From NCBI GenBank assembly GCA_030345135.1, contig CP128386.1, positions 961,129 through 1,025,128 on the forward strand: a stretch of DNA of 64,000 nt. The letters run 5' to 3'. Of the stretch, positions 1 through 64,000 are shown one piece after another. How positions within the stretch are numbered: the first letter of the stretch is position 1; every line of letters starts with the position of its first letter. A program made the translations under genes and the position numbers. The notes beneath the pieces are model-generated. The model was given only the letters and a program-made list of their open reading frames with translations, was not told where the DNA came from and made no database searches. Source of the DNA: Chitinophagaceae bacterium DXS. GTDB lineage: Bacteria > Bacteroidota > Bacteroidia > Chitinophagales > Chitinophagaceae.

Positions 1-66
1 TTATGTGGAAATGCCATATTATTTGTTTAATTGTCCCAAACGTTGCTCAAATCAATTCCGCCATTG

Positions 67-861
67 TTAAACAATGTGTACAGTTTCCATAAAAGTTGTT
101 ACATCCATTGTATAAAGCGCATCAAGAAAAGCCGTTTGCAATGTTGCTGGTCCGCCTGCTTTTTTCACTGCGACCTCTCCCGCAACTCCCATCATTGCCA
201 TTGCTGCGCAGGTGGCCAGGTGCGCATCTGCCTGAACTGCACAAAACGCTCCGGTCAGGGCAGACGCGGTACACCCCATTCCTGTAATCCGGGTCATAAG
301 AGCATGCCCGTTCTTCAAGCCGGTAACCATATCATTGCTGGTGATATAGTCCGTTTCTCCTGAAATGCAAACCACGCATTTAAGTTGATTGCTCAGTTGT
401 TTGGCTGCTTCGATGGCATCATTGCTGGAATGAGTGCTATCCACACCCCTGGTTTTGTTTTCAGCGTTAGCAACAGCAAGTATTTCAGAAGCGTTACCTC
501 TTATAACCGCAGGCCTGTGTATCGCCAGCAATTCCGCGATAACCTGGTTCCGGTAGGCGGTAGCACCTGCACCAACAGGGTCCAGTACCCATGGTTTGTT
601 CTTTGCTTCTGCTGCTTTAATAGCAATTTTCATGCTATTTACCCAGTTGCTGTCCAATGTGCCGATGTTAACTACCAATGCACCGGAAATATTTACCATA
701 TCATCCATCTCCTCAGCAGCATGGGCCATTATTGGCGAGGCTCCGGCAGCCAGTAAAGCGTTGGCGTTAAAATTCATTACCACATAGTTCGTAATGCTGT
801 GTACCAGCGGGGATCTTTCTTTAACAGCCACAACCTGCTGCCATAATAATTCTTTTGTCAT
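67..861 (-). CDS. thiM: Hydroxyethylthiazole kinase
   Basis: Phosphorylates 4-methyl-5-(2-hydroxyethyl)thiazole in thiamine salvage, in the cytoplasm. The 264-residue product has the family's usual length. Visible family features are the N-terminal PLVHSITNYVVMNFNANALLA stretch, broken here as PLVHSITNYV followed by NFNANALLAAGASPIMAHA, the glycine-rich WVLDPVGAGAT segment near residue 90, and the C-terminal ITGMGCTASALTGAF anion-hole region that carries the catalytic cysteine. The ATG lies about 60 bases downstream of a TPP riboswitch on the same strand, which independently supports the thiamine assignment and predicts repression by thiamine pyrophosphate. No other thi gene is visible, but the gene sits at the window edge, so an operon partner may lie to the left. 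Confidence 0.95.
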   Translation of the reverse strand: MTKELLWQQVVAVKERSPLVHSITNYVVMNFNANALLAAGASPIMAHAAEEMDDMVNISGALVVNIGTLDSNWVNSMKIAIKAAEAKNKPWVLDPVGAGATAYRNQVIAELLAIHRPAVIRGNASEILAVANAENKTRGVDSTHSSNDAIEAAKQLSNQLKCVVCISGETDYITSNDMVTGLKNGHALMTRITGMGCTASALTGAFCAVQADAHLATCAAMAMMGVAGEVAVKKAGGPATLQTAFLDALYTMDVTTFMETVHIV

Positions 862-921
862 GAAACTTTTTTTAGCGCGATAGGAGGATGGCCGTGCAAA
901 GAAAGGAACATAGAAAGCCTT

Positions 922-1005
922 TGCTTTTTCCTACGACGGTATTAACCGTATCAGGTACCAAGGGTATCATCTCAGTTCCATAAAAGGAACACCCCTAAAG
1001 CGGAT
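922..1005 (-). promoter_or_regulatory. TPP riboswitch (THI element)
   Basis: Read on the minus strand, the leader contains the conserved thi-box pieces in order: AGGGGTG at the 5' side, ACTGAGATGATACCC in the middle, and ACCTGATACGGTTAATACC followed by GTCGTAGGAAA at the 3' side. These are the CUGAGA pyrimidine-sensing and pyrophosphate-sensing segments of the TPP aptamer. It ends about 60 bases before the thiM start. A sequence resembling a Bacteroidota -7 element (TTATTTTG) lies just upstream on the same strand. No clear terminator is visible, so translational control is more likely. This last point is inference. Confidence 0.93.
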
Positions 1006-1029
1006 GCAAAATAAGGAATTCAGGGGAAA

Positions 1030-1418
1030 GGTGAAAGCTAAAAGCTTAAAGCCTAAAGCTTAAAGCCTAAGGCGGAGAACCTTAATTTTATGAATGGACA
1101 ATTGAAAGTTCCTGCCCGACTAACATCGTTCAGGCGGGGAAAATTGACAATGGAATGTGCAAATGAGGGGATATGCAAATGTGCGAATGAGAGAATATGC
1201 AAATGAGAGAATATGCAAATGTGCAAATATGGAATGAGTGAAAATGAGATGTGTATGACAACGCTTCCGGTTAGGAAGGCTCATAGCTAAAAGCTGATAG
1301 CTGATAGCTAAAATTAAGATCTGGATACGCAAATACAACCCCCGGCGTTAAAAACTAACCTGACACCTGATACCTGATACCTTAAAGCTCAAAGCTGAAA
1401 GCTGATAGCTGACAGCTC
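1030..1418. repeat. Intergenic word-repeat array (four word families)
   Basis: Successive blocks of short degenerate direct repeats: AAGCTTAAAGCC words (about 1032-1072), TGCAAATGTGCGAATG words (1153-1233), AGCTGATAGCT words (1280-1311), then CCTGATACC and AGCTGAAAGC words (1359-1418). An open frame on the minus strand through this block only translates the repeats and is not a gene. The same words recur in at least ten other intergenic regions of the window. Confidence 0.8.
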
Positions 1419-1422
1419 TACA

Positions 1423-1432
1423 CAAACGTTTG
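1423..1432. promoter_or_regulatory. CAAACGTTTG palindrome, candidate LacI-family operator
   Basis: A perfect 10-bp palindrome about 80 bp before the GH109-like gene. The same palindrome occurs at 12456-12465, 12478-12487 and 33769-33778, each time next to a glycan-utilization gene. Its central CG symmetry resembles known LacI/GalR-family operators. The regulator itself is not in the window. Confidence 0.5.
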
Positions 1433-1513
1433 CCTTAATATGCTTTCCCGTGATTTTTATTCGGGTTTATTCAAGAAATTAGCGTTTTACTGTACACACC
1501 AAAAAAAGTAGTA

Positions 1514-2938
1514 ATGAAATCTAACCGTAGAAACTTTTTACGCAACATAACTCTTGGTTCAGGAGTACTTGCCGTTGGTTTGCCTTCCATTGGAAAGTCT
1601 GCAAATGTTGCAGAAGAAACATTTGATGCAGCACCTCAGAACGGAAAACAACAATTTAACATGAGCGGGTATGCTGCTCCAAAACTGGATAAAGTTCGTA
1701 TTGGTATTATTGGTCTGGGTATGAGAGGGCCTGGTGCTGTACAAAGAATGTCTTATATAGAAGGTGTTGAAATAAAAGCTTTGTGTGATAAACAGGCTGA
1801 TCGCGTTGCAAAAGCGCAGAAAATCCTCGAGAAAGCCGGAATTCCGAAAGCAAAGGAATATACCGGTGAAGATGGTTGGAAAGCATTGTGTGAAAGCAAT
1901 GATATTGATCTTGTGTATATATGCACGCCATGGCATTACCACACGCCAATGGCTGTATATGCAATGAAGAATGGCAAACACGCCTGCACGGAAGTTCCTG
2001 CTGCAGTTACAATAGATGAGTGCTGGCAATTGGTGGAGACTTCAGAGAAAACAAAAAAGCATTGTATGATGCTTGAGAATTGTTGCTATGATTTCTTTGA
2101 ACAACTGACCCTGAACATGGCGCGTAATGGTATGTTCGGTGAATTGATTCATGCAGAAGGCGCTTATTTGCACAACCTGCTTGATCTCAACTTTGATAAG
2201 AATGGCTATGCTGATATGTGGAGGCTGAAAGAGAATGCCACAAGAAACGGTAATCTGTATCCAACACATGGTCTTGGACCGATTGCACAATGCATGAACA
2301 TAAACCGGGGAGACAATTTTGATCACCTGGTTTCTATGTCCAGCAATGATTTTCTAATGGGAGCAGAGGCTAAAAAGAGAGCTGCCAGCGATTCGTTCTA
2401 CAATCAATTTGTTGGCAAGCCTTACCGTGGTGATATGAATACTACGATCATCCGCACAATTAACGGCAAGACCATTATGCTGCAGCATGATGTTACTTCT
2501 CCGCGTCCTTATTCACGTATTCACCTGTTAAGCGGTACAAAAGGCATGGCGAGCAAATGGCCTTCGCCTGAGCGAATTGCACTTGGTGAAGAATGGATGA
2601 AAGAAAGTGAATTGAAGGATCTGTACGATAAATACACCACACCATTGGTAAAACATGTTGGCGATATTGCAAAGAAAGTCGGCGGACATGGTGGTATGGA
2701 TTTCATCATGGACTGGCGCACGATCGATTGTCTGCGTAACGGATTGCCATTAGATCAAAACGTATATGACGCTGCATTGTGGAGCTGTGTTTCTCCGCTT
2801 AGTGAAAAATCTGTGGCGAACAGATCTAAGTCCGTTGATGTGCCTGACTTTACGAGAGGAAGCTACAAGACAAACAAGCCTGTGGACCTTACACTTGAAG
2901 GTGGTGGTAATACAACGGTTCGCAGTGTAAAATCATAA
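1514..2938 (+). CDS. Tat-exported Gfo/Idh/MocA protein, GH109-like (alpha-N-acetylgalactosaminidase type)
   Basis: The 474-residue product starts with a twin-arginine signal (SNRRNFLRNITLGSG), so it is probably exported folded. An NAD-binding Rossmann segment follows (VRIGIIGLGMRG near residue 62). The body carries hallmarks of glycoside hydrolase family 109: ENCCYDFFEQLTLNMARNGM, GNLYPTHGLGPIAQ and a late GGHGGMDFIMDWR motif. GH109 enzymes use bound NAD to cleave terminal alpha-linked N-acetylgalactosamine through an oxidation/elimination mechanism. A CAAACGTTTG palindrome upstream suggests carbohydrate-responsive control, and a terminator follows. Family is clear. The exact substrate is inferred, since many Gfo/Idh/MocA relatives act on other sugars. 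Confidence 0.85.
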   Translation: MKSNRRNFLRNITLGSGVLAVGLPSIGKSANVAEETFDAAPQNGKQQFNMSGYAAPKLDKVRIGIIGLGMRGPGAVQRMSYIEGVEIKALCDKQADRVAKAQKILEKAGIPKAKEYTGEDGWKALCESNDIDLVYICTPWHYHTPMAVYAMKNGKHACTEVPAAVTIDECWQLVETSEKTKKHCMMLENCCYDFFEQLTLNMARNGMFGELIHAEGAYLHNLLDLNFDKNGYADMWRLKENATRNGNLYPTHGLGPIAQCMNINRGDNFDHLVSMSSNDFLMGAEAKKRAASDSFYNQFVGKPYRGDMNTTIIRTINGKTIMLQHDVTSPRPYSRIHLLSGTKGMASKWPSPERIALGEEWMKESELKDLYDKYTTPLVKHVGDIAKKVGGHGGMDFIMDWRTIDCLRNGLPLDQNVYDAALWSCVSPLSEKSVANRSKSVDVPDFTRGSYKTNKPVDLTLEGGGNTTVRSVKS

Positions 2939-2954
2939 TAGGTTAAAAAGGAAG

Positions 2955-2985
2955 AAAGCCGGTTGCTTTAGGGCACCGGCTTTTT
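2955..2985 (+). terminator. Rho-independent terminator
   Basis: AAAGCCGGT pairs with ACCGGCTTT around a short loop and is followed by a T-run. It lies 17 bases after the GH109-like stop and separates that gene from the DUF3472 gene. Confidence 0.8.
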
Positions 2986-3029
2986 AATGCCCTGTTGTTA
3001 TAGAAATTTCAAGAACTATTTTATTTTTT

Positions 3030-4289
3030 ATGAGAAAGATAATTTATACCGCCGTTGCATTGTTAATGGCCAGCGTGGTTATTTATGCGCAGGAGCCCCA
3101 AATGCATGTGCCATTAGGTGGAAACACTTTTTTTGACAAGCAAAGCAAAAAGATAAAACTGAATGAAAATGGCATTTCAAACTGGACCGATAATGCCGTT
3201 CATCCGGTTGTATATGTGAGGGTAAATAAAACCGGCAGTTTAAAGATTGATCTTAAAGCAAAGTGTAGCTCCGGAAATAGTAAGGTTGGCATTTCCGCCG
3301 GAACATCAAAAGCTTCGCTGAACATAACGGATAAAGATTGGAAAGTATATGAAGGGTTTGCATACAACGTTACAGACACCGGTTATATCGCTGTTAAGCT
3401 GGAACTATTGAATGGGACTGCGCCCGATATCTCAGATTTAATTATTAGCGGTTCTGCAACAGAAGGGAAAGTGGATTATGTAAGAGATGAGTTTTATTGG
3501 GGAAGGAGAGGGCCTTCCGTACATCTCAATTATTTATTGCCGGAAGACAAACAGTTTGAATGGTTTTATAATGAATTAACTATCCCCGTTGGATCGGATC
3601 CGCTTGGTTCTTATTTTATGAGCAATGGATTTGGTGAAGGATATTGTGGCATCCAGGTGAATTCGCCTACCGAAAGACGGGTTTTGTTTTCAGTTTGGAG
3701 CCCGTTTAAAACAGACGATCCCAAAAGTATTCCTGATTCTGCAAAGATCAAATTGCTTAAACAAGGGGAAGGCGTGCATATTGGCGAGTTTGGCAACGAA
3801 GGTTCTGGTGGACAAAGCTATCTCCGTTATAGCTGGAAAGCGGGAAACACTTATAAATTTCTAACGCATGTAAAACCCGACGGCAAAGGAAGAACGGAGT
3901 ACACTTCTTACTTCTTTGCACCGGAGCAAAATAAATGGATGCTGATAGCTTCTTTTTCACGTCCGCTGACAAATACATACTATAAACACGCGCATTCATT
4001 CCTTGAAAATTTTGATCCTGAAATGGGAGCGCACAACCGCAAGGTATTCTGCAACAATCAGTGGGCGATGGACACCAATGGTAACTGGACGGAATTGACG
4101 AAAGCGCGTTTTACTGCTGATGCTACAGCAAAAAAAGGTGCACGTTATGATTATGCAGGAGGGGAAGAGAACGGTTCTTTCTACATGACAAATTGCGGGT
4201 TCTTTAAAACGTATACGCCGATTAACAGCGTGTTTGAAAGAAAGGCAATGGGTAAACAGCCTGTTATTGATTTTAAAACATTACCGTGA
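3030..4289 (+). CDS. Secreted DUF5077/DUF3472 protein
   Basis: A 419-residue protein with an N-terminal signal peptide (hydrophobic core to about residue 20, ending VVIYAQ). Residues 25-140 look like the N-terminal DUF5077 carbohydrate-binding-like domain. Residues 165-400 match DUF3472 (GRRGPSVHLNYLLP, IGEFGNEGSGGQSYLRYSWK, EENGSFYMTNCGFF). Biochemical function is not established for this family. It is common in Bacteroidota polysaccharide loci and probably acts in periplasmic or surface glycan binding. It lies just after the GH109-like gene, but a terminator between them argues for separate transcripts. The stop codon is followed at once by AAGCTTAAAGCC word repeats. Confidence 0.85.
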   Translation: MRKIIYTAVALLMASVVIYAQEPQMHVPLGGNTFFDKQSKKIKLNENGISNWTDNAVHPVVYVRVNKTGSLKIDLKAKCSSGNSKVGISAGTSKASLNITDKDWKVYEGFAYNVTDTGYIAVKLELLNGTAPDISDLIISGSATEGKVDYVRDEFYWGRRGPSVHLNYLLPEDKQFEWFYNELTIPVGSDPLGSYFMSNGFGEGYCGIQVNSPTERRVLFSVWSPFKTDDPKSIPDSAKIKLLKQGEGVHIGEFGNEGSGGQSYLRYSWKAGNTYKFLTHVKPDGKGRTEYTSYFFAPEQNKWMLIASFSRPLTNTYYKHAHSFLENFDPEMGAHNRKVFCNNQWAMDTNGNWTELTKARFTADATAKKGARYDYAGGEENGSFYMTNCGFFKTYTPINSVFERKAMGKQPVIDFKTLP

Positions 4290-4318
4290 TAAGCTTAAAG
4301 CCTAAAGCGCAAAGCTTA
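4290..4318. repeat. AAGCTTAAAGCC word repeat abutting a stop codon
   Basis: Three copies of an AAGC(T/G)(T/C)AAAGC word begin at the first base after the DUF3472 TGA stop. Confidence 0.7.
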
Positions 4319-4325
4319 GAACTGG

Positions 4326-4354
4326 ATCCCGGGGGCAAGCCCGGGATTTTTTTT
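4326..4354 (+). terminator. Rho-independent terminator
   Basis: ATCCCGGG pairs with CCCGGGAT around a short loop and is followed by eight T residues. Confidence 0.85.
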
Positions 4355-4359
4355 GAACC

Positions 4360-5230
4360 ATTGAAAGAATTTTTTAAACCATATAAGGCATATAAGAAAA
4401 TATAAGATGGGACGAAAAACGTACTGGCTCCGAATAGAATGGTTCTTGATACTAGAAAATTTGATTTGTGCTAATGTCTTTCATTCCCTGGTAAACTTTC
4501 TGCAACAAGCCCTGAAAGGGCGACCAGCATTAGTCCAGGGCAACGCCCGGGATAATAAATGCAATATCGATTAAGCCCTGAAAGGGCGAAAGCAAAACGA
4601 AAAATAGTTTGCATTCCTTTTTATGTTTACGCACTTGAAATGCGTTACAGTTCTTATCCTAAAGATAACCACTGCTCATTTTTAGCATAAAAAACCTATT
4701 ATTTACGATGGTATAAAAAAGATTGTGGGGAGTTGCTAACGCCCTTTCAGGGCTTGACAAACATTTGTGACCTTGTCCATAGGGCGTTGCCCCATGCTAA
4801 TGCTCCAAGGCCTTCAGCCTTGGCCATTGAAACTTTTCGCTGTCAGCAATGAACTTTCAACCTTTACATGCAGCCAATGTAGCGAAGTAACCGAAGTAGG
4901 TCAATCAAAACCTTTATATCCTTATATGCCTTATGTGCAACTAGTCAATGGTCAATGGTGAAGGTCCGAGCTGGTTAAGTAAATATATTGCCGTTTAAGT
5001 GTTATTATTATGATCCCTGGCAAAAGTTCTTATTTGCTCTTATATTTTTTAAATGGTTTAAAAACCTTCGCTTCGGTCAGCTTTAGGCTTTACGCTTTGG
5101 GCTTTAAGCTTTCTCAGTTGTTTACGAAGAAACGTTGGCGCGGCCAACACCTTACTTATATGGTTCGATAGTTTTAGCCTTTAAGCTTTGAGCTTTAAGC
5201 TTTCACCAGGATCATTAACTTAGCTAATCT
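4360..5230. repeat. Long intergenic region with CCCTGAAAGGGCG palindromes and word repeats
   Basis: No gene is supported in this stretch. It holds two direct copies of the GCCCTGAAAGGGC palindrome (4509-4521, 4575-4587) and one reverse copy (about 4740-4754), accompanied by GGGCAACGCCC (near 4538) and its partner GGGCGTTGCCCC (near 4781). Together these form a loose large inverted repeat. AGCTTTAGGC/AAGCTTTGAGC words follow at 5074-5116 and 5176-5206. The palindromes resemble REP-like elements common in Bacteroidota. Open frames here read through repeats. Confidence 0.7.
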
Positions 5231-5254
5231 TTTAGATGGTTAAATCAAATCAAT

Positions 5255-5779
5255 ATGCAACAACCTGAAGTTTGGATGCGTGGTCCCGCAGAGGGTGTGC
5301 CATCTTTATTGCAACCCGCGGCACATGCACTTTTACAGGCAAGAGAAGAAGTTAATGAAATAATGAACAACTTTCCGGATAACCTCTTGTGGGAACGGCC
5401 GGCAAATGTTGCCTCTCCTGCATTTCATCTGCAACATCTGAGCGGTGTAATTAACCGCCTGCTGACTTATGCAAAAGGAGAAATGCTTAACCAGGAACAA
5501 TTGGACGCTCTTGCTAAAGAAGGCAAAGAAGACAGCTCCATAACGGTAGCCGGATTGTTGAAACAATTCAACGAACGCATAGACGAAGCAATCAGTCAAT
5601 TAAAAAATACGGACGAAAAAACACTTACTGATTTTCGAGGCGTGGGCCGCAAACAATTGCCATCAACGGTTCAGGGCTTGTTGTTTCATGCGGCCGAACA
5701 TACCATGCGGCACCTGGGACAGTTACTGGTAACAGTAAGGATTATCCGAAGTCAGGCAAAACAGCAACGTGGCTTATAA
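5255..5779 (+). CDS. DinB-like (YfiT/DinB_2) putative metal-dependent protein
   Basis: A 174-residue soluble protein with the DinB four-helix-bundle pattern. The putative metal-binding histidines sit in FHLQHLSGVINRLL (around residue 50) and in HAAEHTMRHLGQLLVT (around residue 148). Family members include thiol-dependent transferases and many uncharacterized proteins, so the reaction is unknown. It appears monocistronic, with its own terminator immediately downstream. The start ATG was chosen because it is the first in frame and gives a length typical of the family. Confidence 0.8.
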   Translation: MQQPEVWMRGPAEGVPSLLQPAAHALLQAREEVNEIMNNFPDNLLWERPANVASPAFHLQHLSGVINRLLTYAKGEMLNQEQLDALAKEGKEDSSITVAGLLKQFNERIDEAISQLKNTDEKTLTDFRGVGRKQLPSTVQGLLFHAAEHTMRHLGQLLVTVRIIRSQAKQQRGL

Positions 5780-5783
5780 AGAC

Positions 5784-5817
5784 AATCCCTGAAATAAATT
5801 ACTCCAGGGATTTTTTT
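5784..5817 (+). terminator. Rho-independent terminator
   Basis: AATCCCTG and CAGGGATT form the stem and a T-run follows, just after the DinB-like stop. Confidence 0.8.
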
Positions 5818-5839
5818 ATTTGAGTGTATGAAACTGAAA

Positions 5840-6163
5840 CTAAGGTTTGAGTTCTTCCAGTATAATTTCCCTTATTTCTGATTGCTGATTAAAAATATCT
5901 GTGAGCTGTAATGTAAGATAGTAAGTCTTCTTTTCTGAAGGCAGGTTGGGAACATGGATGGCTACATTTCTTGCGTCCGGATCGGTGCCTTCCTGCGTTG
6001 CGATTGGTTTTCCTGTATGCGCCTGGTTGTCGTACACTGCAATAGTGTAGGAAAGCTGCGGTGCGTTTGAGGTCTTAATTGACCAGTTAACATACATGTT
6101 CTTATCATCCTTATCGTAGTAAACACCGGCATCATAAATAGCTGCCGCGTTGATGATGGTTTT
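5840..6163 (-). pseudogene. C-terminal remnant, probably of a DUF3472-type secreted protein
   Basis: An open stretch of 107 residues with no proper start. It opens directly after an in-frame TGA (6164-6166) with KTIINAAAIYDAGVYYDKDD. The internal ATG at 6097 gives only 85 residues. Content is beta-rich and fibronectin-III-like (YVNWSIKT, LSYTIAVYDNQ, YYLTLQLTDIFNQ), as found at the C-terminus of some DUF3472 proteins. On the same strand, 4.9 kb upstream, lies the truncated N-terminal part of a DUF3472-type gene (11058-11561). The two may be ends of one ancestral gene. Pairing them is inference. Confidence 0.5.
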
Positions 6164-6166
6164 TCA

Positions 6167-6635
6167 ATGTTTCATTTAAAAAGGAAGTGATTATCTTTCT
6201 TGATGACTTTCACTGCATGATTTTATTTGCAGTCGTTGCAGGCAAAAGGTTTTGCATAAGTTGCTACATCTGGTACAAGTAAATCTGTTGTTAGTAGTTT
6301 TTGTAGAAGGTATAATAACTTAAGTATAAATAAATAATATTTTTTTATTAAATAATAAGTTTTATTTATATTAGCAACGTCTAATTAATCTAAAAATATA
6401 ATATGTCCATACGCCGTTTTTGTAAATTCTGTTTAGGCTATTTAATATTTAAACCAATCTTTAGATAAGTTGCCCTGTGAATTTGCGAAAATTAAGATTA
6501 GTTGACATGTCTATTAATTGAAGATGCTAGCGTGTGTTCAATGATCAAAAAATTAAACTTGTGAGCTATATCTATATTGTTTTTTATTGAATAATCATAA
6601 CTAATTGAGTCCATCACCCCTAAAGCCCATATAAT
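6167..6635. other. AT-rich non-coding stretch
   Basis: About 470 bp, strikingly AT-rich, with no supported gene. It marks the left junction of the AT-rich glycan block and probably contains the promoter of the glycosyltransferase. No convincing terminal inverted repeat was seen. Confidence 0.5.
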
Positions 6636-7643
6636 TTGAAAAGTAAATTAGAGTTTCAATCTCTCATATCGGTTGTTGTTCCTTTTTTAAATGAGGAAGA
6701 TAATGTTGATCTAATGTATAGTGCTCTTTCTGAAGAATTACTATCATCTACCTATGAAATTATTTTTATAGACGACGGTAGTTCTGATAACACTTGGGGG
6801 CGAATAATGGGTTGTATCCATTTTGATAAAAAAGTAAAAGGTATAAAACTATCTCGATGTTTTGGGCATCAAAATGCTTTAAAAGCAGGAATTGACATTG
6901 CAAAAGGTGATTGTGTAATTACGATCGACGGCGATTTGCAGCAGCCCCCACATGTGATCAATAACTTAATTCAGAAATGGAAAGAAGGGTACAAGATAGT
7001 TAACGCAGAAAGAGTATCAAATTCAAATCAAGGTATAATAAAAGGTATTCTTTCTCAATTTTTTTATCTAATATATAAATACCTAAATAAATCTCAGACG
7101 CTCAATTGGAATGTTTCTGATTTTCGACTTATGGATCGGCAAGTTGTAAATATTCTAAAAGAAATAAGCGGACAAAATTTATTTATTAGAGGCACCATTC
7201 AGTGGATGGGATTTAGGCAATCTTATGTCAAATATCAGCTGCAAAAGAGAGCTTTTGGGCAATCTAAATTTACACTAAAAAAAATGCTTGAATTGGCAAG
7301 TATAGGACTAACTTCTGGAGGAATCACGCCTTTGAGATTATCCCTTTTTATGGGATTTATTTTCGCCTTTTTCGCTTTTATTTATTGTCTTTATGCGTTG
7401 TATGCGACCATTTTTTTGAAGTCAGTAATGCCGGGATGGGCGTCTGTTATTGCGAGTATATTATTACTATCCGGCGTTCAGCTAATAGTATTAGGGATAA
7501 TCGGCGAATATATTGGGAAACTTTTTATTCAAAGCAAAAAACATCCTAGTTATATCATCGATGAAATAAGTAAAGATTCATCTGAATTAGTAAAGGATAA
7601 GTATTTAGTCAACCCATACAATAATAAAAACAAAAACGAATGA
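6636..7643 (+). CDS. GT2 glycosyltransferase, polyprenyl-phosphate type (GtrB/DPM1-like)
   Basis: A 335-residue membrane-anchored glycosyltransferase. The GT-A fold is visible as ISVVVPFLNEEDNVD (residues 10-24), FIDDGSSDNTW, ITIDGDLQQPP with the metal-binding DxD-type aspartates, and DFRLMDRQVV. Two C-terminal membrane segments (about 236-262 and 270-295) match the GtrB/ArnC/Dpm1 architecture, which transfers a sugar from a nucleotide donor to a lipid carrier. The start is TTG: an in-frame stop lies five codons upstream and the next ATG would remove the catalytic N-terminal strand. It overlaps the next gene by four bases (ATGA). Base composition is much more AT-rich than the flanks. Confidence 0.88.
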   Translation: MKSKLEFQSLISVVVPFLNEEDNVDLMYSALSEELLSSTYEIIFIDDGSSDNTWGRIMGCIHFDKKVKGIKLSRCFGHQNALKAGIDIAKGDCVITIDGDLQQPPHVINNLIQKWKEGYKIVNAERVSNSNQGIIKGILSQFFYLIYKYLNKSQTLNWNVSDFRLMDRQVVNILKEISGQNLFIRGTIQWMGFRQSYVKYQLQKRAFGQSKFTLKKMLELASIGLTSGGITPLRLSLFMGFIFAFFAFIYCLYALYATIFLKSVMPGWASVIASILLLSGVQLIVLGIIGEYIGKLFIQSKKHPSYIIDEISKDSSELVKDKYLVNPYNNKNKNE

Positions 7644-8347
7644 AAAGGACAAAAATCGTCGTTCTAACAGTTTCTATGATTTCTGGATTTATTTTATTTT
7701 TTGCTTGTTCAAAAAGAGACAACAAAGACTTATTTGAAGGTTTGAATAGTAACGGGAATCTAGAATATTACCGCAGCATACTCAATTCTAATAAGCTGAG
7801 TGGAAAAGAGTTTTATCTGGTGCTTAATAAATATGAAAAACTGGTAAGGGATAGTCTTATACAGGCCTCGAAGTCGGAAAATACACATGAAAATGATAGA
7901 GTGCTGGAGAACTCTTTACAGTATGTAACTACGTTAAAATACTGCTCGACGTCCGGAGTCATGACGGGTGCTGGTAATGGTATTTTGCTTCAAACTGGTA
8001 GCAACTCAAGTGGATCAATACAGGCTTCAGCATTTGCAATAAGCGGATCGCATGGCACGATCTCTCAAGTTGGAAGTTTGGAGCAAGGAAGTAATTTTCA
8101 AGGTGTAAGTACTGTGAGGTTTTACCTTCAAGGGGATTTCAGTACGTCTTCAACTATTAACGGAGGGTATAATACGACTATTGGAACAAGTAACACATCA
8201 GTCGGTGCCACCGCTGGGTATTCTTCAACAAGTAGTGGTTATCAATCAAACATCTATGTTGTTACTGCTAATATGCAGAGTGGTTGCCCTGTAGCATTGT
8301 CTGCAGTGATTTTGCCGCCCGGTACTTCAATAGAACCTTTGCCTTAA
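7640..8347 (+). CDS. Lipoprotein of unknown function
   Basis: A 235-residue protein with a lipoprotein signal (hydrophobic core, then FFACSKRDNKD with the lipidated cysteine near residue 23). The N-terminal half is charged and helical-looking. The C-terminal half (residues about 110-235) is rich in Ser, Gly and Thr, which suggests a beta-structured or low-complexity surface domain. No family is recognised. Its ATG overlaps the glycosyltransferase stop, so the two are co-translated. The product may be a substrate or partner of the glycosylation genes, which is inference. Confidence 0.7.
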   Translation: MKRTKIVVLTVSMISGFILFFACSKRDNKDLFEGLNSNGNLEYYRSILNSNKLSGKEFYLVLNKYEKLVRDSLIQASKSENTHENDRVLENSLQYVTTLKYCSTSGVMTGAGNGILLQTGSNSSGSIQASAFAISGSHGTISQVGSLEQGSNFQGVSTVRFYLQGDFSTSSTINGGYNTTIGTSNTSVGATAGYSSTSSGYQSNIYVVTANMQSGCPVALSAVILPPGTSIEPLP

Positions 8348-8868
8348 GGCAACTACATTACTTTACAATCGGGGTCGGTGATTAATACTGTTTATCGTTA
8401 TTATTGTAAGGTTATTTTCGAAAATTAAACAGATAAGACCTGCGCTGAAGTGTCCGCCCTTATCTCGGGCTGTGCTGATTTAAGTAATTCTGTGCAAGAT
8501 TTTCGGACTAACTCCTTAAAAATTCTTACACTTTCAATACTGCTATATTTTGATTAAAATAGGGATTAATTTATTTTGTATGCTTTGACTAAATCCTATT
8601 TTATGCCCGATAGTAGTAGAAATCGATAGATGAGTGCTTAGAATAGCAGCGGCAGGTCTTATTGATGTTTCGTAGGTTTGTTATCATGTATATTACCTCC
8701 ATAAGTATTTAATCAGTAATGTCAAAAACTGGCACATATTGCGTTTTAAAATACAATGTGCTTGAATGATTATGAACTCCGCCTAAGAACTCAAAGCCAC
8801 TGATGCCAGGCTATCTATCTATCTATCTATCTTGGTGTTTTATTTTTAGAAAAGATAAAAAAATAAAA
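8348..8868. other. Intergenic stretch without a supported gene
   Basis: AT-rich, about 520 bp. A GCAGGTCTTA-type word near 8653 is the complement of AAGACCTGC near 8436. The stretch ends in the CTAT tetranucleotide tract described separately. No RNA gene recognised. Confidence 0.4.
8811..8832. repeat. CTAT tetranucleotide tract (5.5 copies)
   Basis: Five CTAT units plus CT lie between an upstream in-frame ATG (8803) and the likely start ATG (8869) of the membrane glycosyltransferase-like gene. A change of one unit would shift the frame of any translation starting at 8803. Confidence 0.75.
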
Positions 8869-10044
8869 ATGTCTTTTTATAATCAAAATATTTCGAAATA
8901 TTTTAGTTGCATTAACTTAGCAATCTTACTTTATTTGTTAATATTCCTTCCAATACTATCGACTAGTTTTATCCCAGATTCGGATGATATTTGGTATGTT
9001 GTGGACAATCCGCAATTGGAAAGCTTTCGCTTTAAAGAGGTTTTTTTTAGTTCATATAAGGGGCAATACTCTCCAATGAACACGCTTATTTTATTTTTGA
9101 TTAAGGAGGCTTTTGGTTTAAAAGCCTTTTATTTCCATTTATATTCCGTTGCATTACATGCTGCTAACACTGTAATTCTCTATAATATCATTTTAATCCT
9201 TTTTAGTGGAAAAGAACAATGTAAACATATATCTTTTTTGATCGCATTTTTATTTTTATTCCATCCTCTACAAATAGAGGCAGTGGCCTGGATATCGGCA
9301 AGTAAGTGGTTATTGGTTACTTTTTTCATGCTTTTGTCAGTTTTGTTTTATTTACAATACACTATTCACTCAAATTCCGGTTGTTTTGTTTACAGTTTTT
9401 TGTTTTTTTTTCTGGCTTTCTTATCAAAAGAAGTAAGCGTAGTTCTCCCCTTATTACTTCTAGTTATTGAAATTTTCTTTTTAAAAAGAGGTTTTTTTGC
9501 AATGAGAATTCTACTTCCTTATTTTGGTTTTTCTCTGATTTTCGGAATTGTCACTTTGCAGTTCCCAATTTTTCAACCAGATATGCAGCAGCTAAGAATA
9601 GAGGGAACTTTTAATTTTGTGGATAATATTGTTTTTAGCTTCGGTTGTCTAGCTGACTATTTTTTTTACTTGATCATTCCCATTCATAGAGGATGGGCTC
9701 TTGGTCTTATTACTGGACAAGAAAATATGCTGCCTACCGCATCAGCAGTCGTGGTAATAATTTTTTGTGTTGGGTTATATTATTTTACAGATGATATCAA
9801 GTTGATGGGCTGTTTTTTATTTTTCGTTACTAGTGTCTTTTTTACATTGCCAATTTTTCCCGCAATAAAGACCTGTCTCATTGCTGATAGATATGTTTAT
9901 TTTGCGGGAATAGGTATATGGAGCAGTCTGATCTATATGCTCCATGACAAAAATAATTATATAAAAGCACTTTTGTATTCGTATATGCTGTACTTGGTAA
10001 TTTTTGATTTAATCGAAACCGGAAAGTGGTATAATGTATTGTGA
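8869..10044 (+). CDS. Polytopic membrane protein, TMTC/GT-C-like
   Basis: About 391 residues from the ATG at 8869. An alternative start at 8803 adds 22 residues encoded partly by a CTAT tract. About ten hydrophobic segments are visible. The motifs resemble the N-terminal half of TMTC-type O-mannosyltransferase-like proteins: an acidic first loop (FIPDSDDIWYVVDNP), SPMNTLILFLIKEAFGL, FHLYSVALHAANTVIL and FHPLQIEAVAWISASKWLL. The acidic DD in the first loop fits GT-C catalysis. It stops at GKWYNVL, where relatives usually continue into a soluble TPR region, so it may be a short form or truncated. Very AT-rich, like its neighbours. Confidence 0.7.
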   Translation: MSFYNQNISKYFSCINLAILLYLLIFLPILSTSFIPDSDDIWYVVDNPQLESFRFKEVFFSSYKGQYSPMNTLILFLIKEAFGLKAFYFHLYSVALHAANTVILYNIILILFSGKEQCKHISFLIAFLFLFHPLQIEAVAWISASKWLLVTFFMLLSVLFYLQYTIHSNSGCFVYSFLFFFLAFLSKEVSVVLPLLLLVIEIFFLKRGFFAMRILLPYFGFSLIFGIVTLQFPIFQPDMQQLRIEGTFNFVDNIVFSFGCLADYFFYLIIPIHRGWALGLITGQENMLPTASAVVVIIFCVGLYYFTDDIKLMGCFLFFVTSVFFTLPIFPAIKTCLIADRYVYFAGIGIWSSLIYMLHDKNNYIKALLYSYMLYLVIFDLIETGKWYNVL

Positions 10045-10099
10045 TTGTACTTCGTGGATTATTTAATTGGTAGCTGACATCAGTAAATTATTTATATAA

Positions 10100-11026
10100 A
10101 TGCCAACACACAAAATTAATTGCACCTTTTGCGGTAGCAGCAACACACTCCTGCTTTATAAACATAAGTACCATCCATACATTACTCAACATGGGCCAAT
10201 CGATTTTTATAAATGCAAATATTGCAAGTCAGGTTTTACTTATCCATTGCCAACATCCACTTCCCTCGCAAATCTATATGCTTCTTTTTGTGACGGTCTA
10301 AATCCAAATACTAAAAAGATGAGACTGGAAAGTTCTTTTGATAAGTGGTTTAACCAATGTATTAATAATGCGCTCAATTATAGCCAGAAGAAGTACACTT
10401 CGAAAGATTATTTTACATGGATAGATATTGGTGCAGGAGGGGGAGAGCTCTCGAAATTAATGTCAAAAAAATTTCCTAGATCGAAAGGAGTAGCGATCGA
10501 TTTTCATCCTAGACCAAAATTTCTTGATGATTGTAAAAATCTCGAGTGGCTGCAAGTAGACTTAAATAAAAAAGGATTTGGATCTATTTTTAGATCAAAA
10601 TTTGATTTAGTATTCTCAATCACAGTTATAGAACATATACTTATACCTAATGTATTTATATCAGACTGCTTGTCTATCATGAAAAATACAGGGACCTTTT
10701 ACATCACGGCACCAGCATTTGGGAGCTTAGCTTCCAGAATTTTAAAGGGACGTTGGTCGTATTTAATATTTGGTGAACATATAAATATACCATCGAAAAG
10801 AGGGATTATATTGCTGATGAGTCAAGAGGCTAACAATAAACAATTTAATAAACCTATTATTTTTTCTCGCTCTATAATTCTGCCATATCCGTTGGTTTAC
10901 TACTTAAAGCATTTTGGACTTAATAATATCGCAAATTTTTTTTCGGAAAAAATTTGTTTGTCACTTCCTACAGGAATTCTGGAAGCGGGCGTGTGTTTTA
11001 AAAATGAACCCCTGACTTCACGATAG
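10100..11026 (+). CDS. Class I SAM-dependent methyltransferase with N-terminal zinc-binding motif
   Basis: A 308-residue cytoplasmic protein. Residues 8-45 carry CTFC and CKYC pairs that probably bind zinc, as in methyltransferases of sugar and lipopolysaccharide clusters. The SAM-binding motif I is FTWIDIGAGGGELSKLM near residue 110. An acidic residue follows in VAIDFHPRP, and motif IV-like FDLVFSITVIEHI is near residue 175. The substrate is probably a nucleotide- or lipid-linked sugar, by context with the upstream glycosyltransferases. It is the last gene of the AT-rich block and ends 32 bp before the broken DUF3472 gene on the other strand. Confidence 0.82.
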   Translation: MPTHKINCTFCGSSNTLLLYKHKYHPYITQHGPIDFYKCKYCKSGFTYPLPTSTSLANLYASFCDGLNPNTKKMRLESSFDKWFNQCINNALNYSQKKYTSKDYFTWIDIGAGGGELSKLMSKKFPRSKGVAIDFHPRPKFLDDCKNLEWLQVDLNKKGFGSIFRSKFDLVFSITVIEHILIPNVFISDCLSIMKNTGTFYITAPAFGSLASRILKGRWSYLIFGEHINIPSKRGIILLMSQEANNKQFNKPIIFSRSIILPYPLVYYLKHFGLNNIANFFSEKICLSLPTGILEAGVCFKNEPLTSR

Positions 11027-11057
11027 CTATATAGTGTTTGAACGAAGCCGAATGATG

Positions 11058-11561
11058 CTATTCTTTTTTTGTATGATCATAAATAAAGTATCCTACTTGT
11101 GTTTTGTCTCCGCCTGTATACCACCTACGGACAACATTTGTATACCATTGTCCTGGCACCCAGCCAAAATCACAATATGAATGCTGGCCGATTCCTTCTC
11201 CACCAAATCCATCAAAAGTCATGGGATCTTTATACACAGCGTGGATTTGCACTTTATTCGGAAAATCCAAAATAGAAAAAATGTTGTTCAAGGGAATACT
11301 ATGCTCACCTTTTCCATTTTTGTTTTGCAAGCCACAGTTGCCGCCGCTTTTGCCGATACCAAACTGTACCGCGCATGTGTATGTATAAGGCGCGTTGCCT
11401 TCCGCTGGTGTCATTACATCTGCCATCAACAGATCGGCAGTTGCGCTCGTTTGAAATTTAGCGCCAACATATGGTCTTCATTTTGGGCAGGATTGGGCCT
11501 TCAGTTTATCTGCATGGATAACTGACGCAAAAAGCAAGGCGAGTAAAAGAGTTCTTTTCAT
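11058..11561 (-). pseudogene. Broken DUF3472-type secreted protein, N-terminal part
   Basis: On the minus strand a signal peptide starts at 11561 (MKRTLLLALLFASVIHA) and the same frame runs to 11058, interrupted once by TGA at codon 28 (after QSCPK). Past that stop the sequence continues coherently: GGEGIGQHSYCDFGWVPGQW and VVRRWYTGGDKTQVGYFIYD, typical of DUF3472. It then ends abruptly at the edge of the AT-rich block, without the second half of the domain. Both the internal stop and the truncation indicate a decayed gene. A plausible 3' end lies at 5840-6163. Confidence 0.72.
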
Positions 11562-11576
11562 ATTTGTTCATGCTAA

Positions 11577-11619
11577 AAAGAACTGCATCTTTCGGACGTC
11601 GCCGTAAAGATGCAGTTTT
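11577..11619. terminator. Strong hairpin, probable bidirectional terminator
   Basis: AACTGCATCTTT (11581-11592) pairs with AAAGATGCAGTT (11606-11617) and A/T runs flank both sides. On the minus strand it would end the transcript of the SusC-like remnant before the broken DUF3472 gene. Confidence 0.75.
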
Positions 11620-11785
11620 GGTTAAGATAATAAGCTTTACTGAAAATGAAGCAGTGAATGCTATCTATGCGTAATGTTTAAAATTTTCAGGTCAATCAGG
11701 TATGATCCGGGTACTTGTACACGCATTGGTATTCTTATGGAAAAATCATACCCGGTCATCTTTAAAAGAGCCAAGATAATGTGGG

Positions 11786-12424
11786 TCAGCTTTGTCCTGG
11801 GTAGTAGCCGCCACCAACATTCGCAGCCCATGTTGCTGTACTGTCTATATGAACAAATTTTGTTGGTATGCGATAATACACATTGTATCCATTACCCAAT
11901 GATGCGATAGGAAATGGAACCAGCGGGAATTTTAAGAACATAGCTGTATCCAGTGCTTTGTAGATATCCGGTGCATAATCCTGTAAGTTTTGTAAAAAAG
12001 GCGGCGTTGGATTTAAACCTGAATTCGGGCGTTTTGCAACCTCACCTTTTGCGGGATTGAATACCTGGCCGTTCTTATCAGTTATTCTTACAATTACAAC
12101 ATTTGGTGTATCTGCAAAGCGGGTGATTTTTTCAACAACAAACGGATTGTTGGTTCCGTTAAAAAGCAAATTATTGGTTGGACCGCTTGCAGTATTAGCA
12201 AAGCCGGCCCAAGAGTCTACTTCATCAAGGATAGGCAACCTGTTGCGTGCAAAATTCTGCACGTTTACGCCAATCGCGTTGAGCTGTTGCTGCTGAGACT
12301 TGTTGATCACTGTTCTTTTCCACGAGAACGTGCATACAACGGACATCGAAAATTTTTTATAACTGATATCATTGGTGAAGCCGCCTGTGAACCTGGGGTT
12401 TCGGATTACTATATTTATAATTAA
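11786..12424 (-). pseudogene. C-terminal remnant of a SusC-like TonB-dependent receptor (probable)
   Basis: The open frame extends upstream of its first ATG (12346) to 12424 with no start codon in a plausible position. The first residues read like the end of a SusC barrel: NPRFTGGFTNDISYKKFSMS, then CTFSWKRTVIN and LPILDEVDSWAG. The remaining 130 or so residues, ending VGGGYYPGQS, are not recognised and do not end in the usual aromatic barrel residue. Two CAAACGTTTG palindromes lie only about 30 bp upstream of the remnant, as if a deletion fused an old promoter to the receptor's tail. Assignment to SusC rests on a short segment. Confidence 0.5.
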
Positions 12425-12455
12425 TTAAATAATTTATATATTAAATATAAAAATG

Positions 12456-12487
12456 CAAACGTTTGATTATTAATTATCAAACGTTTG
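12456..12487. promoter_or_regulatory. Two CAAACGTTTG palindromes spaced 22 bp
   Basis: Perfect copies at 12456-12465 and 12478-12487. Centre-to-centre spacing is 22 bp, about two helical turns, as expected for paired dimer binding. They lie immediately upstream of the SusC-like remnant (minus strand). Confidence 0.6.
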
Positions 12488-12547
12488 TGTTCTAATTTTA
12501 GTTTTAGACATTAAAAGCGGGTTATTAATAGAAGTTATTCTATTTTT

Positions 12548-12685
12548 ATGCAGATCAATTATTGGGGAAATTGGGCTATGTTGATCGGGCATGTGCAGTA
12601 TGCAGGTGCGAATTTTTCTTTGCGATATGGGTTGATGCGGGATAACGAGTTAAACGATGAGAAAATGTGGCAAATCCCTTTGTAA
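12548..12685 (+). pseudogene. Possible small gene fragment
   Basis: A 45-codon frame starting ATGCAGATCAATTATTGG encodes QINYWGNWAMLIGHVQYAG and ends at TAA. The frame continues past the stop with KETFGEWAKIKN, which is partly inside a terminator hairpin. No family recognised. It may be a gene remnant or chance. Confidence 0.2.
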
Positions 12686-12715
12686 AAAGAAACCTTTGGC
12701 GAATGGGCTAAAATA

Positions 12716-12755
12716 AAAAATGCCACATCACTCAGATAAATGATGCGGCATTTTT
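12716..12755 (-). terminator. Terminator of the sugar isomerase-like gene
   Basis: The arms at 12716-12730 and 12741-12755 match at 14 of 15 positions and are flanked by T- and A-runs on either strand. It sits 17 bases after the stop of the minus-strand gene. Confidence 0.8.
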
Positions 12756-12771
12756 ATTTTATTGGAATTGT

Positions 12772-13683
12772 TTAGTAACCCCAGCTCTTCATTATTTTGA
12801 AATCTTCTTTTACAGTATCCAGCGGAGCCATTCCCTGGTAAGATTCCTGTTCAATGATGAATTGAGTTGTTCCACCTGATTTTCTTCCAAGGTCCACAAT
12901 CTCTTTTACAGGAATAACGCCTTTACCAAGCACAGTGCTCTCATATCCGCCCATTTCACCTTTCTCACTTTTGATCTCGTCTTTTACGTGCATTGACTCA
13001 AATCTTCCGGGATATTTTTTCATGATGTCCAATGCTCTTCCGCCAGCGCCATACATATTACCGATATCAAGCTGCTGAACCACCAGTTTGGGATCTGTAT
13101 TTTGGAGGATCAGATCAAACAGTTTTTCACCACCAAGTTGTGTGCTGAATTCAAAATCGTGGTTATGGTAGCCGAAGCGCATTCCTGATTTTTTACAAAG
13201 CTCACCACTCTTGTTAAACACTTCCATATAGCGTTTAAAATCGTTGATGTCTTTGCGCAAGCTTTCATCCAGCCACGGACTGATCACGATTTGCTGGCCA
13301 ACAGTTGCAGCATCTTCCACAGTGTATTTCCATGCATCGGTAAAGTCTTTTTTACTTTCGTCCCAGTGGTTGCGGGCCATAACAGTATGTCCGCTTGGCA
13401 TGGAAAGGCCAAGATCGCTCAATACTTTTTTAAATTCTGTTGCTGAATAACCATAAAATTTCCGGTTGATGTAATTAGCGTGCTCAACATTTTTATAACC
13501 CATATCAGCCAGCGCTTTTAGTGTGGCCAATGGATCTTTCTTCATATCATCTCTTACAGAATACAACTGAACACCTAATAATTCATTTTTGCTTTTAGCG
13601 GCAAACAGTTCGTTGGACAACATGCTGCTTCCGGCAACAAACAGCGCGCTTGTTTTCAAAAAATTTCTGCGGGATTGATGCAT
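12772..13683 (-). CDS. Tat-exported sugar phosphate isomerase/epimerase-like TIM-barrel protein
   Basis: A 303-residue protein beginning with a twin-arginine signal (HQSRRNFLKTSALFVAG). The rest is an AP-endonuclease-2-type TIM barrel (xylose isomerase-like family): GVQLYSVRDDMKKDPLATLK, MRFGYHNHDFEF, QQLDIGNMYGAGG, ESMHVKD and a late FIIEQES, which supply the usual metal-binding His, Glu and Asp residues. Such exported proteins occur widely in Bacteroidota sugar and ketosugar metabolism. The substrate is unknown. A longer frame reaching 13896 is rejected because its extra residues only translate intergenic repeats. The start at 13683 precedes the Tat motif perfectly. Confidence 0.87.
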   Translation of the reverse strand: MHQSRRNFLKTSALFVAGSSMLSNELFAAKSKNELLGVQLYSVRDDMKKDPLATLKALADMGYKNVEHANYINRKFYGYSATEFKKVLSDLGLSMPSGHTVMARNHWDESKKDFTDAWKYTVEDAATVGQQIVISPWLDESLRKDINDFKRYMEVFNKSGELCKKSGMRFGYHNHDFEFSTQLGGEKLFDLILQNTDPKLVVQQLDIGNMYGAGGRALDIMKKYPGRFESMHVKDEIKSEKGEMGGYESTVLGKGVIPVKEIVDLGRKSGGTTQFIIEQESYQGMAPLDTVKEDFKIMKSWGY

Positions 13684-13725
13684 ATAAGTTTGTTTTGTTT
13701 TGGCAAGAAAGGAATAAATATAATT

Positions 13726-13935
13726 GAAAATGTGCAAATGAGGGAATGTGCAAATGGGAGAATGAAATTGACAATTGAAAGTTGACAATTGAAAATGGGG
13801 GATGTGCAAATTAGAGAATGTGCGAATATGCGAATGGAGAAATGTAATTGAAAATTGAAAAGTGACAATTGAAAATGGGAGAGACAGAATGTGCAAATAT
13901 GAGAATGTGCGAATATGCTAATGGAGGGGAGAGTT
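13726..13935. repeat. TGCAAATG / AATTGACAATTG word-repeat array
   Basis: Degenerate copies of GTGCAAATGAGAGAATG and ATTGAAAATTGACAATTG alternate over about 200 bp directly upstream of the Tat-exported isomerase-like gene. Confidence 0.75.
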
Positions 13936-14015
13936 GATAATCGATGAAAACCTTATCGAACAGACGCTTTCACCACCGACGTCGTTACCCAGTTATAAAA
14001 AATAAATTCAGTGTC

Positions 14016-14116
14016 ACTTCGATAAGTATCTGAAGGGGCGGTGGCAATAGCACAGGGCACCGCCCTGTGGACAAAAATCGAGGCCGAGTAACCCCTGAAA
14101 GGGCGAAGGCAAATAA
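14016..14116. repeat. REP-like element with GGGCGGTG and CCCTGAAAGGGCG palindromes
   Basis: Contains an imperfect stem GGGCGGTG...CACCGCCC plus a CCCTGAAAGGGCG palindrome, the same family as the copies at 4509-4754. The surrounding 13936-14147 holds no supported gene. Confidence 0.55.
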
Positions 14117-14147
14117 GTCAATTAATTCGGCAATTGTCAAAGCCTGT

Positions 14148-14250
14148 CCTTCAGACCTTAGACCTCATTCCTTACACCTTACGCCTGCTGAAACCTGATA
14201 CCTGATACCCGCCCAGCTCATAGCTCAAAGCTGACAGCTCATAGCTAAAA
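14148..14250. repeat. Word-repeat array (CCTTAGACC, CCTGATACC, AGCTCATAGCT)
   Basis: Short degenerate direct repeats of the families seen elsewhere, lying beyond the terminator of the RRM gene. Confidence 0.7.
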
Positions 14251-14254
14251 TAAG

Positions 14255-14280
14255 AAGAGAGCTCATTGCTGAACTCTCTT
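14255..14280 (-). terminator. Terminator of the RRM protein gene
   Basis: AAGAGAG and CTCTCTT pair across a short loop. On the minus strand a U-rich tract follows. Confidence 0.65.
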
Positions 14281-14314
14281 CCCGGTTATTTTTGACAACT
14301 GTTGCAGTTGATGA

Positions 14315-14623
14315 TTACCATCTGCTGCCGTTGTTGCTGTAAGAGCGTCTGTTGCCACCGCCACCGTTGTTGCTTTTTTCTTCTCTTGGTTTAGCAACTG
14401 TAACGTTGATAGCGCGACCTTCTACGTGCGCACCATTCAATTCTTTGATAGCTTTTTCTGCTGCAGCGTCATCAGTCATTTCAACGAAACCGAAGCCACG
14501 GCTGCGCTGAGTAAATTTGTCCATAATAACTTTTGCAGAAGAAACATCACCATACTCTTCGAAAAAACCTCTTAAGTCATCATCTTCAACGTTGAAGCTT
14601 AAGTTTGAAACATAAATGTTCAT
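14315..14623 (-). CDS. RNA-binding protein with one RRM domain
   Basis: A 102-residue protein. The RRM fills residues 1-80: RNP2 is IYVSNLSF at residues 3-10, and RNP1 is RGFGFVEM near residue 43. The C-terminal tail is basic and Gly/Asn/Ser-rich (NNGGGGNRRSYSNNGSRW), typical of cyanobacterial and Bacteroidota cold-shock-type Rbp proteins that bind single-stranded RNA. The leader is long and AT-rich with a tandem GCGTAGCAGAT repeat at about 14698-14720, which could be an autoregulatory site. That regulation is inference from related RRM proteins. Confidence 0.92.
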   Translation of the reverse strand: MNIYVSNLSFNVEDDDLRGFFEEYGDVSSAKVIMDKFTQRSRGFGFVEMTDDAAAEKAIKELNGAHVEGRAINVTVAKPREEKSNNGGGGNRRSYSNNGSRW

Positions 14624-14991
14624 GATAAATAATTAACTTTTTAATTAATATCTGAGAAAAAACAGGGCGTAAAGAAGGCTTTATGGCTAAATGCGAAATG
14701 CGTAGCAGATGCGTAGCAGAAAGATCGATCAATTACTAAATACTGTAAAACTCAAATTAACGAGGCGAAGGTAAGCTTAAACTTATAGCGAACAAAATAT
14801 TTAAAAAAGGCAACATAGATTTAACGTAAAAGAAAACCTATATTTAGTCCTCGTTTTTATACCAAAACAGCCTTAATGCCTGCTGCATTTGGATTTCTGC
14901 ATTAAAAAACCGGCGGAAGGTCGATTTTTTGCAAAATTTCAATCGGTTGCATTCTGTTAACATTTATATTTGATACGCTCAAAAACAATCA
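14624..14991. other. Divergent intergenic region
   Basis: About 370 bp between the divergently transcribed RRM gene and the ThuA-fusion gene. It holds the tandem GCGTAGCAGAT repeat and, near the right end, a promoter-like TATATTTG. No gene seen. Confidence 0.5.
14965..14972 (+). promoter_or_regulatory. Promoter-like -7 element (TATATTTG)
   Basis: Matches the Bacteroidota TAnnTTTG -7 consensus 20 bp before the ThuA-fusion start, with TTG at 14947-14949 in an approximate -33 position. Confidence 0.4.
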
Positions 14992-17900
14992 ATGAAAAAC
15001 ATTTTACGATTTAGCTTTGCCATTTTAGTGGTAAGTGCCTTGTTGCTTGGCTGTAGCCAGAAAAGGTCGGGAAATCCCAGGATTCTTGTTTTTACAAAAA
15101 CTGCAGGGTTTCACCATAGTTCCATTCCCGCCGGTGTTAAAGCCATTCAGCAACTGGCTGCGGAAAATAAATTCGATGTTGACACTACTTCCGATGCCGA
15201 AATGTTTACAGAAGATACACTTAAAAAGTATTCGGCTGTTGTGTTTTTAAGTACCACCGGAAATTTATTGACTAGCTACCAGGAAGCCGATTTCGAAAGG
15301 TATATCCAGGCCGGTGGCGGTTACGTGGGGATTCACGCTGCCTCTGACGCCGAATATGACTGGGGCTGGTACGGCAGACTTGTCGGCGGTTATTTTGATA
15401 GTCATCCTGCCCAACAGGAAGCTGTAATAAAAGTGGTTGATGCCAATAATGAGGCAACCAAACACCTGCCGGCAACATGGAAAAGGTTGGACGAATGGTA
15501 TAATTTCAAAAAGCTGAATCCCGATGTACATGTATTGCTTGCGATTGACGAGAAAAGTTACCAGGGAGGTACAAACGGAGACAATCACCCCATGGCATGG
15601 TACCATGATTATGATGGTGGCCGTGCATGGTATACTGAGCTGGGCCATACTGACGAATCTTACAGCGATCCCAATTACCTGAAACATATTTTGGCAGGTA
15701 TTAAATATGCCATCGGTGAAAACAAAAATCTTGATTATGCAAAAGCTAAGAGCTTGCGCGTACCGGAGGAAGACAGGTTTACAAAAGTGCAGCTGGTTCA
15801 GGGTACATTTTTCGAGCCTACCGAGTTAACCGTGCTGCCTAATCTTGACATCCTTGTTTCTCAACGCAGGGGAGAGGTATTGCTTTATAAAAATGACACA
15901 AAAACAGTTAAACAGGCGGGCTTCCTGAATGTGTATTATAAAACTGTTCATACGCCAGGTGTAAATGCTGAAGAGGGTTTGCTTGGTATTCAAAAAGATC
16001 CTGATTTCGCAAAAAATCACTTCATTTATTTATATTATAGTCCGGTAGATACTTCTGTAAACAGGTTATCACGTTTTACCTTAAATAACGACACAATCGA
16101 TCCGAAATCGGAGAAAGTGATCCTTCAGCTCTATTCTCAAAGAGAGATCTGTTGTCATACAGGCGGTTCCATCGCCTTTGGTAAGAACAGAGAACTGTTT
16201 GTTTCCACCGGAGATAACTCAACGCCGTTTGATGAGCCTAATCAAAAATATGTGAGCCATGGATATGCACCGCTGGACGACAGACCGGGCCATCAGCAAT
16301 ATGACGTTCGTCGCAGCTCCGGCAATACAAATGACCTTCGCGGAAAAATATTACGCATCATCGTAAATGAAGATGGTACATACAGCATTCCTGAAGGAAA
16401 CCTTTTCCCGAAAGATGAAAAGAAAGCACGTCCCGAAATTTATGTAATGGGTGATCGTAATCCATACCGTATTTCTGTGGATCCTAAAAATAACTATTTG
16501 TACTGGGGTGAAGTAGGTCCGGATGCGAATACTGACAGCCTGGATACGCGCGGACCACGTGGTTACGATGAAGTTAACCAGGCAAGGAAAGCCGGTTACT
16601 TTGGATGGCCACTGTTTATCGGGAACAACTATCCTTATCATGCATACGATTATGCAACAGGTACAACAGGTGCAGCATTTGATCCTAAAAAGCCGATCAA
16701 CAATTCAAAGAATAATACAGGTTTAACAGAATTGCCTCCTGCACAGCCGGCATTTATCTGGTATCCTTATGGTGAGTCGAAAGAATTCCCTTCACTTGGT
16801 TCTGGCGGAAGAACTGCAATGGCTGGTCCGGTTTATTATTCAGACCTGTATCCTAAGGAAACAAGGTTCCCTGATTATTACAACGGTAAGTTCTTCTTCT
16901 ATGAATGGATCCGCGGCTTCATTAAACCAGTTACCATGTTACCAAATGGTGATTTTGACAAGATGGAATCGTTTATGCCCGACACGAAATTCAATGCGCC
17001 AATTGATATGGACCTTGGCCCCGACGGCAGATTGTATATCCTTGAATATGGTAACGGGTGGTTTACAAAGAATGCGGATGCTGGCCTGGTTCGTATCGAC
17101 TACAACGGTGGTAACCGCGCGCCAAAAATTGCAGGCATTACTGTTGATAAAACGTCAGGAACACTTCCTTTAACTGTAAATATTGCTGTTGAAGCAAAAG
17201 ACCCAGAGCGCGATGCACTTACTTATATATGGACGCTTGGTGACGGCACAACAAAGGAAACAAAAGAACCTTCTTTAAAATACACGTTCAATAAAGCCGG
17301 TGATTACAATATTTCTGTTGATGTGAAAGATGATAAAAACGCAACGTCAAAAAGCGATATTGTAAATGTATATGCAGGTAATGAAGCGCCGACTGTTAAT
17401 GTGGCCGTAGAAGGTAATCAAACATTCTATTTTCCCGGCACGCCAGTAAAATATGCTGTTGCAATTGAAGACAAAGACGATACAGCAAAAGTGAAAGATC
17501 CGGCTGATCTTGTTGTGACTGCAAACTATATTGAAGGGTCTGATAAAGCAGCCATGCCGCAGGGACACCAGGTAATGAGTGCCGCAGCTAATGGCAAGAA
17601 CCTGATGCTTTCTTTTGATTGTAAAGCTTGTCATAAGGTAGATGAAAAATCAATCGGACCAGCATTTACAGCTGTTTCCCAGAAATATGCAAAGAATCCG
17701 AATGCAATGGCATATCTCACCAATAAGATAACTAAAGGTGGCGGCGGTGTTTGGGGCGAAACTGCCATGTCTGCACATCCTGATATTAAAGAAGGGGACC
17801 TGAAACAAATTGTTTCGTGGATCCTTTCACTGGAAGCTAATAAGAATGTAAAATCATTGCCTGCAAGCGGTTCTGTTTCTCCAACAATGAATCAACCATT

Positions 17901-18417
17901 GAAGGATCGCGGCATACTGTATATTTCTGCTACTTATACTGACAAAGGCGGGGCTAACATTAAACCTTTAAGTGGCAGCGCGACAACGGAACTTCGCAAC
18001 AGCAAAATGACTTTTGGCCGCATCCAGAAAATGCAGGACTTCTCTAAAAACTTTTTCAACGGGACAGCCTATATGTTGGTTCCAAAAACAACTGGATGGT
18101 TTGCTGTTGAAGATATAGATCTGACAGGAATTAAGCAGGCTGCATTAACATTGGGCTGGTTAACTCAGCCGGTTGGCGCGTTCACATTTGAATTGCACCT
18201 GGATGCACCTGACGGAAAGAAATTAGGCGAATTAACCTTTAATGGAGCTGCCGGAAAAGATGAGAGCAAGAAACCAAAATCCCAGGTTGTATCAGCAAAA
18301 GTAGAGCCTGTTACAGATGGTAAAAAACACACAGTATATGTTGTAAGCAAAGCAAAAGACGCAAGCGGCGGAAATAACATGCTTGCACTTTCTTCACTGG
18401 AGTTGATGAATAAATAA
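14992..18417 (+). CDS. Multidomain lipoprotein: ThuA - PQQ-type sugar dehydrogenase - PKD - cytochrome c - CBM-like
   Basis: A 1141-residue exported protein with a lipobox (SALLLGCSQK). Residues about 30-245 are a ThuA trehalose-utilization domain (VFTKTAGFHHSSI, YVGIHAASDAEYDW, WYTELGHTDESY). Residues 255-700 resemble the soluble glucose/sorbosone dehydrogenase propeller (EGLLGIQKDPDF, CCHTGGSIAFG, DLRGKILRI, GDRNPYRISVDP). A PKD domain follows at 705-795 (YIWTLGDGTTKE). A cytochrome c domain with CKACH heme binding is at about 870-950. A beta-sandwich, probably CBM6-like, ends the protein. The likely role is oxidation of a bound sugar, with electrons passed to the attached heme. Substrate unknown. 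A strong terminator follows. Confidence 0.9.
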   Translation: MKNILRFSFAILVVSALLLGCSQKRSGNPRILVFTKTAGFHHSSIPAGVKAIQQLAAENKFDVDTTSDAEMFTEDTLKKYSAVVFLSTTGNLLTSYQEADFERYIQAGGGYVGIHAASDAEYDWGWYGRLVGGYFDSHPAQQEAVIKVVDANNEATKHLPATWKRLDEWYNFKKLNPDVHVLLAIDEKSYQGGTNGDNHPMAWYHDYDGGRAWYTELGHTDESYSDPNYLKHILAGIKYAIGENKNLDYAKAKSLRVPEEDRFTKVQLVQGTFFEPTELTVLPNLDILVSQRRGEVLLYKNDTKTVKQAGFLNVYYKTVHTPGVNAEEGLLGIQKDPDFAKNHFIYLYYSPVDTSVNRLSRFTLNNDTIDPKSEKVILQLYSQREICCHTGGSIAFGKNRELFVSTGDNSTPFDEPNQKYVSHGYAPLDDRPGHQQYDVRRSSGNTNDLRGKILRIIVNEDGTYSIPEGNLFPKDEKKARPEIYVMGDRNPYRISVDPKNNYLYWGEVGPDANTDSLDTRGPRGYDEVNQARKAGYFGWPLFIGNNYPYHAYDYATGTTGAAFDPKKPINNSKNNTGLTELPPAQPAFIWYPYGESKEFPSLGSGGRTAMAGPVYYSDLYPKETRFPDYYNGKFFFYEWIRGFIKPVTMLPNGDFDKMESFMPDTKFNAPIDMDLGPDGRLYILEYGNGWFTKNADAGLVRIDYNGGNRAPKIAGITVDKTSGTLPLTVNIAVEAKDPERDALTYIWTLGDGTTKETKEPSLKYTFNKAGDYNISVDVKDDKNATSKSDIVNVYAGNEAPTVNVAVEGNQTFYFPGTPVKYAVAIEDKDDTAKVKDPADLVVTANYIEGSDKAAMPQGHQVMSAAANGKNLMLSFDCKACHKVDEKSIGPAFTAVSQKYAKNPNAMAYLTNKITKGGGGVWGETAMSAHPDIKEGDLKQIVSWILSLEANKNVKSLPASGSVSPTMNQPLKDRGILYISATYTDKGGANIKPLSGSATTELRNSKMTFGRIQKMQDFSKNFFNGTAYMLVPKTTGWFAVEDIDLTGIKQAALTLGWLTQPVGAFTFELHLDAPDGKKLGELTFNGAAGKDESKKPKSQVVSAKVEPVTDGKKHTVYVVSKAKDASGGNNMLALSSLELMNK

Positions 18418-18435
18418 TCATTTTTGAAACGATAT

Positions 18436-18469
18436 AAAAAGCCCGGAGCAAATTGTTCCGGGCTTTTTT
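18436..18469 (+). terminator. Rho-independent terminator
   Basis: AAAAAGCCCGGA pairs with TCCGGGCTTTTTT, 18 bases after the fusion gene's stop. Confidence 0.9.
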
Positions 18470-18478
18470 GCAAGTTTT

Positions 18479-18599
18479 GTAATTGCCCTACACTTCAAAA
18501 GTGTAGGACAATTACAAACCTTTGTTCAACCTCTTTCAATGCTGATGATGGAACTGGTTTTCAGGTGTCCTACACTTCAAAAGTGTAGGACACCTGAAA
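18479..18599. repeat. Pair of palindromes with a shared core and different arms
   Basis: The core CCTACACTTCAAAAGTGTAGG occurs twice: 18487-18507 and 18569-18589. In each copy the stem continues into flanks that are self-complementary but differ between copies: GTAATTG/CAATTAC in the first and CAGGTGT/ACACCTG in the second. This looks like a mobile or fast-evolving REP-like hairpin. The rest of the stretch to 18614 shows nothing else. Confidence 0.75.
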
Positions 18600-18614
18600 C
18601 ATGCATGATCATTA

Positions 18615-18648
18615 TAGCTTTACGCTTTAGGCTTTACGCTTTAAGCTT
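18615..18648. repeat. GCTTTACGCTTTAGG word repeat next to a stop codon
   Basis: Four degenerate copies end three bases from the stop of the MBL-fold gene (minus strand). Confidence 0.7.
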
Positions 18649-18651
18649 GTC

Positions 18652-19476
18652 CTACTCAAAAATCTTCAAATACCTCTTCACCGAGTAATCAAACTTTTCT
18701 TTCGCATCTGTCGGAATATTCATCCATTCAAATGCACCATGAATTTCATCAAAGGGAAGATCTTTTACCTGTTCGTTGATATATAGAATATCTTTCTCGC
18801 GAAGTGGCAACATGTTGGGGTAGCTGTACATGAAGCTTAATTGTTTGCGGTCGCGACAAACATAAATGCTGTCGCCGGTCAATAATGTGCCATCACTACC
18901 ATGATGAGGTAACAGTAATACAGTGCTTCCGGCATAATGGCCGCCTACGTGAATGATCTTTATATCATCCCATAACAGCTTTTCTTTGCCGTCAAATGTT
19001 TCGATAGAATCATCCTGTTCCATGATCCACTGGCTGTCATTCTCGTGCAGATAAATTTGGCAGTTAAAGATCCGTGCCCATTCAACCATCAGGCTATAAT
19101 AATGCGGATGTGAAATAGTAATGGCTTTAAGACCGCCTTTGGACTCAATAAATGATACGGTTTGTTCATCCACAAAGGGCAGGCAGTCCCACAATACATT
19201 GCCGCCGGGTGAAACTACAAAATGAGCTTTTTGCCCTATGGCGAAATTTGGAAATAGTCTCAGGTCGTACAAATTCTTCTGCAATTGCGAAAAGCGGATG
19301 CCCCTGTTCCTGGCAATGGCATCATAGCTCGTCCAGGCCTGTCCTTCGTCTCCAACATATTGCCGTTCATCATTACAAATAAGGCAACTGTCTACAGGTG
19401 TTTTCTCCTTAGTATAACGTGTGCCGCAGGTTGCACAAATATTGGTTACATGGCTATCGGTTATAATTAGTGACAT
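18652..19476 (-). CDS. Metallo-beta-lactamase-fold hydrolase with N-terminal zinc ribbon
   Basis: About 274 residues from the ATG at 19476. A longer frame to 19512 adds 12 residues with no benefit. The N-terminus has CATCG and CLICN pairs consistent with a small zinc ribbon. The MBL core follows: ISHPHYYSLMVEW supplies a modified HxHxD-type metal motif, LPHHGSDGTLLTGDSIYV supplies the later His and Asp ligands. The usual HxHxDH is incomplete (HPHYYS), so hydrolase activity may be altered. Function unknown. Related proteins in Bacteroidota are annotated only as MBL-fold hydrolases. Confidence 0.8.
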   Translation of the reverse strand: MSLIITDSHVTNICATCGTRYTKEKTPVDSCLICNDERQYVGDEGQAWTSYDAIARNRGIRFSQLQKNLYDLRLFPNFAIGQKAHFVVSPGGNVLWDCLPFVDEQTVSFIESKGGLKAITISHPHYYSLMVEWARIFNCQIYLHENDSQWIMEQDDSIETFDGKEKLLWDDIKIIHVGGHYAGSTVLLLPHHGSDGTLLTGDSIYVCRDRKQLSFMYSYPNMLPLREKDILYINEQVKDLPFDEIHGAFEWMNIPTDAKEKFDYSVKRYLKIFE

Positions 19477-19637
19477 GGTATTTGCTTTTAAACCTGTAGC
19501 TAATTTAAACATTAAGCAATGAAGTAAGAAGACGTATGTTGACCCGACTGTGAAAGTTGATGATATAACCGCGACCGGACTTACTTATTGCTGATTCTCC
19601 TGTTGCGGGAATTTGAGTAAAGAGATATTTTTGAGGG

Positions 19638-20144
19638 ATGGTACAGTTTAAAGCAGTAATAGAACAATTTGCAGCGCAAGGCGAAAAAACAGGCTGGAGC
19701 TATATTAATGTGCCTGCAGAAATTGCCTTGCAACTAAAGCCTGACAATAAAAAAAGTTTTCGCGTAAAGGGGAAACTGGATAATTATACAATTAAAGGCG
19801 TTGCGCTACTGCCTATGGGCGGCGGTGATTTTATTATGGCGATCAATGCTGATATGAGAAAGGGTATTGGAAAACGCAAAGGCGCCTCCGTTATGGTGAA
19901 GCTGGAAGTGGATAAAGTGATAATGATTGTACCGGATGATTTAATGGAATGCTTTAACGATGAGCCGGGGACTTTTGATCAGTTTCAGACGCTGGCAAAA
20001 TCGCACCAGGGATATTTCATCAAATGGATCAATGAAGCAAAGACAGAACAGACGCGCACAAAACGTATTGCCCTGACTGTTTCTGCCATGGCGAAAAAGT
20101 ATGATTACGGAACGATGATAAGGGAGTCGAGGAAGGAGGTCTGA
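19638..20144 (+). CDS. DUF1905 / YdeI-OmdA family protein
   Basis: A 168-residue soluble protein. Residues 1-95 match DUF1905 (GWSYINVPAEIALQL, FRVKGKLDNYTIKGVALLPMGGGDFIMAIN). The C-terminal third, with FIKWINEAKTEQTRTKRIAL and a terminal basic helix, matches the YdeI/OmpD-associated bacteriocin-resistance module. Exact role is unknown. The gene appears to stand alone, and the strand switches on both sides. Confidence 0.8.
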   Translation: MVQFKAVIEQFAAQGEKTGWSYINVPAEIALQLKPDNKKSFRVKGKLDNYTIKGVALLPMGGGDFIMAINADMRKGIGKRKGASVMVKLEVDKVIMIVPDDLMECFNDEPGTFDQFQTLAKSHQGYFIKWINEAKTEQTRTKRIALTVSAMAKKYDYGTMIRESRKEV

Positions 20145-20563
20145 GGCTTAGGGCTGGTTGTAAGTTTTACGTTGTACGTTTATCGGAGCGAAGGTTTGGA
20201 AGTTCAAATCGTGATTGCAGTTGTACAGGAAGAATTATGGTTACACAGAGGAGCACGGAGAAGACACGGAGTTGCACGGAGGGTGGGCCGAATCTTCGAC
20301 AAGTTGCAGTCGGCAATAAGGCTTAAATCGCAAAGCCGAAAGCAGTGTATCGATAGATATTGCGTTTCATCCTTATTGACGGAAAACTTAGCGTGTATCC
20401 CAAAAAGGCGCCTGCCAAAAATCCTTCACTATTCACTATTGACTATTCACTAGTACACTTAAAACGCTTGAAAGACTAAAGTTGCATCCAAAAAAAAACC
20501 TGCCAAAAACCCTTCACTATTCACTATTGACCATTGACTTGCAGCTACCGTCTGCATTAGTTT
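20145..20563. repeat. Intergenic mosaic of word repeats
   Basis: No gene. Words seen in order: TTAGGGC, GTTTTACGTTGTACG, an ACACGGAG/GCACGGAG cluster (about 20236-20282), TTCACTATTCACTATTGAC twice (about 20427-20452 and 20513-20538), then AGCTTTCAGC words that run into the 3' end of the histidine decarboxylase gene. Two AAAAACCTGCCAAAAA-like segments (about 20407 and 20496) precede the TTCACTATTC copies, so a unit of some 85 bp is partly duplicated. Confidence 0.65.
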
Positions 20564-21718
20564 TCAGCTTTCAGCTTTGGGCTTTAAGCTTAATTCATGT
20601 TTATGATACATCTTCAAATCCTCTAAAAACGCATCTATCTGTTCCTGCTTAACGCCGGGCATGCAGATGATGTGAGCAATATCTTCTTCAGATGCCAGTT
20701 GCCATTTGGCAATGATGTCTTCGTGTGGCTTTTTTAGTACGACTGTTATAGCGTTTGGATTTCGCCATGCGGGCCAGCCGGTTTCCTGTAATTTTTTTTC
20801 GGTATAAGCTGCAAGATCAAGTGACTCTTGCGCCCGGTATCTGAATCCTTCAATGCCCCATTTCTTGATAGCATACCACAAAAACCAGGGCGTGTGCCCA
20901 TTGCGTGAACCGGTGATTGTCGTATCAAGCGAGCCAATGTATGGAACCATCTGGCCAATTCTATCTTTATAATTTTTCTTTACAATCACAAGTCCGCATG
21001 GAATAGGAGCACCGATAAATTTATGACCACTTATCGCAATACTATCCGCGCCATCAACAAAATCGAACGGATGATGTGGTTCAAGTAAAGCTGTATAAAC
21101 GCCGGCGAGTGCGGCATCGCTATGAATATAATATTGACGGATAGCCATCTTTTTTACAACGGACTTAATGATGGCTACATTATCTTTTGCTTCTGTCATT
21201 GTAGTGCCTATGTTGGCAAATACAATGGCTGGCCGGTGGCGGTGTTGCGAAAGGATCTCTTCAAGATCCTCATAGTTCATTTCCCCTGAAGGCTGAGAGC
21301 GGATCACTATCCTGTCCATTTTCAGCAAATGCAGATTCTTTTGGACGCTATAGTGTGTGGCTTCTGAATGATACACCATTGCATTGGGATACAATTCGCG
21401 TGCGAGGTACAGGGCATACAAATTGCCTTCAGTTCCGCCGTTGGTAACATAACCCCAGTAATTGTGTTGTGGCGCGCGGAAAAGATTGGCAAAAAAATCG
21501 ATCACTTCATTTTCTTCCTTTTTAGTGCTGAGTATGCTGGTTGATTCCACACGAGGGTCGCCGACATTATTCAACGGATAACGCATGATCTCATTCAACT
21601 CACTATAGTCAAAATCCCTGGATGTCGGATATCCCAGCATTTTATAACTGCTATCTACAATCCTGGCGAAATGTTCTTTGATGAGTGCGCTATCAGCACT
21701 GTTCAGTTCGAATTTCAT
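20564..21718 (-). CDS. hdc: PLP-dependent histidine decarboxylase
   Basis: A 384-residue cytoplasmic group II decarboxylase. It follows the bacterial PLP-type histidine decarboxylases throughout: GYPTSRDFDYSELNEIMRY, YWGYVTNGGTEGN (residues about 86-98), THYSVQKNLHLLKM, FANIGTTM, HSDAALAG with the cofactor-binding aspartate, SGHKFIGAPIPCG with the PLP lysine near residue 233, and TGSRNGHTPWFLWYAI. Expected product is histamine plus CO2, but serine decarboxylase is a close relative and cannot be excluded. The last eight residues (SLKPKAES) are encoded by AAGCTTAAAGCC-type repeat words. No histidine/histamine antiporter gene is adjacent. Confidence 0.82.
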   Translation of the reverse strand: MKFELNSADSALIKEHFARIVDSSYKMLGYPTSRDFDYSELNEIMRYPLNNVGDPRVESTSILSTKKEENEVIDFFANLFRAPQHNYWGYVTNGGTEGNLYALYLARELYPNAMVYHSEATHYSVQKNLHLLKMDRIVIRSQPSGEMNYEDLEEILSQHRHRPAIVFANIGTTMTEAKDNVAIIKSVVKKMAIRQYYIHSDAALAGVYTALLEPHHPFDFVDGADSIAISGHKFIGAPIPCGLVIVKKNYKDRIGQMVPYIGSLDTTITGSRNGHTPWFLWYAIKKWGIEGFRYRAQESLDLAAYTEKKLQETGWPAWRNPNAITVVLKKPHEDIIAKWQLASEEDIAHIICMPGVKQEQIDAFLEDLKMYHKHELSLKPKAES

Positions 21719-22024
21719 TGGAGCGAAAAATTTGGCGGCAAAAGTAATGGCTTTAAACGGGTTTTGAAAGAAGAAAGTTACTGATTGTTAGTTTTTAACT
21801 CAGTATCAATTAATTGAAAATTGACAATTGACAATTGAAAATGAATGTGCGAATGAGTAAATATGCGAATGTGCAAATTTTTATATGCGTCAAACCGAAT
21901 TCTGGATAGTCATTTTCAAAGCAAATCAGCCATCCTCAAATCAGAAATCAGACATTGCCGGTTACCATTTTCAATTGCCCCCGCCTGATTGACGCAGTCG
22001 GGCAGGAATTCTCCATTTTCAATT
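21719..22024. repeat. Intergenic word repeats (AATTGACAATTG, GTGCGAATGAG)
   Basis: Holds AATTGAAAATTGACAATTG words at 21810-21842, TGCGAATGAGTAAATATGC words to about 21880, and more TTCAATT words near 21970-22023. It contains the promoter region of the decarboxylase gene but no recognisable box. Confidence 0.65.
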
Positions 22025-22070
22025 AAAAAAGCCTAACACCGGTTGCGCGTTGACATCGGTATTAGGCTTT
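22025..22070 (-). terminator. Terminator of the first NTF2-like lipoprotein gene
   Basis: AAAAAAGCCTAACACCG pairs with CGGTATTAGGCTTT. On the minus strand the hairpin is followed by a U-run. AAGCTTTAAGC words fill 22071-22097 between hairpin and stop. Confidence 0.75.
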
Positions 22071-22097
22071 GCGCTTTAGGCTTTAAGCTTTAAGCTA

Positions 22098-22640
22098 CTA
22101 TTTCATTTTAACTCCAAGCTGTGACCACATTGTGAGCCCGGATTGAATTGAGCGGTGTTCGGTCATCTGGCCGGAACTGTTAAATGTGAAAATGTCTGCG
22201 TCTTTATACTTGTATGATTTACCGTTGGCTTTCATGCCCATAAAATCATTTTTAAAAGTACCGCTCCAGTCGCCGATAATCACTACCTGATCGCCTTCAG
22301 CAAAAGTCATAAGGTTTTCACCTTTAACATCGGGGAATGATTTCAGGAATGTTTGAATTCCGGCCTTAATGCTGTCTTTTCCTTTTGTAGGCGGCATGCT
22401 GCCATCGCCGTAATCTATGGCATCCGCTGTTGCATCTTTCAGAACATCATCAGCGTTGTGATTGTTAAATGCCTGGATAGAAGCGAGTGCAGCTGCCTTG
22501 TTTTTTTCGGTCATACTTGTCTTTGATTCCATCGCCGGATTTGTCGACATGGCCGTGTCTTTCATCTTTGTCGAGGACGGATTGTTGCCGCAGGATGTTG
22601 CTAACAGCGCGATTAGCGCCAGAGGAATGAACTTTTTCAT
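22098..22640 (-). CDS. SnoaL/NTF2-like lipoprotein (copy 1)
   Basis: A 180-residue exported lipoprotein (LLATSCGNN, lipidated cysteine near residue 17). After a short Ser/Thr/Met-rich linker, residues 50-180 form an NTF2-like/SnoaL domain: NKAAALASIQAFNNHNADDV, DYGDGSMPPTKGKDSIKAG, DVKGENLMTFAEGDQVVIIGDWSG. The fold is a cone-shaped ligand pocket; the ligand is unknown. It is a paralogue of the protein at 22848-23387 in the same orientation, evidently from a tandem duplication. AAGCTTAAAGC words abut its stop codon. Confidence 0.85.
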   Translation of the reverse strand: MKKFIPLALIALLATSCGNNPSSTKMKDTAMSTNPAMESKTSMTEKNKAAALASIQAFNNHNADDVLKDATADAIDYGDGSMPPTKGKDSIKAGIQTFLKSFPDVKGENLMTFAEGDQVVIIGDWSGTFKNDFMGMKANGKSYKYKDADIFTFNSSGQMTEHRSIQSGLTMWSQLGVKMK

Positions 22641-22678
22641 TTTTGTGAATTTATGAAAGGTTGAGAAAGAGCGAGGGA

Positions 22679-22847
22679 GTGAGCTGTCAGCTTTTAGCTA
22701 TGAACTATCAGCTGATCATTCTCACAATTGGTATTAGTACTGGTGAAGACAATATCTGCGATCAATAAATCATTAAATCAGACATCTGCTTCACATCCAG
22801 CATCGCGAACGTGCCGTCGGTACGGGCTGGCACCTAACATCGTACAA
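22679..22847. repeat. Word repeats between the tandem lipoprotein genes
   Basis: AGCTGTCAGCTTTTAGC words at 22680-22714, and a GTGCC..GTACGGGCTGGCACCTAACATCGTACA element (listed here in pieces) ending at the stop of the second lipoprotein gene. The ACATCGTACA word also occurs near 44280 and 44565. Confidence 0.6.
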
Positions 22848-23387
22848 TTATTTTGCTCCTACCTGAGCCCAGAATACAGACATATTTTGCACGCCGCGGT
22901 GTTCAATTATTTGTCCGGCATCATTGAACGTATACAAATCTGCATCCTTAAATTTGAATGATTTACCTGTCGGTTTTTTACCCATGAATTCACCCTTGAA
23001 AGTGCCGCTCCAGTCCCCAAATACCACCACTTTATTGCCATCAGCTAAAGCCAGCAGATTTTCGCCCTTCATGTCAGGAAATGATGTGAAAAAATCTTTC
23101 ATTAAAGCCTTAATAGAATCCCTGCCTTTCAAACCAGCGTCAGTGCCATCACCATAGTCAATCATATCAGGTGCAGCATCTTTAAATATCTGATCAACAG
23201 AATGTGTATTAAAACCCTGAATGCTGGCAAGTGCAGTTGCTTTATTTTTTTCTTCCATAGCCTCTTTATTGTCTGTTGCATTAGAAGTTGCCGCCGTGGT
23301 GTCTTTTTGTGTAGAAGAAGATTGATTACTGGTGCATGATGTTGTTAGTAACAATGCGATTGCAAGAGGAATGATCTGAGCTTTCAT
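22848..23387 (-). CDS. SnoaL/NTF2-like lipoprotein (copy 2)
   Basis: A 179-residue lipoprotein (LLLTTSCTSN). Its SnoaL/NTF2-like domain is plainly paralogous to the neighbour: NKATALASIQGFNTHSVDQI, DYGDGTDAGLKGRDSIKAL, DMKGENLLALADGNKVVVFG, GDWSGTFKGEFMGKKPTG. It is transcribed first; copy 1 follows after 207 bp of repeat-filled spacer with no clear terminator, so co-transcription is possible. Ligand and function are unknown. The upstream region contains a nested set of GTTCG/CGAAC sites. Confidence 0.85.
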   Translation of the reverse strand: MKAQIIPLAIALLLTTSCTSNQSSSTQKDTTAATSNATDNKEAMEEKNKATALASIQGFNTHSVDQIFKDAAPDMIDYGDGTDAGLKGRDSIKALMKDFFTSFPDMKGENLLALADGNKVVVFGDWSGTFKGEFMGKKPTGKSFKFKDADLYTFNDAGQIIEHRGVQNMSVFWAQVGAK

Positions 23388-23529
23388 TTTTAAGTTTTAT
23401 GAAGGTTAAATATTATGAGCGGTACTTAATAATGGACGGATATAACAAAGTAATAAATCTAACGTGTGTTTCAAAATCAAATTCGTTAAAGGAATAAATG
23501 GTTTGCAACGTGATTGATCTGTGTTTATA

Positions 23530-23617
23530 AAAAAATGTCATCATAAAGTGTTCGCTTGTTTCATTATCGAACAAAAAAATGTTCGGTATCGAACGCTTTT
23601 AAAAAATGACATTTTTT
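23530..23617. promoter_or_regulatory. Nested inverted repeats with four GTTCG/CGAAC half-sites
   Basis: Between the divergent lipoprotein and secreted-protein genes, outer arms AAAAAATGTCA (23530-23540) and TGACATTTTTT (23607-23617) enclose GTTCG (23550), CGAAC (23568), GTTCG (23581) and CGAAC (23590). The symmetry fits a cooperative repressor site or a large RNA/DNA hairpin. No regulator is identified. Confidence 0.4.
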
Positions 23618-23727
23618 ATTGATGTTGATTTTCAATCTGTTATGACTCGTTTTTCAATTGGCATCAACTTGGAATTGTTATATGCATCAAACAAAAAACA
23701 ACATCTGACAATCTTTAAACTTAATTT

Positions 23728-24168
23728 ATGAAACACCTAATGTTAACCTTCGCATTTATTCTTACTGTTGCTGCCACTTCATTCGCAGCAGAAAATGAAG
23801 TAAGCTTTAACATCACTAAGAGCCTTAATAAGAACTTCCCTAAAGCTGAAAATGTTAAATGGACTGTTAAGAAAGAATTTGTAAAAGCCAACTTTACATG
23901 GCACGATACAAAGATTGAAGCTTATTATACCCAGGATGGCGACTTGATAGGAATGGGCAGAAGTGTTGATAAAGATCGTTTGCCTCTTGCCTCGCTGAAT
24001 GTGATTGATCAAAAATACGCTGACTATACAATTACTGACGCTGTAGAGTTTACTTATACAGATAAAGGAACAAGTTATTATGTGGCTGCAAACAATGGCA
24101 CTGTAAAAGTTATATTGAATATTTCTGTAGAAGGTGAAGTGACCGTTTTCAAGAAAGAAAAACTGTAA
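23728..24168 (+). CDS. Small secreted beta-rich protein, PepSY-like
   Basis: A 146-residue protein with a signal peptide (cleavage near ATSFAAENE). The mature part has two similar halves of the pattern seen in Bacteroidota PepSY-like periplasmic proteins (FPKAENVKWTVKKEFVKANF, then an AYYTQDGDLIGMGR strand pair). No catalytic motif is visible. It is probably a periplasmic protein of unknown ligand. Monocistronic, with a hairpin 12 bp after the stop. Confidence 0.65.
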   Translation: MKHLMLTFAFILTVAATSFAAENEVSFNITKSLNKNFPKAENVKWTVKKEFVKANFTWHDTKIEAYYTQDGDLIGMGRSVDKDRLPLASLNVIDQKYADYTITDAVEFTYTDKGTSYYVAANNGTVKVILNISVEGEVTVFKKEKL

Positions 24169-24180
24169 ACTGAATTACAA

Positions 24181-24218
24181 AGAGCGTTATGAATAGTTGG
24201 ACACTTTTATAACGCTCT
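24181..24218 (+). terminator. Hairpin downstream of the small secreted protein
   Basis: AGAGCGTTAT and ATAACGCTCT form a perfect 10-bp stem. There is no T-run, so termination is likely but not certain. Confidence 0.5.
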
Positions 24219-24271
24219 TACCTTAAATAGAACAAGTGGATACTAGAAAATGGACCAATCCTAACCCTTTT

Positions 24272-25003
24272 TTACATAAACGTTATTTTAGCGGCAGCAG
24301 CCTTATCCATAAAAAGACTAAAGCTGTTATGTTTACGGAGCAGGCTTGCCGGAACATCAGTGCTTATTTCTCCTTCAATCACTTTTTTTACGATCGATGC
24401 TTTCTTCTCTCCATTAACCATAAGTATCACATGCCTGGCTTTCATGATGGACGCAATGCCAAGTGTTAACCCGTGAGAAAGCGTTGTTTGTGACTTGAAA
24501 TATTTCTGTCCCACCTCTTTTGTGACAGGTGCCAGCTCTGAGATGTGAGAATGAAGGAGTGGAGAAGTTCCTGGTTCATTCATGCCTATGTGGCCATTCA
24601 AACCGAGGCCCAGAACAATTACATCGATACCTTTATTTGCATTGATAAATTGTTCAACCCGGTGGCATTCATTTTCCTGGTCTGCGGCTCTTCCATCAAA
24701 AAAACCGATATGATCTTCTTTTATTTCAAGTGGTGTAAATAAATGCCTATCGAGGTAATTGCGACAACTCCCTTCATCTTCTCCGTTCATGCCACCCCAT
24801 TCATCTAATCCAACGTAGTACCAGTCGCCTGCATTGATGATCTGTTGTTGATGCCTTTTAACAAGCTCCTTATACAGACCTGTTGGTGTATCGCCGGACG
24901 CAGGGCAAAACAATGGATGATCAGATTTGTTAAGATGACTGATCACCTCATCGGCAACTTCTCTTGATAATGCTTCGTAAGAATCCGCAATCGAAATGTT
25001 CAT
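24272..25003 (-). CDS. Glucosamine-6-phosphate deaminase/6-phosphogluconolactonase family (NagB-like)
   Basis: A 243-residue cytoplasmic protein. Family signatures: LFCPASGDTPTGLYKELVK (substrate phosphate loop near residue 32), YYVGLDEWGGM with the catalytic aspartate near residue 67, and VLGLGLNGHIGMNEPG with the catalytic histidine near residue 139. The overall length and the NGHIGMNEP sequence favour GlcN6P deaminase, which converts glucosamine 6-phosphate to fructose 6-phosphate and ammonia, over the lactonase. An amino-sugar role would fit the GH109-like enzyme elsewhere in the window, which is inference. Confidence 0.83.
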   Translation of the reverse strand: MNISIADSYEALSREVADEVISHLNKSDHPLFCPASGDTPTGLYKELVKRHQQQIINAGDWYYVGLDEWGGMNGEDEGSCRNYLDRHLFTPLEIKEDHIGFFDGRAADQENECHRVEQFINANKGIDVIVLGLGLNGHIGMNEPGTSPLLHSHISELAPVTKEVGQKYFKSQTTLSHGLTLGIASIMKARHVILMVNGEKKASIVKKVIEGEISTDVPASLLRKHNSFSLFMDKAAAAKITFM

Positions 25004-25036
25004 AAAGAGGGTTTTAAGGCCGGAAAGGTAAGAAAT

Positions 25037-25325
25037 AGCTATCAGCTATTAGCTGTCAGCTATCAGCTTTTGGGTGTCAGGTGCCAGGTTTCAGGTATCA
25101 GGTATCAGGTATCAGGTATTAGGTATGAGGTATGAGGTATAAGGTTTTAGGCCTTACTCCCTGGACTTATATATCTATCCTTCGCACATTCTCGCATCCG
25201 CACATTTGCACATTCGCACATTTGCACATCCGCCCATCCGCACATTCGCGCATCCGCACATCCGCACATCCGCACATTTGCACATCCGCACATCCACAAT
25301 TCATTTTCAACTTTCACCTGTCAAT
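25037..25325. repeat. Large intergenic word-repeat array running into a coding end
   Basis: Three blocks: AGCTATCAGCTATTAGC (25037-25070), CAGGTATCAGGTATCAGG and GAGGTATGAGG (25076-25145), and CGCACATTTGCACATCC (25184-25300). The last part, TCAATTTTCAATTG, encodes the C-terminal residues of the FG-GAP lipoprotein. No gene lies in this stretch. Confidence 0.8.
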
Positions 25326-28300
25326 TTTCAATTGAAGTAGTATCGCTGCTCCATCATTTACTCCAACTATTATCTTATTGTTATTAATAACTGCAGCGCT
25401 TCTTACATTTCCTTTTAATTGCAATCCGCTTTTGTATTGGGGTGCGTAGCTGAAATTTCCTTTACCGTCACCCAATAATAAAACGCCATGGTTAGCTGTA
25501 TATCTTCCAAATTTTATTCGTGTCCAGGAGTTGTTACCGGTGAGTAAAATATCTTTTTTACCATCGTTATTGGCATCTGTAATGACAATGCTGTAAACCG
25601 GAGCATATTGTGCTTCGACAGGAAGGTTGTGTTGTATAAACCCGTTAGTACCTCTGTTTTCCAGGTAGACGGTCCTCATGTTTTCAGCCTTAAGAAAACC
25701 GGCGCTGTTCAACTGTTCAGGAGGAAAAACATCTTTGATGCTTGCAGATGCATATTCGTGGTATTCCAGAAATTTCTTTTTTAACGAGGGAAGCTGATCG
25801 GTGAGATCATCTCTTGAATAAACCGGATATGACACGCCGTTGATATAATAGCAAACAATCGGATCTATAGATCCATTTCCATCAAAGTCTTTATAATAAA
25901 CTGTCACCGGTTTCTTTTCTGAAGCTTTGAATTGTGTGTTGGTCCCGCAGTTGCCGACAATTAGATCAAGATCGCCATCTCCATCCATATCTTCAGCCGT
26001 GATCGTATTCCACCAGCCTGTGGACGGAAATTGAATGTAAGCAGACGATGCGTCAGATAAGGCTCCCTTGTTGTTGATGAAAACTTTAACCGGCATCCAT
26101 TCGCCGGTAACAACCAGGTCAGGCTGTTGATCATTGTTTACATCCAACCATGCAGCACTGGTGACCATGCCAATATTTGCAAGTCCTGGTGCCAGTTTTG
26201 CTGTTTGATCGGTAAAAGTTCCTTTGCCGTCGTTTATCAGTAATTTGCTCGGTGGTGTTGAAGGATATTTACCCGGTATAAGCCTTCCGCCTACAAACAG
26301 ATCCATGTCTCCATCTCCATCTATATCAGCTGCTTTAACGCAACCTTTACTGAAAGTTAATGCAGGAAGTGCATGTTGATTTTTAGTAAAGTTGCCTTTG
26401 CCATCATTCATGTATAACCTGTCCTGGAATAAAGGATCGTTCTCATTAAATTCATAACCGCCTGCTGCAACATACAGGTCCGGATCACCATCATTGTCTG
26501 CGTCAAAAAACGTAGCTGCCACATCTTCGCTTAGTGAGTCTGCTGCTATTGCAGGTTGATTGGTTTTAGTAAAACTGCCCTGCTTGTTTTGCAGGTAAAC
26601 AGAAGATGGTTGTTGTTTGGCTCCTCCAACAAAAATGTCATCCAATCCATCTTTATTTATATCGGCAGATATTATGCACGGTCCTTGTCTTGACAAATAA
26701 TTAGGCAGAAGTGTTTGTATGGTAAAGTCGTTAAACTGATTTTCTTTGTGGCGTATGTTATCCAGTGATGTGGATGAAAAATAACCAACAGGCCGAACCG
26801 TATCATATGTCCAGGTATCATGCGCGTCGGTTTGTTTTATTGCTAATGTTTGATTTGTTTTCACTTGTTGCAACTTCTGGTATTGATCATTGGGCCAGAT
26901 AATGATAATAGAATCGACAATTGAATGCTGACCAAGTCCGAAATTTAATACAGGATCAACTGATGACTGAAAGCCTCTCACCGGCATTTGCTCCTGGTAG
27001 TACAAAGTATCCCTGCAATAAACTTTTACTTTCGTGCCGGTTCCGATACTGTTAGTTTTGATACCTGTTAACTGTATTCGCAGAAAATTATTTTTGCTGA
27101 GTGCTTCACTGTTATTTTTATATATGCCAGCAAAATCGTTGGTGTTGCAGACGATCATATCAAGGTCACCGTCATTATCAAGATCAGCATAAGCGGCACC
27201 TGATGAAACTGATTTATCGCTCATTCCCCAATCGTCTGTTTTCTTTGTAAAAGTTTCATCGCCGTTGTTTTTGAAAATGTAGTTGGCAATCTTATTAGCA
27301 GGCATTTTATCAATAAAATCCTTGTTGTTGCCTGTTCTGTTAAGTTGATTGCCCTGGGCGGCACGATCAATGCTGTACTTAATAAAATCCATGTCAGTGT
27401 AGTCCTTTACATATCCATTGCTCACAAAGAGATCTTTATTTCCATCATTGTCGTAGTCAGCCATTAATGCACTCCAGCTCCAGTCAGTATTTGATATGCC
27501 AGCTAATTGACCAATCTCACTGAATGTCCCGTCGCCGTTGTTTTTTTGCAACATGTTCCGGCTGTATTGATAGAAAAAGCCACGGCTGAAGAGATATTGA
27601 AATTTGTCGAAGTTCTCTGCGCCGCTATGCATTTTTTGTGTGAGGTTATCTTCGGGAAGCATGTCCAGAGTAATGATGTCCGGCTTACCGTCGTTGTTGA
27701 AATCAGCAACATCCGATCCCATTGAATACAAGGAAACCTGGTCCATGCATTTGTTTAGTGCTTCACTAAAAGTTCCGTTGCGATTGTTGATGAAAAGATA
27801 ATCGGGTTCGTTAAAATCATTGGATACATATACATCTGGCCAGCCATCATTATTAATGTCCGATACTGCAAGGCCTAAACCAAATGTAAATACGTTGGAT
27901 GTAATGCCGGCTTGTTCACTAACATTGGTAAAGTGTCCGTTGTCGTTTCTGTATAATTTATTAGCAAAGTCCGGATTGCGTTGATTTCTCAACTCGGGAT
28001 TTTCTTGTGCTCCTGTAGTATATTTTTGTAGTGAGTGATTGATGATGAAGCAATCCAGATCGCCATCCTTATCATAGTCAAAAAAAGATGCCTGAGTGGA
28101 ATAACCCTGATCAGCCAAGCCGTATTCTTCCGCTTTTTCTGTAAAGGTCAGGTCTCCGTTATTGATAAAGAGCAGATTCTTCCTTCTTTGAGGATTAACA
28201 TCCGCGCTTCTGCAGATGTAAATGTCAAGCTTGCCATCACCGTTTACATCAGCCATTGTTGCGCCTGTGCACCATCCCTGCTTATCTGCAACGCCGCTTT

Positions 28301-28658
28301 TGGCAGTAATATCCTCAAACTCAAAATTCCCTTTGTTTAAGTAAAGCCGGTTTTTAACCATGTTACCCGTAAAAAGTATGTCCTGTAATCCGTCATTGTT
28401 AATGTCGCCGATGGCCACTCCGTTACCATTGTAGAAATAAGTATAATTCAATACACTTAAACCTTCTCCTTCAAACAGTGTGTTTTGAAAATGAATGCCT
28501 GTTTTGTCTTTGTCAAGTCTTGTAAAAAGGTGAGATGTATCGTTGCTGCAGCTACAAAAAAACAGTACTGAAAAGCAGGATATGGTCAGCCAATTTTTCA
28601 CAGAAGTAACGATGGTATGCATTAAACTGTTGGTATTAGTAATGGAAAGAAGCTTCAT
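25314..28658 (-). CDS. FG-GAP/VCBS repeat lipoprotein with ASPIC/UnbV domain (CRTAC1-like)
   Basis: Up to 1114 residues; the second ATG (28622, MHTIVTSVK) is an equally good start and leaves more room after the hairpin upstream. Lipobox FFCSCSND. The N- and C-terminal halves are beta-propeller-like arrays of FG-GAP/VCBS repeats with calcium-binding DxNxDG loops (DINNDGLQDI, DVNGDGKLDI, DADNDGDPDL and more). Between them, around residues 535-605, is an ASPIC/UnbV domain (IGTGTKVKVYCRD). Likely surface-exposed and calcium-dependent, and probably works with the SusC/SusD pair just upstream. The last residues LQLKIDR are encoded by repeat words. Confidence 0.88.
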   Translation of the reverse strand: MKLLSITNTNSLMHTIVTSVKNWLTISCFSVLFFCSCSNDTSHLFTRLDKDKTGIHFQNTLFEGEGLSVLNYTYFYNGNGVAIGDINNDGLQDILFTGNMVKNRLYLNKGNFEFEDITAKSGVADKQGWCTGATMADVNGDGKLDIYICRSADVNPQRRKNLLFINNGDLTFTEKAEEYGLADQGYSTQASFFDYDKDGDLDCFIINHSLQKYTTGAQENPELRNQRNPDFANKLYRNDNGHFTNVSEQAGITSNVFTFGLGLAVSDINNDGWPDVYVSNDFNEPDYLFINNRNGTFSEALNKCMDQVSLYSMGSDVADFNNDGKPDIITLDMLPEDNLTQKMHSGAENFDKFQYLFSRGFFYQYSRNMLQKNNGDGTFSEIGQLAGISNTDWSWSALMADYDNDGNKDLFVSNGYVKDYTDMDFIKYSIDRAAQGNQLNRTGNNKDFIDKMPANKIANYIFKNNGDETFTKKTDDWGMSDKSVSSGAAYADLDNDGDLDMIVCNTNDFAGIYKNNSEALSKNNFLRIQLTGIKTNSIGTGTKVKVYCRDTLYYQEQMPVRGFQSSVDPVLNFGLGQHSIVDSIIIIWPNDQYQKLQQVKTNQTLAIKQTDAHDTWTYDTVRPVGYFSSTSLDNIRHKENQFNDFTIQTLLPNYLSRQGPCIISADINKDGLDDIFVGGAKQQPSSVYLQNKQGSFTKTNQPAIAADSLSEDVAATFFDADNDGDPDLYVAAGGYEFNENDPLFQDRLYMNDGKGNFTKNQHALPALTFSKGCVKAADIDGDGDMDLFVGGRLIPGKYPSTPPSKLLINDGKGTFTDQTAKLAPGLANIGMVTSAAWLDVNNDQQPDLVVTGEWMPVKVFINNKGALSDASSAYIQFPSTGWWNTITAEDMDGDGDLDLIVGNCGTNTQFKASEKKPVTVYYKDFDGNGSIDPIVCYYINGVSYPVYSRDDLTDQLPSLKKKFLEYHEYASASIKDVFPPEQLNSAGFLKAENMRTVYLENRGTNGFIQHNLPVEAQYAPVYSIVITDANNDGKKDILLTGNNSWTRIKFGRYTANHGVLLLGDGKGNFSYAPQYKSGLQLKGNVRSAAVINNNKIIVGVNDGAAILLQLKIDR

Positions 28659-28667
28659 TTAAATATA

Positions 28668-28700
28668 AAAAGATTCCATCAATTGCTGATGGAATCTTTT
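28668..28700 (-). terminator. Perfect hairpin between susD and the FG-GAP gene
   Basis: AAAAGATTCCATCA and TGATGGAATCTTTT pair around a 5-nt loop and a U-tract follows on the minus strand. It would end or attenuate the susCD transcript just before the FG-GAP gene. Confidence 0.75.
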
Positions 28701-28836
28701 GAGTTGTACGTTGTACGTGATAAGTTTTACGTTATAAGTTTTACGTTGTACGTTATACGTTGCAAGTGGTGCAGGCTAATTACTCCATTAACCTGGCGCC
28801 TGAAACCTGAAGCTAATAGCTGATAGCTATTGGCTA
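28701..28836. repeat. Word repeats (GTTGTACGTTATACG, AGCTAATAGCTGATAGC)
   Basis: GTTTTACGTTGTACG words at 28703-28770 and AGCTGATAGCTATTGGC words at 28809-28840. The last copy contains the TGA stop codon of the SusD-like gene. Confidence 0.75.
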
Positions 28837-30447
28837 TCAGTTCTTATCCCACCACAACGGCGTAGTAACCTTATCCGGACCATTCAACAACTTAACAGCA
28901 TCTTCAACAGCTTTACCGTTGGTTTGCGTTTCAGACAGAAGGAAAGGAATTCTTCTGATCCACTGTGTTGTTGTGTTGGTGATGTCCGGATTGTCTGAAT
29001 TGGCAACGGGATATAATTTAAGTACATGGCTTCTTCTGTAATCTGCCCATGCTTCCATGCCATCAGGGAACAATGCCAGCCATTTTTGTGTAGCGATCTG
29101 TTCCTTCTGAATATTAACGTCTGCGGTGTTGAATTTAACCGGAATGGTTGTCATTGGCGCTGACTTCAGGTAATCATTAGGAGCTACTGGAACAGCAGTG
29201 CTGTTGATGTAATTATTGATAACAGTGGCGTCAATAATTCCCCATTGGTGAAGAGACTGTGTAATGCCTTTTTCGTACAGATCCTTAGCTGTTCCACCCA
29301 TGTTCCAACCGAGTAATGCACCTTCAGCGCGTATAAAATATGCCTCCGCAGAGCACATTACGTTTTGCGGTGTGTTCAGGTAGTCGCTTGAACCCAATGA
29401 AACGCCATTCTTGTCGGTAACGTTTGGAGATGCCCAGCGTTTACCAACGTGAGAGTTATTGTCAGCTTTATTAATGTCTTCTGTTAATTGTGTTGCTGTT
29501 AATCCATTTCTTACGCCTTCATAAGTGCCGGTGTTTTTAGCAGGCACAAAATAGATAGACATTCTCGGATCGGCATAACCTTTCAGAACAGATTCCATTG
29601 AAGCGCTCATTCTGAACTCGTTCCAGTCAGACATAATGGATAGACCGTTACCGTCACTGCCTTTGGTACTTCTTGTTACAAGCGCATCATCATCGGGGCT
29701 GGTAGCAAGAACGCCTCCGGCGTATGCAGCTTCAGCTTCTGTTTTTGCACGGGCAGGATCAACTTTTGAAATCCTCATAGCCAGGCGTAAACGCAATGTA
29801 TTGGCAAATAAGATCCATTTGTTTACATTGCCTTTGTAAATAATATCGTAGCTGCCTCCAAAAGCAGTAGTGCTTGTTTGCCCTTTTAAAACATTTACTG
29901 CATCAGTCAGGCGCTTAAAGAAATCATCATAGATCTTATCCTGCGGGTCATACGGTACTGAGCTGATAGGTTGACCAATGCTGAAGTAAGGTATAGGTCC
30001 CCAATAATCTGTTACTTTATGGAAAGTGTATACCCACCAAACATTGGCAATGGCATTTTCGACAGTTGATGGATCTGTGTTTTGTAAAATTGTCTGTAAC
30101 TGTGGCATCACATCTGTATACATCGGGTTAAATGCTGCTCCAACCCAGTCCATGCGGATCACCAACCGGTCTGATGGGAAGTACGTTGCTACGCATGCAA
30201 AGTATTGCGCATACTGATCAGAGAACAGGTTTTGCGCAACCTGGTAGTTCCATTGGCTGTTGGTGGCCGTTGACTGAGCTTTTGTGAAAAGGAAAGGAAT
30301 TTCAGCCGGACCTACAGTTGCCACGGAATTTTTATCTGTATTTATTTCGTCGAATTTCTTGGTACATGAAAGCATCATCCCGGTGAGCGTAACACTGAGG
30401 AGTGCCAGTTTAACTCGTGTTCCAGAAAATACTTGTATTATTTTCAT
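28837..30447 (-). CDS. SusD/RagB-type nutrient-binding outer-membrane lipoprotein (SusD-like_2)
   Basis: A 536-residue lipoprotein (MMLSCTKKFDEINTDKNSV, cysteine near residue 28). The pattern is that of the SusD-like_2 subfamily: TPR-type helices in the first 250 residues (TKAQSTATNSQWNYQVAQNL, VWWVYTFHKVTDYWGPIPY), and late motifs AEAYFIRAEGALLGW and KWLALFPDGMEAWADYRR. It caps the TonB-dependent transporter encoded 19 bp upstream and binds the oligosaccharide or peptide ligand at the cell surface. The ligand cannot be read from sequence. Confidence 0.93.
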   Translation of the reverse strand: MKIIQVFSGTRVKLALLSVTLTGMMLSCTKKFDEINTDKNSVATVGPAEIPFLFTKAQSTATNSQWNYQVAQNLFSDQYAQYFACVATYFPSDRLVIRMDWVGAAFNPMYTDVMPQLQTILQNTDPSTVENAIANVWWVYTFHKVTDYWGPIPYFSIGQPISSVPYDPQDKIYDDFFKRLTDAVNVLKGQTSTTAFGGSYDIIYKGNVNKWILFANTLRLRLAMRISKVDPARAKTEAEAAYAGGVLATSPDDDALVTRSTKGSDGNGLSIMSDWNEFRMSASMESVLKGYADPRMSIYFVPAKNTGTYEGVRNGLTATQLTEDINKADNNSHVGKRWASPNVTDKNGVSLGSSDYLNTPQNVMCSAEAYFIRAEGALLGWNMGGTAKDLYEKGITQSLHQWGIIDATVINNYINSTAVPVAPNDYLKSAPMTTIPVKFNTADVNIQKEQIATQKWLALFPDGMEAWADYRRSHVLKLYPVANSDNPDITNTTTQWIRRIPFLLSETQTNGKAVEDAVKLLNGPDKVTTPLWWDKN

Positions 30448-30466
30448 ATCGTAATAAGTTTAAAAA

Positions 30467-33400
30467 TTATAGAGAGATCCTCAGGTTAAAGTTAAATGTG
30501 CGTGTTGCCGGAAGAGTTCCATATTCAACACCCTGGTAGTTTCCGTTACCAAGGCTCATATCAGGATCAAACCACATTTTGCGTTTGTCAAGTCCTGGTA
30601 TATCCAATGTGGAACTACCTCTGTACAGCCAGAGCAGGTTACGCGCAGAAGCTGCTACTTTCAGGCCTTTGATAAAGAATCCCGGTTTAACTGGTATGTC
30701 ATATCCAAGAGAAAGTTCCCTTACTCTGAAGCTGGTTGCGTCGTACGCAAAGAACTCACCATTACCATAACGTTTACCTGATGCTATCTGCCAGAAATCC
30801 TGTGCTTTAATAGTTGCACCTACACTGCTGCCGCTTGAACTAACACCATGCAGGTTCCATCCGCCTTCCCGGTATTTCTCAGTGCCTTCTGTTATGCCGC
30901 TAAATGCAAGGTTCATTTCTGTACCGGATACCATTGTACCGCCTACGCGTCCGTCCATAAGAATGCGGAGTGAAAACCTTTTGTAAGTGAACGTATTTGT
31001 AAAGCCAATGTTTTCTTTAGGATTAAAGTTGCCGATGTATTCCTGTGCACCAGTGGCAATCGGGCGTCCCAGTGAATCCACAACATAGTTTCCTTTACCG
31101 TCTCTTTGCCATTTAAATGCGAGCAGATCGCCATATGCACCACCTTCCTGGGCAATCGGAGTTGCAGAACGTCCGTAACCGCCGCCCAGATAAACGATCT
31201 TAAGATCGCTGCTGATCTCTTTTACCTTGCTGCGGTTTAAAGAGAAGTTCACTGTCATATCCCAGCTGAAGTTTGGCGTTTTAACAGGGGTAGCATTTAC
31301 AATCAACTCAAAGCCCTGGTTTTGAATATTACCTGCGTTGATATATTTGTTAGCATAACCTGTTGCCACAGGAAGACCAATCTGCAGAAGCTGGTTGAAA
31401 GAGTTGCTCTTGTACCAGGTTGCACTGAATCCAATTCTGTCTTTAAGAAATCTTGCTTCAACGCCGGCTTCAATGTTCTTAACTATTTCAGGTTTCAAAC
31501 CCGGAATAGGTAGTGTTGAGCTACGCGTAAGAGAACCGTTGCCTGCTCCCTGGTTGTAAGCGTATGTAGTTTTAAGTAAACCGAACTGACCGCCGTTACC
31601 TACTTCAGCATAGTTGATGTTTGCTTTCAGGAAAGAAATGCTTTTTGGCAGTGTAAACAGATCGGATAATACTGCTGATCCACCGACTGAATAATACTGG
31701 TAAGAGTACGGAGATGGAAGGCGCGAATCCCAGTCATTACGTATGCTCGCATCAAGGAACAACGCATCTTTAAAAGAGAAACTTGCCTGGCCGAATACGG
31801 ATTGTGTCTGTACTTCATTTGCACTTGAGATCAATGCCGGGTTTGTTGCAAAGTTCAAACTGAATTTATTAGTCACATTCAAACCGTCAGCCTGTGATCT
31901 GTTTGATTCAAATGTAGCATCCTGGTAAATAGCACCTGCGTGATAAGTTACATTCAGGTCTTTGGCAATTTTGTTGTGTCCTTCCAGAATCAAATCATAC
32001 CACTGTTGTGTCGTAGTAATGTTTGTTTTAGCATAGTAGCCACCGGCCTGTGTTGCCCACAATATGGTTCCCTGTGAGTAAAGTTCTTCAAGCTTGTCTA
32101 TTCTTCTGTCGATGTTGGCGCGTCCTGTAAGATTAAGCCAGTCGTTGATTTGATATTTAGCTGAAATAAAACCCATGATACGATCCCTGGTTTCATTCAA
32201 TGCTGTTCTGTTGATCATCCAGTAGGGATTCTGGTAAATAGATGAAAGCGTTGATGGCCATGCTGTAGGAACGGGAATTCCCAGGCTGTTAAACGTTTCT
32301 GAGTTTTGAGCGTCTGTAATTGCTACGTTGCGTGGTATCTGGTAAATGTCAATAACAGGGGCGTTTTCTTCACCTGTTCTTGGCTTATTCATGATGTGCT
32401 GGTTGATGTAAGTAACTTTTGCATCAGTTGAAAAATGCTTACCTAACTGGTTGCTTACTCTTAATGTAACTGTATTTCTCATCAGGTCATTCTTAGGTAT
32501 AATGCCCTGAATATTATTGTTGGTGTAAGAAAGATATGTTTGCATCTTGTCGCTACCACCAGATATACCGATTGAGTTATTAAGACTTAATCCATCTCTG
32601 AAGAAGTCTTTGATATTATCAGGTTGAGATGAATAAGTACGGCTTTGTCCGAGATAATTTGTGTAAGACTGTCCGGTCATTTTCGCACCCCAGCTTTCGC
32701 CTGATGAAGGATCAAGTGTATTACCGTTACCTTGTCCGTAGCTGTTTTGAACTTTTGGCAGAGCGAACGGTGTTTCAATCGCAATGCCGGAGTTAACGTC
32801 AACAGCTATGCGATCTTTTCTTCCTTTTTTTGTTGTAATAACCAAAACACCATTACCGGCCTGGCTACCGTACAAAGCTGCGGCAGATGCACCTTTCAAT
32901 ACGGTCATAGATTCAATGTCATCCGGGTTAATGTTTGATGCACCGTCAGACCCTTGTACAGAACCAAAGTCACTGCCTGCGGTGCTGTATGTGTCATTGT
33001 TGATAGGAACACCATCAACAACTATCAGGGCGTTATTATCACCCTGTAACGACCTGTTACCTCTCAACACAATCCTCGCACCACTTCCAGGTCCGCCGGA
33101 ACCTTGTGTAATTACGGCGTTGGCTACTTTACCTTGTAATGAGTTAAGTACGTTATTTGCATCCCTTACTCCTGTTAACTCTGATGGCTTAACGCTTTGC
33201 GTGGCGTAAACCAGTGTTTTAGATTGACGGGTGATACCTAATGCAGTAACAACAACTTCATTTGCTACACTTGTAGATTCAGCAAGCACAATATCTGGTA
33301 CAGTGCTTTCTGAAGCATCTACAGATACTTCTACGTTAGTGTAACCAATAGAAGAGACTACAAGTATTACTTTGCCTGAAGTGCTGAGGGTAAAAGACCC

Positions 33401-33571
33401 GTCAGTTTCAGTTGCTGTTCCTTTAGATGTTCCCTTAACAAGTACGGATGCGCCGGGGATAGGTTTGTTTGTTGCCGACAAAACTTTCCCTTTAATGGTT
33501 CGCGTTTGGGCATGCAATAAAAGCCCTAAAAATAAAAGCGGGATAATGAGTGCCCCTTTTAATTTCCTCAT
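30467..33571 (-). CDS. SusC/RagA-type TonB-linked outer-membrane transporter
   Basis: A 1034-residue protein. Signal peptide to about residue 21 (LLLHAQ), carboxypeptidase-regulatory-like domain at 24-110 (IKGKVLSATNKPIPGASVLV), TonB plug at about 115-250 (VLRGNRSLQGDNNALIVVDG, ending GVLVITTKKGRK), then the 22-strand barrel to the C-terminus. It imports a ligand captured by the SusD-like partner. First gene of a minus-strand susC-susD-FG-GAP cluster. A CAAACGTTTG palindrome about 200 bp upstream suggests shared control with the GH109-like gene. No ECF sigma/anti-sigma pair or hybrid two-component regulator is adjacent. Confidence 0.95.
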   Translation of the reverse strand: MRKLKGALIIPLLFLGLLLHAQTRTIKGKVLSATNKPIPGASVLVKGTSKGTATETDGSFTLSTSGKVILVVSSIGYTNVEVSVDASESTVPDIVLAESTSVANEVVVTALGITRQSKTLVYATQSVKPSELTGVRDANNVLNSLQGKVANAVITQGSGGPGSGARIVLRGNRSLQGDNNALIVVDGVPINNDTYSTAGSDFGSVQGSDGASNINPDDIESMTVLKGASAAALYGSQAGNGVLVITTKKGRKDRIAVDVNSGIAIETPFALPKVQNSYGQGNGNTLDPSSGESWGAKMTGQSYTNYLGQSRTYSSQPDNIKDFFRDGLSLNNSIGISGGSDKMQTYLSYTNNNIQGIIPKNDLMRNTVTLRVSNQLGKHFSTDAKVTYINQHIMNKPRTGEENAPVIDIYQIPRNVAITDAQNSETFNSLGIPVPTAWPSTLSSIYQNPYWMINRTALNETRDRIMGFISAKYQINDWLNLTGRANIDRRIDKLEELYSQGTILWATQAGGYYAKTNITTTQQWYDLILEGHNKIAKDLNVTYHAGAIYQDATFESNRSQADGLNVTNKFSLNFATNPALISSANEVQTQSVFGQASFSFKDALFLDASIRNDWDSRLPSPYSYQYYSVGGSAVLSDLFTLPKSISFLKANINYAEVGNGGQFGLLKTTYAYNQGAGNGSLTRSSTLPIPGLKPEIVKNIEAGVEARFLKDRIGFSATWYKSNSFNQLLQIGLPVATGYANKYINAGNIQNQGFELIVNATPVKTPNFSWDMTVNFSLNRSKVKEISSDLKIVYLGGGYGRSATPIAQEGGAYGDLLAFKWQRDGKGNYVVDSLGRPIATGAQEYIGNFNPKENIGFTNTFTYKRFSLRILMDGRVGGTMVSGTEMNLAFSGITEGTEKYREGGWNLHGVSSSGSSVGATIKAQDFWQIASGKRYGNGEFFAYDATSFRVRELSLGYDIPVKPGFFIKGLKVAASARNLLWLYRGSSTLDIPGLDKRKMWFDPDMSLGNGNYQGVEYGTLPATRTFNFNLRISL

Positions 33572-34098
33572 AGCTGGTTTGGTTTAATTATAAAAGAAGT
33601 AGACTTTCAGTAGACAAGTAATAGAAGACAGGGTCGGAAATGTTTCGATCATGCACTCATCGTCAAGATGAGTCATCCTGATTTTTGTTTCTCATGTCCT
33701 AAGCTTTAGCAGTTTATAAGTAAAAATTACAATAAGCTTTGGGAACTAGCAAATTGTGTTCCATTAGTCAAACGTTTGCGTAAAAAATAAAAAAAGAATT
33801 TAATCGATTTTAAATCTTTGATATCTGTACCTTAAAAAAAGATTACAAAAACAAGGCATATTTTTTATGTAATCGGTTTCAAAAAAAGAATCATCAAATG
33901 AACGGATGTTTGATCAATGGAAAGATCAGTGTCCTACGCTTTTAAATTGCACAAGGATTTTTGTTTGATTGCGAAACATGGTAAGATATTTTATTTTAGG
34001 AGAATGTTTTCAATGATGCTAAGGATATGCATTGTTTTAGTTCTTCTATGTTTCCTGCAATTAGAAATTTAGTTTGTAGTTAAACAAATGTCGTATTC
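33572..34098. other. Divergent intergenic region upstream of susC
   Basis: About 530 bp between susC (minus) and the phosphoesterase gene (plus). Apart from the CAAACGTTTG palindrome nothing recognisable was found: no ORF, hairpin or word-repeat array. Confidence 0.5.
33769..33778. promoter_or_regulatory. CAAACGTTTG palindrome upstream of susC
   Basis: A perfect copy of the palindrome also found before the GH109-like gene and before the SusC-like remnant. It lies about 198 bp from the susC start, so the transcript may have a long leader. Confidence 0.5.
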
Positions 34099-35844
34099 AT
34101 GTATAAGATGCTTATGGGTAAGAAATACAGGCAAGCGAAAATGGTAAGTTGGTTCGCGCCGAAAATGCTTTTTCAAACCGGGATAAAAGTAGCTATCTCC
34201 GGACTCTTTGGAAACTATGCAGACAAACGCGAAATGGAGGCAGCACTGGCTGACAAGGCAACTGATGAAAAGGAGTTAAGCAGTATGGCGGCGGATTATT
34301 CACAACGTGATGAGATGTGGATTGATTTTGTAAGTGATACAGGCGATGGATTTAATTCCACATTTTCAATTGCCCGCAGCATTGCTCAACAACAACTGCG
34401 CGTTCAGGATCATAACAGTGTACACTTGTTGAAAAGAGGCAAGATCCTTCTGCTTGGAGGAGATCAGATCTATCCTGCGCCAACTGCTGATGCTTATGAA
34501 AATAAATTCAGAACGCCTTTTGAAGCAGCCTTTCCTCTTGAAGAAAATGATCATGATCGTCCTCACATGTTTGCTATTCCCGGTAATCATGACTGGTACG
34601 ACGGTTTAGGAAACTTTTTAAAAGTATTTTGTCAGCAGAGAAACATTGGTAATTGGAAAACACTGCAACGGCGCAGTTATTTTGCTTTGCCATTACCGCA
34701 TGATCATTGGATCTGGGCAATTGATGTGCAGCTTGATGAGGATATTGATAAGCCACAGTTGGAATATTTTCAACGCATTGCCGACAATCATATGAAACAA
34801 GGCGACAAAATTATATTGCTAACTGCCGAGCCTGCATGGATCTATCATGAACTGTACAAGACAGACAAGTCATATAATCGCTTTAATTTCTTTGTGGAGA
34901 ATTACATAACGGGTAGTGATGACAGGCCGCTTGCAAAATCTTTTTGTTTGTCCGTTGTTTTAACCGGTGATCTTCATCATTACTCGCATTACGAGTCTTT
35001 AAGAGAAGGTGCTTGTTGCAAGCATTTTATTGGTTCCGGCGGTGGAGGTGCCTTTCTTCATTTTACACACAATCTTCCTGCAGAATTAACCACATTAAAG
35101 GGTGGTGCAAAACTTAAGAGTTGTTTTCCTGATGCAAAAACATCTTATACATTACTGCATGGTGTTTTGCTGTTCTTTTGGAAGAACCCATTGTTCGCCG
35201 CACTGCTTAGTGTTGTGTATTGCCTGTTATTGTGGTTTTTGCAAAGTGCCCAACCTAATTATATGCAAACGTTAAGCAGGGTTTCCTTCAGCGGATTTTT
35301 ATCCGTTACAGGAAGAGCCATATTAGCAACGCCATTTGTGTTTTTGCTCTGCGCATTGATCGTTGCCGGATTTTACAATTTTACAGATAAGAAAAAAGGA
35401 ATGCGTCGCGTAAAGTGGTTTGGCCTTATTCATGGAATTCTGCAATGTATGTTGCCTTTTTTAAGCTTTTGGTTTGTAGCAAGAACTTATTATCCCGTGT
35501 TGATGGAAGAAGTGTTGAAAGTATATTGGTGGCCAATATTTGCATTGATCATAGCCGTCACCGGTTTTATACAGGGCGGAATTTTTATGGGGTTATATCT
35601 GTACGTTTCCAATCTTGTTTTTAATAACCATATTGATGAAGCTTCATCGGCACTGGCTTGTGAAGATTATAAAAATTTTCTCAAAGTGCGGCTTAATAAA
35701 GATGGTTTGTGTATTTATCCGGTTGGTATTAAAAAGGTTACAAAATCGTGGAAGCAAAAGTATATCCGGGGAAAATTAATTGTTGAAGGTGAACTACCGG
35801 AATGTCATCTTATAGAAGATCCTATTGTTATTAAAAATAAATGA
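34099..35844 (+). CDS. Membrane-bound calcineurin-like metallophosphoesterase
   Basis: A 581-residue protein. Residues 70-320 contain the metallophosphoesterase motifs: LLLGGDQIYP (metal-binding Asp), AIPGNHDWYDGL (Asn-His-Asp) and LTGDLHHYSHYE (late histidines). Several hydrophobic segments follow (about 352-378, 400-425, 440-460, 475-505), so the C-terminal half is anchored in the inner membrane. The side of the membrane on which the catalytic part lies is not clear: there is no signal peptide, which favours the cytoplasm. Substrate unknown. Stands alone between two long intergenic regions. Confidence 0.82.
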   Translation: MYKMLMGKKYRQAKMVSWFAPKMLFQTGIKVAISGLFGNYADKREMEAALADKATDEKELSSMAADYSQRDEMWIDFVSDTGDGFNSTFSIARSIAQQQLRVQDHNSVHLLKRGKILLLGGDQIYPAPTADAYENKFRTPFEAAFPLEENDHDRPHMFAIPGNHDWYDGLGNFLKVFCQQRNIGNWKTLQRRSYFALPLPHDHWIWAIDVQLDEDIDKPQLEYFQRIADNHMKQGDKIILLTAEPAWIYHELYKTDKSYNRFNFFVENYITGSDDRPLAKSFCLSVVLTGDLHHYSHYESLREGACCKHFIGSGGGGAFLHFTHNLPAELTTLKGGAKLKSCFPDAKTSYTLLHGVLLFFWKNPLFAALLSVVYCLLLWFLQSAQPNYMQTLSRVSFSGFLSVTGRAILATPFVFLLCALIVAGFYNFTDKKKGMRRVKWFGLIHGILQCMLPFLSFWFVARTYYPVLMEEVLKVYWWPIFALIIAVTGFIQGGIFMGLYLYVSNLVFNNHIDEASSALACEDYKNFLKVRLNKDGLCIYPVGIKKVTKSWKQKYIRGKLIVEGELPECHLIEDPIVIKNK

Positions 35845-36129
35845 AAAAAGGGTGATGAAAGTCTTGTGCAATAGTTGAGGTGATTGATTTTCAGGTAATT
35901 TAAGTGGCATTAAACTTGCAGCTAATCCGGCTATAACTAACCGCTTATTGATAGATTGATAAATGAGGTAAAAATTTTTGCTGCAGTGCATACTAGAACG
36001 TATTTGCGACCGTTAGATATAATAGATTGTAAAACAGGACGCCCTCAAAGAAGCCATCAGAACCTGTGTTAAATGATAATGGCCTCTGCAAGATTAATTT
36101 TATCACTAAGACGTTGCTACAAAAAATAT
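35845..36129. other. Intergenic stretch without a supported gene
   Basis: AT-rich and unremarkable. No RNA gene, repeat array or hairpin stands out. Confidence 0.4.
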
Positions 36130-36252
36130 TTATTGTAAATTGATAATATCAATATCTACAATAGTATAAGCTTTTTTATCATACCTATTGAGGGTATATC
36201 CGGCTGCTGTTTCTACAGTAGCCTTAATTTTATTACTTAAATATATAAGCAC
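36130..36252 (-). pseudogene. Possible C-terminal gene remnant
   Basis: A 40-residue frame opening at GTG and reading NKIKATVETAAGYTLNRYD then KKAYTIVDIDIINLQ before TAA. It looks protein-like (alternating hydrophobic strand at the end) but is too short to place. The rest of the sequence up to the MITE-like element (36253-36446) shows no gene. Confidence 0.25.
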
Positions 36253-36446
36253 TTATATAGTTAATTACGCCTTCTTGAGGTGCATTGTTTAAATGCCGGG
36301 TGTGTCTATTGCAATGATGCGCAGTGATTATCTGGAAAGGAAGTGTTGTCTCTGCACAAGTGCGGTAGACACAAAGCTGAGCCGCATACTTGCGCCAGGA
36401 ATCTGATTTCCTATCAGCAGGAAGCTCTGTTGGTGCTTTAGATGTT

Positions 36447-36712
36447 CTTAACTAAATGACGTTGTCCACGATTTTGCTTTTTGCGGTTTGCTAAAGCGCA
36501 ATGTCATTTAGTTAAGGATGGTTCGCTGGTGTTGCTCCGTAGGAGCATCCGCTTTGTAGAAAGAAAAAAACGCATCGTTCAAGCTCCTTTAGGAGCTACC
36601 TGTCAAGCGTTACAGGAGACTCCGCTCGAATCCGGTGATATTTTTAAAATCCTGATTTTCTACAAACAGAAGCTCCGCCGGAGCTATAAATATTCTTAAC
36701 CAAATGACATTG
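36447..36712. mobile_element. Composite MITE-like element with CTTAACTAAATGACATTG termini
   Basis: Three copies of one 18-bp end: CTTAACTAAATGACGTTG at 36447-36464, its inverse CAATGTCATTTAGTTAAG at 36499-36516, and CTTAACCAAATGACATTG at 36695-36712. The last two bound a 214-bp unit that contains small palindromes GCTCCGTAGGAGC, GCTCCTTTAGGAGC and GCTCCGCCGGAGC. The outer first copy forms a 70-bp inverted pair with the second. No transposase is encoded. Related ends occur at 60813 and 61031. Confidence 0.65.
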
Positions 36713-36798
36713 TGCTAAAGCGGAACGGCAATGAAAAGAACTTGTACATTTGCTTCTCTCTCGTATTCATTTTTAGACAACGATTTAAAAGATACACG

Positions 36799-37809
36799 AT
36801 GAAAGCAATCGGATTTAAAAAGTCATTACCTATAGCAGAGCAGGAGAGTTTTATAGAGTTTGAATTGGATAAGCCTGTTCCCGGCGACCGCGATTTGCTG
36901 GTTAGAATTAAAGCAATCAGCGTTAACCCTGTTGATTTTAAAGTCAGGCAAAATAGCGCAAAAGAAAACGTTCTTGCTGAACCAAAGATCATTGGCTGGG
37001 ATGCAGCAGGAATAGTTGAATCGGTTGGGAAGTCTGTTACACTATTTAAACCCGGAGATGAAGTGTATTATGCCGGTGACCTGACCAGGCCCGGGTCAAA
37101 TGCAGAATATCAGCTCGTAGATGAAAGGATTGTCGGCAGAAAACCTTTAAAACTAAACGATGCCGAGGCTGCTGCGATGCCACTTACTACACTAACTGCA
37201 TGGGAAGTTTTATTTGATCGTTTTCGCATTGATGACAGGGATAAAGGTAAGTCTGTGCTCGTACTTGGCGGTGCCGGAGGCGTAGGTTCAATTGCGATTC
37301 AGCTTGCTAAGAAAATAGCAGGTTTACATGTTATCGCTACCGCCAGTCGCCCGGAAACCGAGGAATGGTGCAGGCAAATGGGAGCAGATGTTGTAGTTAA
37401 TCATCATCATTTGATAGAAGATCTCGGGAAGGCCGGTTATAAAGAAATTGATTTTATTATTGATCTTGTTGATATTAACAGCTATTGGGATACCGTTGTA
37501 CAACTTATCAAGCCTCAGGGACATATTGCTTCCATAACAGGTTCAGCTGCTCCGGTTGCATTGAATAAGCTGAAGAATAAAAGTGTAACATTCTCCTGGG
37601 AACTTATGTATACGCGTTCAATGTATCAAACCGATGATATGATCGAGCAACATAATATTCTTAATAAGGTAGCCGATCTGCTCGATAATGGGACTATTGT
37701 ACATACGCTGAATACAACATTCAATGGGTTTACTGTAGATAATTTGAAAGAAGCACATCGCTTGCAGGAATCCGGAAAATCAATTGGCAAAACAGTTATT
37801 GTTTTTTAG
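36799..37809 (+). CDS. Zinc-type alcohol dehydrogenase-like (quinone oxidoreductase family) MDR
   Basis: A 336-residue medium-chain dehydrogenase/reductase. The GroES-like domain is at 1-125 (PVPGDRDLLVRIKAISVNPVD, GWDAAGIVESVGKSV), and the Rossmann domain has VLGGAGGVGSIAIQLAKKI near residue 155. The cysteine ligands of catalytic zinc are absent, so it is probably an NADPH-dependent quinone or enone reductase. The start at 36799 is chosen because residues of the longer frame (from 36712) fall inside the MITE-like element. It is 41 bp from the next gene and likely co-transcribed with it. Confidence 0.85.
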   Translation: MKAIGFKKSLPIAEQESFIEFELDKPVPGDRDLLVRIKAISVNPVDFKVRQNSAKENVLAEPKIIGWDAAGIVESVGKSVTLFKPGDEVYYAGDLTRPGSNAEYQLVDERIVGRKPLKLNDAEAAAMPLTTLTAWEVLFDRFRIDDRDKGKSVLVLGGAGGVGSIAIQLAKKIAGLHVIATASRPETEEWCRQMGADVVVNHHHLIEDLGKAGYKEIDFIIDLVDINSYWDTVVQLIKPQGHIASITGSAAPVALNKLKNKSVTFSWELMYTRSMYQTDDMIEQHNILNKVADLLDNGTIVHTLNTTFNGFTVDNLKEAHRLQESGKSIGKTVIVF

Positions 37810-37850
37810 TGTGAAGTGCTACGTATTAGGCGTGTTTAAAAACCAAAAGC

Positions 37851-38579
37851 ATGAAATTATCAAATAACAAGATCCTTATTACCGGCGGAGCTAGTGGTAT
37901 TGGATTTGGACTTGCACAAAGATTTGTACAGGAAGGGAATACAGTTATTATTTGCGGGCGCCGTGAATCGGCATTAAAAGAAGCTGCATCAAAGCTGCCT
38001 TCTGTTATTACAAAAGTGTGTGACCTGGCAATAGCCCAGGAGAGAGAAGATCTTTATAAATGGATTGAAAAAGAACATAACGATCTAAATGTATTGGTAA
38101 ACAATGCCGGTATTCAAAATTGGATGTCGTTTGAGGATGAAGATTTTTATGAAAAAGCAAAAACTGAAATCATAACAAATGTTGAAGCACCAGTGCACTT
38201 AATTAAACTGTTTTTGGAACTTCCCGGGCTGAATACCATTCTTAACGTTACTTCCGGGCTTTCGTTTGTCCCATTAACAAAGGTGCCCGTTTATTCAGCA
38301 ACAAAAGCTTTTTTTCATTCCTTTACACTTTCAATGCAGCACCTGTTAAAGCCAAAGGGAATAGAAGTTATAGAAGTAGTGCCGCCTGCATTAAATACAG
38401 ATCTTGGTGGCAAAGGTATTCATGATTTTGCACCACCGGTTGAAGGCTTTATCGATGCAATATTTGCGCAGTTGAAAGAAGGCAAGACCCAACTTACGTA
38501 CGGCTTCAGTGAAGCTATGGTAAATGCCGGTCCGGCCGATTTGCAAATGGCATTCGCCCGTATGAATGGAACCGAATAA
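37851..38579 (+). CDS. Short-chain dehydrogenase/reductase (DltE-like)
   Basis: A 242-residue classical SDR. Cofactor motif ITGGASGIGFGLAQRF at residues 10-25, NNAGIQ near residue 84, a catalytic serine in VTSGLSFVP and the YSATK pair near residue 150. The ending, with PPALNTDLGGKG, resembles DltE-type oxidoreductases. Substrate unknown. Probably an operon with the preceding MDR. The TAA stop is followed immediately by TACGAATTACGAAC word repeats. Confidence 0.86.
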   Translation: MKLSNNKILITGGASGIGFGLAQRFVQEGNTVIICGRRESALKEAASKLPSVITKVCDLAIAQEREDLYKWIEKEHNDLNVLVNNAGIQNWMSFEDEDFYEKAKTEIITNVEAPVHLIKLFLELPGLNTILNVTSGLSFVPLTKVPVYSATKAFFHSFTLSMQHLLKPKGIEVIEVVPPALNTDLGGKGIHDFAPPVEGFIDAIFAQLKEGKTQLTYGFSEAMVNAGPADLQMAFARMNGTE

Positions 38580-38610
38580 GTACGAATTACGAACTACGAA
38601 GTACTTAAGT
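38580..38610. repeat. TACGAATTACGAACTACGAAG word repeat at a stop codon
   Basis: Three degenerate copies starting at the first base after the SDR stop codon. Confidence 0.7.
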
Positions 38611-38676
38611 GTGACAGGTCTTTTTTTCTCAACACCATAAGAAGACATTATCTGAAACTGTAATTACTGTTGCAAA

Positions 38677-38730
38677 AAAAATGTTGGTATGTCCAGCCGT
38701 TATCAATTCCGGCTTACACACCAACATTTT
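38677..38730. terminator. Long hairpin, probable bidirectional terminator
   Basis: AAAATGTTGG (38677-38686) and CCAACATTTT (38721-38730) with a partly paired interior and A/T runs on either side, between convergent genes. Confidence 0.65.
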
Positions 38731-38789
38731 ATAATTCTTTATCCGTTCTTAAAAACTTTCTTTCTAATCTTTTATCCTTCTTACTCTCT

Positions 38790-38884
38790 TACCCGTCTCA
38801 CGGTCTTACATGTCTTACGATCTTACATGTCTTACGATCTTACATGTCTTACGGTCTTACATGTCTTACTCTCTTACGGTATTC
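38790..38884. repeat. GTCTTACATGTCTTACG tandem array
   Basis: About five degenerate copies of a 17-18 bp unit (TCTTACATGTCTTACGG). The array ends next to the stop of the TIGR00266 gene. Confidence 0.8.
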
Positions 38885-39673
38885 CTAATCCCCGTCCAGC
38901 AAATTCCCCAATCCACCCAATATGCTGCCTTCTTCTTTACGGTTATACGTGCCATATTGTAATATGCGACCGGCGAGACGACTAATCGGAAGACTTTGGA
39001 TCCAGACTTTACCAGGTCCGCGAAGTGTCGCAAAGAAAACACCCTCACCTCCGAATAAAGTGTTTTTGATGCCACCTACGAACTGGATATCATATTCAAC
39101 ATTAGCTGTGAAAGCGACGATACAGCCGGTGTCAATTTTAATCAGCTCGCCAGGCATCAGTTCCTTTTCTACTACATGTCCGCCGGCGTGCATAAAGGCC
39201 ATACCGTCGCCATCCAGGCGTTCCATGATAAATCCTTCGCCACCAAACAGACCCGTGCCGAGTTTTCGCTGAAATTCTATTCCGATGCTAACCCCTTTTG
39301 CTGCGCAGAGAAAGGCATCTTTCTGGCAAATTATTCTTCCACCCAGGCGAAGAAGGTCAAGCGGAATGATCTTTCCGGGATAAGGCGAGGCAAAGCTTAC
39401 ATGTCTTTTTCCTTGTCCTATGTTTGTAAAGGCTGTCATGAATAGGTTTTCGCCCACAAGTAACCTTTTGCCTGCGCTGAAAAGTTTGCCGAGAAGTCCA
39501 CCTGATTGTTGCTGGCTGCCATCTCCAAAAATTGTCTGCATCTGTATACCATCGTCCATCATCATAAAAGCGCCAGGCTCGGCAACGGCTGTTTCCCCCG
39601 GATCAAGTTCAACTTCTACATATTGCATCTCTTCACCAAAGATCCTGTAGTCAATCTCGTGATTATTGATCAT
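38885..39673 (-). CDS. TIGR00266 / AIM24 family protein
   Basis: A 262-residue beta-rich protein. The sequence follows the TIGR00266 family from end to end: VEVELDPGETAVAEPGAFM, MQTIFGDGS, FASPYPGKIIPLDL, FGGEGFIMERLDGDGMAFMH, DTGCIVAFT, FVGGIKNTLFGGEGVFFATL and QSLPISRLA. The fold is a trimeric pseudo-symmetric barrel related to mitochondrial AIM24. Molecular function is not established. Gene is convergent with the upstream SDR. Confidence 0.92.
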   Translation of the reverse strand: MINNHEIDYRIFGEEMQYVEVELDPGETAVAEPGAFMMMDDGIQMQTIFGDGSQQQSGGLLGKLFSAGKRLLVGENLFMTAFTNIGQGKRHVSFASPYPGKIIPLDLLRLGGRIICQKDAFLCAAKGVSIGIEFQRKLGTGLFGGEGFIMERLDGDGMAFMHAGGHVVEKELMPGELIKIDTGCIVAFTANVEYDIQFVGGIKNTLFGGEGVFFATLRGPGKVWIQSLPISRLAGRILQYGTYNRKEEGSILGGLGNLLDGD

Positions 39674-39834
39674 AAAATGAGTTTTAATATTTTAGGTTGA
39701 AAGTAGCAAAATGATGAACACGATTTCTGAAGAAAGGGAGATTTTATGCTATTGGTGTGCCAATTATATGAATGGAGAATAGGAGGGAGGATTGTAAGAG
39801 CGTTCGGGGTATTCATATTGATTCAATGTCGGTA

Positions 39835-39999
39835 TTAATCGAATTTTATCTTTCTCTTTTTCATTTCCTCTTTTAGCTTGTCAGGAATGTCGCGGCATTT
39901 GCAATTCTTCGCATGTTCAAGATGCCATTCAATGCGTTGCTCTGTAGTGGCATTCTTCGGCATTGGGTGAGCAAGGTGCCATTCTTTGTTGAGTTTCAT
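39835..39999 (-). CDS. Small protein of unknown function (54 aa)
   Basis: A 54-codon gene starting ATG at 39999. Translation opens MKLNKEWHLAHPMPKNATTE and continues with QRIEWHLEHAKNCKCRDIPD and a lysine-rich tail. The two WHL(A/E)H repeats and the CKC pair suggest a small metal- or nucleic-acid-binding protein. No mapped function. Similar short proteins with the same PMPKNAT pattern are, to my knowledge, common in Bacteroidota. It sits between two minus-strand genes and 18 bp after the GNAT gene's stop codon. Confidence 0.65.
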   Translation of the reverse strand: MKLNKEWHLAHPMPKNATTEQRIEWHLEHAKNCKCRDIPDKLKEEMKKRKIKFD

Positions 40000-40017
40000 A
40001 TGAGATTTTTGATTGTC

Positions 40018-40596
40018 TTATGGATAATTTTTTTCTGATGGTTTGAAATAACTGTTCAGAAACGGATTTAAATCCAACCACATTAATCTCGTTTCATGTA
40101 TGTCATCTAATGAACCAAGAAAATCAAATCCATTTTTAAGGTAGAAGGTAGTTGCCTTTTTTTTGGCATCTACAATAAGAAATTTACAAGCACATGATTT
40201 ATTACACTCAATTGCAATGCTGATAATGTAATTGAGTATTTCCTGTCCAATGCCTTTATTATGCAAATTTTTGTCGACGGCCAATCGGCCGATTTTAATC
40301 GCGCCGAAACTTTTTAAATGACGCTTTTCATAAGGAATTCCTCTTTTTTTCAAAAAGGCTTTTCGCTGATTTGCCGAAGTAAAGCTAATCTCTTCTACTC
40401 TTAAGGAATCATTGAACAGCGAAAAATAAGCAATCATTTTTCGGTGCTGATTTAGTACCATGAAAGTCTTTGCGAGGTGGGCCGACGCATAATTTATTGC
40501 ATCTTCCTGAAAAAAGTCATTGAGGTCGTCATCTCCACAATCAAAAGCTGGTAATAATGTTTCTCTGGAAATTGGGCGTAGGGTAAAAATGGGCAA
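40018..40596 (-). CDS. GNAT-family N-acetyltransferase, possible toxin
   Basis: A 192-residue GNAT protein. The acetyl-CoA loop is IGRLAVDKNLHNKGIGQEIL (NKGIGQ core, near residue 108). The N-terminus, RPISRETLLPAFDCGDDDLN followed by DFFQEDAINYA, resembles GNAT toxins of the TacT/AtaT group and their relatives, which acetylate aminoacyl-tRNA. It begins 11 bp after a tiny basic protein on the same strand, the order expected for antitoxin then toxin. Toxicity is inferred from arrangement and family only. Confidence 0.8.
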   Translation of the reverse strand: MPIFTLRPISRETLLPAFDCGDDDLNDFFQEDAINYASAHLAKTFMVLNQHRKMIAYFSLFNDSLRVEEISFTSANQRKAFLKKRGIPYEKRHLKSFGAIKIGRLAVDKNLHNKGIGQEILNYIISIAIECNKSCACKFLIVDAKKKATTFYLKNGFDFLGSLDDIHETRLMWLDLNPFLNSYFKPSEKNYP

Positions 40597-40607
40597 GGGA
40601 TAATTTT

Positions 40608-40763
40608 TTAATTGATATGGCGTCGAAATTTTTTTGCGCTCTCAAAAATTGCATTCATTCTCTCGATGCTTATGATTTCGTGCTTTTTCTTTTCAATTTT
40701 TTTTAAAAAGATTTCAGCATCTCTGCCTTTTAAGTCAGGCGTATTCTTAATTGGTTTGGCCAT
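40608..40763 (-). CDS. Small basic protein, candidate antitoxin
   Basis: A 51-residue product from the ATG at 40763 (MAKPIKNTPDLKGRDAEIFL). A longer frame from 40793 adds 10 residues and is less likely. Charged and helical, with lysine-rich ends. It precedes the GNAT gene by 11 bp. It lacks a clear ribbon-helix-helix motif, so its DNA-binding ability is uncertain, but size, charge and position fit the antitoxin of a GNAT toxin pair. Confidence 0.65.
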   Translation of the reverse strand: MAKPIKNTPDLKGRDAEIFLKKIEKKKHEIISIERMNAIFESAKKFRRHIN

Positions 40764-40826
40764 CAGTATTCTTTGCAAATTATGAAAGCTCAAAAATAAT
40801 AAAAAAATATCATATTAATATGCCTG

Positions 40827-41672
40827 TCAATTTAATGAAAACTCAAAGTAAACCGGCAAATGATCAGATATCAATCGTGCTTCACTCACATTCGCAAGTG
40901 ATCTGTAAAAATGAATAGCGTCAGCCTTTAAATATGAGACCTTTTCCGGTTTAAAGAAGATATTATCAAATTCAGATGCCAGGCATTCCTGATTAGCGCA
41001 TTTTTGCCTGAGACTGGTCTTTTGATTGGTCAGTGCAGGAATGTATCCCATCTGCTTTAAAGGATTAAAAACAGAATGCGATTGTGGCAAGTTGAAATCA
41101 CCGCAAAACAGCAAATTCAGATCTGGATATTCATCGGGCAGGAACCTGAAATATTTTATTTCGGTTTGAGGTTGTTTGCTTTTAGTGATGGCGTGAAAAT
41201 TTGCCAGTGTAAAAGTTTTGCCGTTAAAAGAAAAACTGCAATAAAAAGGTTCGCGGTCTATTTGTCGATGATAAGCTTGCTCCAGCCAGGGTTTAGTGAT
41301 CCGTTTTAGGAGCCTGGGTTTCCATAAGTATGCATACCGTTCTCTTTTGTAAGAGTTATCGCCGCTTGTAGGTTCACTGATTACATAATCCCATTTTTCG
41401 CCTTTCCTGTTGAGTATATCAGCAAGTTTCGCGACAGCTTGTGCGCCACCATAACCAGCAACAACTTCCTGTATCATCAGAATGTCAAAATCTTTTACCG
41501 TGTTTGCAATGAAGTTGATAGCAGAATCGGATTTGCTTTTGCCAAAATCCTTGAGATTCCATGAACAAATGGTGATTGAGTTTTTCGCTGTGTATGCAGA
41601 AGTTGAAAGCTGGCATAGCACAACAGTAAAAATCATTAGTATCCGATAAGTAATTTTTTTCCAGATCTGCAT
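40827..41672 (-). CDS. Exported endonuclease/exonuclease/phosphatase-family protein
   Basis: A 281-residue protein with a signal peptide (hydrophobic stretch to about residue 25). The EEP fold motifs are complete: ICSWNLKDFG (Asn), MIQEVV (Glu), LLFCGDFNLPQSHS (Asp-Asn) and LISDHLPVYFE (Asp-His). Such exported proteins act on phosphodiesters or phospholipids, and periplasmic DNase activity is possible. The substrate cannot be told from sequence. Confidence 0.87.
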   Translation of the reverse strand: MQIWKKITYRILMIFTVVLCQLSTSAYTAKNSITICSWNLKDFGKSKSDSAINFIANTVKDFDILMIQEVVAGYGGAQAVAKLADILNRKGEKWDYVISEPTSGDNSYKRERYAYLWKPRLLKRITKPWLEQAYHRQIDREPFYCSFSFNGKTFTLANFHAITKSKQPQTEIKYFRFLPDEYPDLNLLFCGDFNLPQSHSVFNPLKQMGYIPALTNQKTSLRQKCANQECLASEFDNIFFKPEKVSYLKADAIHFYRSLANVSEARLISDHLPVYFEFSLN

Positions 41673-41687
41673 ATGTCTATCTTATTG

Positions 41688-41910
41688 CTACCTGAACTTT
41701 TTGAGATCATCCAGGGAAATTCCTAATGTTCTGAGATTGTTTTTTACAATCATGATCGGGACAGGATCAATATGGTCCTGAAGTACAATCGGTCGCGTAG
41801 CCTTTTCATGAATATAGACATAATGACGTTTGTGATGTCTTAGTAGCTGACAGCCGACACGTTCAAGAAATCTCAGGAAGTGTTTTAAGGGGAATATTAT
41901 TAGGGTTCAT
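41688..41910 (-). pseudogene. hicA: hicA-like toxin gene with a frameshift
   Basis: From ATG at 41910 the frame reads MNPNNIPLKT and then hits a stop. Dropping one A from the AAAA run (minus strand, 41883-41886) restores MNPNNIPLKHFLRFLERVGC, then RHHKRHYVYIHEKATRP and NNLRTLGISLDDLKKFR to a TAG at 41688-41690, a full-length 73-residue HicA-like protein with the active-site histidine in place. The shifted frame has no start codon of its own. The order after the hicB-like gene, 13 bp apart, fits Bacteroidota HicBA pairs. Either the toxin is inactivated or the run is a frameshifting or sequencing artefact. Confidence 0.78.
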
Positions 41911-41923
41911 TACTTTGCTGCGT

Positions 41924-42313
41924 TCAAAAGGTCAAATGTATGGGTTTGGATTTTTTCTTGTAATCGTGCTTGTTAATCATCTCAGTGAGGTTGTCGTCTT
42001 TTTGAACAAGCCATGAAAAAGTTGGTGGCATAGGAGCGTGCCTGGCTTTGATTTTCCACCCTCTTTTCTGCAAGTCTTCAATAAGGCTGTTATTATTGGC
42101 TGTAAAATGCAGGTATTCATCCAAAACCACATCCCAACTCCGTCTGGCGTCAGAGAGCGTGTTGCAATAGCCAACAAGATCAAGGGCCGGACTGTAGACG
42201 TAAAAAATTCCATCTTCTTTATATTCAATTACGTCAATTTTTACCGTTACAACCTGATGCTGGTTACTCAATTTGTATGAGTCTATATATTTCCCCGTTG
42301 AAGGCATATGCAT
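41924..42313 (-). CDS. hicB: HicB-like antitoxin
   Basis: A 129-residue protein. Residues 20-80 match the HicB-type partial RNase H-like fold (IDVIEYKEDGIFYVYSPALD, YCNTLSDARRSWDVVLDEYL). The remainder (LQKRGWKIKARHAPMPPTF) is a linker with a basic tail and no obvious DNA-binding motif. It precedes the frameshifted hicA by 13 bp. HicB normally binds and neutralises the HicA mRNA interferase. Here its partner appears broken. Confidence 0.75.
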   Translation of the reverse strand: MHMPSTGKYIDSYKLSNQHQVVTVKIDVIEYKEDGIFYVYSPALDLVGYCNTLSDARRSWDVVLDEYLHFTANNNSLIEDLQKRGWKIKARHAPMPPTFSWLVQKDDNLTEMINKHDYKKKSKPIHLTF

Positions 42314-42471
42314 TTTTCTTCACCTTAAATGTAACTCAGAATATAAACGACCCGGAAAGGAAGTCGCAATTTCTGTAATGTAGTAAATGAATTGCTTGTA
42401 ATAGGCTCAGGTTCTATTTTGGGTTTACTGTTAAAAAAAGAAAACCCCTGATTTCTCAGAGGTTTTTCGAG

Positions 42472-42558
42472 TGCCCCAGGCGGGACTTGAACCCGCACTC
42501 GCGTTTGCGGCGAACAGGATTTTAAGTCCTGCGTGTCTACCAATTCCACCACCAGGGC
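42472..42558 (-). tRNA. tRNA-Leu (anticodon TAA)
   Basis: An 87-nt gene on the minus strand starting GCCCTGGTGGTGGAATTGG. The anticodon stem-loop CAGGACTTAAAATCCTG carries TAA. A long variable arm with GTTCGCCGCAAACGCGAG is typical of leucine tRNA, and the T-loop GGTTCAAGTCC is intact. CCA is not encoded. Confidence 0.93.
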
Positions 42559-42630
42559 GAACCGTTTGTTGATTGATCTTCCAGGAAAATCAACCGAAAA
42601 AAAATCCCGCATTTAGCGGGAATCTTTCAG

Positions 42631-42703
<73 letters not shown>

Positions 42704-42798
42704 TTGTTTATTTAAAGAACTTTTGTTGGTTGTTTTTGTTTTGGGAGTGCAAAGATAGAAATCTGTTTGAAACTTCAAAATTTTTCTTCAAAAATTTT

Positions 42799-43002
42799 TT
42801 ATTTGTATTCAGGAGTATACTTTGTACTGCTCTGAATTTCTACATCAGGCTTTCCCTTATAACGTTGGTTATATAAACGATAGCAACCGCCTAACACAAA
42901 CGCTAAAACGCAAAATACCTGTACATAAAAAAGAAAACGAGATGAGCTTACCCAGTTGTATCTAAAATCTTTTTCTTTTATATTTTCTGTTTCCTGTGAC
43001 AT
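42799..43002 (-). CDS. Small single-span membrane protein
   Basis: A 67-residue protein from ATG at 43002 (MSQETENIKEKDFRYNW), with one hydrophobic span (about residues 22-43, FLFYVQVFCVLAFVLGG) and a basic C-terminus. A longer frame to 43101 is less likely. No family recognised. Confidence 0.55.
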   Translation of the reverse strand: MSQETENIKEKDFRYNWVSSSRFLFYVQVFCVLAFVLGGCYRLYNQRYKGKPDVEIQSSTKYTPEYK

Positions 43003-43141
43003 AATCTCTTGATTGCGTTGCAAAAATAAGGGAGTACGCAGTAAAAAACGAAAAGAAATCTGATAAATTTTTTTTGATACGCAACATGCATTTAAAATCA
43101 CATGTTATATATCGTGCTCAAAATGTTGTTGCTATTGCTTC

Positions 43142-44167
43142 TTATTTGTTTCCAATAATGTCCGAAAATTTTTTCATGTTGTTTACAAAATAGTTCCACA
43201 CAATTGAGCGGTTGTATACACCTGTTAATGTTGTAAAAGGTCTTTTGGTGTAAGGTGCTTTCAACGAGTGTAGTAGTCTCCATTTCACCACACTTACATG
43301 CGCTTTCAAAACTGCTGTAAATGATTTGGGATATCCTGTAAACAAGTTTTTACAGGCAAATAATATATCAAGAAAAAAACGCAAGGGCAATTTCCAGATG
43401 CGTTCCTGCCACGGAAGATTTTTACATAACATGATCAGGTTATTGCGGAAATTCAAATATACTTTTCTCTCATTGCCTTTTGGTAACGTTCCTCCGCCAA
43501 CATGATACACCACGGAAGCCGGACAGCTCATTATTTTATGTCCCTTCAACTGCATTCGCCAGCAGAGATCAATTTCTTCCATGTGCGCAAAAAAGTAGGC
43601 GTCAAATCCCCTGCAGTCCTGAAACACCGAAGCCCTCACAAACATAGCTGCGCCGGATGCCCAAAATACCGGAGCCGTTGAATTATATTGCCGAACATCT
43701 TTTTCACACACTTCAAATACACGTCCTCGTGAAAAAGGATAACCAAGGTAGTCGATCCATCCGCCGGCACCCCCCGCATATTCAAATAATTCTGGTTCGT
43801 GATAGGAGAGTAATTTTGGCTGGCACGCAGCAATAGCTTTGTCAGATTCCATCAACGTGATAATGGGCTCTATCCATCCCCGTGATACTTCCACATCAGA
43901 GTTTAGCAACACATAATAGTCGCTTTTAACCTGTTCAAGTGCTTTGTTGTAACCTCCGGCAAATCCATAGTTCCTGTCAAGAATAATAAGTTCAACAGAT
44001 GGAAAAGATTCCCTCAAAAGTGCCAAAGAGTTATCGGTAGAGGCGTTATCTGCTACAATAACTCTTGCATATTCTGCAGAGCAGGACAGTACGGAAGGCA
44101 GAAATTTCTGCAGATAGTGAACACCGTTATAATTCAATATTACGATCGCAACAGTTGGTTGAGTCAA
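43142..44167 (-). CDS. GT2 glycosyltransferase (rhamnosyltransferase WbbL-like)
   Basis: A 341-residue protein. GT-A motifs: AIVILNYNGVHYLQKFLPSV (residues 7-26), IVADNASTDNS, VLLNSDVEV with DxD-type metal ligation, and FFAHMEEIDLCWRMQLKGH with the catalytic-base aspartate near residue 195. This pattern is typical of WbbL/rhamnosyltransferases that extend surface polysaccharides. The C-terminal third has a short amphipathic or membrane-proximal stretch. Stands alone here. Confidence 0.88.
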   Translation of the reverse strand: MTQPTVAIVILNYNGVHYLQKFLPSVLSCSAEYARVIVADNASTDNSLALLRESFPSVELIILDRNYGFAGGYNKALEQVKSDYYVLLNSDVEVSRGWIEPIITLMESDKAIAACQPKLLSYHEPELFEYAGGAGGWIDYLGYPFSRGRVFEVCEKDVRQYNSTAPVFWASGAAMFVRASVFQDCRGFDAYFFAHMEEIDLCWRMQLKGHKIMSCPASVVYHVGGGTLPKGNERKVYLNFRNNLIMLCKNLPWQERIWKLPLRFFLDILFACKNLFTGYPKSFTAVLKAHVSVVKWRLLHSLKAPYTKRPFTTLTGVYNRSIVWNYFVNNMKKFSDIIGNK

Positions 44168-44195
44168 GCGTTTGTTATTTGGCCAAAAATAAAGA

Positions 44196-44860
44196 TAATT
44201 AGCTATCAGCTGTCAGCTATCAGCCATCGACCATGTAGGATGTTAGATGCCCGCCCGTACCGGCGGCACGTTCGGGCGGGTACGGTGTACGATGTCAGAC
44301 GCCGGAAAGGAAAGCATTTCAAGTACGAATTACGAAGTACGAGGTACGCAGGTTTGGTTCTGTTTATTCTTTTTTGCGCATCGCTCAATTTTCAGTCTGC
44401 TAATAAAACCCTGTGTTAATCTTATAAATCCACCGATCCGGTAAATCCTGGTTCTGACAAAAAAACTCCGATCAAGTCTGTCCTACTCCTGCCAATCCAT
44501 CAATCACATAAATCCCGGTCCAGACAAAAGAAGCTATCGGCGATGTATGTACAATGTTAGGTGCACGATGTACTATGTGGGGTGCCGGAAAGGAAGGCAC
44601 TTCAAGGACGAATTACGAAGTACTAAGTACGCAGGGTTGGTTCTGTTCATTCTTTTTTGAGCATCGCTCAATTTTCAGTCAGCCAGTAAAGCCCTCTGTT
44701 AATCCTGCCAATCTTCCAATCCCATAAATCCCGGTCAAGACAAATCCCGGTCTCAACAATAAATCAACTCCCAATCAAAAATCCAGTAAACCATTTAATC
44801 CCGTGAATCCCGGTCCAGACAAAAAATCCAAATCATTTTTCAGATTACAGAAACTATTAA
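44196..44860. repeat. Repeat-filled intergenic region with a 126-bp direct duplication
   Basis: No gene is supported. AGCTATCAGC words (44199-44230) lead into a GTACCGGCGGCACG element. A segment at about 44300-44425 recurs at 44582-44707, offset 282 bp and very similar, each copy containing GCCGGAAAGGAA, ACGAATTACGAAGTAC and GCATCGCTCAATTTTCAGTC. AATCCCGGTCCAGACAAA words are scattered between 44440 and 44830. The right end holds a promoter-like TATTTTTG. Confidence 0.8.
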
Positions 44861-44865
44861 ATCTT

Positions 44866-44873
44866 TATTTTTG
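44866..44873 (+). promoter_or_regulatory. Promoter-like -7 element (TATTTTTG)
   Basis: Matches TAnnTTTG about 32 bp before the bifunctional nuclease start. Confidence 0.35.
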
Positions 44874-44905
44874 TTTGATAACTGTATTCCTGGTTATTAA
44901 AGGTT

Positions 44906-45493
44906 ATGAAGAAAATAGAACTGGAAATTGTAGCATTATCGCATAGCATTACGCAGACGCATTCTTATGCGGTTGTGTTGGGAGAAGTGAATGGACTACG
45001 CCGTTTACCAATAGTAATTGGTGGTTTTGAAGCCCAGGCAATAGCTGTTGCACTTGAGCGGATGCAACCCAGCAGGCCCCTCACGCATGATCTTATGAAA
45101 AATTTCATGAATGCCTTTAACGTGGATTTGATGGAAATAGTGATCAATGACCTGCAGGAAGGTATTTTTTACTCCAAGCTTGTTTGCATTAATGAACATG
45201 ATACGGTAGAAATTGACAGCCGTACAAGCGATGCACTTGCACTGGCTGTTCGTTTCGGATGTCCCATCTACACATACGATCATATTTTGGAAAGCGCTGG
45301 TATTTTGATGGAAGATACAGGCAAGAAAAAGAAATCTGAAGTGCCTGTAAATGATCCTTCAACCAGCGTTGGACGTGAAGATCTGTCTAAACTGAGTCTT
45401 GAAGAGCTAAATACATTGCTGGTTGAAGTGCTCGATCAGGAAGATTATATACGTGCCATTGCCATCAGGGATGAAATCAACAAAAGAAAGTAG
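44906..45493 (+). CDS. Bifunctional nuclease-domain protein (DUF151) with UVR-like tail
   Basis: A 195-residue protein. Residues 1-130 match the bifunctional nuclease domain (LPIVIGGFEAQAIAVALERM, IEIDSRTSDALALAVRFGCP, seen here as VEIDSRTSDALALAVRFGCP). The C-terminal 35 residues resemble a UvrB/UvrC UVR helix pair (LSKLSLEELNTLLVEVLDQE). RNase/DNase activity is known for plant relatives. The bacterial role is not established. Five bases separate it from ispE, so the two are co-translated. Confidence 0.87.
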   Translation: MKKIELEIVALSHSITQTHSYAVVLGEVNGLRRLPIVIGGFEAQAIAVALERMQPSRPLTHDLMKNFMNAFNVDLMEIVINDLQEGIFYSKLVCINEHDTVEIDSRTSDALALAVRFGCPIYTYDHILESAGILMEDTGKKKKSEVPVNDPSTSVGREDLSKLSLEELNTLLVEVLDQEDYIRAIAIRDEINKRK

Positions 45494-45498
45494 GCACA

Positions 45499-46320
45499 AT
45501 GATCGTTTTTCCAAACTGCAAAATCAACCTGGGTTTAAATATTATCAGCAAACGATCAGACGGGTTCCATAACCTGGAGACTGTTTTCTATCCGCTACCA
45601 TTACGGGATTCCCTGGAAATTATTTCAGACGAATCCGGCGACGTTTCATTTACCAGTTCCGGCATTTCCATTCCCGGAAGCGCGGAGGGAAACCTGTGTA
45701 TAAAAGCCTACGACCTCCTCAAAAAAGATTTTCCACAACTGCCGGGTATAAAAATGCATTTGCATAAGAGTATACCTATTGGTGCAGGTTTGGGGGGCGG
45801 TAGTGCAGACGGCGCTTACACACTTTTATTGCTTAACCGGAAGTTTCAACTGGCTATAAGTGAAGAAAATCTCATTGATTATGCCCTGCAGTTGGGCAGC
45901 GACTGCCCTTTTTTTATAATAAATAAACCTTGCTTTGCTACTGGCAGGGGAGAACAGATGGAGCCATTGCCCGTTGATCTGGCTGCATATAAGTTCGTAA
46001 TCGTTAATCCTCAAATACATATCAATACGGGATGGGCCTTTTCGCAGCTAAGTCCGGCTAAACCAGTGCAATCTGTAAAAGACATTGTTTGTCAGCCGGT
46101 AGAAAACTGGAAGGCTTCGCTGTTCAATGATTTTGAGCAACCTGTTGTTAAACAATACCCCGAAATTGCCGGGATAAAGGACACTTTGTATGCCCAGGGG
46201 GCTGTTTACGCCTCAATGAGTGGAAGCGGAAGTACCGTGTATGGCCTTTTTCCCGCCCCGGCTACACCTCAATTTGACTTTCCCGCACATTACCTGGCTT
46301 TAGACCTGCCCTCGATTTAA
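45499..46320 (+). CDS. ispE: 4-diphosphocytidyl-2-C-methyl-D-erythritol kinase
   Basis: A 273-residue GHMP kinase of the non-mevalonate isoprenoid pathway, acting on CDP-methylerythritol in the cytoplasm. FPNCKINLGLNIISKRSDGF at the N-terminus holds the catalytic lysine, SIPIGAGLGGGSADGA near residue 93 is the ATP-binding GHMP motif, LGSDCPFFI carries the catalytic aspartate, and ASMSGSGSTVYGLFP near residue 235 closes the site. Forms an operon with the nuclease gene. Confidence 0.95.
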   Translation: MIVFPNCKINLGLNIISKRSDGFHNLETVFYPLPLRDSLEIISDESGDVSFTSSGISIPGSAEGNLCIKAYDLLKKDFPQLPGIKMHLHKSIPIGAGLGGGSADGAYTLLLLNRKFQLAISEENLIDYALQLGSDCPFFIINKPCFATGRGEQMEPLPVDLAAYKFVIVNPQIHINTGWAFSQLSPAKPVQSVKDIVCQPVENWKASLFNDFEQPVVKQYPEIAGIKDTLYAQGAVYASMSGSGSTVYGLFPAPATPQFDFPAHYLALDLPSI

Positions 46321-46499
46321 TGGAAATTTAATATTGATTTCTGCAAATCGTTAGAATGTATCTATTTTTTTGTACATTTTATTGAACGATTTCAAATATT
46401 TACCTGCCCAACTGTCGAAAACAGTGATTTGTGTTCATTTATTTCGTAATTTTAGTCGCCTGCCAAATTATTTTTTCCAAAATAAATTTTCGTTTGCCT

Positions 46500-49400
46500 A
46501 TGCCTGTACAACACAGACATGAGGGATTATATGACCCCTCCTTTGAACATGACGCTTGTGGAATTGGATTTGTGGCCAACATAAAGGGCAACAAAGGCCA
46601 CCAGATTATTTCTGATGCGTTAACGGTGCTGGAGAACATGGAGCACCGTGGTGCTTGTGGATGTGAGAATAACACCGGCGATGGAGCAGGTATTATGATC
46701 CAAACCCCACATGAATTCTTTTTTGATGAATGCATAAAACTAGGCGTTCATCTGCCGGCTTTTGGAAAGTACGGTGTGGGTGTGATCTTTTTTCCTAAGG
46801 AGATCCGCCTGAGAGAAGAGTGTCGCGACATTTTTAACCGCTCTGCTGAAAAGCTCGGTTTGGAAGTGCTGGCTTACCGCAAAATTCCCGTTAACCAGAA
46901 TGGCATCGGGGCAACGGCCCTTTCCGTAGAGCCGGAAATGGAGCAGGTGTTCGTAGCTTGCCCGGATCATATTAACAATCCGGATGAGTTCGAACGCAAA
47001 CTTTTTGTACTCCGTAACTACGCCAGCCACACAATTAATAATACTGTTAAGAAAGATGCTGTAGGCTTCTACATCGCATCCCTTTCTTATAAAACGGTGG
47101 TTTACAAGGGTCAGCTGATCAGTAGCCAGGTGCGTCATTACTTCCCTGATTTAAGTAATAAAAGGGTGGTGAGTGCATTTGGACTGGTTCACTCACGTTT
47201 TGCCACCAATACATTCCCTTCCTGGAATCTCGCTCAACCGTTCCGCTTTATCGCGCACAACGGTGAAATCAATACATTACAAGGTAACCTCAACTGGTTG
47301 AAAACCAGTGAAAATGGGTTTGAGTCTTCTTTATTTACAAAAGAAGAGCTTGAAATGATTTTACCTGTTGCCATTTCAGGTCAGAGTGACTCTGCCTGTC
47401 TTGACAATATGATTGAGATGCTTACACTTAGCGGCCGCTCATTACCACATGTAATGATGATGCTGATTCCTGAGGCCTGGGATGGCAACGAACACATGAA
47501 TCCGCTCAAGAAGGCATTCTATGAATATCATGCCTGCTTAATGGAGCCATGGGATGGTCCGGCTTCTATTTCTTTCACTGATGGAAAAATAATTGGCGCA
47601 ACGCTGGACAGGAATGGTCTTCGTCCTTCACGTTATTGTGTAACGAAGGATGACCGCGTGATCATGGCCTCAGAGTCTGGTGCTTTACCGGTTGATCCTT
47701 CTATCATTAAAGAAAAAGGCCGTCTTCAGCCTGGTAAAATGTTCGTTGTGGACATGGAGCAGGGAAGAATTATCAGCGATGAGGAATTGAAACAGGATAT
47801 CTGTTCTCAAAAACCTTATGCTGAGTGGCTGAATAAATATAAAATACGTCTGGAAGAATTACCTGAGCCAAGAGTGCTGTTTACACACCTTGAAACAGAC
47901 CAGATCTTTAAATATCAGAAAGCATTCGGTTATTCAACCGAAGACCTGGAAACGATCATCGCACCAATGGCGTTGGACGGTAAAGAGCCAATCGGTTCTA
48001 TGGGAACTGACGTGCCTTTGGCCGTTTTAAGTAACCAGCCTCAGCATTTAAGCAGCTATTTCAAGCAGTTGTTTGCCCAGGTTACCAATCCACCAATCGA
48101 TCCGATCCGTGAAAGAATGGTGATGTCACTGGCGACCTTCGTTGGTAACAATGGCAATTTGTTGAAAGAAGATCCGCTGAGCTGCCACTGCGTTGCATTG
48201 AAACATCCTGTTCTGAACAATCACGAGCTGGAGAAATTGCGCAGTATTGATACGGGTATTTTCCAGGCAAAAACATTACAGACTTATTTCAGGGCCAGCG
48301 GCAAGCCGGGAGCGTTAAAAGCAGGTCTTGACAGACTTTGCCGTTATGCTGTTGATGCTGTTAACGATGGTTTTGAAGTATTAATATTATCAGACAGGGC
48401 GATCGATAGTGAGCACGCACCAATTCCGTCTCTGCTGGCCGTTTCAGCTGTTCACCACCACTTGATCCGCAAGGGTTTACGCGGACAGGTAGGATTGGTA
48501 GTTGAAGCCGGCGACGTTTGGGAAGTTCACCACTTTGCTTGTTTGATCGGATTTGGTGCAACTGCCATCAATCCTTACCTGGCACTGTCTTCTATCCGTG
48601 ATATGAAATTGAACGGAAGGCTGGATACTTCACTGGATGTTGAATACCTTAAGAAGAATTACGTTAAAGCTGTTTGTGACGGTTTGCTGAAAGTGTTCTC
48701 TAAAATGGGTATCTCTACCTTCCAGTCATACCAGGGTGCACAGATTTTTGAGATCATCGGTTTAAACAGAAGTCTGGTAGATATGTATTTCTCCGGAGCA
48801 ACTTCCCGTATTGAGGGAATGGGCCTGGATGAAGTTGCAAAAGAAACACTTACCAAACACTTCTTAGGCTTTAGCAGAAAAGATATACCTGTTGACCGTT
48901 TACCTGTTGGTGGTTTATACCAATGGAAACGTAAAGGGGAGTTCCACCTGTTCAATCCGCAAACCATTCACTTGTTGCAGTATTCAACAAGAATGAATGA
49001 TTACAATACTTTCAAAAAGTATTCAAAAACGGTGAATGATCAGGGTGAAAAAGCTGCTACACTCAGAAGCTTGTTCCAATTCAAGAAAAACAGACCTTCT
49101 ATCTCAATTGATGAAGTAGAACCTGCAGAAAATATATACAAACGCTTTGCTACCGGCGCCATGAGCTTTGGCTCTATTTCATGGGAAGCGCATACAACAT
49201 TGGCAATTGCAATGAACCGTCTTGGCGGTAAGAGCAATACCGGTGAAGGTGGTGAAGATGATATCAGGTATACACCGTTGGAAAATGGCGACTCAATGCG
49301 CTCTTCTATCAAACAGGTAGCTTCTGCACGTTTTGGTGTTACGAGCTACTACTTGACTGAGGCAGATGAGTTGCAAATTAAGATGGCACAGGGTGCAAAA

Positions 49401-51026
49401 CCTGGTGAAGGTGGACAGTTACCTGGTCATAAAGTTGATGACTGGATTGGTAAAACAAGACACTCTACTCCGGGTGTTGGTTTGATCTCTCCTCCACCGC
49501 ACCACGATATTTATTCAATTGAGGATCTTGCACAATTGATCTTCGATTTGAAGAATGCAAACCGTGCTGCAAGAATCAACGTTAAACTGGTTTCTAAAGC
49601 AGGTGTAGGTACAATTGCTGCCGGTGTGGCAAAAGCTAAAGCCGATGTTATCCTGGTATCTGGCCACGATGGTGGTACGGGTGCATCTCCTGTAAGTTCA
49701 ATTAAACATGCAGGTTTGCCGTGGGAACTTGGTTTGGCAGAAACACATCAGACACTTGTAAGAAATAAATTACGCAGCCGTGTAGTTGTGCAGACAGATG
49801 GTCAGTTGAAAACCGGCCGTGATGTGGCAATTGCTACATTGTTAGGTGCTGAAGAATGGGGTGTTGCAACAGCTGCACTGGTTGTAGAAGGTTGTATCAT
49901 GATGCGTAAGTGTCATTTGAATACCTGTCCCGTTGGTGTGGCTACCCAGGATCCTGATCTGAGAAAACGCTTCAGCGGCAATGCGGACCACGTTGTTAAC
50001 TTCTTTAAGTTCATTACACAGGAGCTTAGAGAGATAATGGCTGAGCTTGGTTTCAGAACCATCAATGAAATGGTTGGCCAGGTTGATTGCCTTGAAAACC
50101 GTGAAGGTGTTTCCCATTGGAAGTACAGCAAACTGGATCTTTCTGCTATCTTATATAAGGAGCCTGCGAGTCCTTATGTAGGTCTTTACAAACAGGAAGA
50201 ACAGGATCATGGTTTGACTGAAGTGCTTGACTGGAAACTGCTGGAAGCTGCGCAACCTGCATTACAGCGTAAGGAAAAAGTAAAAGCTGAATTTAATATT
50301 AAGAATACGGACCGTACAGCGGGAACAATCCTTTCTAACGAGATCACGAAGATCTACAAAGCTGATGGTTTGCCGGAAGATACCCTGCATTACAAATTTA
50401 CAGGTACTGCCGGTCAGAGCTTTGGCGCCTTCAACACAAATGGTGTTACGTTAGAACTGGAAGGTGATGCAAATGACTATTTTGGAAAAGGACTTAGCGG
50501 CGCCAGGTTGGTTGTCTATCCGCCGAAACAAGCGTCATTTGTTCCTGAAGAAAACATCCTGATAGGAAATGTTGCTTTCTATGGTGCTACATCCGGAGAA
50601 TCATTCATCCGCGGTAAAGCCGGCGAACGTTTTGGCGTGCGCAACTCAGGTGCCCGCGTGGTAGTTGAAGGTGTGGGTGATCATGGTTGTGAGTACATGA
50701 CGGGAGGTACTGTTGTAATTCTTGGCCCAACAGGAAGAAACTTTGCGGCGGGTATGAGCGGTGGTATTGCTTATGTGTATGATGTTCAGGGTAAGTTCTC
50801 ATCTATGTGTAATGCAGAGATGGTTGATCTTGATCCTGTAAATGAAGAAGATGCCAGGTTACTGCATACGATGATCAGCAGGCATCTTGATTACACAGGC
50901 AGTACTGTAGCAAAATTTGTACTGGATGATTTTGAAAACCAGTTGAAGAATTTTGTGAAAGTCTTCCCAAGAGATTACAAGAAAGTGCTTACAGAAAGAA
51001 AACAAAAAGCAGAAGTAAGCAAGTAG
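46500..51026 (+). CDS. gltB: Glutamate synthase large subunit (class II glutamine amidotransferase, FMN, 3Fe-4S)
   Basis: About 1508 residues from ATG at 46500. An upstream start at 46431 would add 23 hydrophobic residues and is unlikely. [12 protein letters not shown] puts the catalytic cysteine at residue 20, so a 19-residue propeptide must be removed. The amidotransferase domain runs to about 430, the FMN/synthase barrel follows, and [13 protein letters not shown] (near residue 1135) ligates the iron-sulfur cluster. The C-terminal beta-helix has repeating [17 protein letters not shown]-like turns. Makes glutamate from glutamine and 2-oxoglutarate together with gltD. Confidence 0.97.
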
Positions 51027-51048
51027 AAAACAACATTTAACCAACAAC

Positions 51049-51079
51049 AACCCGGCATGCATAATTGATATGCCGGGTT
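51049..51079 (+). promoter_or_regulatory. Hairpin between gltB and gltD
   Basis: AACCCGGCAT (51049-51058) and ATGCCGGGTT (51070-51079) form a 10-bp stem without a T-run, 17 bp before the gltD start. It could slow RNA decay or set the gltB:gltD ratio. Confidence 0.5.
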
Positions 51080-51095
51080 AACAATAAACATCACA

Positions 51096-52598
51096 ATGGG
51101 TAAACCTACAGGATTTTTGGAGTTTACAAGAGAGCTTCCTGCAAAAAGACCCGTAGAGGAGCGTGTAAATGATTACAAAGAGTTTGTTGAAAGATTCGAA
51201 CCTGAGAAACTCAATCAACAATCTGCACGCTGCATGAATTGCGGTATTCCTTTCTGCCATAGCGGCTGTCCTTTGGGCAACGTTATTCCTGAGTTCAATG
51301 ATGCGGTTTATCGCAAGAGCTGGGCGGAAGCGTACGACATCTTGAGTTCAACAAACAACTTCCCTGAATTTACGGGACGAATTTGTCCTGCACCATGCGA
51401 GAGTGCATGCGTGCTTGGTATCAATCAGCCTGCTGTTACTATTGAAGAAATAGAAAAACACATTATTGAAATAGCTTTTGAAAAGGGATTGGTTAAAGCG
51501 CAGAAGCCGAATGTAAGAACAGGTAAGAAGATTGCTGTAGTAGGAAGTGGTCCTGCAGGACTGGCTGCTGCTGCGCAATTGAACTATGCTGGTCATAGTG
51601 TTACCGTGTTCGAAAGAGATGATGCTCCCGGTGGTTTGTTGCGTTATGGCATTCCTGATTTCAAACTGGAAAAATGGGTGATTGACAGACGTGTTAACCT
51701 GATGGAAGAAGAGGGTGTCGTGTTTAAATGCAATGCGAATGTTGGTGTAAATGTTCCGCTGAATGATATTCTAAGAGAATTTCACGCAGTAGTACTGGCT
51801 GGCGGTTCAACTGTTCCGCGCGATCTTCCAATACCCGGAAGGAACCTGGAAGGAGTTTACTTTGCGATGCAATTCCTGAAGCAACAGAATAAACGTGTTG
51901 CAGGAAAAGACCCGCTGGCAAATGCTGCCATTGAAAGCAATATCTATTCAAAAGAATTATCAGCAAAAGATAAACATGTTGTTGTTATAGGTGGTGGTGA
52001 TACCGGTAGTGACTGTGTAGGTACATCTAACCGTCACGGTGCAAAAAGTGTAACACAGTTTGAACTGATGCCTCAGCCACCGTCAAGCCGCACTCCGTTT
52101 ATGCCCTGGCCAACTTACCCAATGGTATTAAAAACATCATCTTCTCACGAAGAGGGTGTACAACGTCAGTGGGCTATTGCGACTAAGGAATTTATTGGCG
52201 ATGAAAATGGTAATCTTAAAGAACTGAAGATCGTTGATCTTGAGTGGAAACTTTCTGATGACGGAAGACCTGCTCAGTTTGTAGAGATCAAAGGAAGCGA
52301 AAGAGTTATTCCTTGCGATATGGCATTTCTTGCAATGGGATTTGTATCTCCTGAAAAGAAAGGACTTATTGAAGACCTTGATGTTGAACTTGACGACAGA
52401 GGAAATGTTAAGGCTACAGAGAAAGAATACCAGACGAGCATTCCAAAGATCTTTGCTTGTGGTGACATGAGAAGAGGTCAGTCTTTGGTTGTTTGGGCAA
52501 TAAGTGAAGGCCGTGAGTGCGCCCGTAAAGTTGATGAGTTCCTGATGGAATATTCATTGCTTGAGAGCAAAGATCTGGCCTGGGTTACACAGATCTAA
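51096..52598 (+). CDS. gltD: Glutamate synthase small subunit (NADPH, FAD, 4Fe-4S)
   Basis: A 500-residue protein. N-terminal cysteines in CMNCGIPFC, GCPLGN and CPAPCESACVLG bind the two 4Fe-4S clusters. VVGSGPAGLAAAAQL near residue 148 binds FAD, and VIGGGDTGSDCVG near residue 297 binds NADPH. Late motif KIFACGDMRRGQSLVVWAI is the conserved FAD-closing segment. It passes electrons from NADPH to the large subunit. Directly downstream of gltB, with a terminator after it. Confidence 0.97.
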   Translation: MGKPTGFLEFTRELPAKRPVEERVNDYKEFVERFEPEKLNQQSARCMNCGIPFCHSGCPLGNVIPEFNDAVYRKSWAEAYDILSSTNNFPEFTGRICPAPCESACVLGINQPAVTIEEIEKHIIEIAFEKGLVKAQKPNVRTGKKIAVVGSGPAGLAAAAQLNYAGHSVTVFERDDAPGGLLRYGIPDFKLEKWVIDRRVNLMEEEGVVFKCNANVGVNVPLNDILREFHAVVLAGGSTVPRDLPIPGRNLEGVYFAMQFLKQQNKRVAGKDPLANAAIESNIYSKELSAKDKHVVVIGGGDTGSDCVGTSNRHGAKSVTQFELMPQPPSSRTPFMPWPTYPMVLKTSSSHEEGVQRQWAIATKEFIGDENGNLKELKIVDLEWKLSDDGRPAQFVEIKGSERVIPCDMAFLAMGFVSPEKKGLIEDLDVELDDRGNVKATEKEYQTSIPKIFACGDMRRGQSLVVWAISEGRECARKVDEFLMEYSLLESKDLAWVTQI

Positions 52599-52627
52599 TC
52601 TGGAAATTATATTGTTTCGTAAATACA

Positions 52628-52659
52628 GGGCCGTTACTTTCATAAAGTAACGGCCTTTG
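52628..52659 (+). terminator. Terminator after gltD
   Basis: GGCCGTTACTTT and AAAGTAACGGCC pair perfectly around a 3-nt loop with a short T stretch following. Confidence 0.85.
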
Positions 52660-52953
52660 CTTTATGTATGATCGACGATTTTGTTCTTTTATAAACAAAT
52701 GTTAGTGAGTTTTGAATAGGCAAAATTTCTATGCTAAAAAACTGTTATTTTAAAAAGTGTCTCTATATTTGTTTTAAGTTATTTTTAAGCTAAACCCATT
52801 GCAATGAAAAACCATTGCGTAACTGCATAAGCAGAGTTCTCACCTCGGATAACACCACAGATTTTAATTCATTTAATTATTAGTTGCTTTTCTGACTAAA
52901 CCGGAAAAGGCAGTTATATATTTTTTAGTCAACTAAAACCCAAACATGAATTA
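52660..52953. other. Intergenic region upstream of the second susC
   Basis: AT-rich, no gene. It contains RACTAAA words and a palindrome TTTTAGTCAACTAAAA at 52923-52938, listed separately. Confidence 0.5.
52923..52938. promoter_or_regulatory. TTTTAGTCAACTAAAA palindrome, candidate operator
   Basis: Seven-bp arms TTTTAGT and ACTAAAA around CA, 15 bp before the susC start. A related GACTAAAC word lies at about 52895. Different from the CAAACGTTTG sites of the other loci. Confidence 0.4.
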
Positions 52954-55900
52954 ATGAAAAAAATGCTACTAATCGTGCTTTGTCTGTGTGTGGCAAAGTG
53001 CTGGGCGCAAAGCCGCTCAATTTCCGGTAAAGTTGTAGACTCACTGGACAACCCTATCGCAAAAGCCTCCATTGCTATTAAAGGAAGCAGGGGAGGAACT
53101 TACTCAAACGAAGATGGATCATTTACACTAACGGTGCCCGGTACTGCGAAGGCGCTGGTAGTAACGGCTGTTGGGTTTGTGGAGAATGAAGTGCGGATCG
53201 GGTCTGGTAATACTCTACAAGTCGTAATGAAGCGAATTGATCACCGGTTAGAAGACATTGTTGTCGTTGCATACGGAACAGCGAGGAAAAGCACTTACAC
53301 AGGCTCAGCGGTTCAGATAAACGCAGACAAGATAGCTTCGCGGCCCCTCACAAATGTAATAAAGGCCCTGGATGGCCTCGCGCCTGGTGTTCAGGCAAGT
53401 TCAGGAACCGGTCAGCCAGGAGAAGCGCCTTCGATAAGAATCCGCGGATTCGGATCTGTAAATGCATCTAATGCTCCACTATATGTCGTAGATGGTGTTC
53501 CATACATGGAAGGATTGCAGAATTTAAACTCGGATGATATTGAAAGTATCTCGGTTTTAAAAGATGCTGCTTCCACAGCTATGTACGGAAGTAAGGCCGC
53601 CAATGGAGTAATTATTATTACTACAAAAAGAGGTAGAAAAGATCAGAATAAACTTCAGATACGCGTTGTTCAGGGCGTAAGCGAACGCAGTATTCCGGAG
53701 TATAACAGGGTTGCTGCGGGAAGTTATTACCCGTTGATGTGGGAAGCACTGCGAAACAATTATATTTCAACAGGTAGTACGACGGATAATGCTAATCAAA
53801 AAGCCACCAATAACATTAAAAATTATCTATACTATAATCCTTTTAATGTTCCTGATAATGAAATTGTGGGTGTTGATGGAAAGCTTAATTCGAATGCCAG
53901 CCTTATATATGCTAATGATCTGGATTGGTATAGTCCCATTTTGCGTACCGGAAACCGGGGAGACTATGGAATAAGCTACAGTGGCGGCACAGACAAAAAC
54001 GATTACTTTGTTTCATTAGGCTATTTAAAGGACAATGGATATCTCAAAAAAACTGATTACGAACGGGTAACTGGTCGCATTAGTGCCAATTCGCAAATAC
54101 GATCGTGGCTAAAGACAGGTCTTAATATTTCAGGAACAATAAGTAAATCTAATTACGCGGCGACTGCAGATAATAGCACTGGATATTCGAATCCTTTTTT
54201 CTTTAGCAGGAATATAGGGCCCATATATCCCGTATATGTTCATGATATGAAAACTGGTGACTTTGTCCTTGACGAAAGTGGCAATAGAATCTTTGATTTT
54301 GGTAATAACAATGCGGAAATAGCAGGTTATCCGGCGCAACGACCTTCCGGAGCAAGCCCCGGACGTCACATAGTAGCAGAGACTCAATGGAATAATCAGT
54401 TATACAAGTCCAACACGCTGAGCGGCAGAACCTATATGGAAATACCTTTCTTGCGGGATTTTAAGTTCACCACGAATCTCAGTGCTGATGTAACATCCTA
54501 TAATAGTTCGTTTGCAGAAAACAGATTTGTAGGAGACGGCGCGCCTGCAGGCAGATTACAAAAAAGAAACTATTCAAGCACTTCAATTAACTTTAACCAG
54601 CTTCTACGCTATTCAAAATCTTTTCATGGACACGCTATAGAAGCGCTTGTCGGTCACGAAAGTTACAAGTATCTATTCAGTAATACGTCGGGGCTTAAAC
54701 AAAGCATTGGCGTAGATGGAAACGACGAGTTCATTAACTATTCAACCATTAACAGTCTTACGTCTTATTCCAACGAATACCATACCGAGGGTTATTTGGC
54801 GCGGGTGGATTATAGTTATCGTAGTAAGTACTTCGGGTCGGCATCGTTTCGAAAAGATGGCTCATCTGTTTTTTATAAACCATGGGGTTCGTTTTGGTCC
54901 CTCGGCGCAGGCTGGAGAATGGACCAAGAGGATTTTTTAAAAAGCGTTAAATGGGTTAATCTATTAAAGCTTAGAGCTTCATACGGCGAAACGGGTAACG
55001 ACTTTATTTTAAATAGTGATGGGTCTCGAAATTACTACGCTTATCAGGAGCTGTCAGAGCTTGGAGTAAATAATGGAAACAATTTTGGCATTCTAAAGAC
55101 GTCGAAAGAAAATAAGGACCTAACATGGGAGAACAACAAGAGCTTTGACCTAGGGGTTGAATTTAGTGTTTTTGAAAACAGGTTTAATGGTTCAGTTGAA
55201 TTTTTTAATCGTCAGAGCGATAATTTATTGTTTGCTGTGCGTCTGCCGTTGTCTGGCGGATTGATATCTGAATATCAGAACGTGGGAACGATGAAGAACT
55301 ACGGAGTAGAAGCTCAGTTAAACGGTGTTGTCATTCAAAATAAGGACTTTAAATGGAGTCTTGGCGCTAACGTGACGTTCCTTAAAAACACCATAACAAA
55401 ACTTAATGAAGATTCTCGCAAGAACGGTATAATCAATGGCACCAAAAAGCTTTTAGAAGGCCACTCCCTGTATGATTATTGGCTAAGAAGTTGGTATGGA
55501 GTGGATGTTGACAATGGTGATGCCTTATGGAAGATGGATCCAGCAGCCAATTTCAATAGTGCGGATTGCAAAATTATAAAAGGGGATACAGTTACATCTA
55601 ATTACAATAAAGCGTTGTATGAATACAATGGGTCTGCAATTCCCAAATTTTATGGAGGAATAACGAGCTCTTTTAACTACAAAAACTTTGATCTTGCCAT
55701 TTTGCTCACGTATCAGGTAGGCGGAAAAGTCTATGACGGCAATTACTCCCAGCTAATGCACTCCGGTAATTTTGGAACTGCCTGGGCTTCAGAGATAAAC
55801 GGACGCTGGCAAAAGTCTGGCGATATCACAAATATACCAAGGCTTGACTATAGCAAGAGATCGGTTTATGATGTCCAAAGTAGCAGATGGTTGGTTGACG

Positions 55901-56124
55901 GATCTTACCTGAATGTTAAATCAATTTCACTTGGCTATACACTTCCACAAAGGCTTTTAGGAAAGGCCGAAATCTCGTCGCTTCGCGCGTTCGTCAGCGC
56001 AGAAAACATTTGGATGTTTACTGCGCATAAAGGGATGAATCCACAGCAAGCATTTACCGGCGTAGCAAGTAATGATTACATACCAGCCCGCATGCTGCAA
56101 GTTGGGCTTAATGTTAACTTTTAA
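52954..56124 (+). CDS. SusC/RagA-type TonB-linked outer-membrane transporter
   Basis: A 1056-residue protein: signal peptide (LCLCVAKCWAQ), carboxypeptidase-regulatory domain (ISGKVVDSLDNPIAKASIAI), plug with the IRIRGFGSVNASNAPLYVVDG signature and the end NGVIIITTKRGRK, then the barrel, ending MLQVGLNVNF with the usual terminal phenylalanine. First gene of a susC-susD pair of the RagAB type. No enzyme, sigma factor or regulator gene adjoins, so the ligand cannot be read from context. Confidence 0.95.
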   Translation: MKKMLLIVLCLCVAKCWAQSRSISGKVVDSLDNPIAKASIAIKGSRGGTYSNEDGSFTLTVPGTAKALVVTAVGFVENEVRIGSGNTLQVVMKRIDHRLEDIVVVAYGTARKSTYTGSAVQINADKIASRPLTNVIKALDGLAPGVQASSGTGQPGEAPSIRIRGFGSVNASNAPLYVVDGVPYMEGLQNLNSDDIESISVLKDAASTAMYGSKAANGVIIITTKRGRKDQNKLQIRVVQGVSERSIPEYNRVAAGSYYPLMWEALRNNYISTGSTTDNANQKATNNIKNYLYYNPFNVPDNEIVGVDGKLNSNASLIYANDLDWYSPILRTGNRGDYGISYSGGTDKNDYFVSLGYLKDNGYLKKTDYERVTGRISANSQIRSWLKTGLNISGTISKSNYAATADNSTGYSNPFFFSRNIGPIYPVYVHDMKTGDFVLDESGNRIFDFGNNNAEIAGYPAQRPSGASPGRHIVAETQWNNQLYKSNTLSGRTYMEIPFLRDFKFTTNLSADVTSYNSSFAENRFVGDGAPAGRLQKRNYSSTSINFNQLLRYSKSFHGHAIEALVGHESYKYLFSNTSGLKQSIGVDGNDEFINYSTINSLTSYSNEYHTEGYLARVDYSYRSKYFGSASFRKDGSSVFYKPWGSFWSLGAGWRMDQEDFLKSVKWVNLLKLRASYGETGNDFILNSDGSRNYYAYQELSELGVNNGNNFGILKTSKENKDLTWENNKSFDLGVEFSVFENRFNGSVEFFNRQSDNLLFAVRLPLSGGLISEYQNVGTMKNYGVEAQLNGVVIQNKDFKWSLGANVTFLKNTITKLNEDSRKNGIINGTKKLLEGHSLYDYWLRSWYGVDVDNGDALWKMDPAANFNSADCKIIKGDTVTSNYNKALYEYNGSAIPKFYGGITSSFNYKNFDLAILLTYQVGGKVYDGNYSQLMHSGNFGTAWASEINGRWQKSGDITNIPRLDYSKRSVYDVQSSRWLVDGSYLNVKSISLGYTLPQRLLGKAEISSLRAFVSAENIWMFTAHKGMNPQQAFTGVASNDYIPARMLQVGLNVNF

Positions 56125-56141
56125 TTATTACAGATTTTTAA

Positions 56142-57644
56142 ATGAACTATATGCGACTAAGACATTTCCTTACAGGATTAATTTTGGGTTTGCTAACAAT
56201 TTCCTGTAAAAAAGATTTTTTAAAAACAGCGCCGACAGATGCCACAAACGCCAATCAGGCATATGCAACAACTAAAGGTTGTTATACAGCTTTGGAAGGG
56301 ATAAATCGACTGATGTATATGCAATCGGACTATAATGGTACATATAATATGGACCAATGTGGCCAGCAGTCAACAAATATTCGAATGGATATGATGGGCG
56401 CAGATAACGTGTCTTCGGGGTCAGGAAATGGATGGTATAATGAATCCTACGATTGGACCGGTCATAGAAGTGCAACCGGCAGAGAAACACGATATCTCTA
56501 TTATTATTATTACCGGATCATCCGAAACGCAAATGGATTAATAGAAAATACAGGCAACGCCACAGGTAGTGAGGGAGAGCGTAAGTCAATTAAAGGCCAA
56601 GCATATGTATATCGTGCATGGTCACATTTTATGCTTGTGCAACTGTTCGCCCAGCGGTACGATGCAGCCAAAAGCAACGATCAGCCGGGAGTAGTATATC
56701 AAACTTTTTCTCAGGATTTTTCGCCCAAGCCACGAGCAACCGTTGAGAATGTTTATAAACAGATTAATGGCGATCTTGATTCTGCTATAAGCTTGCTATC
56801 ACCGAACGTTCCTGTTAGAGATGACGTTTCGAATATTGACTTGAGCGTGGCAAAGGGAATAAAGGCTAGAGTAGCGTTGGTAATGCAAGACTGGAATAAT
56901 GCTGTTAAATATGCTTCCGAAGCATGCGTTGGCTATTCCCTAATGACGAATGCTCAATATTTGTCCGGATTTAATGATTTCACAAATCCGGAATGGATGT
57001 GGGGGAGTCGGGTCATAAGTGATCAGAATAACTACTTCTATTCATTCTTTGCATTTATGAGCCCAAATTTCAATTCAACTTTTATCAGGACCAATACTCG
57101 CCTCATTAATTCCTCCTTGTATAAAATGATACCAGCGACAGATATTCGAGCTAAATGCTGGGACCCGTCTGGAGAGTACACATTGACGCAGCCTCCAAAG
57201 AAGAAGCTGCCATATGTTACAAAAAAATTTCTGGCTCAAGACGCTGGCAGTAGTTTGGGCGATCTTGTCTACATGCGGTCAGCTGAAATGTATCTCATTC
57301 AGGCCGAGGCAAAAGCGCGCATGAATGATGATGAAGGCGCCAAAAATGTATTGGAAATTCTTCTGAAAAACAGGAATCCGAGTGGGTATCAAAGGCCAAC
57401 AGAGATTGGGAATGCCTTGGTTCAATATGTTCTTGCGCAGCGCAGAATAGAACTTTGGGGAGAAGGATTTGCTTTCCTTGATTTGAAACGTTGTAATCTT
57501 GCACTGAACAGAACCAGCGCCAATCACGACGCTGCACTATGTAGGATTTTGCAAATGCCATCGGGCGACAAGCAGTGGCAATTTCTCATTCCTCAGGATG
57601 AGATTAATGCCACAGGAGGAATCGTCACGCAAAATGAACTTTAA
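56142..57644 (+). CDS. SusD/RagB-type nutrient-binding outer-membrane lipoprotein
   Basis: A 500-residue lipoprotein (lipobox LLTISCKKDFLKTAPTDAT). RagB/SusD patterns: IKGQAYVYRAWSHFMLVQLF near residue 150 (SusD signature), VKYASEACVGYSL, and the terminal LVYMRSAEMYLIQAEAKARM and RRIELWGEGFAFLDLKR. Binds ligand for the SusC transporter whose gene ends 17 bp upstream. A hairpin terminator follows after 12 bp. Confidence 0.93.
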   Translation: MNYMRLRHFLTGLILGLLTISCKKDFLKTAPTDATNANQAYATTKGCYTALEGINRLMYMQSDYNGTYNMDQCGQQSTNIRMDMMGADNVSSGSGNGWYNESYDWTGHRSATGRETRYLYYYYYRIIRNANGLIENTGNATGSEGERKSIKGQAYVYRAWSHFMLVQLFAQRYDAAKSNDQPGVVYQTFSQDFSPKPRATVENVYKQINGDLDSAISLLSPNVPVRDDVSNIDLSVAKGIKARVALVMQDWNNAVKYASEACVGYSLMTNAQYLSGFNDFTNPEWMWGSRVISDQNNYFYSFFAFMSPNFNSTFIRTNTRLINSSLYKMIPATDIRAKCWDPSGEYTLTQPPKKKLPYVTKKFLAQDAGSSLGDLVYMRSAEMYLIQAEAKARMNDDEGAKNVLEILLKNRNPSGYQRPTEIGNALVQYVLAQRRIELWGEGFAFLDLKRCNLALNRTSANHDAALCRILQMPSGDKQWQFLIPQDEINATGGIVTQNEL

Positions 57645-57656
57645 TTTCACACGGAG

Positions 57657-57684
57657 AAAAAAAGACTGGTTCGCCAGTCTTTTT
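57657..57684 (+). terminator. Terminator after the second susD
   Basis: AAAGACTGG and CCAGTCTTT pair around TTCG with A- and T-runs. Confidence 0.88.
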
Positions 57685-58016
57685 AGTTTAAATGATTGTT
57701 TAGTTTAATATTATCTATCATAGTTATTTAGGTCATTGAGAACATAATCGGATAGTTTATCAATTTTTCCGCACATTATTTGGACCATATCCTTTAAATA
57801 ATATCATTTCATCGAGCCAAATTCATTAGGTCAACAGTGTTGGGTTTGAGTTCAACACATATTTGTATTTATATAATTTATCAGTCTTTTTCATTAAAAT
57901 AACATTATAAATAAAAATATCCATCTTTGCTTTTTGTTCAATTTATACAAAAGTGTTAATTTCAATTCTAGATATTATATTTAATATTTTATAATCTTTC
58001 TGAAAAAACACTTAAC
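57685..58016. other. Intergenic region upstream of amt
   Basis: About 330 bp, very AT-rich, with no gene. Contains the amt promoter by position, but no clean TAnnTTTG element was found. Confidence 0.4.
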
Positions 58017-59429
58017 ATGAGCAGACTCACCACCAAACAAGTACTCCCATTTTTAATCCTGGCAGCTGTTGCATTGGCTGCTATTTTTATTCCCTCCCAA
58101 ACCCTGTTCGACGGTAGCAAAGTTTACAACAGTGCTGATATAGCCTGGATCATTGTAGCTACCGCGCTGGTGTTTTTGATGACACCTGGTCTGGCATTTT
58201 TCTATGGTGGTATGGTTCACCGCAAAAACGTGATCTCAACCATGATCAAAAGCGTGGTTGCAGCAGGTATCGTTAGCGTACTTTGGGTTGTTGTTGGCTT
58301 TAGCCTTTGTTTTGGTAAATCCATTGGCGGATTTATCGGCGATCCTACAACATTCCTGTTCTTTAAAAATGTTGCTTCCGGTGCTCCATGGAGCCTCGCC
58401 CCAACTATTCCGCTAACGCTGTTTGCTTTGTTTCAGCTGATGTTTGCTATCATCACTCCGGGCCTGGTTGTAGGTGCCGTTGCTGAAAGGATCCGTTTTA
58501 CTTCTTATGCATTATTTATAGCGCTGTTCAGCTTGCTGGTATATGCGCCAATAGCACACTGGACATGGCATCCTGATGGCTTCCTGTTCAAAATGGGCGT
58601 ATTAGACTTTGCGGGTGGTACAGTAGTACATATTTCTGCAGGTTGTGCTGCTCTTGCCGGTGCAATGGTATTGAAAAGAAGAAAAGCGCACCTTGAGCAC
58701 AAAGAAATTCCGCCAGCTAACGTTCCTTATGTACTTATCGGAACCGGTTTGCTTTGGTTCGGTTGGTTTGGTTTCAATGCCGGATCTGCATTAGGTGCAA
58801 ACTCTTTGTCTGTTGCGGCTTTTGCTACAACTAATACTGCTGCTGCTGCTGCTGGTTTGTCCTGGATGTTCTTCGACATTATGAAAGGTAAAAAACCTTC
58901 AGTATTAGGTTTCTGTATTGGAGCGGTTGTTGGTCTTGTGGCTATCACTCCTGCTGCTGGTTTCGTAGCAATTCCTCAAAGTATTTTCATTGGCGTTCTG
59001 GCTGCCATCATTTCCAACGTCGCTGTTTACTACAAACAAAAATCAACTTTGGATGATACGTTGGATGTGTTCCCCTGCCACGGTATCGGCGGTATGGTAG
59101 GTATGTTAATGACAGGTATTTTCGCTACAAAAACAGTGAATAGCGCCGGTGCCGACGGCCTTTTTTACGGAAATGCAGCTTTCTTCCTTACTCAGTTAAA
59201 AGCATTGGCAATAGTTGTTGCATACAGCTTTACGGTATCATTCGCCATCTTCAAATTCATCAATTTTATCCTTCCATTGCGTGTAAGCGAGGCGGATGAA
59301 GAAGTTGGTCTGGACGAATCTCAACACAACGAAAAATATCTTCAGGGTACTCTACTGGTACACACTACAAGTACCGAGAATGGTTTATTGACTGAAGAAG
59401 AAAAAGAAAAGGTACAGCTTGCTTTATAA
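58017..59429 (+). CDS. amt: Ammonium transporter (Amt/MEP/Rh)
   Basis: A 470-residue polytopic inner-membrane protein. It has the Amt signatures FYGGMVHRKNVISTMIKSVV near residue 63, FDFAGG-like LDFAGGTVVHISAGCAALAG with the first pore histidine near residue 208, WFGWFGFNAGSALG, and CHGIGGMVGMLMTG with the second pore histidine near residue 350. The C-terminal cytosolic tail is acidic. It moves ammonium into the cell, which suits the gltBD genes 6 kb upstream. The PII (glnK) gene often found next to amt is absent here. Confidence 0.96.
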   Translation: MSRLTTKQVLPFLILAAVALAAIFIPSQTLFDGSKVYNSADIAWIIVATALVFLMTPGLAFFYGGMVHRKNVISTMIKSVVAAGIVSVLWVVVGFSLCFGKSIGGFIGDPTTFLFFKNVASGAPWSLAPTIPLTLFALFQLMFAIITPGLVVGAVAERIRFTSYALFIALFSLLVYAPIAHWTWHPDGFLFKMGVLDFAGGTVVHISAGCAALAGAMVLKRRKAHLEHKEIPPANVPYVLIGTGLLWFGWFGFNAGSALGANSLSVAAFATTNTAAAAAGLSWMFFDIMKGKKPSVLGFCIGAVVGLVAITPAAGFVAIPQSIFIGVLAAIISNVAVYYKQKSTLDDTLDVFPCHGIGGMVGMLMTGIFATKTVNSAGADGLFYGNAAFFLTQLKALAIVVAYSFTVSFAIFKFINFILPLRVSEADEEVGLDESQHNEKYLQGTLLVHTTSTENGLLTEEEKEKVQLAL

Positions 59430-59498
59430 GATTTGAACTTCTGGACAAAGTTCAAAAAAGCGCTATACCTTCTCATTTAACACTTAAAACTTACTGCA

Positions 59499-60584
59499 AT
59501 GTTACAAAAAATTTTGACTACGGGCGTAGCTGTGGCCACATGTGCCCTGTCTTACGCCCAGGACACGGATTCTACGAAAGAAAAATCGTCGGCCTTTAAG
59601 TTATCCGGATCCGCAGACGTGTATTACAGGTATAATTTTTCAAAACCTAAAGACGCTCCCTATAACAACCTGACCAGCTTTACCAATTCCCAAAACTCCT
59701 TTGAGTTAGGGATGGCTTCGTTAAAAGCGGAACATACAATTGGTAAAGTTGGAATGGTTGCAGATCTTGGCTTTGGCAAAAGAGCGGAAGACTTTTCGTA
59801 TAACGACGCCAAATCAACACTAGCCATCAAACAATTGTATTTAACTTATTCTCCATCGGCAGCGTTGAAGTTTACTGCCGGTAGCTGGGCAACACATATT
59901 GGATACGAATTGGTTGATGCTTATCTCAACAGAAACTATAGCATGAGCTATATGTTCTCTTACGGTCCATTTTTCCATACCGGTGTTAAAGCTGATATCT
60001 CGCTGGGAGGTAAAAGTACTTTAATGGTGGGCGTAGCAAATCCTACCGATTTCAAGAGTGCTTCCACTATGCCCAAGATGATCATTGCGCAATATGCCGT
60101 TGCTACCAAGGATGATAAGTTCAAAGCTTACCTGAACTACCAGGGCGGAAAATACAATGATTCTGCAAAGCTGTACCAGGGCGATGTGGTATTGACTTAC
60201 GCGTTCGGCGACAAATTTAATATGGGTTACAACGGTACCGTACAATCCCGAAATATGAAACAAAACGACAAGTGGGGGTCTTCAAATAGCTGGTGGGGAT
60301 CAGCATTATACCTTAATGCTGACCCAATTAGCTGGTTTGGTCTGACGCTGCGCGGCGAATATTTCAGTGATAAAAATGATGTATTGGGTATTCACGGCGC
60401 AGGTACCACAGGTCTCGGAAATGTTTTTGAAACTACCTTGTCAGCCAACTTTAAAATTGATAACCTGACTATCATTCCAGAATTCAGGTTAGATAATAGT
60501 AAAAACGCTGTATTTGTTAATTCTGCTAATGAACTGAAAAAATCTACCGGAACTTTTATTGTGGCCGCAACCTATCATTTCTAA
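59499..60584 (+). CDS. Outer-membrane beta-barrel protein (putative porin, BBP2-like)
   Basis: A 361-residue protein with a signal peptide (VATCALSYAQDTD). The mature part is built of amphipathic strands (KLSGSADVYYRYNF, FELGMASLKAEHTIGKVGMV, FTAGSWATHIGYELVDAY, ending GTFIVAATYHF with a terminal aromatic residue). It matches the Bacteroidota BBP2-type porin family. It follows amt by 69 bp without a terminator, so it may be co-transcribed. A role in ammonium entry across the outer membrane is inference. Confidence 0.85.
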   Translation: MLQKILTTGVAVATCALSYAQDTDSTKEKSSAFKLSGSADVYYRYNFSKPKDAPYNNLTSFTNSQNSFELGMASLKAEHTIGKVGMVADLGFGKRAEDFSYNDAKSTLAIKQLYLTYSPSAALKFTAGSWATHIGYELVDAYLNRNYSMSYMFSYGPFFHTGVKADISLGGKSTLMVGVANPTDFKSASTMPKMIIAQYAVATKDDKFKAYLNYQGGKYNDSAKLYQGDVVLTYAFGDKFNMGYNGTVQSRNMKQNDKWGSSNSWWGSALYLNADPISWFGLTLRGEYFSDKNDVLGIHGAGTTGLGNVFETTLSANFKIDNLTIIPEFRLDNSKNAVFVNSANELKKSTGTFIVAATYHF

Positions 60585-60812
60585 TAGGGAATCTACTGAC
60601 TAAAAGATATTCCTTGTTTGTATGAGGCTAAATACTACTGCTATTGACCCCGCCATGTGCGGGGTTTATCGCGTGTAGCTGTGAGCTATCAGCTATTAGA
60701 TATGAGGTGTCAGGTATCAGCTATGAAGGTGCGAGGTGTAAGGTATGAGGCCGATCATTCAACTAATAAAGCATTTTCTTATTTTAGGCATGCACATTTT
60801 CAATTTTCAATT
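60585..60812. repeat. Word repeats after the porin gene
   Basis: AGCTGTGAGCTATCAGC, CAGGTATCAGC and GCGAGGTGTAAGG words between about 60675 and 60750. No gene. Confidence 0.6.
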
Positions 60813-61050
60813 CATGTCGTTTAGTTAAGAGTTTGTAGTATTTAACATGCATAAAGTATCACGATCAGATCAATATTCTGGAGACCTCTCCTGTCGTCGA
60901 GGTGACGATGCGGTTCAAGACTTGAACATTATCATGTACTTATTACCAGTGCTGTTGAGATTACTTTTTCTAATAAGCCCGGATCGTCATGTCGACGATA
61001 GGAGACATCTCCCAAAGTTGTCGATGCCCGCTTAACTAAACGACATTGAA
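60811..61050. mobile_element. MITE-like element with CTTAACTAAACGACATTGAA-type termini
   Basis: Inverted ends: CATGTCGTTTAGTTAAG at 60813-60829 and CTTAACTAAACGACATTGAA at 61031-61050, enclosing about 200 bp with an internal inverted repeat (GGAGACCTCTCC near 60881 and GGAGACATCTCC near 61001, with TCGTCGAGG/TCGACGA pairs between them). A 62-codon open frame inside is not a gene. The ends are the same family as those of the element at 36447-36712. No transposase. Confidence 0.7.
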
Positions 61051-61110
61051 TTATCCATTTTCCATTCTCCATTTTATCCGCACATTTGCATATTCGCACA
61101 TTTGCTCATT
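61051..61110. repeat. GCACATTTGCATATTCGC word repeat containing a stop codon
   Basis: TCCATTTTCCATTCTCC and CGCACATTTGCATATTCGC words. The last copy contains the TGA stop of the AlkD-like gene. Confidence 0.7.
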
Positions 61111-61774
61111 TGCCAATTCGCTTCAGCGCCTCGCGCTTGCTAAGGGGAGCTAACGCGTTGTTTTGAACGAATTGCTTCACCCAATCGGGATTTGTTTTTG
61201 AATATTCACGCAATGCCCATCCGATGGCTTTTTGTATGAAGAATTCTTTGGAGTGTTTGCAGTTAAGAATGTATGCTGATAATAAAGCAGTGTCTGTATC
61301 TTTCTTGTAAGCTTTTTGAAACATAATGCTGCTCCGTTGCAGCCACATATTTGGCGATTCGTTCCATTTTTTTATCACAGGTATTTTATTCGGAAAAAGC
61401 TTGAAAAATGGACCGGTCCATTCACTTGCAATAGCATCAACACTGTCCCACCAGCTTTTATGCAAGATGCAGTATTCCATTAGTTTTAGGGATGATGTTG
61501 TCCAGGATTTTTTATGTGCTGCAAAGAATTCGATTGCAAAATATTGATGTTCCCGCTGTGGTTGCATCCACAATTCTTTCACAATTGCTTCTATCTCTTT
61601 AATGTCGGATAGTGGAGTCCGTTTTATGTATGGTTTTGTGATGGATGTTCTGAGTGGCGTTTTTAGTCCGAAAAACTCAAACTGATTTAATAGATAAGCT
61701 TTGGCACCAACGGCATTTTCTGCATTGGCGTTTTCCGCAAAAGCATTGTTAACAGGCAGAATATACTTGTGCAT
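61106..61774 (-). CDS. DNA alkylation repair protein (AlkD-like)
   Basis: A 222-residue all-helical HEAT-like repeat protein. Features: KAYLLNQFEFFGLKTPLR, IEAIVKELWMQPQREHQYFA, KLMEYCILHKSWWDSVDAIA, PNMWLQRSSIMFQKAYKKDT, FIQKAIGWALREYSKTNPDW. It matches the AlkD family of glycosylases for positively charged alkylated bases; the WWDSVD aspartate corresponds to the catalytic residue. The stop codon is supplied by the adjoining repeat array. Confidence 0.9.
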   Translation of the reverse strand: MHKYILPVNNAFAENANAENAVGAKAYLLNQFEFFGLKTPLRTSITKPYIKRTPLSDIKEIEAIVKELWMQPQREHQYFAIEFFAAHKKSWTTSSLKLMEYCILHKSWWDSVDAIASEWTGPFFKLFPNKIPVIKKWNESPNMWLQRSSIMFQKAYKKDTDTALLSAYILNCKHSKEFFIQKAIGWALREYSKTNPDWVKQFVQNNALAPLSKREALKRIGK

Positions 61775-61812
61775 GTATTTATGTCTATTTTAGTGCAACA
61801 AATTGCAATTAA

Positions 61813-62619
61813 ATGGAAGGGCTGATCATTTTTATAATATCCGCTTCAATATTAGCATTTCTGTTGTTCAGGAAAAAGAAAATTGATCTCAGCGACATTA
61901 TGTTGCCGGCTGATTACAAAAATATACTAGAGCGATATGTAGCTTATTATCGTGCGTTGCCTGCAGATAAAAAATTGCTTTTTGAAGAACGGGTGAAGCT
62001 TTTTCTTTCTTATGTAAGAATTCATGGTGTTAAGAATGATGTTACCGATACAGACAGGTTACTGGTAGCGGCAAGTGCTGTTATACCTATTTTCGGATTT
62101 GCGGATTGGCATTACTATAACCTTAAAGATGTGTTGTTGTATAATGATACATTCAATGCAGAAAGTTTTGCGACAGAAGGTGAGGATAGAAATGTGCTCG
62201 GAATGGTAGGCAGCGGAACGATGAGTCAAATGATGATCTTATCCAAGGATGCTTTGTACCAGGGATTTCAGAATACAACAGACAAGAGTAATGCGGCTAT
62301 TCATGAATTTGTTCATCTGATAGATAAAGCAGATGGCAATGCCGATGGTATTCCTGAAGCTTTGATGAGTAATCAATACGTCTTGCCGTGGTTACGTCTG
62401 ATTCATAATGATATTAAGGCAATCATGCAGCATAATTCTGATATCAATCCTTATGGTGCTACAAATGAAGCGGAGTTTTTTGCAGTTGCAGCAGAATATT
62501 TTTTTGAGCAACCAGATCTGTTTCAGCAAAAACATCCGCAGTTATTTGATGCAATGGAAAAAATATTCCGCCAGGAACCCGCAACATCGTCTGGAAAAAA
62601 TAATGTGAAGTCAGGCTAA
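61813..62619 (+). CDS. Zinc-dependent peptidase, MtfA family
   Basis: A 268-residue protein anchored by an N-terminal membrane segment (residues 2-20). It has the MtfA gluzincin motif: AAIHEFVHLIDKADG (HExxH, near residue 164) with a downstream EAEFFAVAAEYFFEQP supplying the third zinc ligand. MtfA of E. coli interacts with the glucose repressor Mlc and has aminopeptidase activity. Whether the Bacteroidota homologue acts alike is unknown. Divergent from the AlkD-like gene. Confidence 0.88.
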   Translation: MEGLIIFIISASILAFLLFRKKKIDLSDIMLPADYKNILERYVAYYRALPADKKLLFEERVKLFLSYVRIHGVKNDVTDTDRLLVAASAVIPIFGFADWHYYNLKDVLLYNDTFNAESFATEGEDRNVLGMVGSGTMSQMMILSKDALYQGFQNTTDKSNAAIHEFVHLIDKADGNADGIPEALMSNQYVLPWLRLIHNDIKAIMQHNSDINPYGATNEAEFFAVAAEYFFEQPDLFQQKHPQLFDAMEKIFRQEPATSSGKNNVKSG

Positions 62620-62657
62620 GATCAATTACAACTAACGATCATAGCCTGACTAAGTAT

Positions 62658-63707
62658 TTATTCAGTTAGATCAATCACTTTTCTTTCATTGTTGCTTTTG
62701 AATGCAGCTTCAATGATTTTGATGATACGTATGCCGTCATCAGCTGTTACCGGAACAGGCTTTCCTGATGTGAATGCCTTGTACAGGTCATCATAATAAC
62801 CAACATAATTGCCTGCGGGGGCTGCCAGTTTTTCTTTTATATCCGTACCGTTCTTTTCTGCGTGAAGCAAGCCTTCTTCGCTGGCTGGTTCAATTCCCCA
62901 GCCTGAGTAAGATGGTTTTTTTCCTGCAATTAGATCGGCTTCCTGAACATCAGCTCTTGACTTAAGGAATGAGCCTTTTGTTCCATGTAAAGAATATGCC
63001 GGCAATGGTTCCTTTACGATGTAGCTTGACTTTACTCGTACGCGTAGTGAAGGATAGTATAGCAGCACTTCAAAATAGTCGTCAACCTGGGATTCAGGAC
63101 GAAGTGTGCGTATGTCGGCAAATACTGCTTCCGGAAAACTAAATAACTGCAGCGCCTGGTCTATCAGATGGGCGCCAAGATCATATAAAACACCCGTGCC
63201 AATACCTGGAACTTCTTTGTGTGCCTTTGGGCTAAGTTGTTTGTTGAAGCGATCAAAATGAATTTCTGCTTCAACAATGTCGCCAAGCAGTTTATCATGT
63301 ACAACCTGTCTCACCAGAGAAAAATCACTGTCGTATCTTCTGTTGTGATAAACACTCAATAATTTGTTTTGCTTTACGCTTAATTCTTTTAATTCTTCTG
63401 CTTCAGCAATTGTGTTGGTAAAAGGTTTTTCTACAACAACGTTTTTGCCTGCCAGCAATGCCTTTTTGGTGTAGTCATAGTGCGTTACATTAGGTGTGTT
63501 GACAACTACGAGGTCCACGGTTTCATCTTCCAGGATCTCTTCTAGTGACGTGTAACTTTTTACTCCGGGATAAGCCTCCTGGATCAATTTCTTACTTCTT
63601 TCCCATGCGCCGGTCAATTTAAAGCCGGGATGCAGATCTATAAATGGTGCATGAAATACCTTGCCGCTCATTCCGAATGAGCAAAGTGCCGTGTTAATTA
63701 TTTGCAT
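62658..63707 (-). CDS. Gfo/Idh/MocA-family oxidoreductase
   Basis: A 349-residue cytoplasmic oxidoreductase. The NAD(P)-binding start is TALCSFGMSGKVFHAPFI, then LVVVNTPNVTHYDYTKKALL and GKNVVVEKPFTNTIAEAEEL with the conserved EKP lysine near residue 94. The C-terminal substrate domain has GTGVLYDLGAHLIDQALQLF. Closest in pattern to YdgJ/scyllo-inositol-dehydrogenase-like members. No signal peptide, unlike the GH109-like relative at the start of the window. Substrate unknown. Confidence 0.88.
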   Translation of the reverse strand: MQIINTALCSFGMSGKVFHAPFIDLHPGFKLTGAWERSKKLIQEAYPGVKSYTSLEEILEDETVDLVVVNTPNVTHYDYTKKALLAGKNVVVEKPFTNTIAEAEELKELSVKQNKLLSVYHNRRYDSDFSLVRQVVHDKLLGDIVEAEIHFDRFNKQLSPKAHKEVPGIGTGVLYDLGAHLIDQALQLFSFPEAVFADIRTLRPESQVDDYFEVLLYYPSLRVRVKSSYIVKEPLPAYSLHGTKGSFLKSRADVQEADLIAGKKPSYSGWGIEPASEEGLLHAEKNGTDIKEKLAAPAGNYVGYYDDLYKAFTSGKPVPVTADDGIRIIKIIEAAFKSNNERKVIDLTE

Positions 63708-63767
63708 GATTATTTAGTTTGAGAAATAAGCATTGCGTGCTTAAACATGTATTGCCGAAGTTAGATA

Positions 63768-63822
63768 TTTTTAGATAACGGTAGAGACGTTGCAATGCAA
63801 CGTCTCTACCGTTATCTAAAAA
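63768..63822. repeat. Near-perfect 55-bp palindrome, REP-like; also a terminator
   Basis: Arms of 27 bp (63768-63794 and 63796-63822) match exactly around a single central A. The centre is GTAGAGACGTTGCA and its inverse. It sits between the start of the Gfo/Idh/MocA gene and the 3' end of the next minus-strand gene, with T/A runs at both ends, and could end that gene's transcript. This motif is, from memory, widespread in Bacteroidota and cyanobacteria. Confidence 0.85.
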
Positions 63823-63833
63823 TAAAAAAACAT

Positions 63834-64000
63834 TTATTGTACCGGCACAAGCTTATAAACCTTGCCTGCATTGCCGGAAGGGCCTGTATTTCCTGAAACA
63901 GTCAGGTAGATCTCGCCATCTGAATCCTGCCCAAAACCTTTGAGATAATATCCTAAATCATTTGGATAAGTTTTTAAAGGAACCAGGTCATAGCTCCATG
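63834..64000 (-). CDS. PQQ-dependent sugar dehydrogenase, C-terminal part
   Basis: Only the last 54 or so residues are in the window, ending GKVYKLVPVQ. The segment GYYLKGFGQDSDGEIYLTVS and GNTGPSGNAGKVYKL match the last blades of the glucose/sorbosone dehydrogenase propeller. The 5' end lies beyond position 64000. Same superfamily as the central part of the fusion at 14992-18417. Confidence 0.7.
   Translation of the reverse strand, partial: WSYDLVPLKTYPNDLGYYLKGFGQDSDGEIYLTVSGNTGPSGNAGKVYKLVPVQ

Follow-up and report, generated by a model that had tools for sequence, protein, structure and literature searches.

Two short minus-strand fragments related to DUF3472 proteins lie on either side of an AT-rich set of plus-strand genes in Chitinophagaceae bacterium DXS, which raises the question of whether the fragments are the two ends of a single gene and, if so, how the block came to take the place of its missing part. 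The locus was examined in a window, i.e., the whole stretch of 64,000 nucleotides analysed here (contig CP128386.1, positions 961,129 to 1,025,128), whose own numbering is used throughout. The features are collected in Table 1.

Table 1. Features of the interrupted locus, in window coordinates
Feature	Position	Strand	Basis
C-terminal piece of the broken DUF3472 gene, residues 273–377 of 377	5843..6158	-	tblastn
6-bp direct repeat (ATGATG), left copy, edge of gene homology	6153..6158	.	
AT-rich block in place of the missing DUF3472 part	6159..11051	.	G+C; one genome copy
GtrB-like GT2 glycosyltransferase (putative polyprenyl-phosphate sugar synthase), TTG start	6636..7643	+	Pfam PF00535, E 2.3e-24
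Orphan 235-aa protein, lipoprotein-like N-terminus (by reading)	7640..8347	+	No family
GT-C-like membrane protein; true start possibly at the second ATG (8869)	8803..10044	+	Family relatives, conserved Asp
(CTAT)5.5 perfect tetranucleotide repeat, shortly before ATG 8869, in frame with ATG 8803	8811..8832	+	Sequence
Class I methyltransferase, N-terminal CxxC...CxxC stretch	10100..11026	+	Pfam PF13489, E 9.5e-11
6-bp direct repeat (ATGATG), right copy, edge of gene homology	11052..11057	.	
Broken DUF3472 gene, N-terminal piece, reaching ~residue 170 of 377	11052..11561	-	Pfam and tblastn
Tail of a protein of ~370 aa (about residue 180 onwards), fused to the SusC stub; frameshift near 11750–11800	11664..12223	-	Matches to relatives' loci
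Stub of a SusC-type receptor, about residues 889–952 of ~1070	12209..12406	-	Matches to relatives' loci
Two CAAACGTTTG palindromes 22 bp apart, operator-like, ahead of the SusC stub	12456..12487	.	Starts 12456, 12478

Two fragments of one DUF3472 gene

The N-terminal piece matches the Pfam family DUF3472 (PF11958) with an E-value of 4.6e-23 and a score of 82.6 bits against a curated cut-off of 24.8, covering only profile positions 7–161 of 269, so that the domain is incomplete. When each piece was searched in 79 genomes, both matched, beyond the window's own genome, only G009, where a single open frame of 397 codons contains both and encodes a protein of 377 residues. In tblastn, residues 3–174 of this intact protein correspond to window positions 11561–11040 (65% identity), and residues 273–377 to 6157–5843 (57% identity). 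The pieces are on one strand, in the expected order, and colinear without overlap on the G009 protein; searched against complete DUF3472 proteins, they matched neither unrelated families nor the same region. As the initial annotation had read them, the pieces are the two ends of one gene, with about 100 codons gone between them.

The position of the edges should be noted. The final few residues of the N-terminal tblastn match are doubtful, and the edge was taken from the DNA-level reading, in which homology to the DUF3472 gene ends at ATGATG at 11052–11057 and restarts at ATGATG at 6153–6158. Accordingly, ~102 residues (roughly 300 bp) of the gene are missing. The DUF3472 domain occupies residues 36–270 of the intact 377-residue protein. 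The gene has therefore lost the domain's second half, and the C-terminal piece is an extension beyond the domain. The initial annotation was right about the loss but had placed it in the middle of the domain. A search of the window's genome did not recover the missing part, detecting only the two pieces and a separate intact DUF5077-DUF3472 gene (3030–4289). This second gene lies 1.5 kb from the broken one and has a full-length relative (50% identical) in G107, on a contig with an intact sus-type locus. According to one report, DUF3472 also occurs in centipede proteins of bacterial origin (PMC7864903).

The N-terminal piece carries further damage: an in-frame TGA at 11478–11480 and an in-frame TAG at 11058–11060, both where relatives have Trp, and the loss of one codon. 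A gene free of such damage and of the block, for which a search had been proposed, is present in 5 of 344 family genomes, the window's own being included in the 344 (G009, G210, G139, G146, and G175). All five genes have a single frame with no stops, and the split gene is found in none of them. Constraint was compared among the window, G009, and G146, with G175 left out. Of the 151 columns on which G009 and G146 agree, 22 are changed in the window. The same count gives 30 of 159 when G009 is set against G146 and the window, and 44 of 173 when G146 is set against G009 and the window. The window branch is no faster than either of the others, so that the loss of constraint must be recent; the decay of the locus likewise looks recent.

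A relic of a sus-type locus beside the DUF3472 gene

Damage is also found upstream of the N-terminal piece. The minus-strand ORF at 11786–12406, which an annotator would call one gene, is in fact a fusion of two dead genes: residues 3–68 match a SusC-like protein of ~1,070 residues, and residues 66–206 match the end of a ~370-residue protein. The SusC stub joins the ~370-aa gene at about its residue 180, near 12209–12223, and the last 28–29 residues of the ~370-aa protein lie in another frame, at 11750–11664. Six loci were chosen from among the best matches to this ORF (L121–L126; genomes G217, G107, G009, G146, G090, and G045). In all six, the SusC gene comes first, followed by genes for a ~520-aa and a ~240-aa protein, with that for the ~370-aa protein last, and the ~370-aa tail lies about 3.3 kb downstream of the SusC part. 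Pfam detects SusC features, SusD, and fasciclin in L121; in L123, it detects SusC features and, below the cut-off, fasciclin. No complete SusC-SusD pair is present between 5840 and 12490, where there is the SusC stub only and no SusD. What has been lost next to the DUF3472 piece is a SusD-like gene, a fasciclin-like gene, and most of SusC.

The SusC stub, the fused tail, and the gap in the DUF3472 gene together indicate that this tract of the minus strand is what remains of a carbohydrate locus that suffered at least three large deletions, and several deletions and point mutations would have eroded it. At least three genes, the DUF3472 gene among them, are broken in this apparently recently decayed carbohydrate locus, and the sus-type locus has presumably lost its function. 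A relative of the SusC/tail ORF was found nowhere within the stretches fetched around the five intact DUF3472 loci; the stub and the DUF3472 gene therefore need not have been one operon. In the non-coding stretches at 4290–5260, 6159–6660, 8330–8880, 10030–10110, and 12400–12780, comparison with the loci collected for this analysis detected no gene remnants outside the window's own genome, and no RNA families were found in 4000–14000.

The palindromes ahead of the SusC stub may connect it with other carbohydrate genes. The same CAAACGTTTG pair with equal spacing is found 89–120 bp before the SusC gene of L125, and a shorter core, AAACGTTT, before that of L122; none is found at that place in the other four of the six loci. 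The window contains four copies of CAAACGTTTG (1423, 12456, 12478, and 33769) against 0.13 expected, a number reached by 0 of 100 shuffles. The copy at 1423 is upstream of a GH109-like gene (1514), and that at 33769 is upstream of an intact SusC-SusD pair (33571). Since each copy precedes a carbohydrate gene or relic, the palindromes are probably operators of one LacI-type regulator. A Bacteroidota-type promoter pattern gave 3 matches in the window against 3.9 expected, with zero inside the block. As for other repeated sequences of the window, 30 of 64 tandem repeats have a period of 7, 14, or 21, none of them inside the block, and degenerate heptamer arrays of the AAAGCTT and TATCAGG type occur, e.g., at 1034–1417, 5079–5203, 25036–25145, and 28702–28767.

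Genes of the block

The block had been described as a GT2/lipoprotein/GT-C-like/methyltransferase set, and it is read in the same way here, the GT2 enzyme and the methyltransferase being assigned by Pfam, and the two family-less proteins being read as lipoprotein-like and GT-C-like. The GT2 protein matches solved structures of GtrB (sll0501) with an E-value of 5.9e-71 over residues 11–311, i.e., the whole enzyme, and also resembles ArnC among solved structures. Related NCBIfam families match it below their curated cut-offs. The GT2 paralogs in the window's genome are just 28–31% identical to it over most of the length.

The orphan lipoprotein has no Pfam or NCBIfam family. Searches returned only the protein itself in the 344 family genomes, and itself with two weak partial matches in 257 genomes of the phylum; the latter (E 7e-5, with stops, and 7.5e-4) were taken as chance. 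Its fold predicted from the single sequence is uninformative (pLDDT 38).

The GT-C-like protein gave no match in Pfam, NCBIfam, or PDB sequences. Its relatives are found in 109 of the 344 family genomes, including the window's own, and are mostly longer, with some short ones of 421–441 residues. Near one of five short relatives (L106–L110), that of G333, there is a GT2 of this kind, and none is found near the other four at an E-value of 1e-4. In the first outside loop, the protein has an acidic pair, which we take to be the GT-C motif. Its second Asp is kept in 32 of 34 alignment rows, which correspond to 31 of 32 places, as two pairs of rows each represent the same place. The (CTAT)5.5 repeat near the start of the gene is a possible phase-variation tract, though short.

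Close relatives of the methyltransferase (37–45% identical) are found in three of the 344 family genomes, and three further places in another genome collection bring the total to six, the remaining two of the five matches in that collection being repeats of G182 and G309. Within the stretches fetched, a full-length GT2 match lies near the methyltransferase at four of the six places, a weak partial match at one, and none at one. At 26 weaker methyltransferase loci, used as a control, no GT2 match was found, in stretches shorter than those for the six close places, and the comparison is accordingly not an equal one. In the three family genomes (G182, G309, and G243), the GT2-methyltransferase set adjoins a riboflavin-synthase-like gene, recognised by reading. 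In these three loci (L103, L104, and L105), the side of the riboflavin-synthase-like gene looks like a site where variable glycan genes settle repeatedly.

The genes of the block probably decorate the cell surface with sugars. Polyprenyl phosphate would likely be loaded with a sugar by the GtrB-like enzyme, after which the GT-C-like protein would likely pass the loaded sugar to an outside acceptor; the methyltransferase would likely modify the sugar.

Composition and source of the block

The AT-rich insert of 4.9 kb that had been noted within the broken gene measures 4893 bp between the two ATGATG copies, with a G+C content of 33.0%. The rest of the window averages 41.2% (sd 1.4%, minimum 38.4%) over 987 overlapping stretches of block size, placing the block six sd below its surroundings. 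The four block genes have G+C contents of 32.6, 39.1, 31.1, and 34.2%, and 27–33% at third positions, against 42.6% (sd 2.2%) and 39.9% (sd 3.6%), respectively, for 31 background ORFs of the window, among which the relic ORF at 11786 is included. Codon use, which had been suggested as a check, did not single the block out, and base composition did: the codon-use z values of the four genes (−2.6, −1.7, −0.7, and −0.7) are within the range of background genes (−8.1 to +2.7). Synonymous codon use was therefore rejected as a mark of foreign origin.

It should be considered whether the block consists of the organism's own glycan genes relocated by a rearrangement. The unexceptional codon use is compatible with this explanation, as is the presence of methyltransferase and GT2 relatives in glycan loci of the same family. 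However, the large glycan locus native to this genome, which was recognised by reading without a family search, has G+C contents of 38.7–44.6% in all 17 of its listed ORFs, indicating that the 33% of the block is not simply typical of glycan genes in this genome. The block is single-copy, the distance to the GT2 paralogs is large, and the riboflavin synthase (ribE) side, where GT2 and methyltransferase genes are placed in three relatives, holds no such genes here. A native origin is thus quite improbable, and the block probably came from elsewhere. Viral and plasmid sources were considered and rejected, as the lipoprotein has no relative in viral contigs or in plasmids, and the methyltransferase alignment gave no match in viral contigs. 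A donor was not found: the closest methyltransferase relatives are 45% identical, and the lipoprotein has no relative.

The sharp shift in composition at both block edges could also be produced by a chimeric join, through misassembly or contamination. This is hardly credible, since the genome is a single contig of 7,287,640 bases rated 100% complete with 0.41% contamination, and the damage reaches neighbouring genes on DNA of native composition.

Junctions of the block

The two ATGATG copies form a 6-bp direct repeat exactly at both homology edges. When 15-base stretches of the window region are paired at random, 3.8% of the pairs share a 6-mer. In the intact genes, the homologous junction positions share 7 bases (GTCATTA) in G009, 6 in G210, 5 in G139, and 3 in G146, lengths reached by 0.6, 2.9, 12, and 91%, respectively, of random pairs of 15-base stretches from the same gene. 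A notable repeat at these places is therefore found in G009 and G210, whereas G139 and G146 have none. The direct repeat at the block edges weakly suggests illegitimate recombination. The repeat may be older than the insertion, in which case a deletion at short repeats would have been followed by the capture of foreign DNA, or it may be a target duplication.

Under the latter option, the block would be a mobile cassette that entered a gene already lacking its second half and duplicated a 6-bp target in doing so, the transposition genes of the cassette being lost or acting in trans. The exact position of the repeat and the unity of the AT-rich block fit such an event. However, as the initial annotation had stated, a transposase or integrase is not found among the subset of window ORFs scanned, nor is a terminal inverted repeat found among the inverted repeats listed (25 of 38), which likewise include none marking the block ends. 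The genome contains no second copy of the block, and similar short repeats already exist at the homologous sites of two of the four intact genes, so that ATGATG need not be a duplication. We regard this explanation as unlikely.

With two other large deletions no more than 1.5 kb away, illegitimate recombination in an already shrinking locus is favoured. The block fills exactly the gap. Insertion may have been accompanied by deletion, as proposed earlier, or the lost ~300 bp may belong to the general decay of the locus, as the neighbouring ORF carries two further large deletions. We consider it likely that the sus-type locus on the minus strand (12490 to 5840) decayed and that the gap in its DUF3472 gene was filled by a 4.9-kb AT-rich surface-glycosylation cassette, probably foreign, which would have come from outside and been joined by illegitimate recombination at the 6-bp direct repeat.

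Such an event is a known, ordinary kind of genome change and opens no new kind of mechanism. The locus is a clear example, with intact relatives to compare, of a carbohydrate locus caught decaying with a surface-glycan gene set in its gap. A broader reading is very improbable: the block would be a mobile surface-decoration cassette with no transposase of its own, and short direct repeats would be its points of entry into genes of glycan-foraging loci. If this were true, one step would cost the cell a glycan-use gene and bring a new surface glycan.

Comparison with known systems

Literature searches found nothing on the point for a decayed locus of this kind or for the structure 8pmu. Among solved proteins, GtrB of Synechocystis (sll0501, 5ekp) is the best relative of the block GT2: a DGD motif at residues 98–100 of the latter (by reading) is located where GtrB, described in PMC4728340 as a polyisoprenyl-phosphate glycosyltransferase with a DXD motif, has that motif.

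The glycan loci of G182, G309, and G243, from the same family, resemble the block in having a related methyltransferase and a GT2 about 38% identical to that of the block close together. Contrarily, the order, strands, and partner genes are different, and these loci have no relative of the orphan lipoprotein. The six sus-type loci share with the window the genes whose parts are matched by the ORF at 11786–12406, i.e., the first and the last in each of the six, and differ in retaining what the window has lost.

The gtr cassettes (GtrA-GtrB-GtrC) are glycosylation cassettes of enterobacterial phages. The block is similar to them in that a GtrB-like, putative polyprenyl-phosphate glycosyltransferase lies beside a large membrane GT-C-like protein in a block that appears to have been acquired. 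Unlike them, it has an additional methyltransferase and an orphan lipoprotein, no phage genes were seen, and Pfam detects no GtrA-like flippase among the four block proteins. In the absence of a GtrA-like family from these four proteins, the block is likened to a gtr cassette rather than filed as one.
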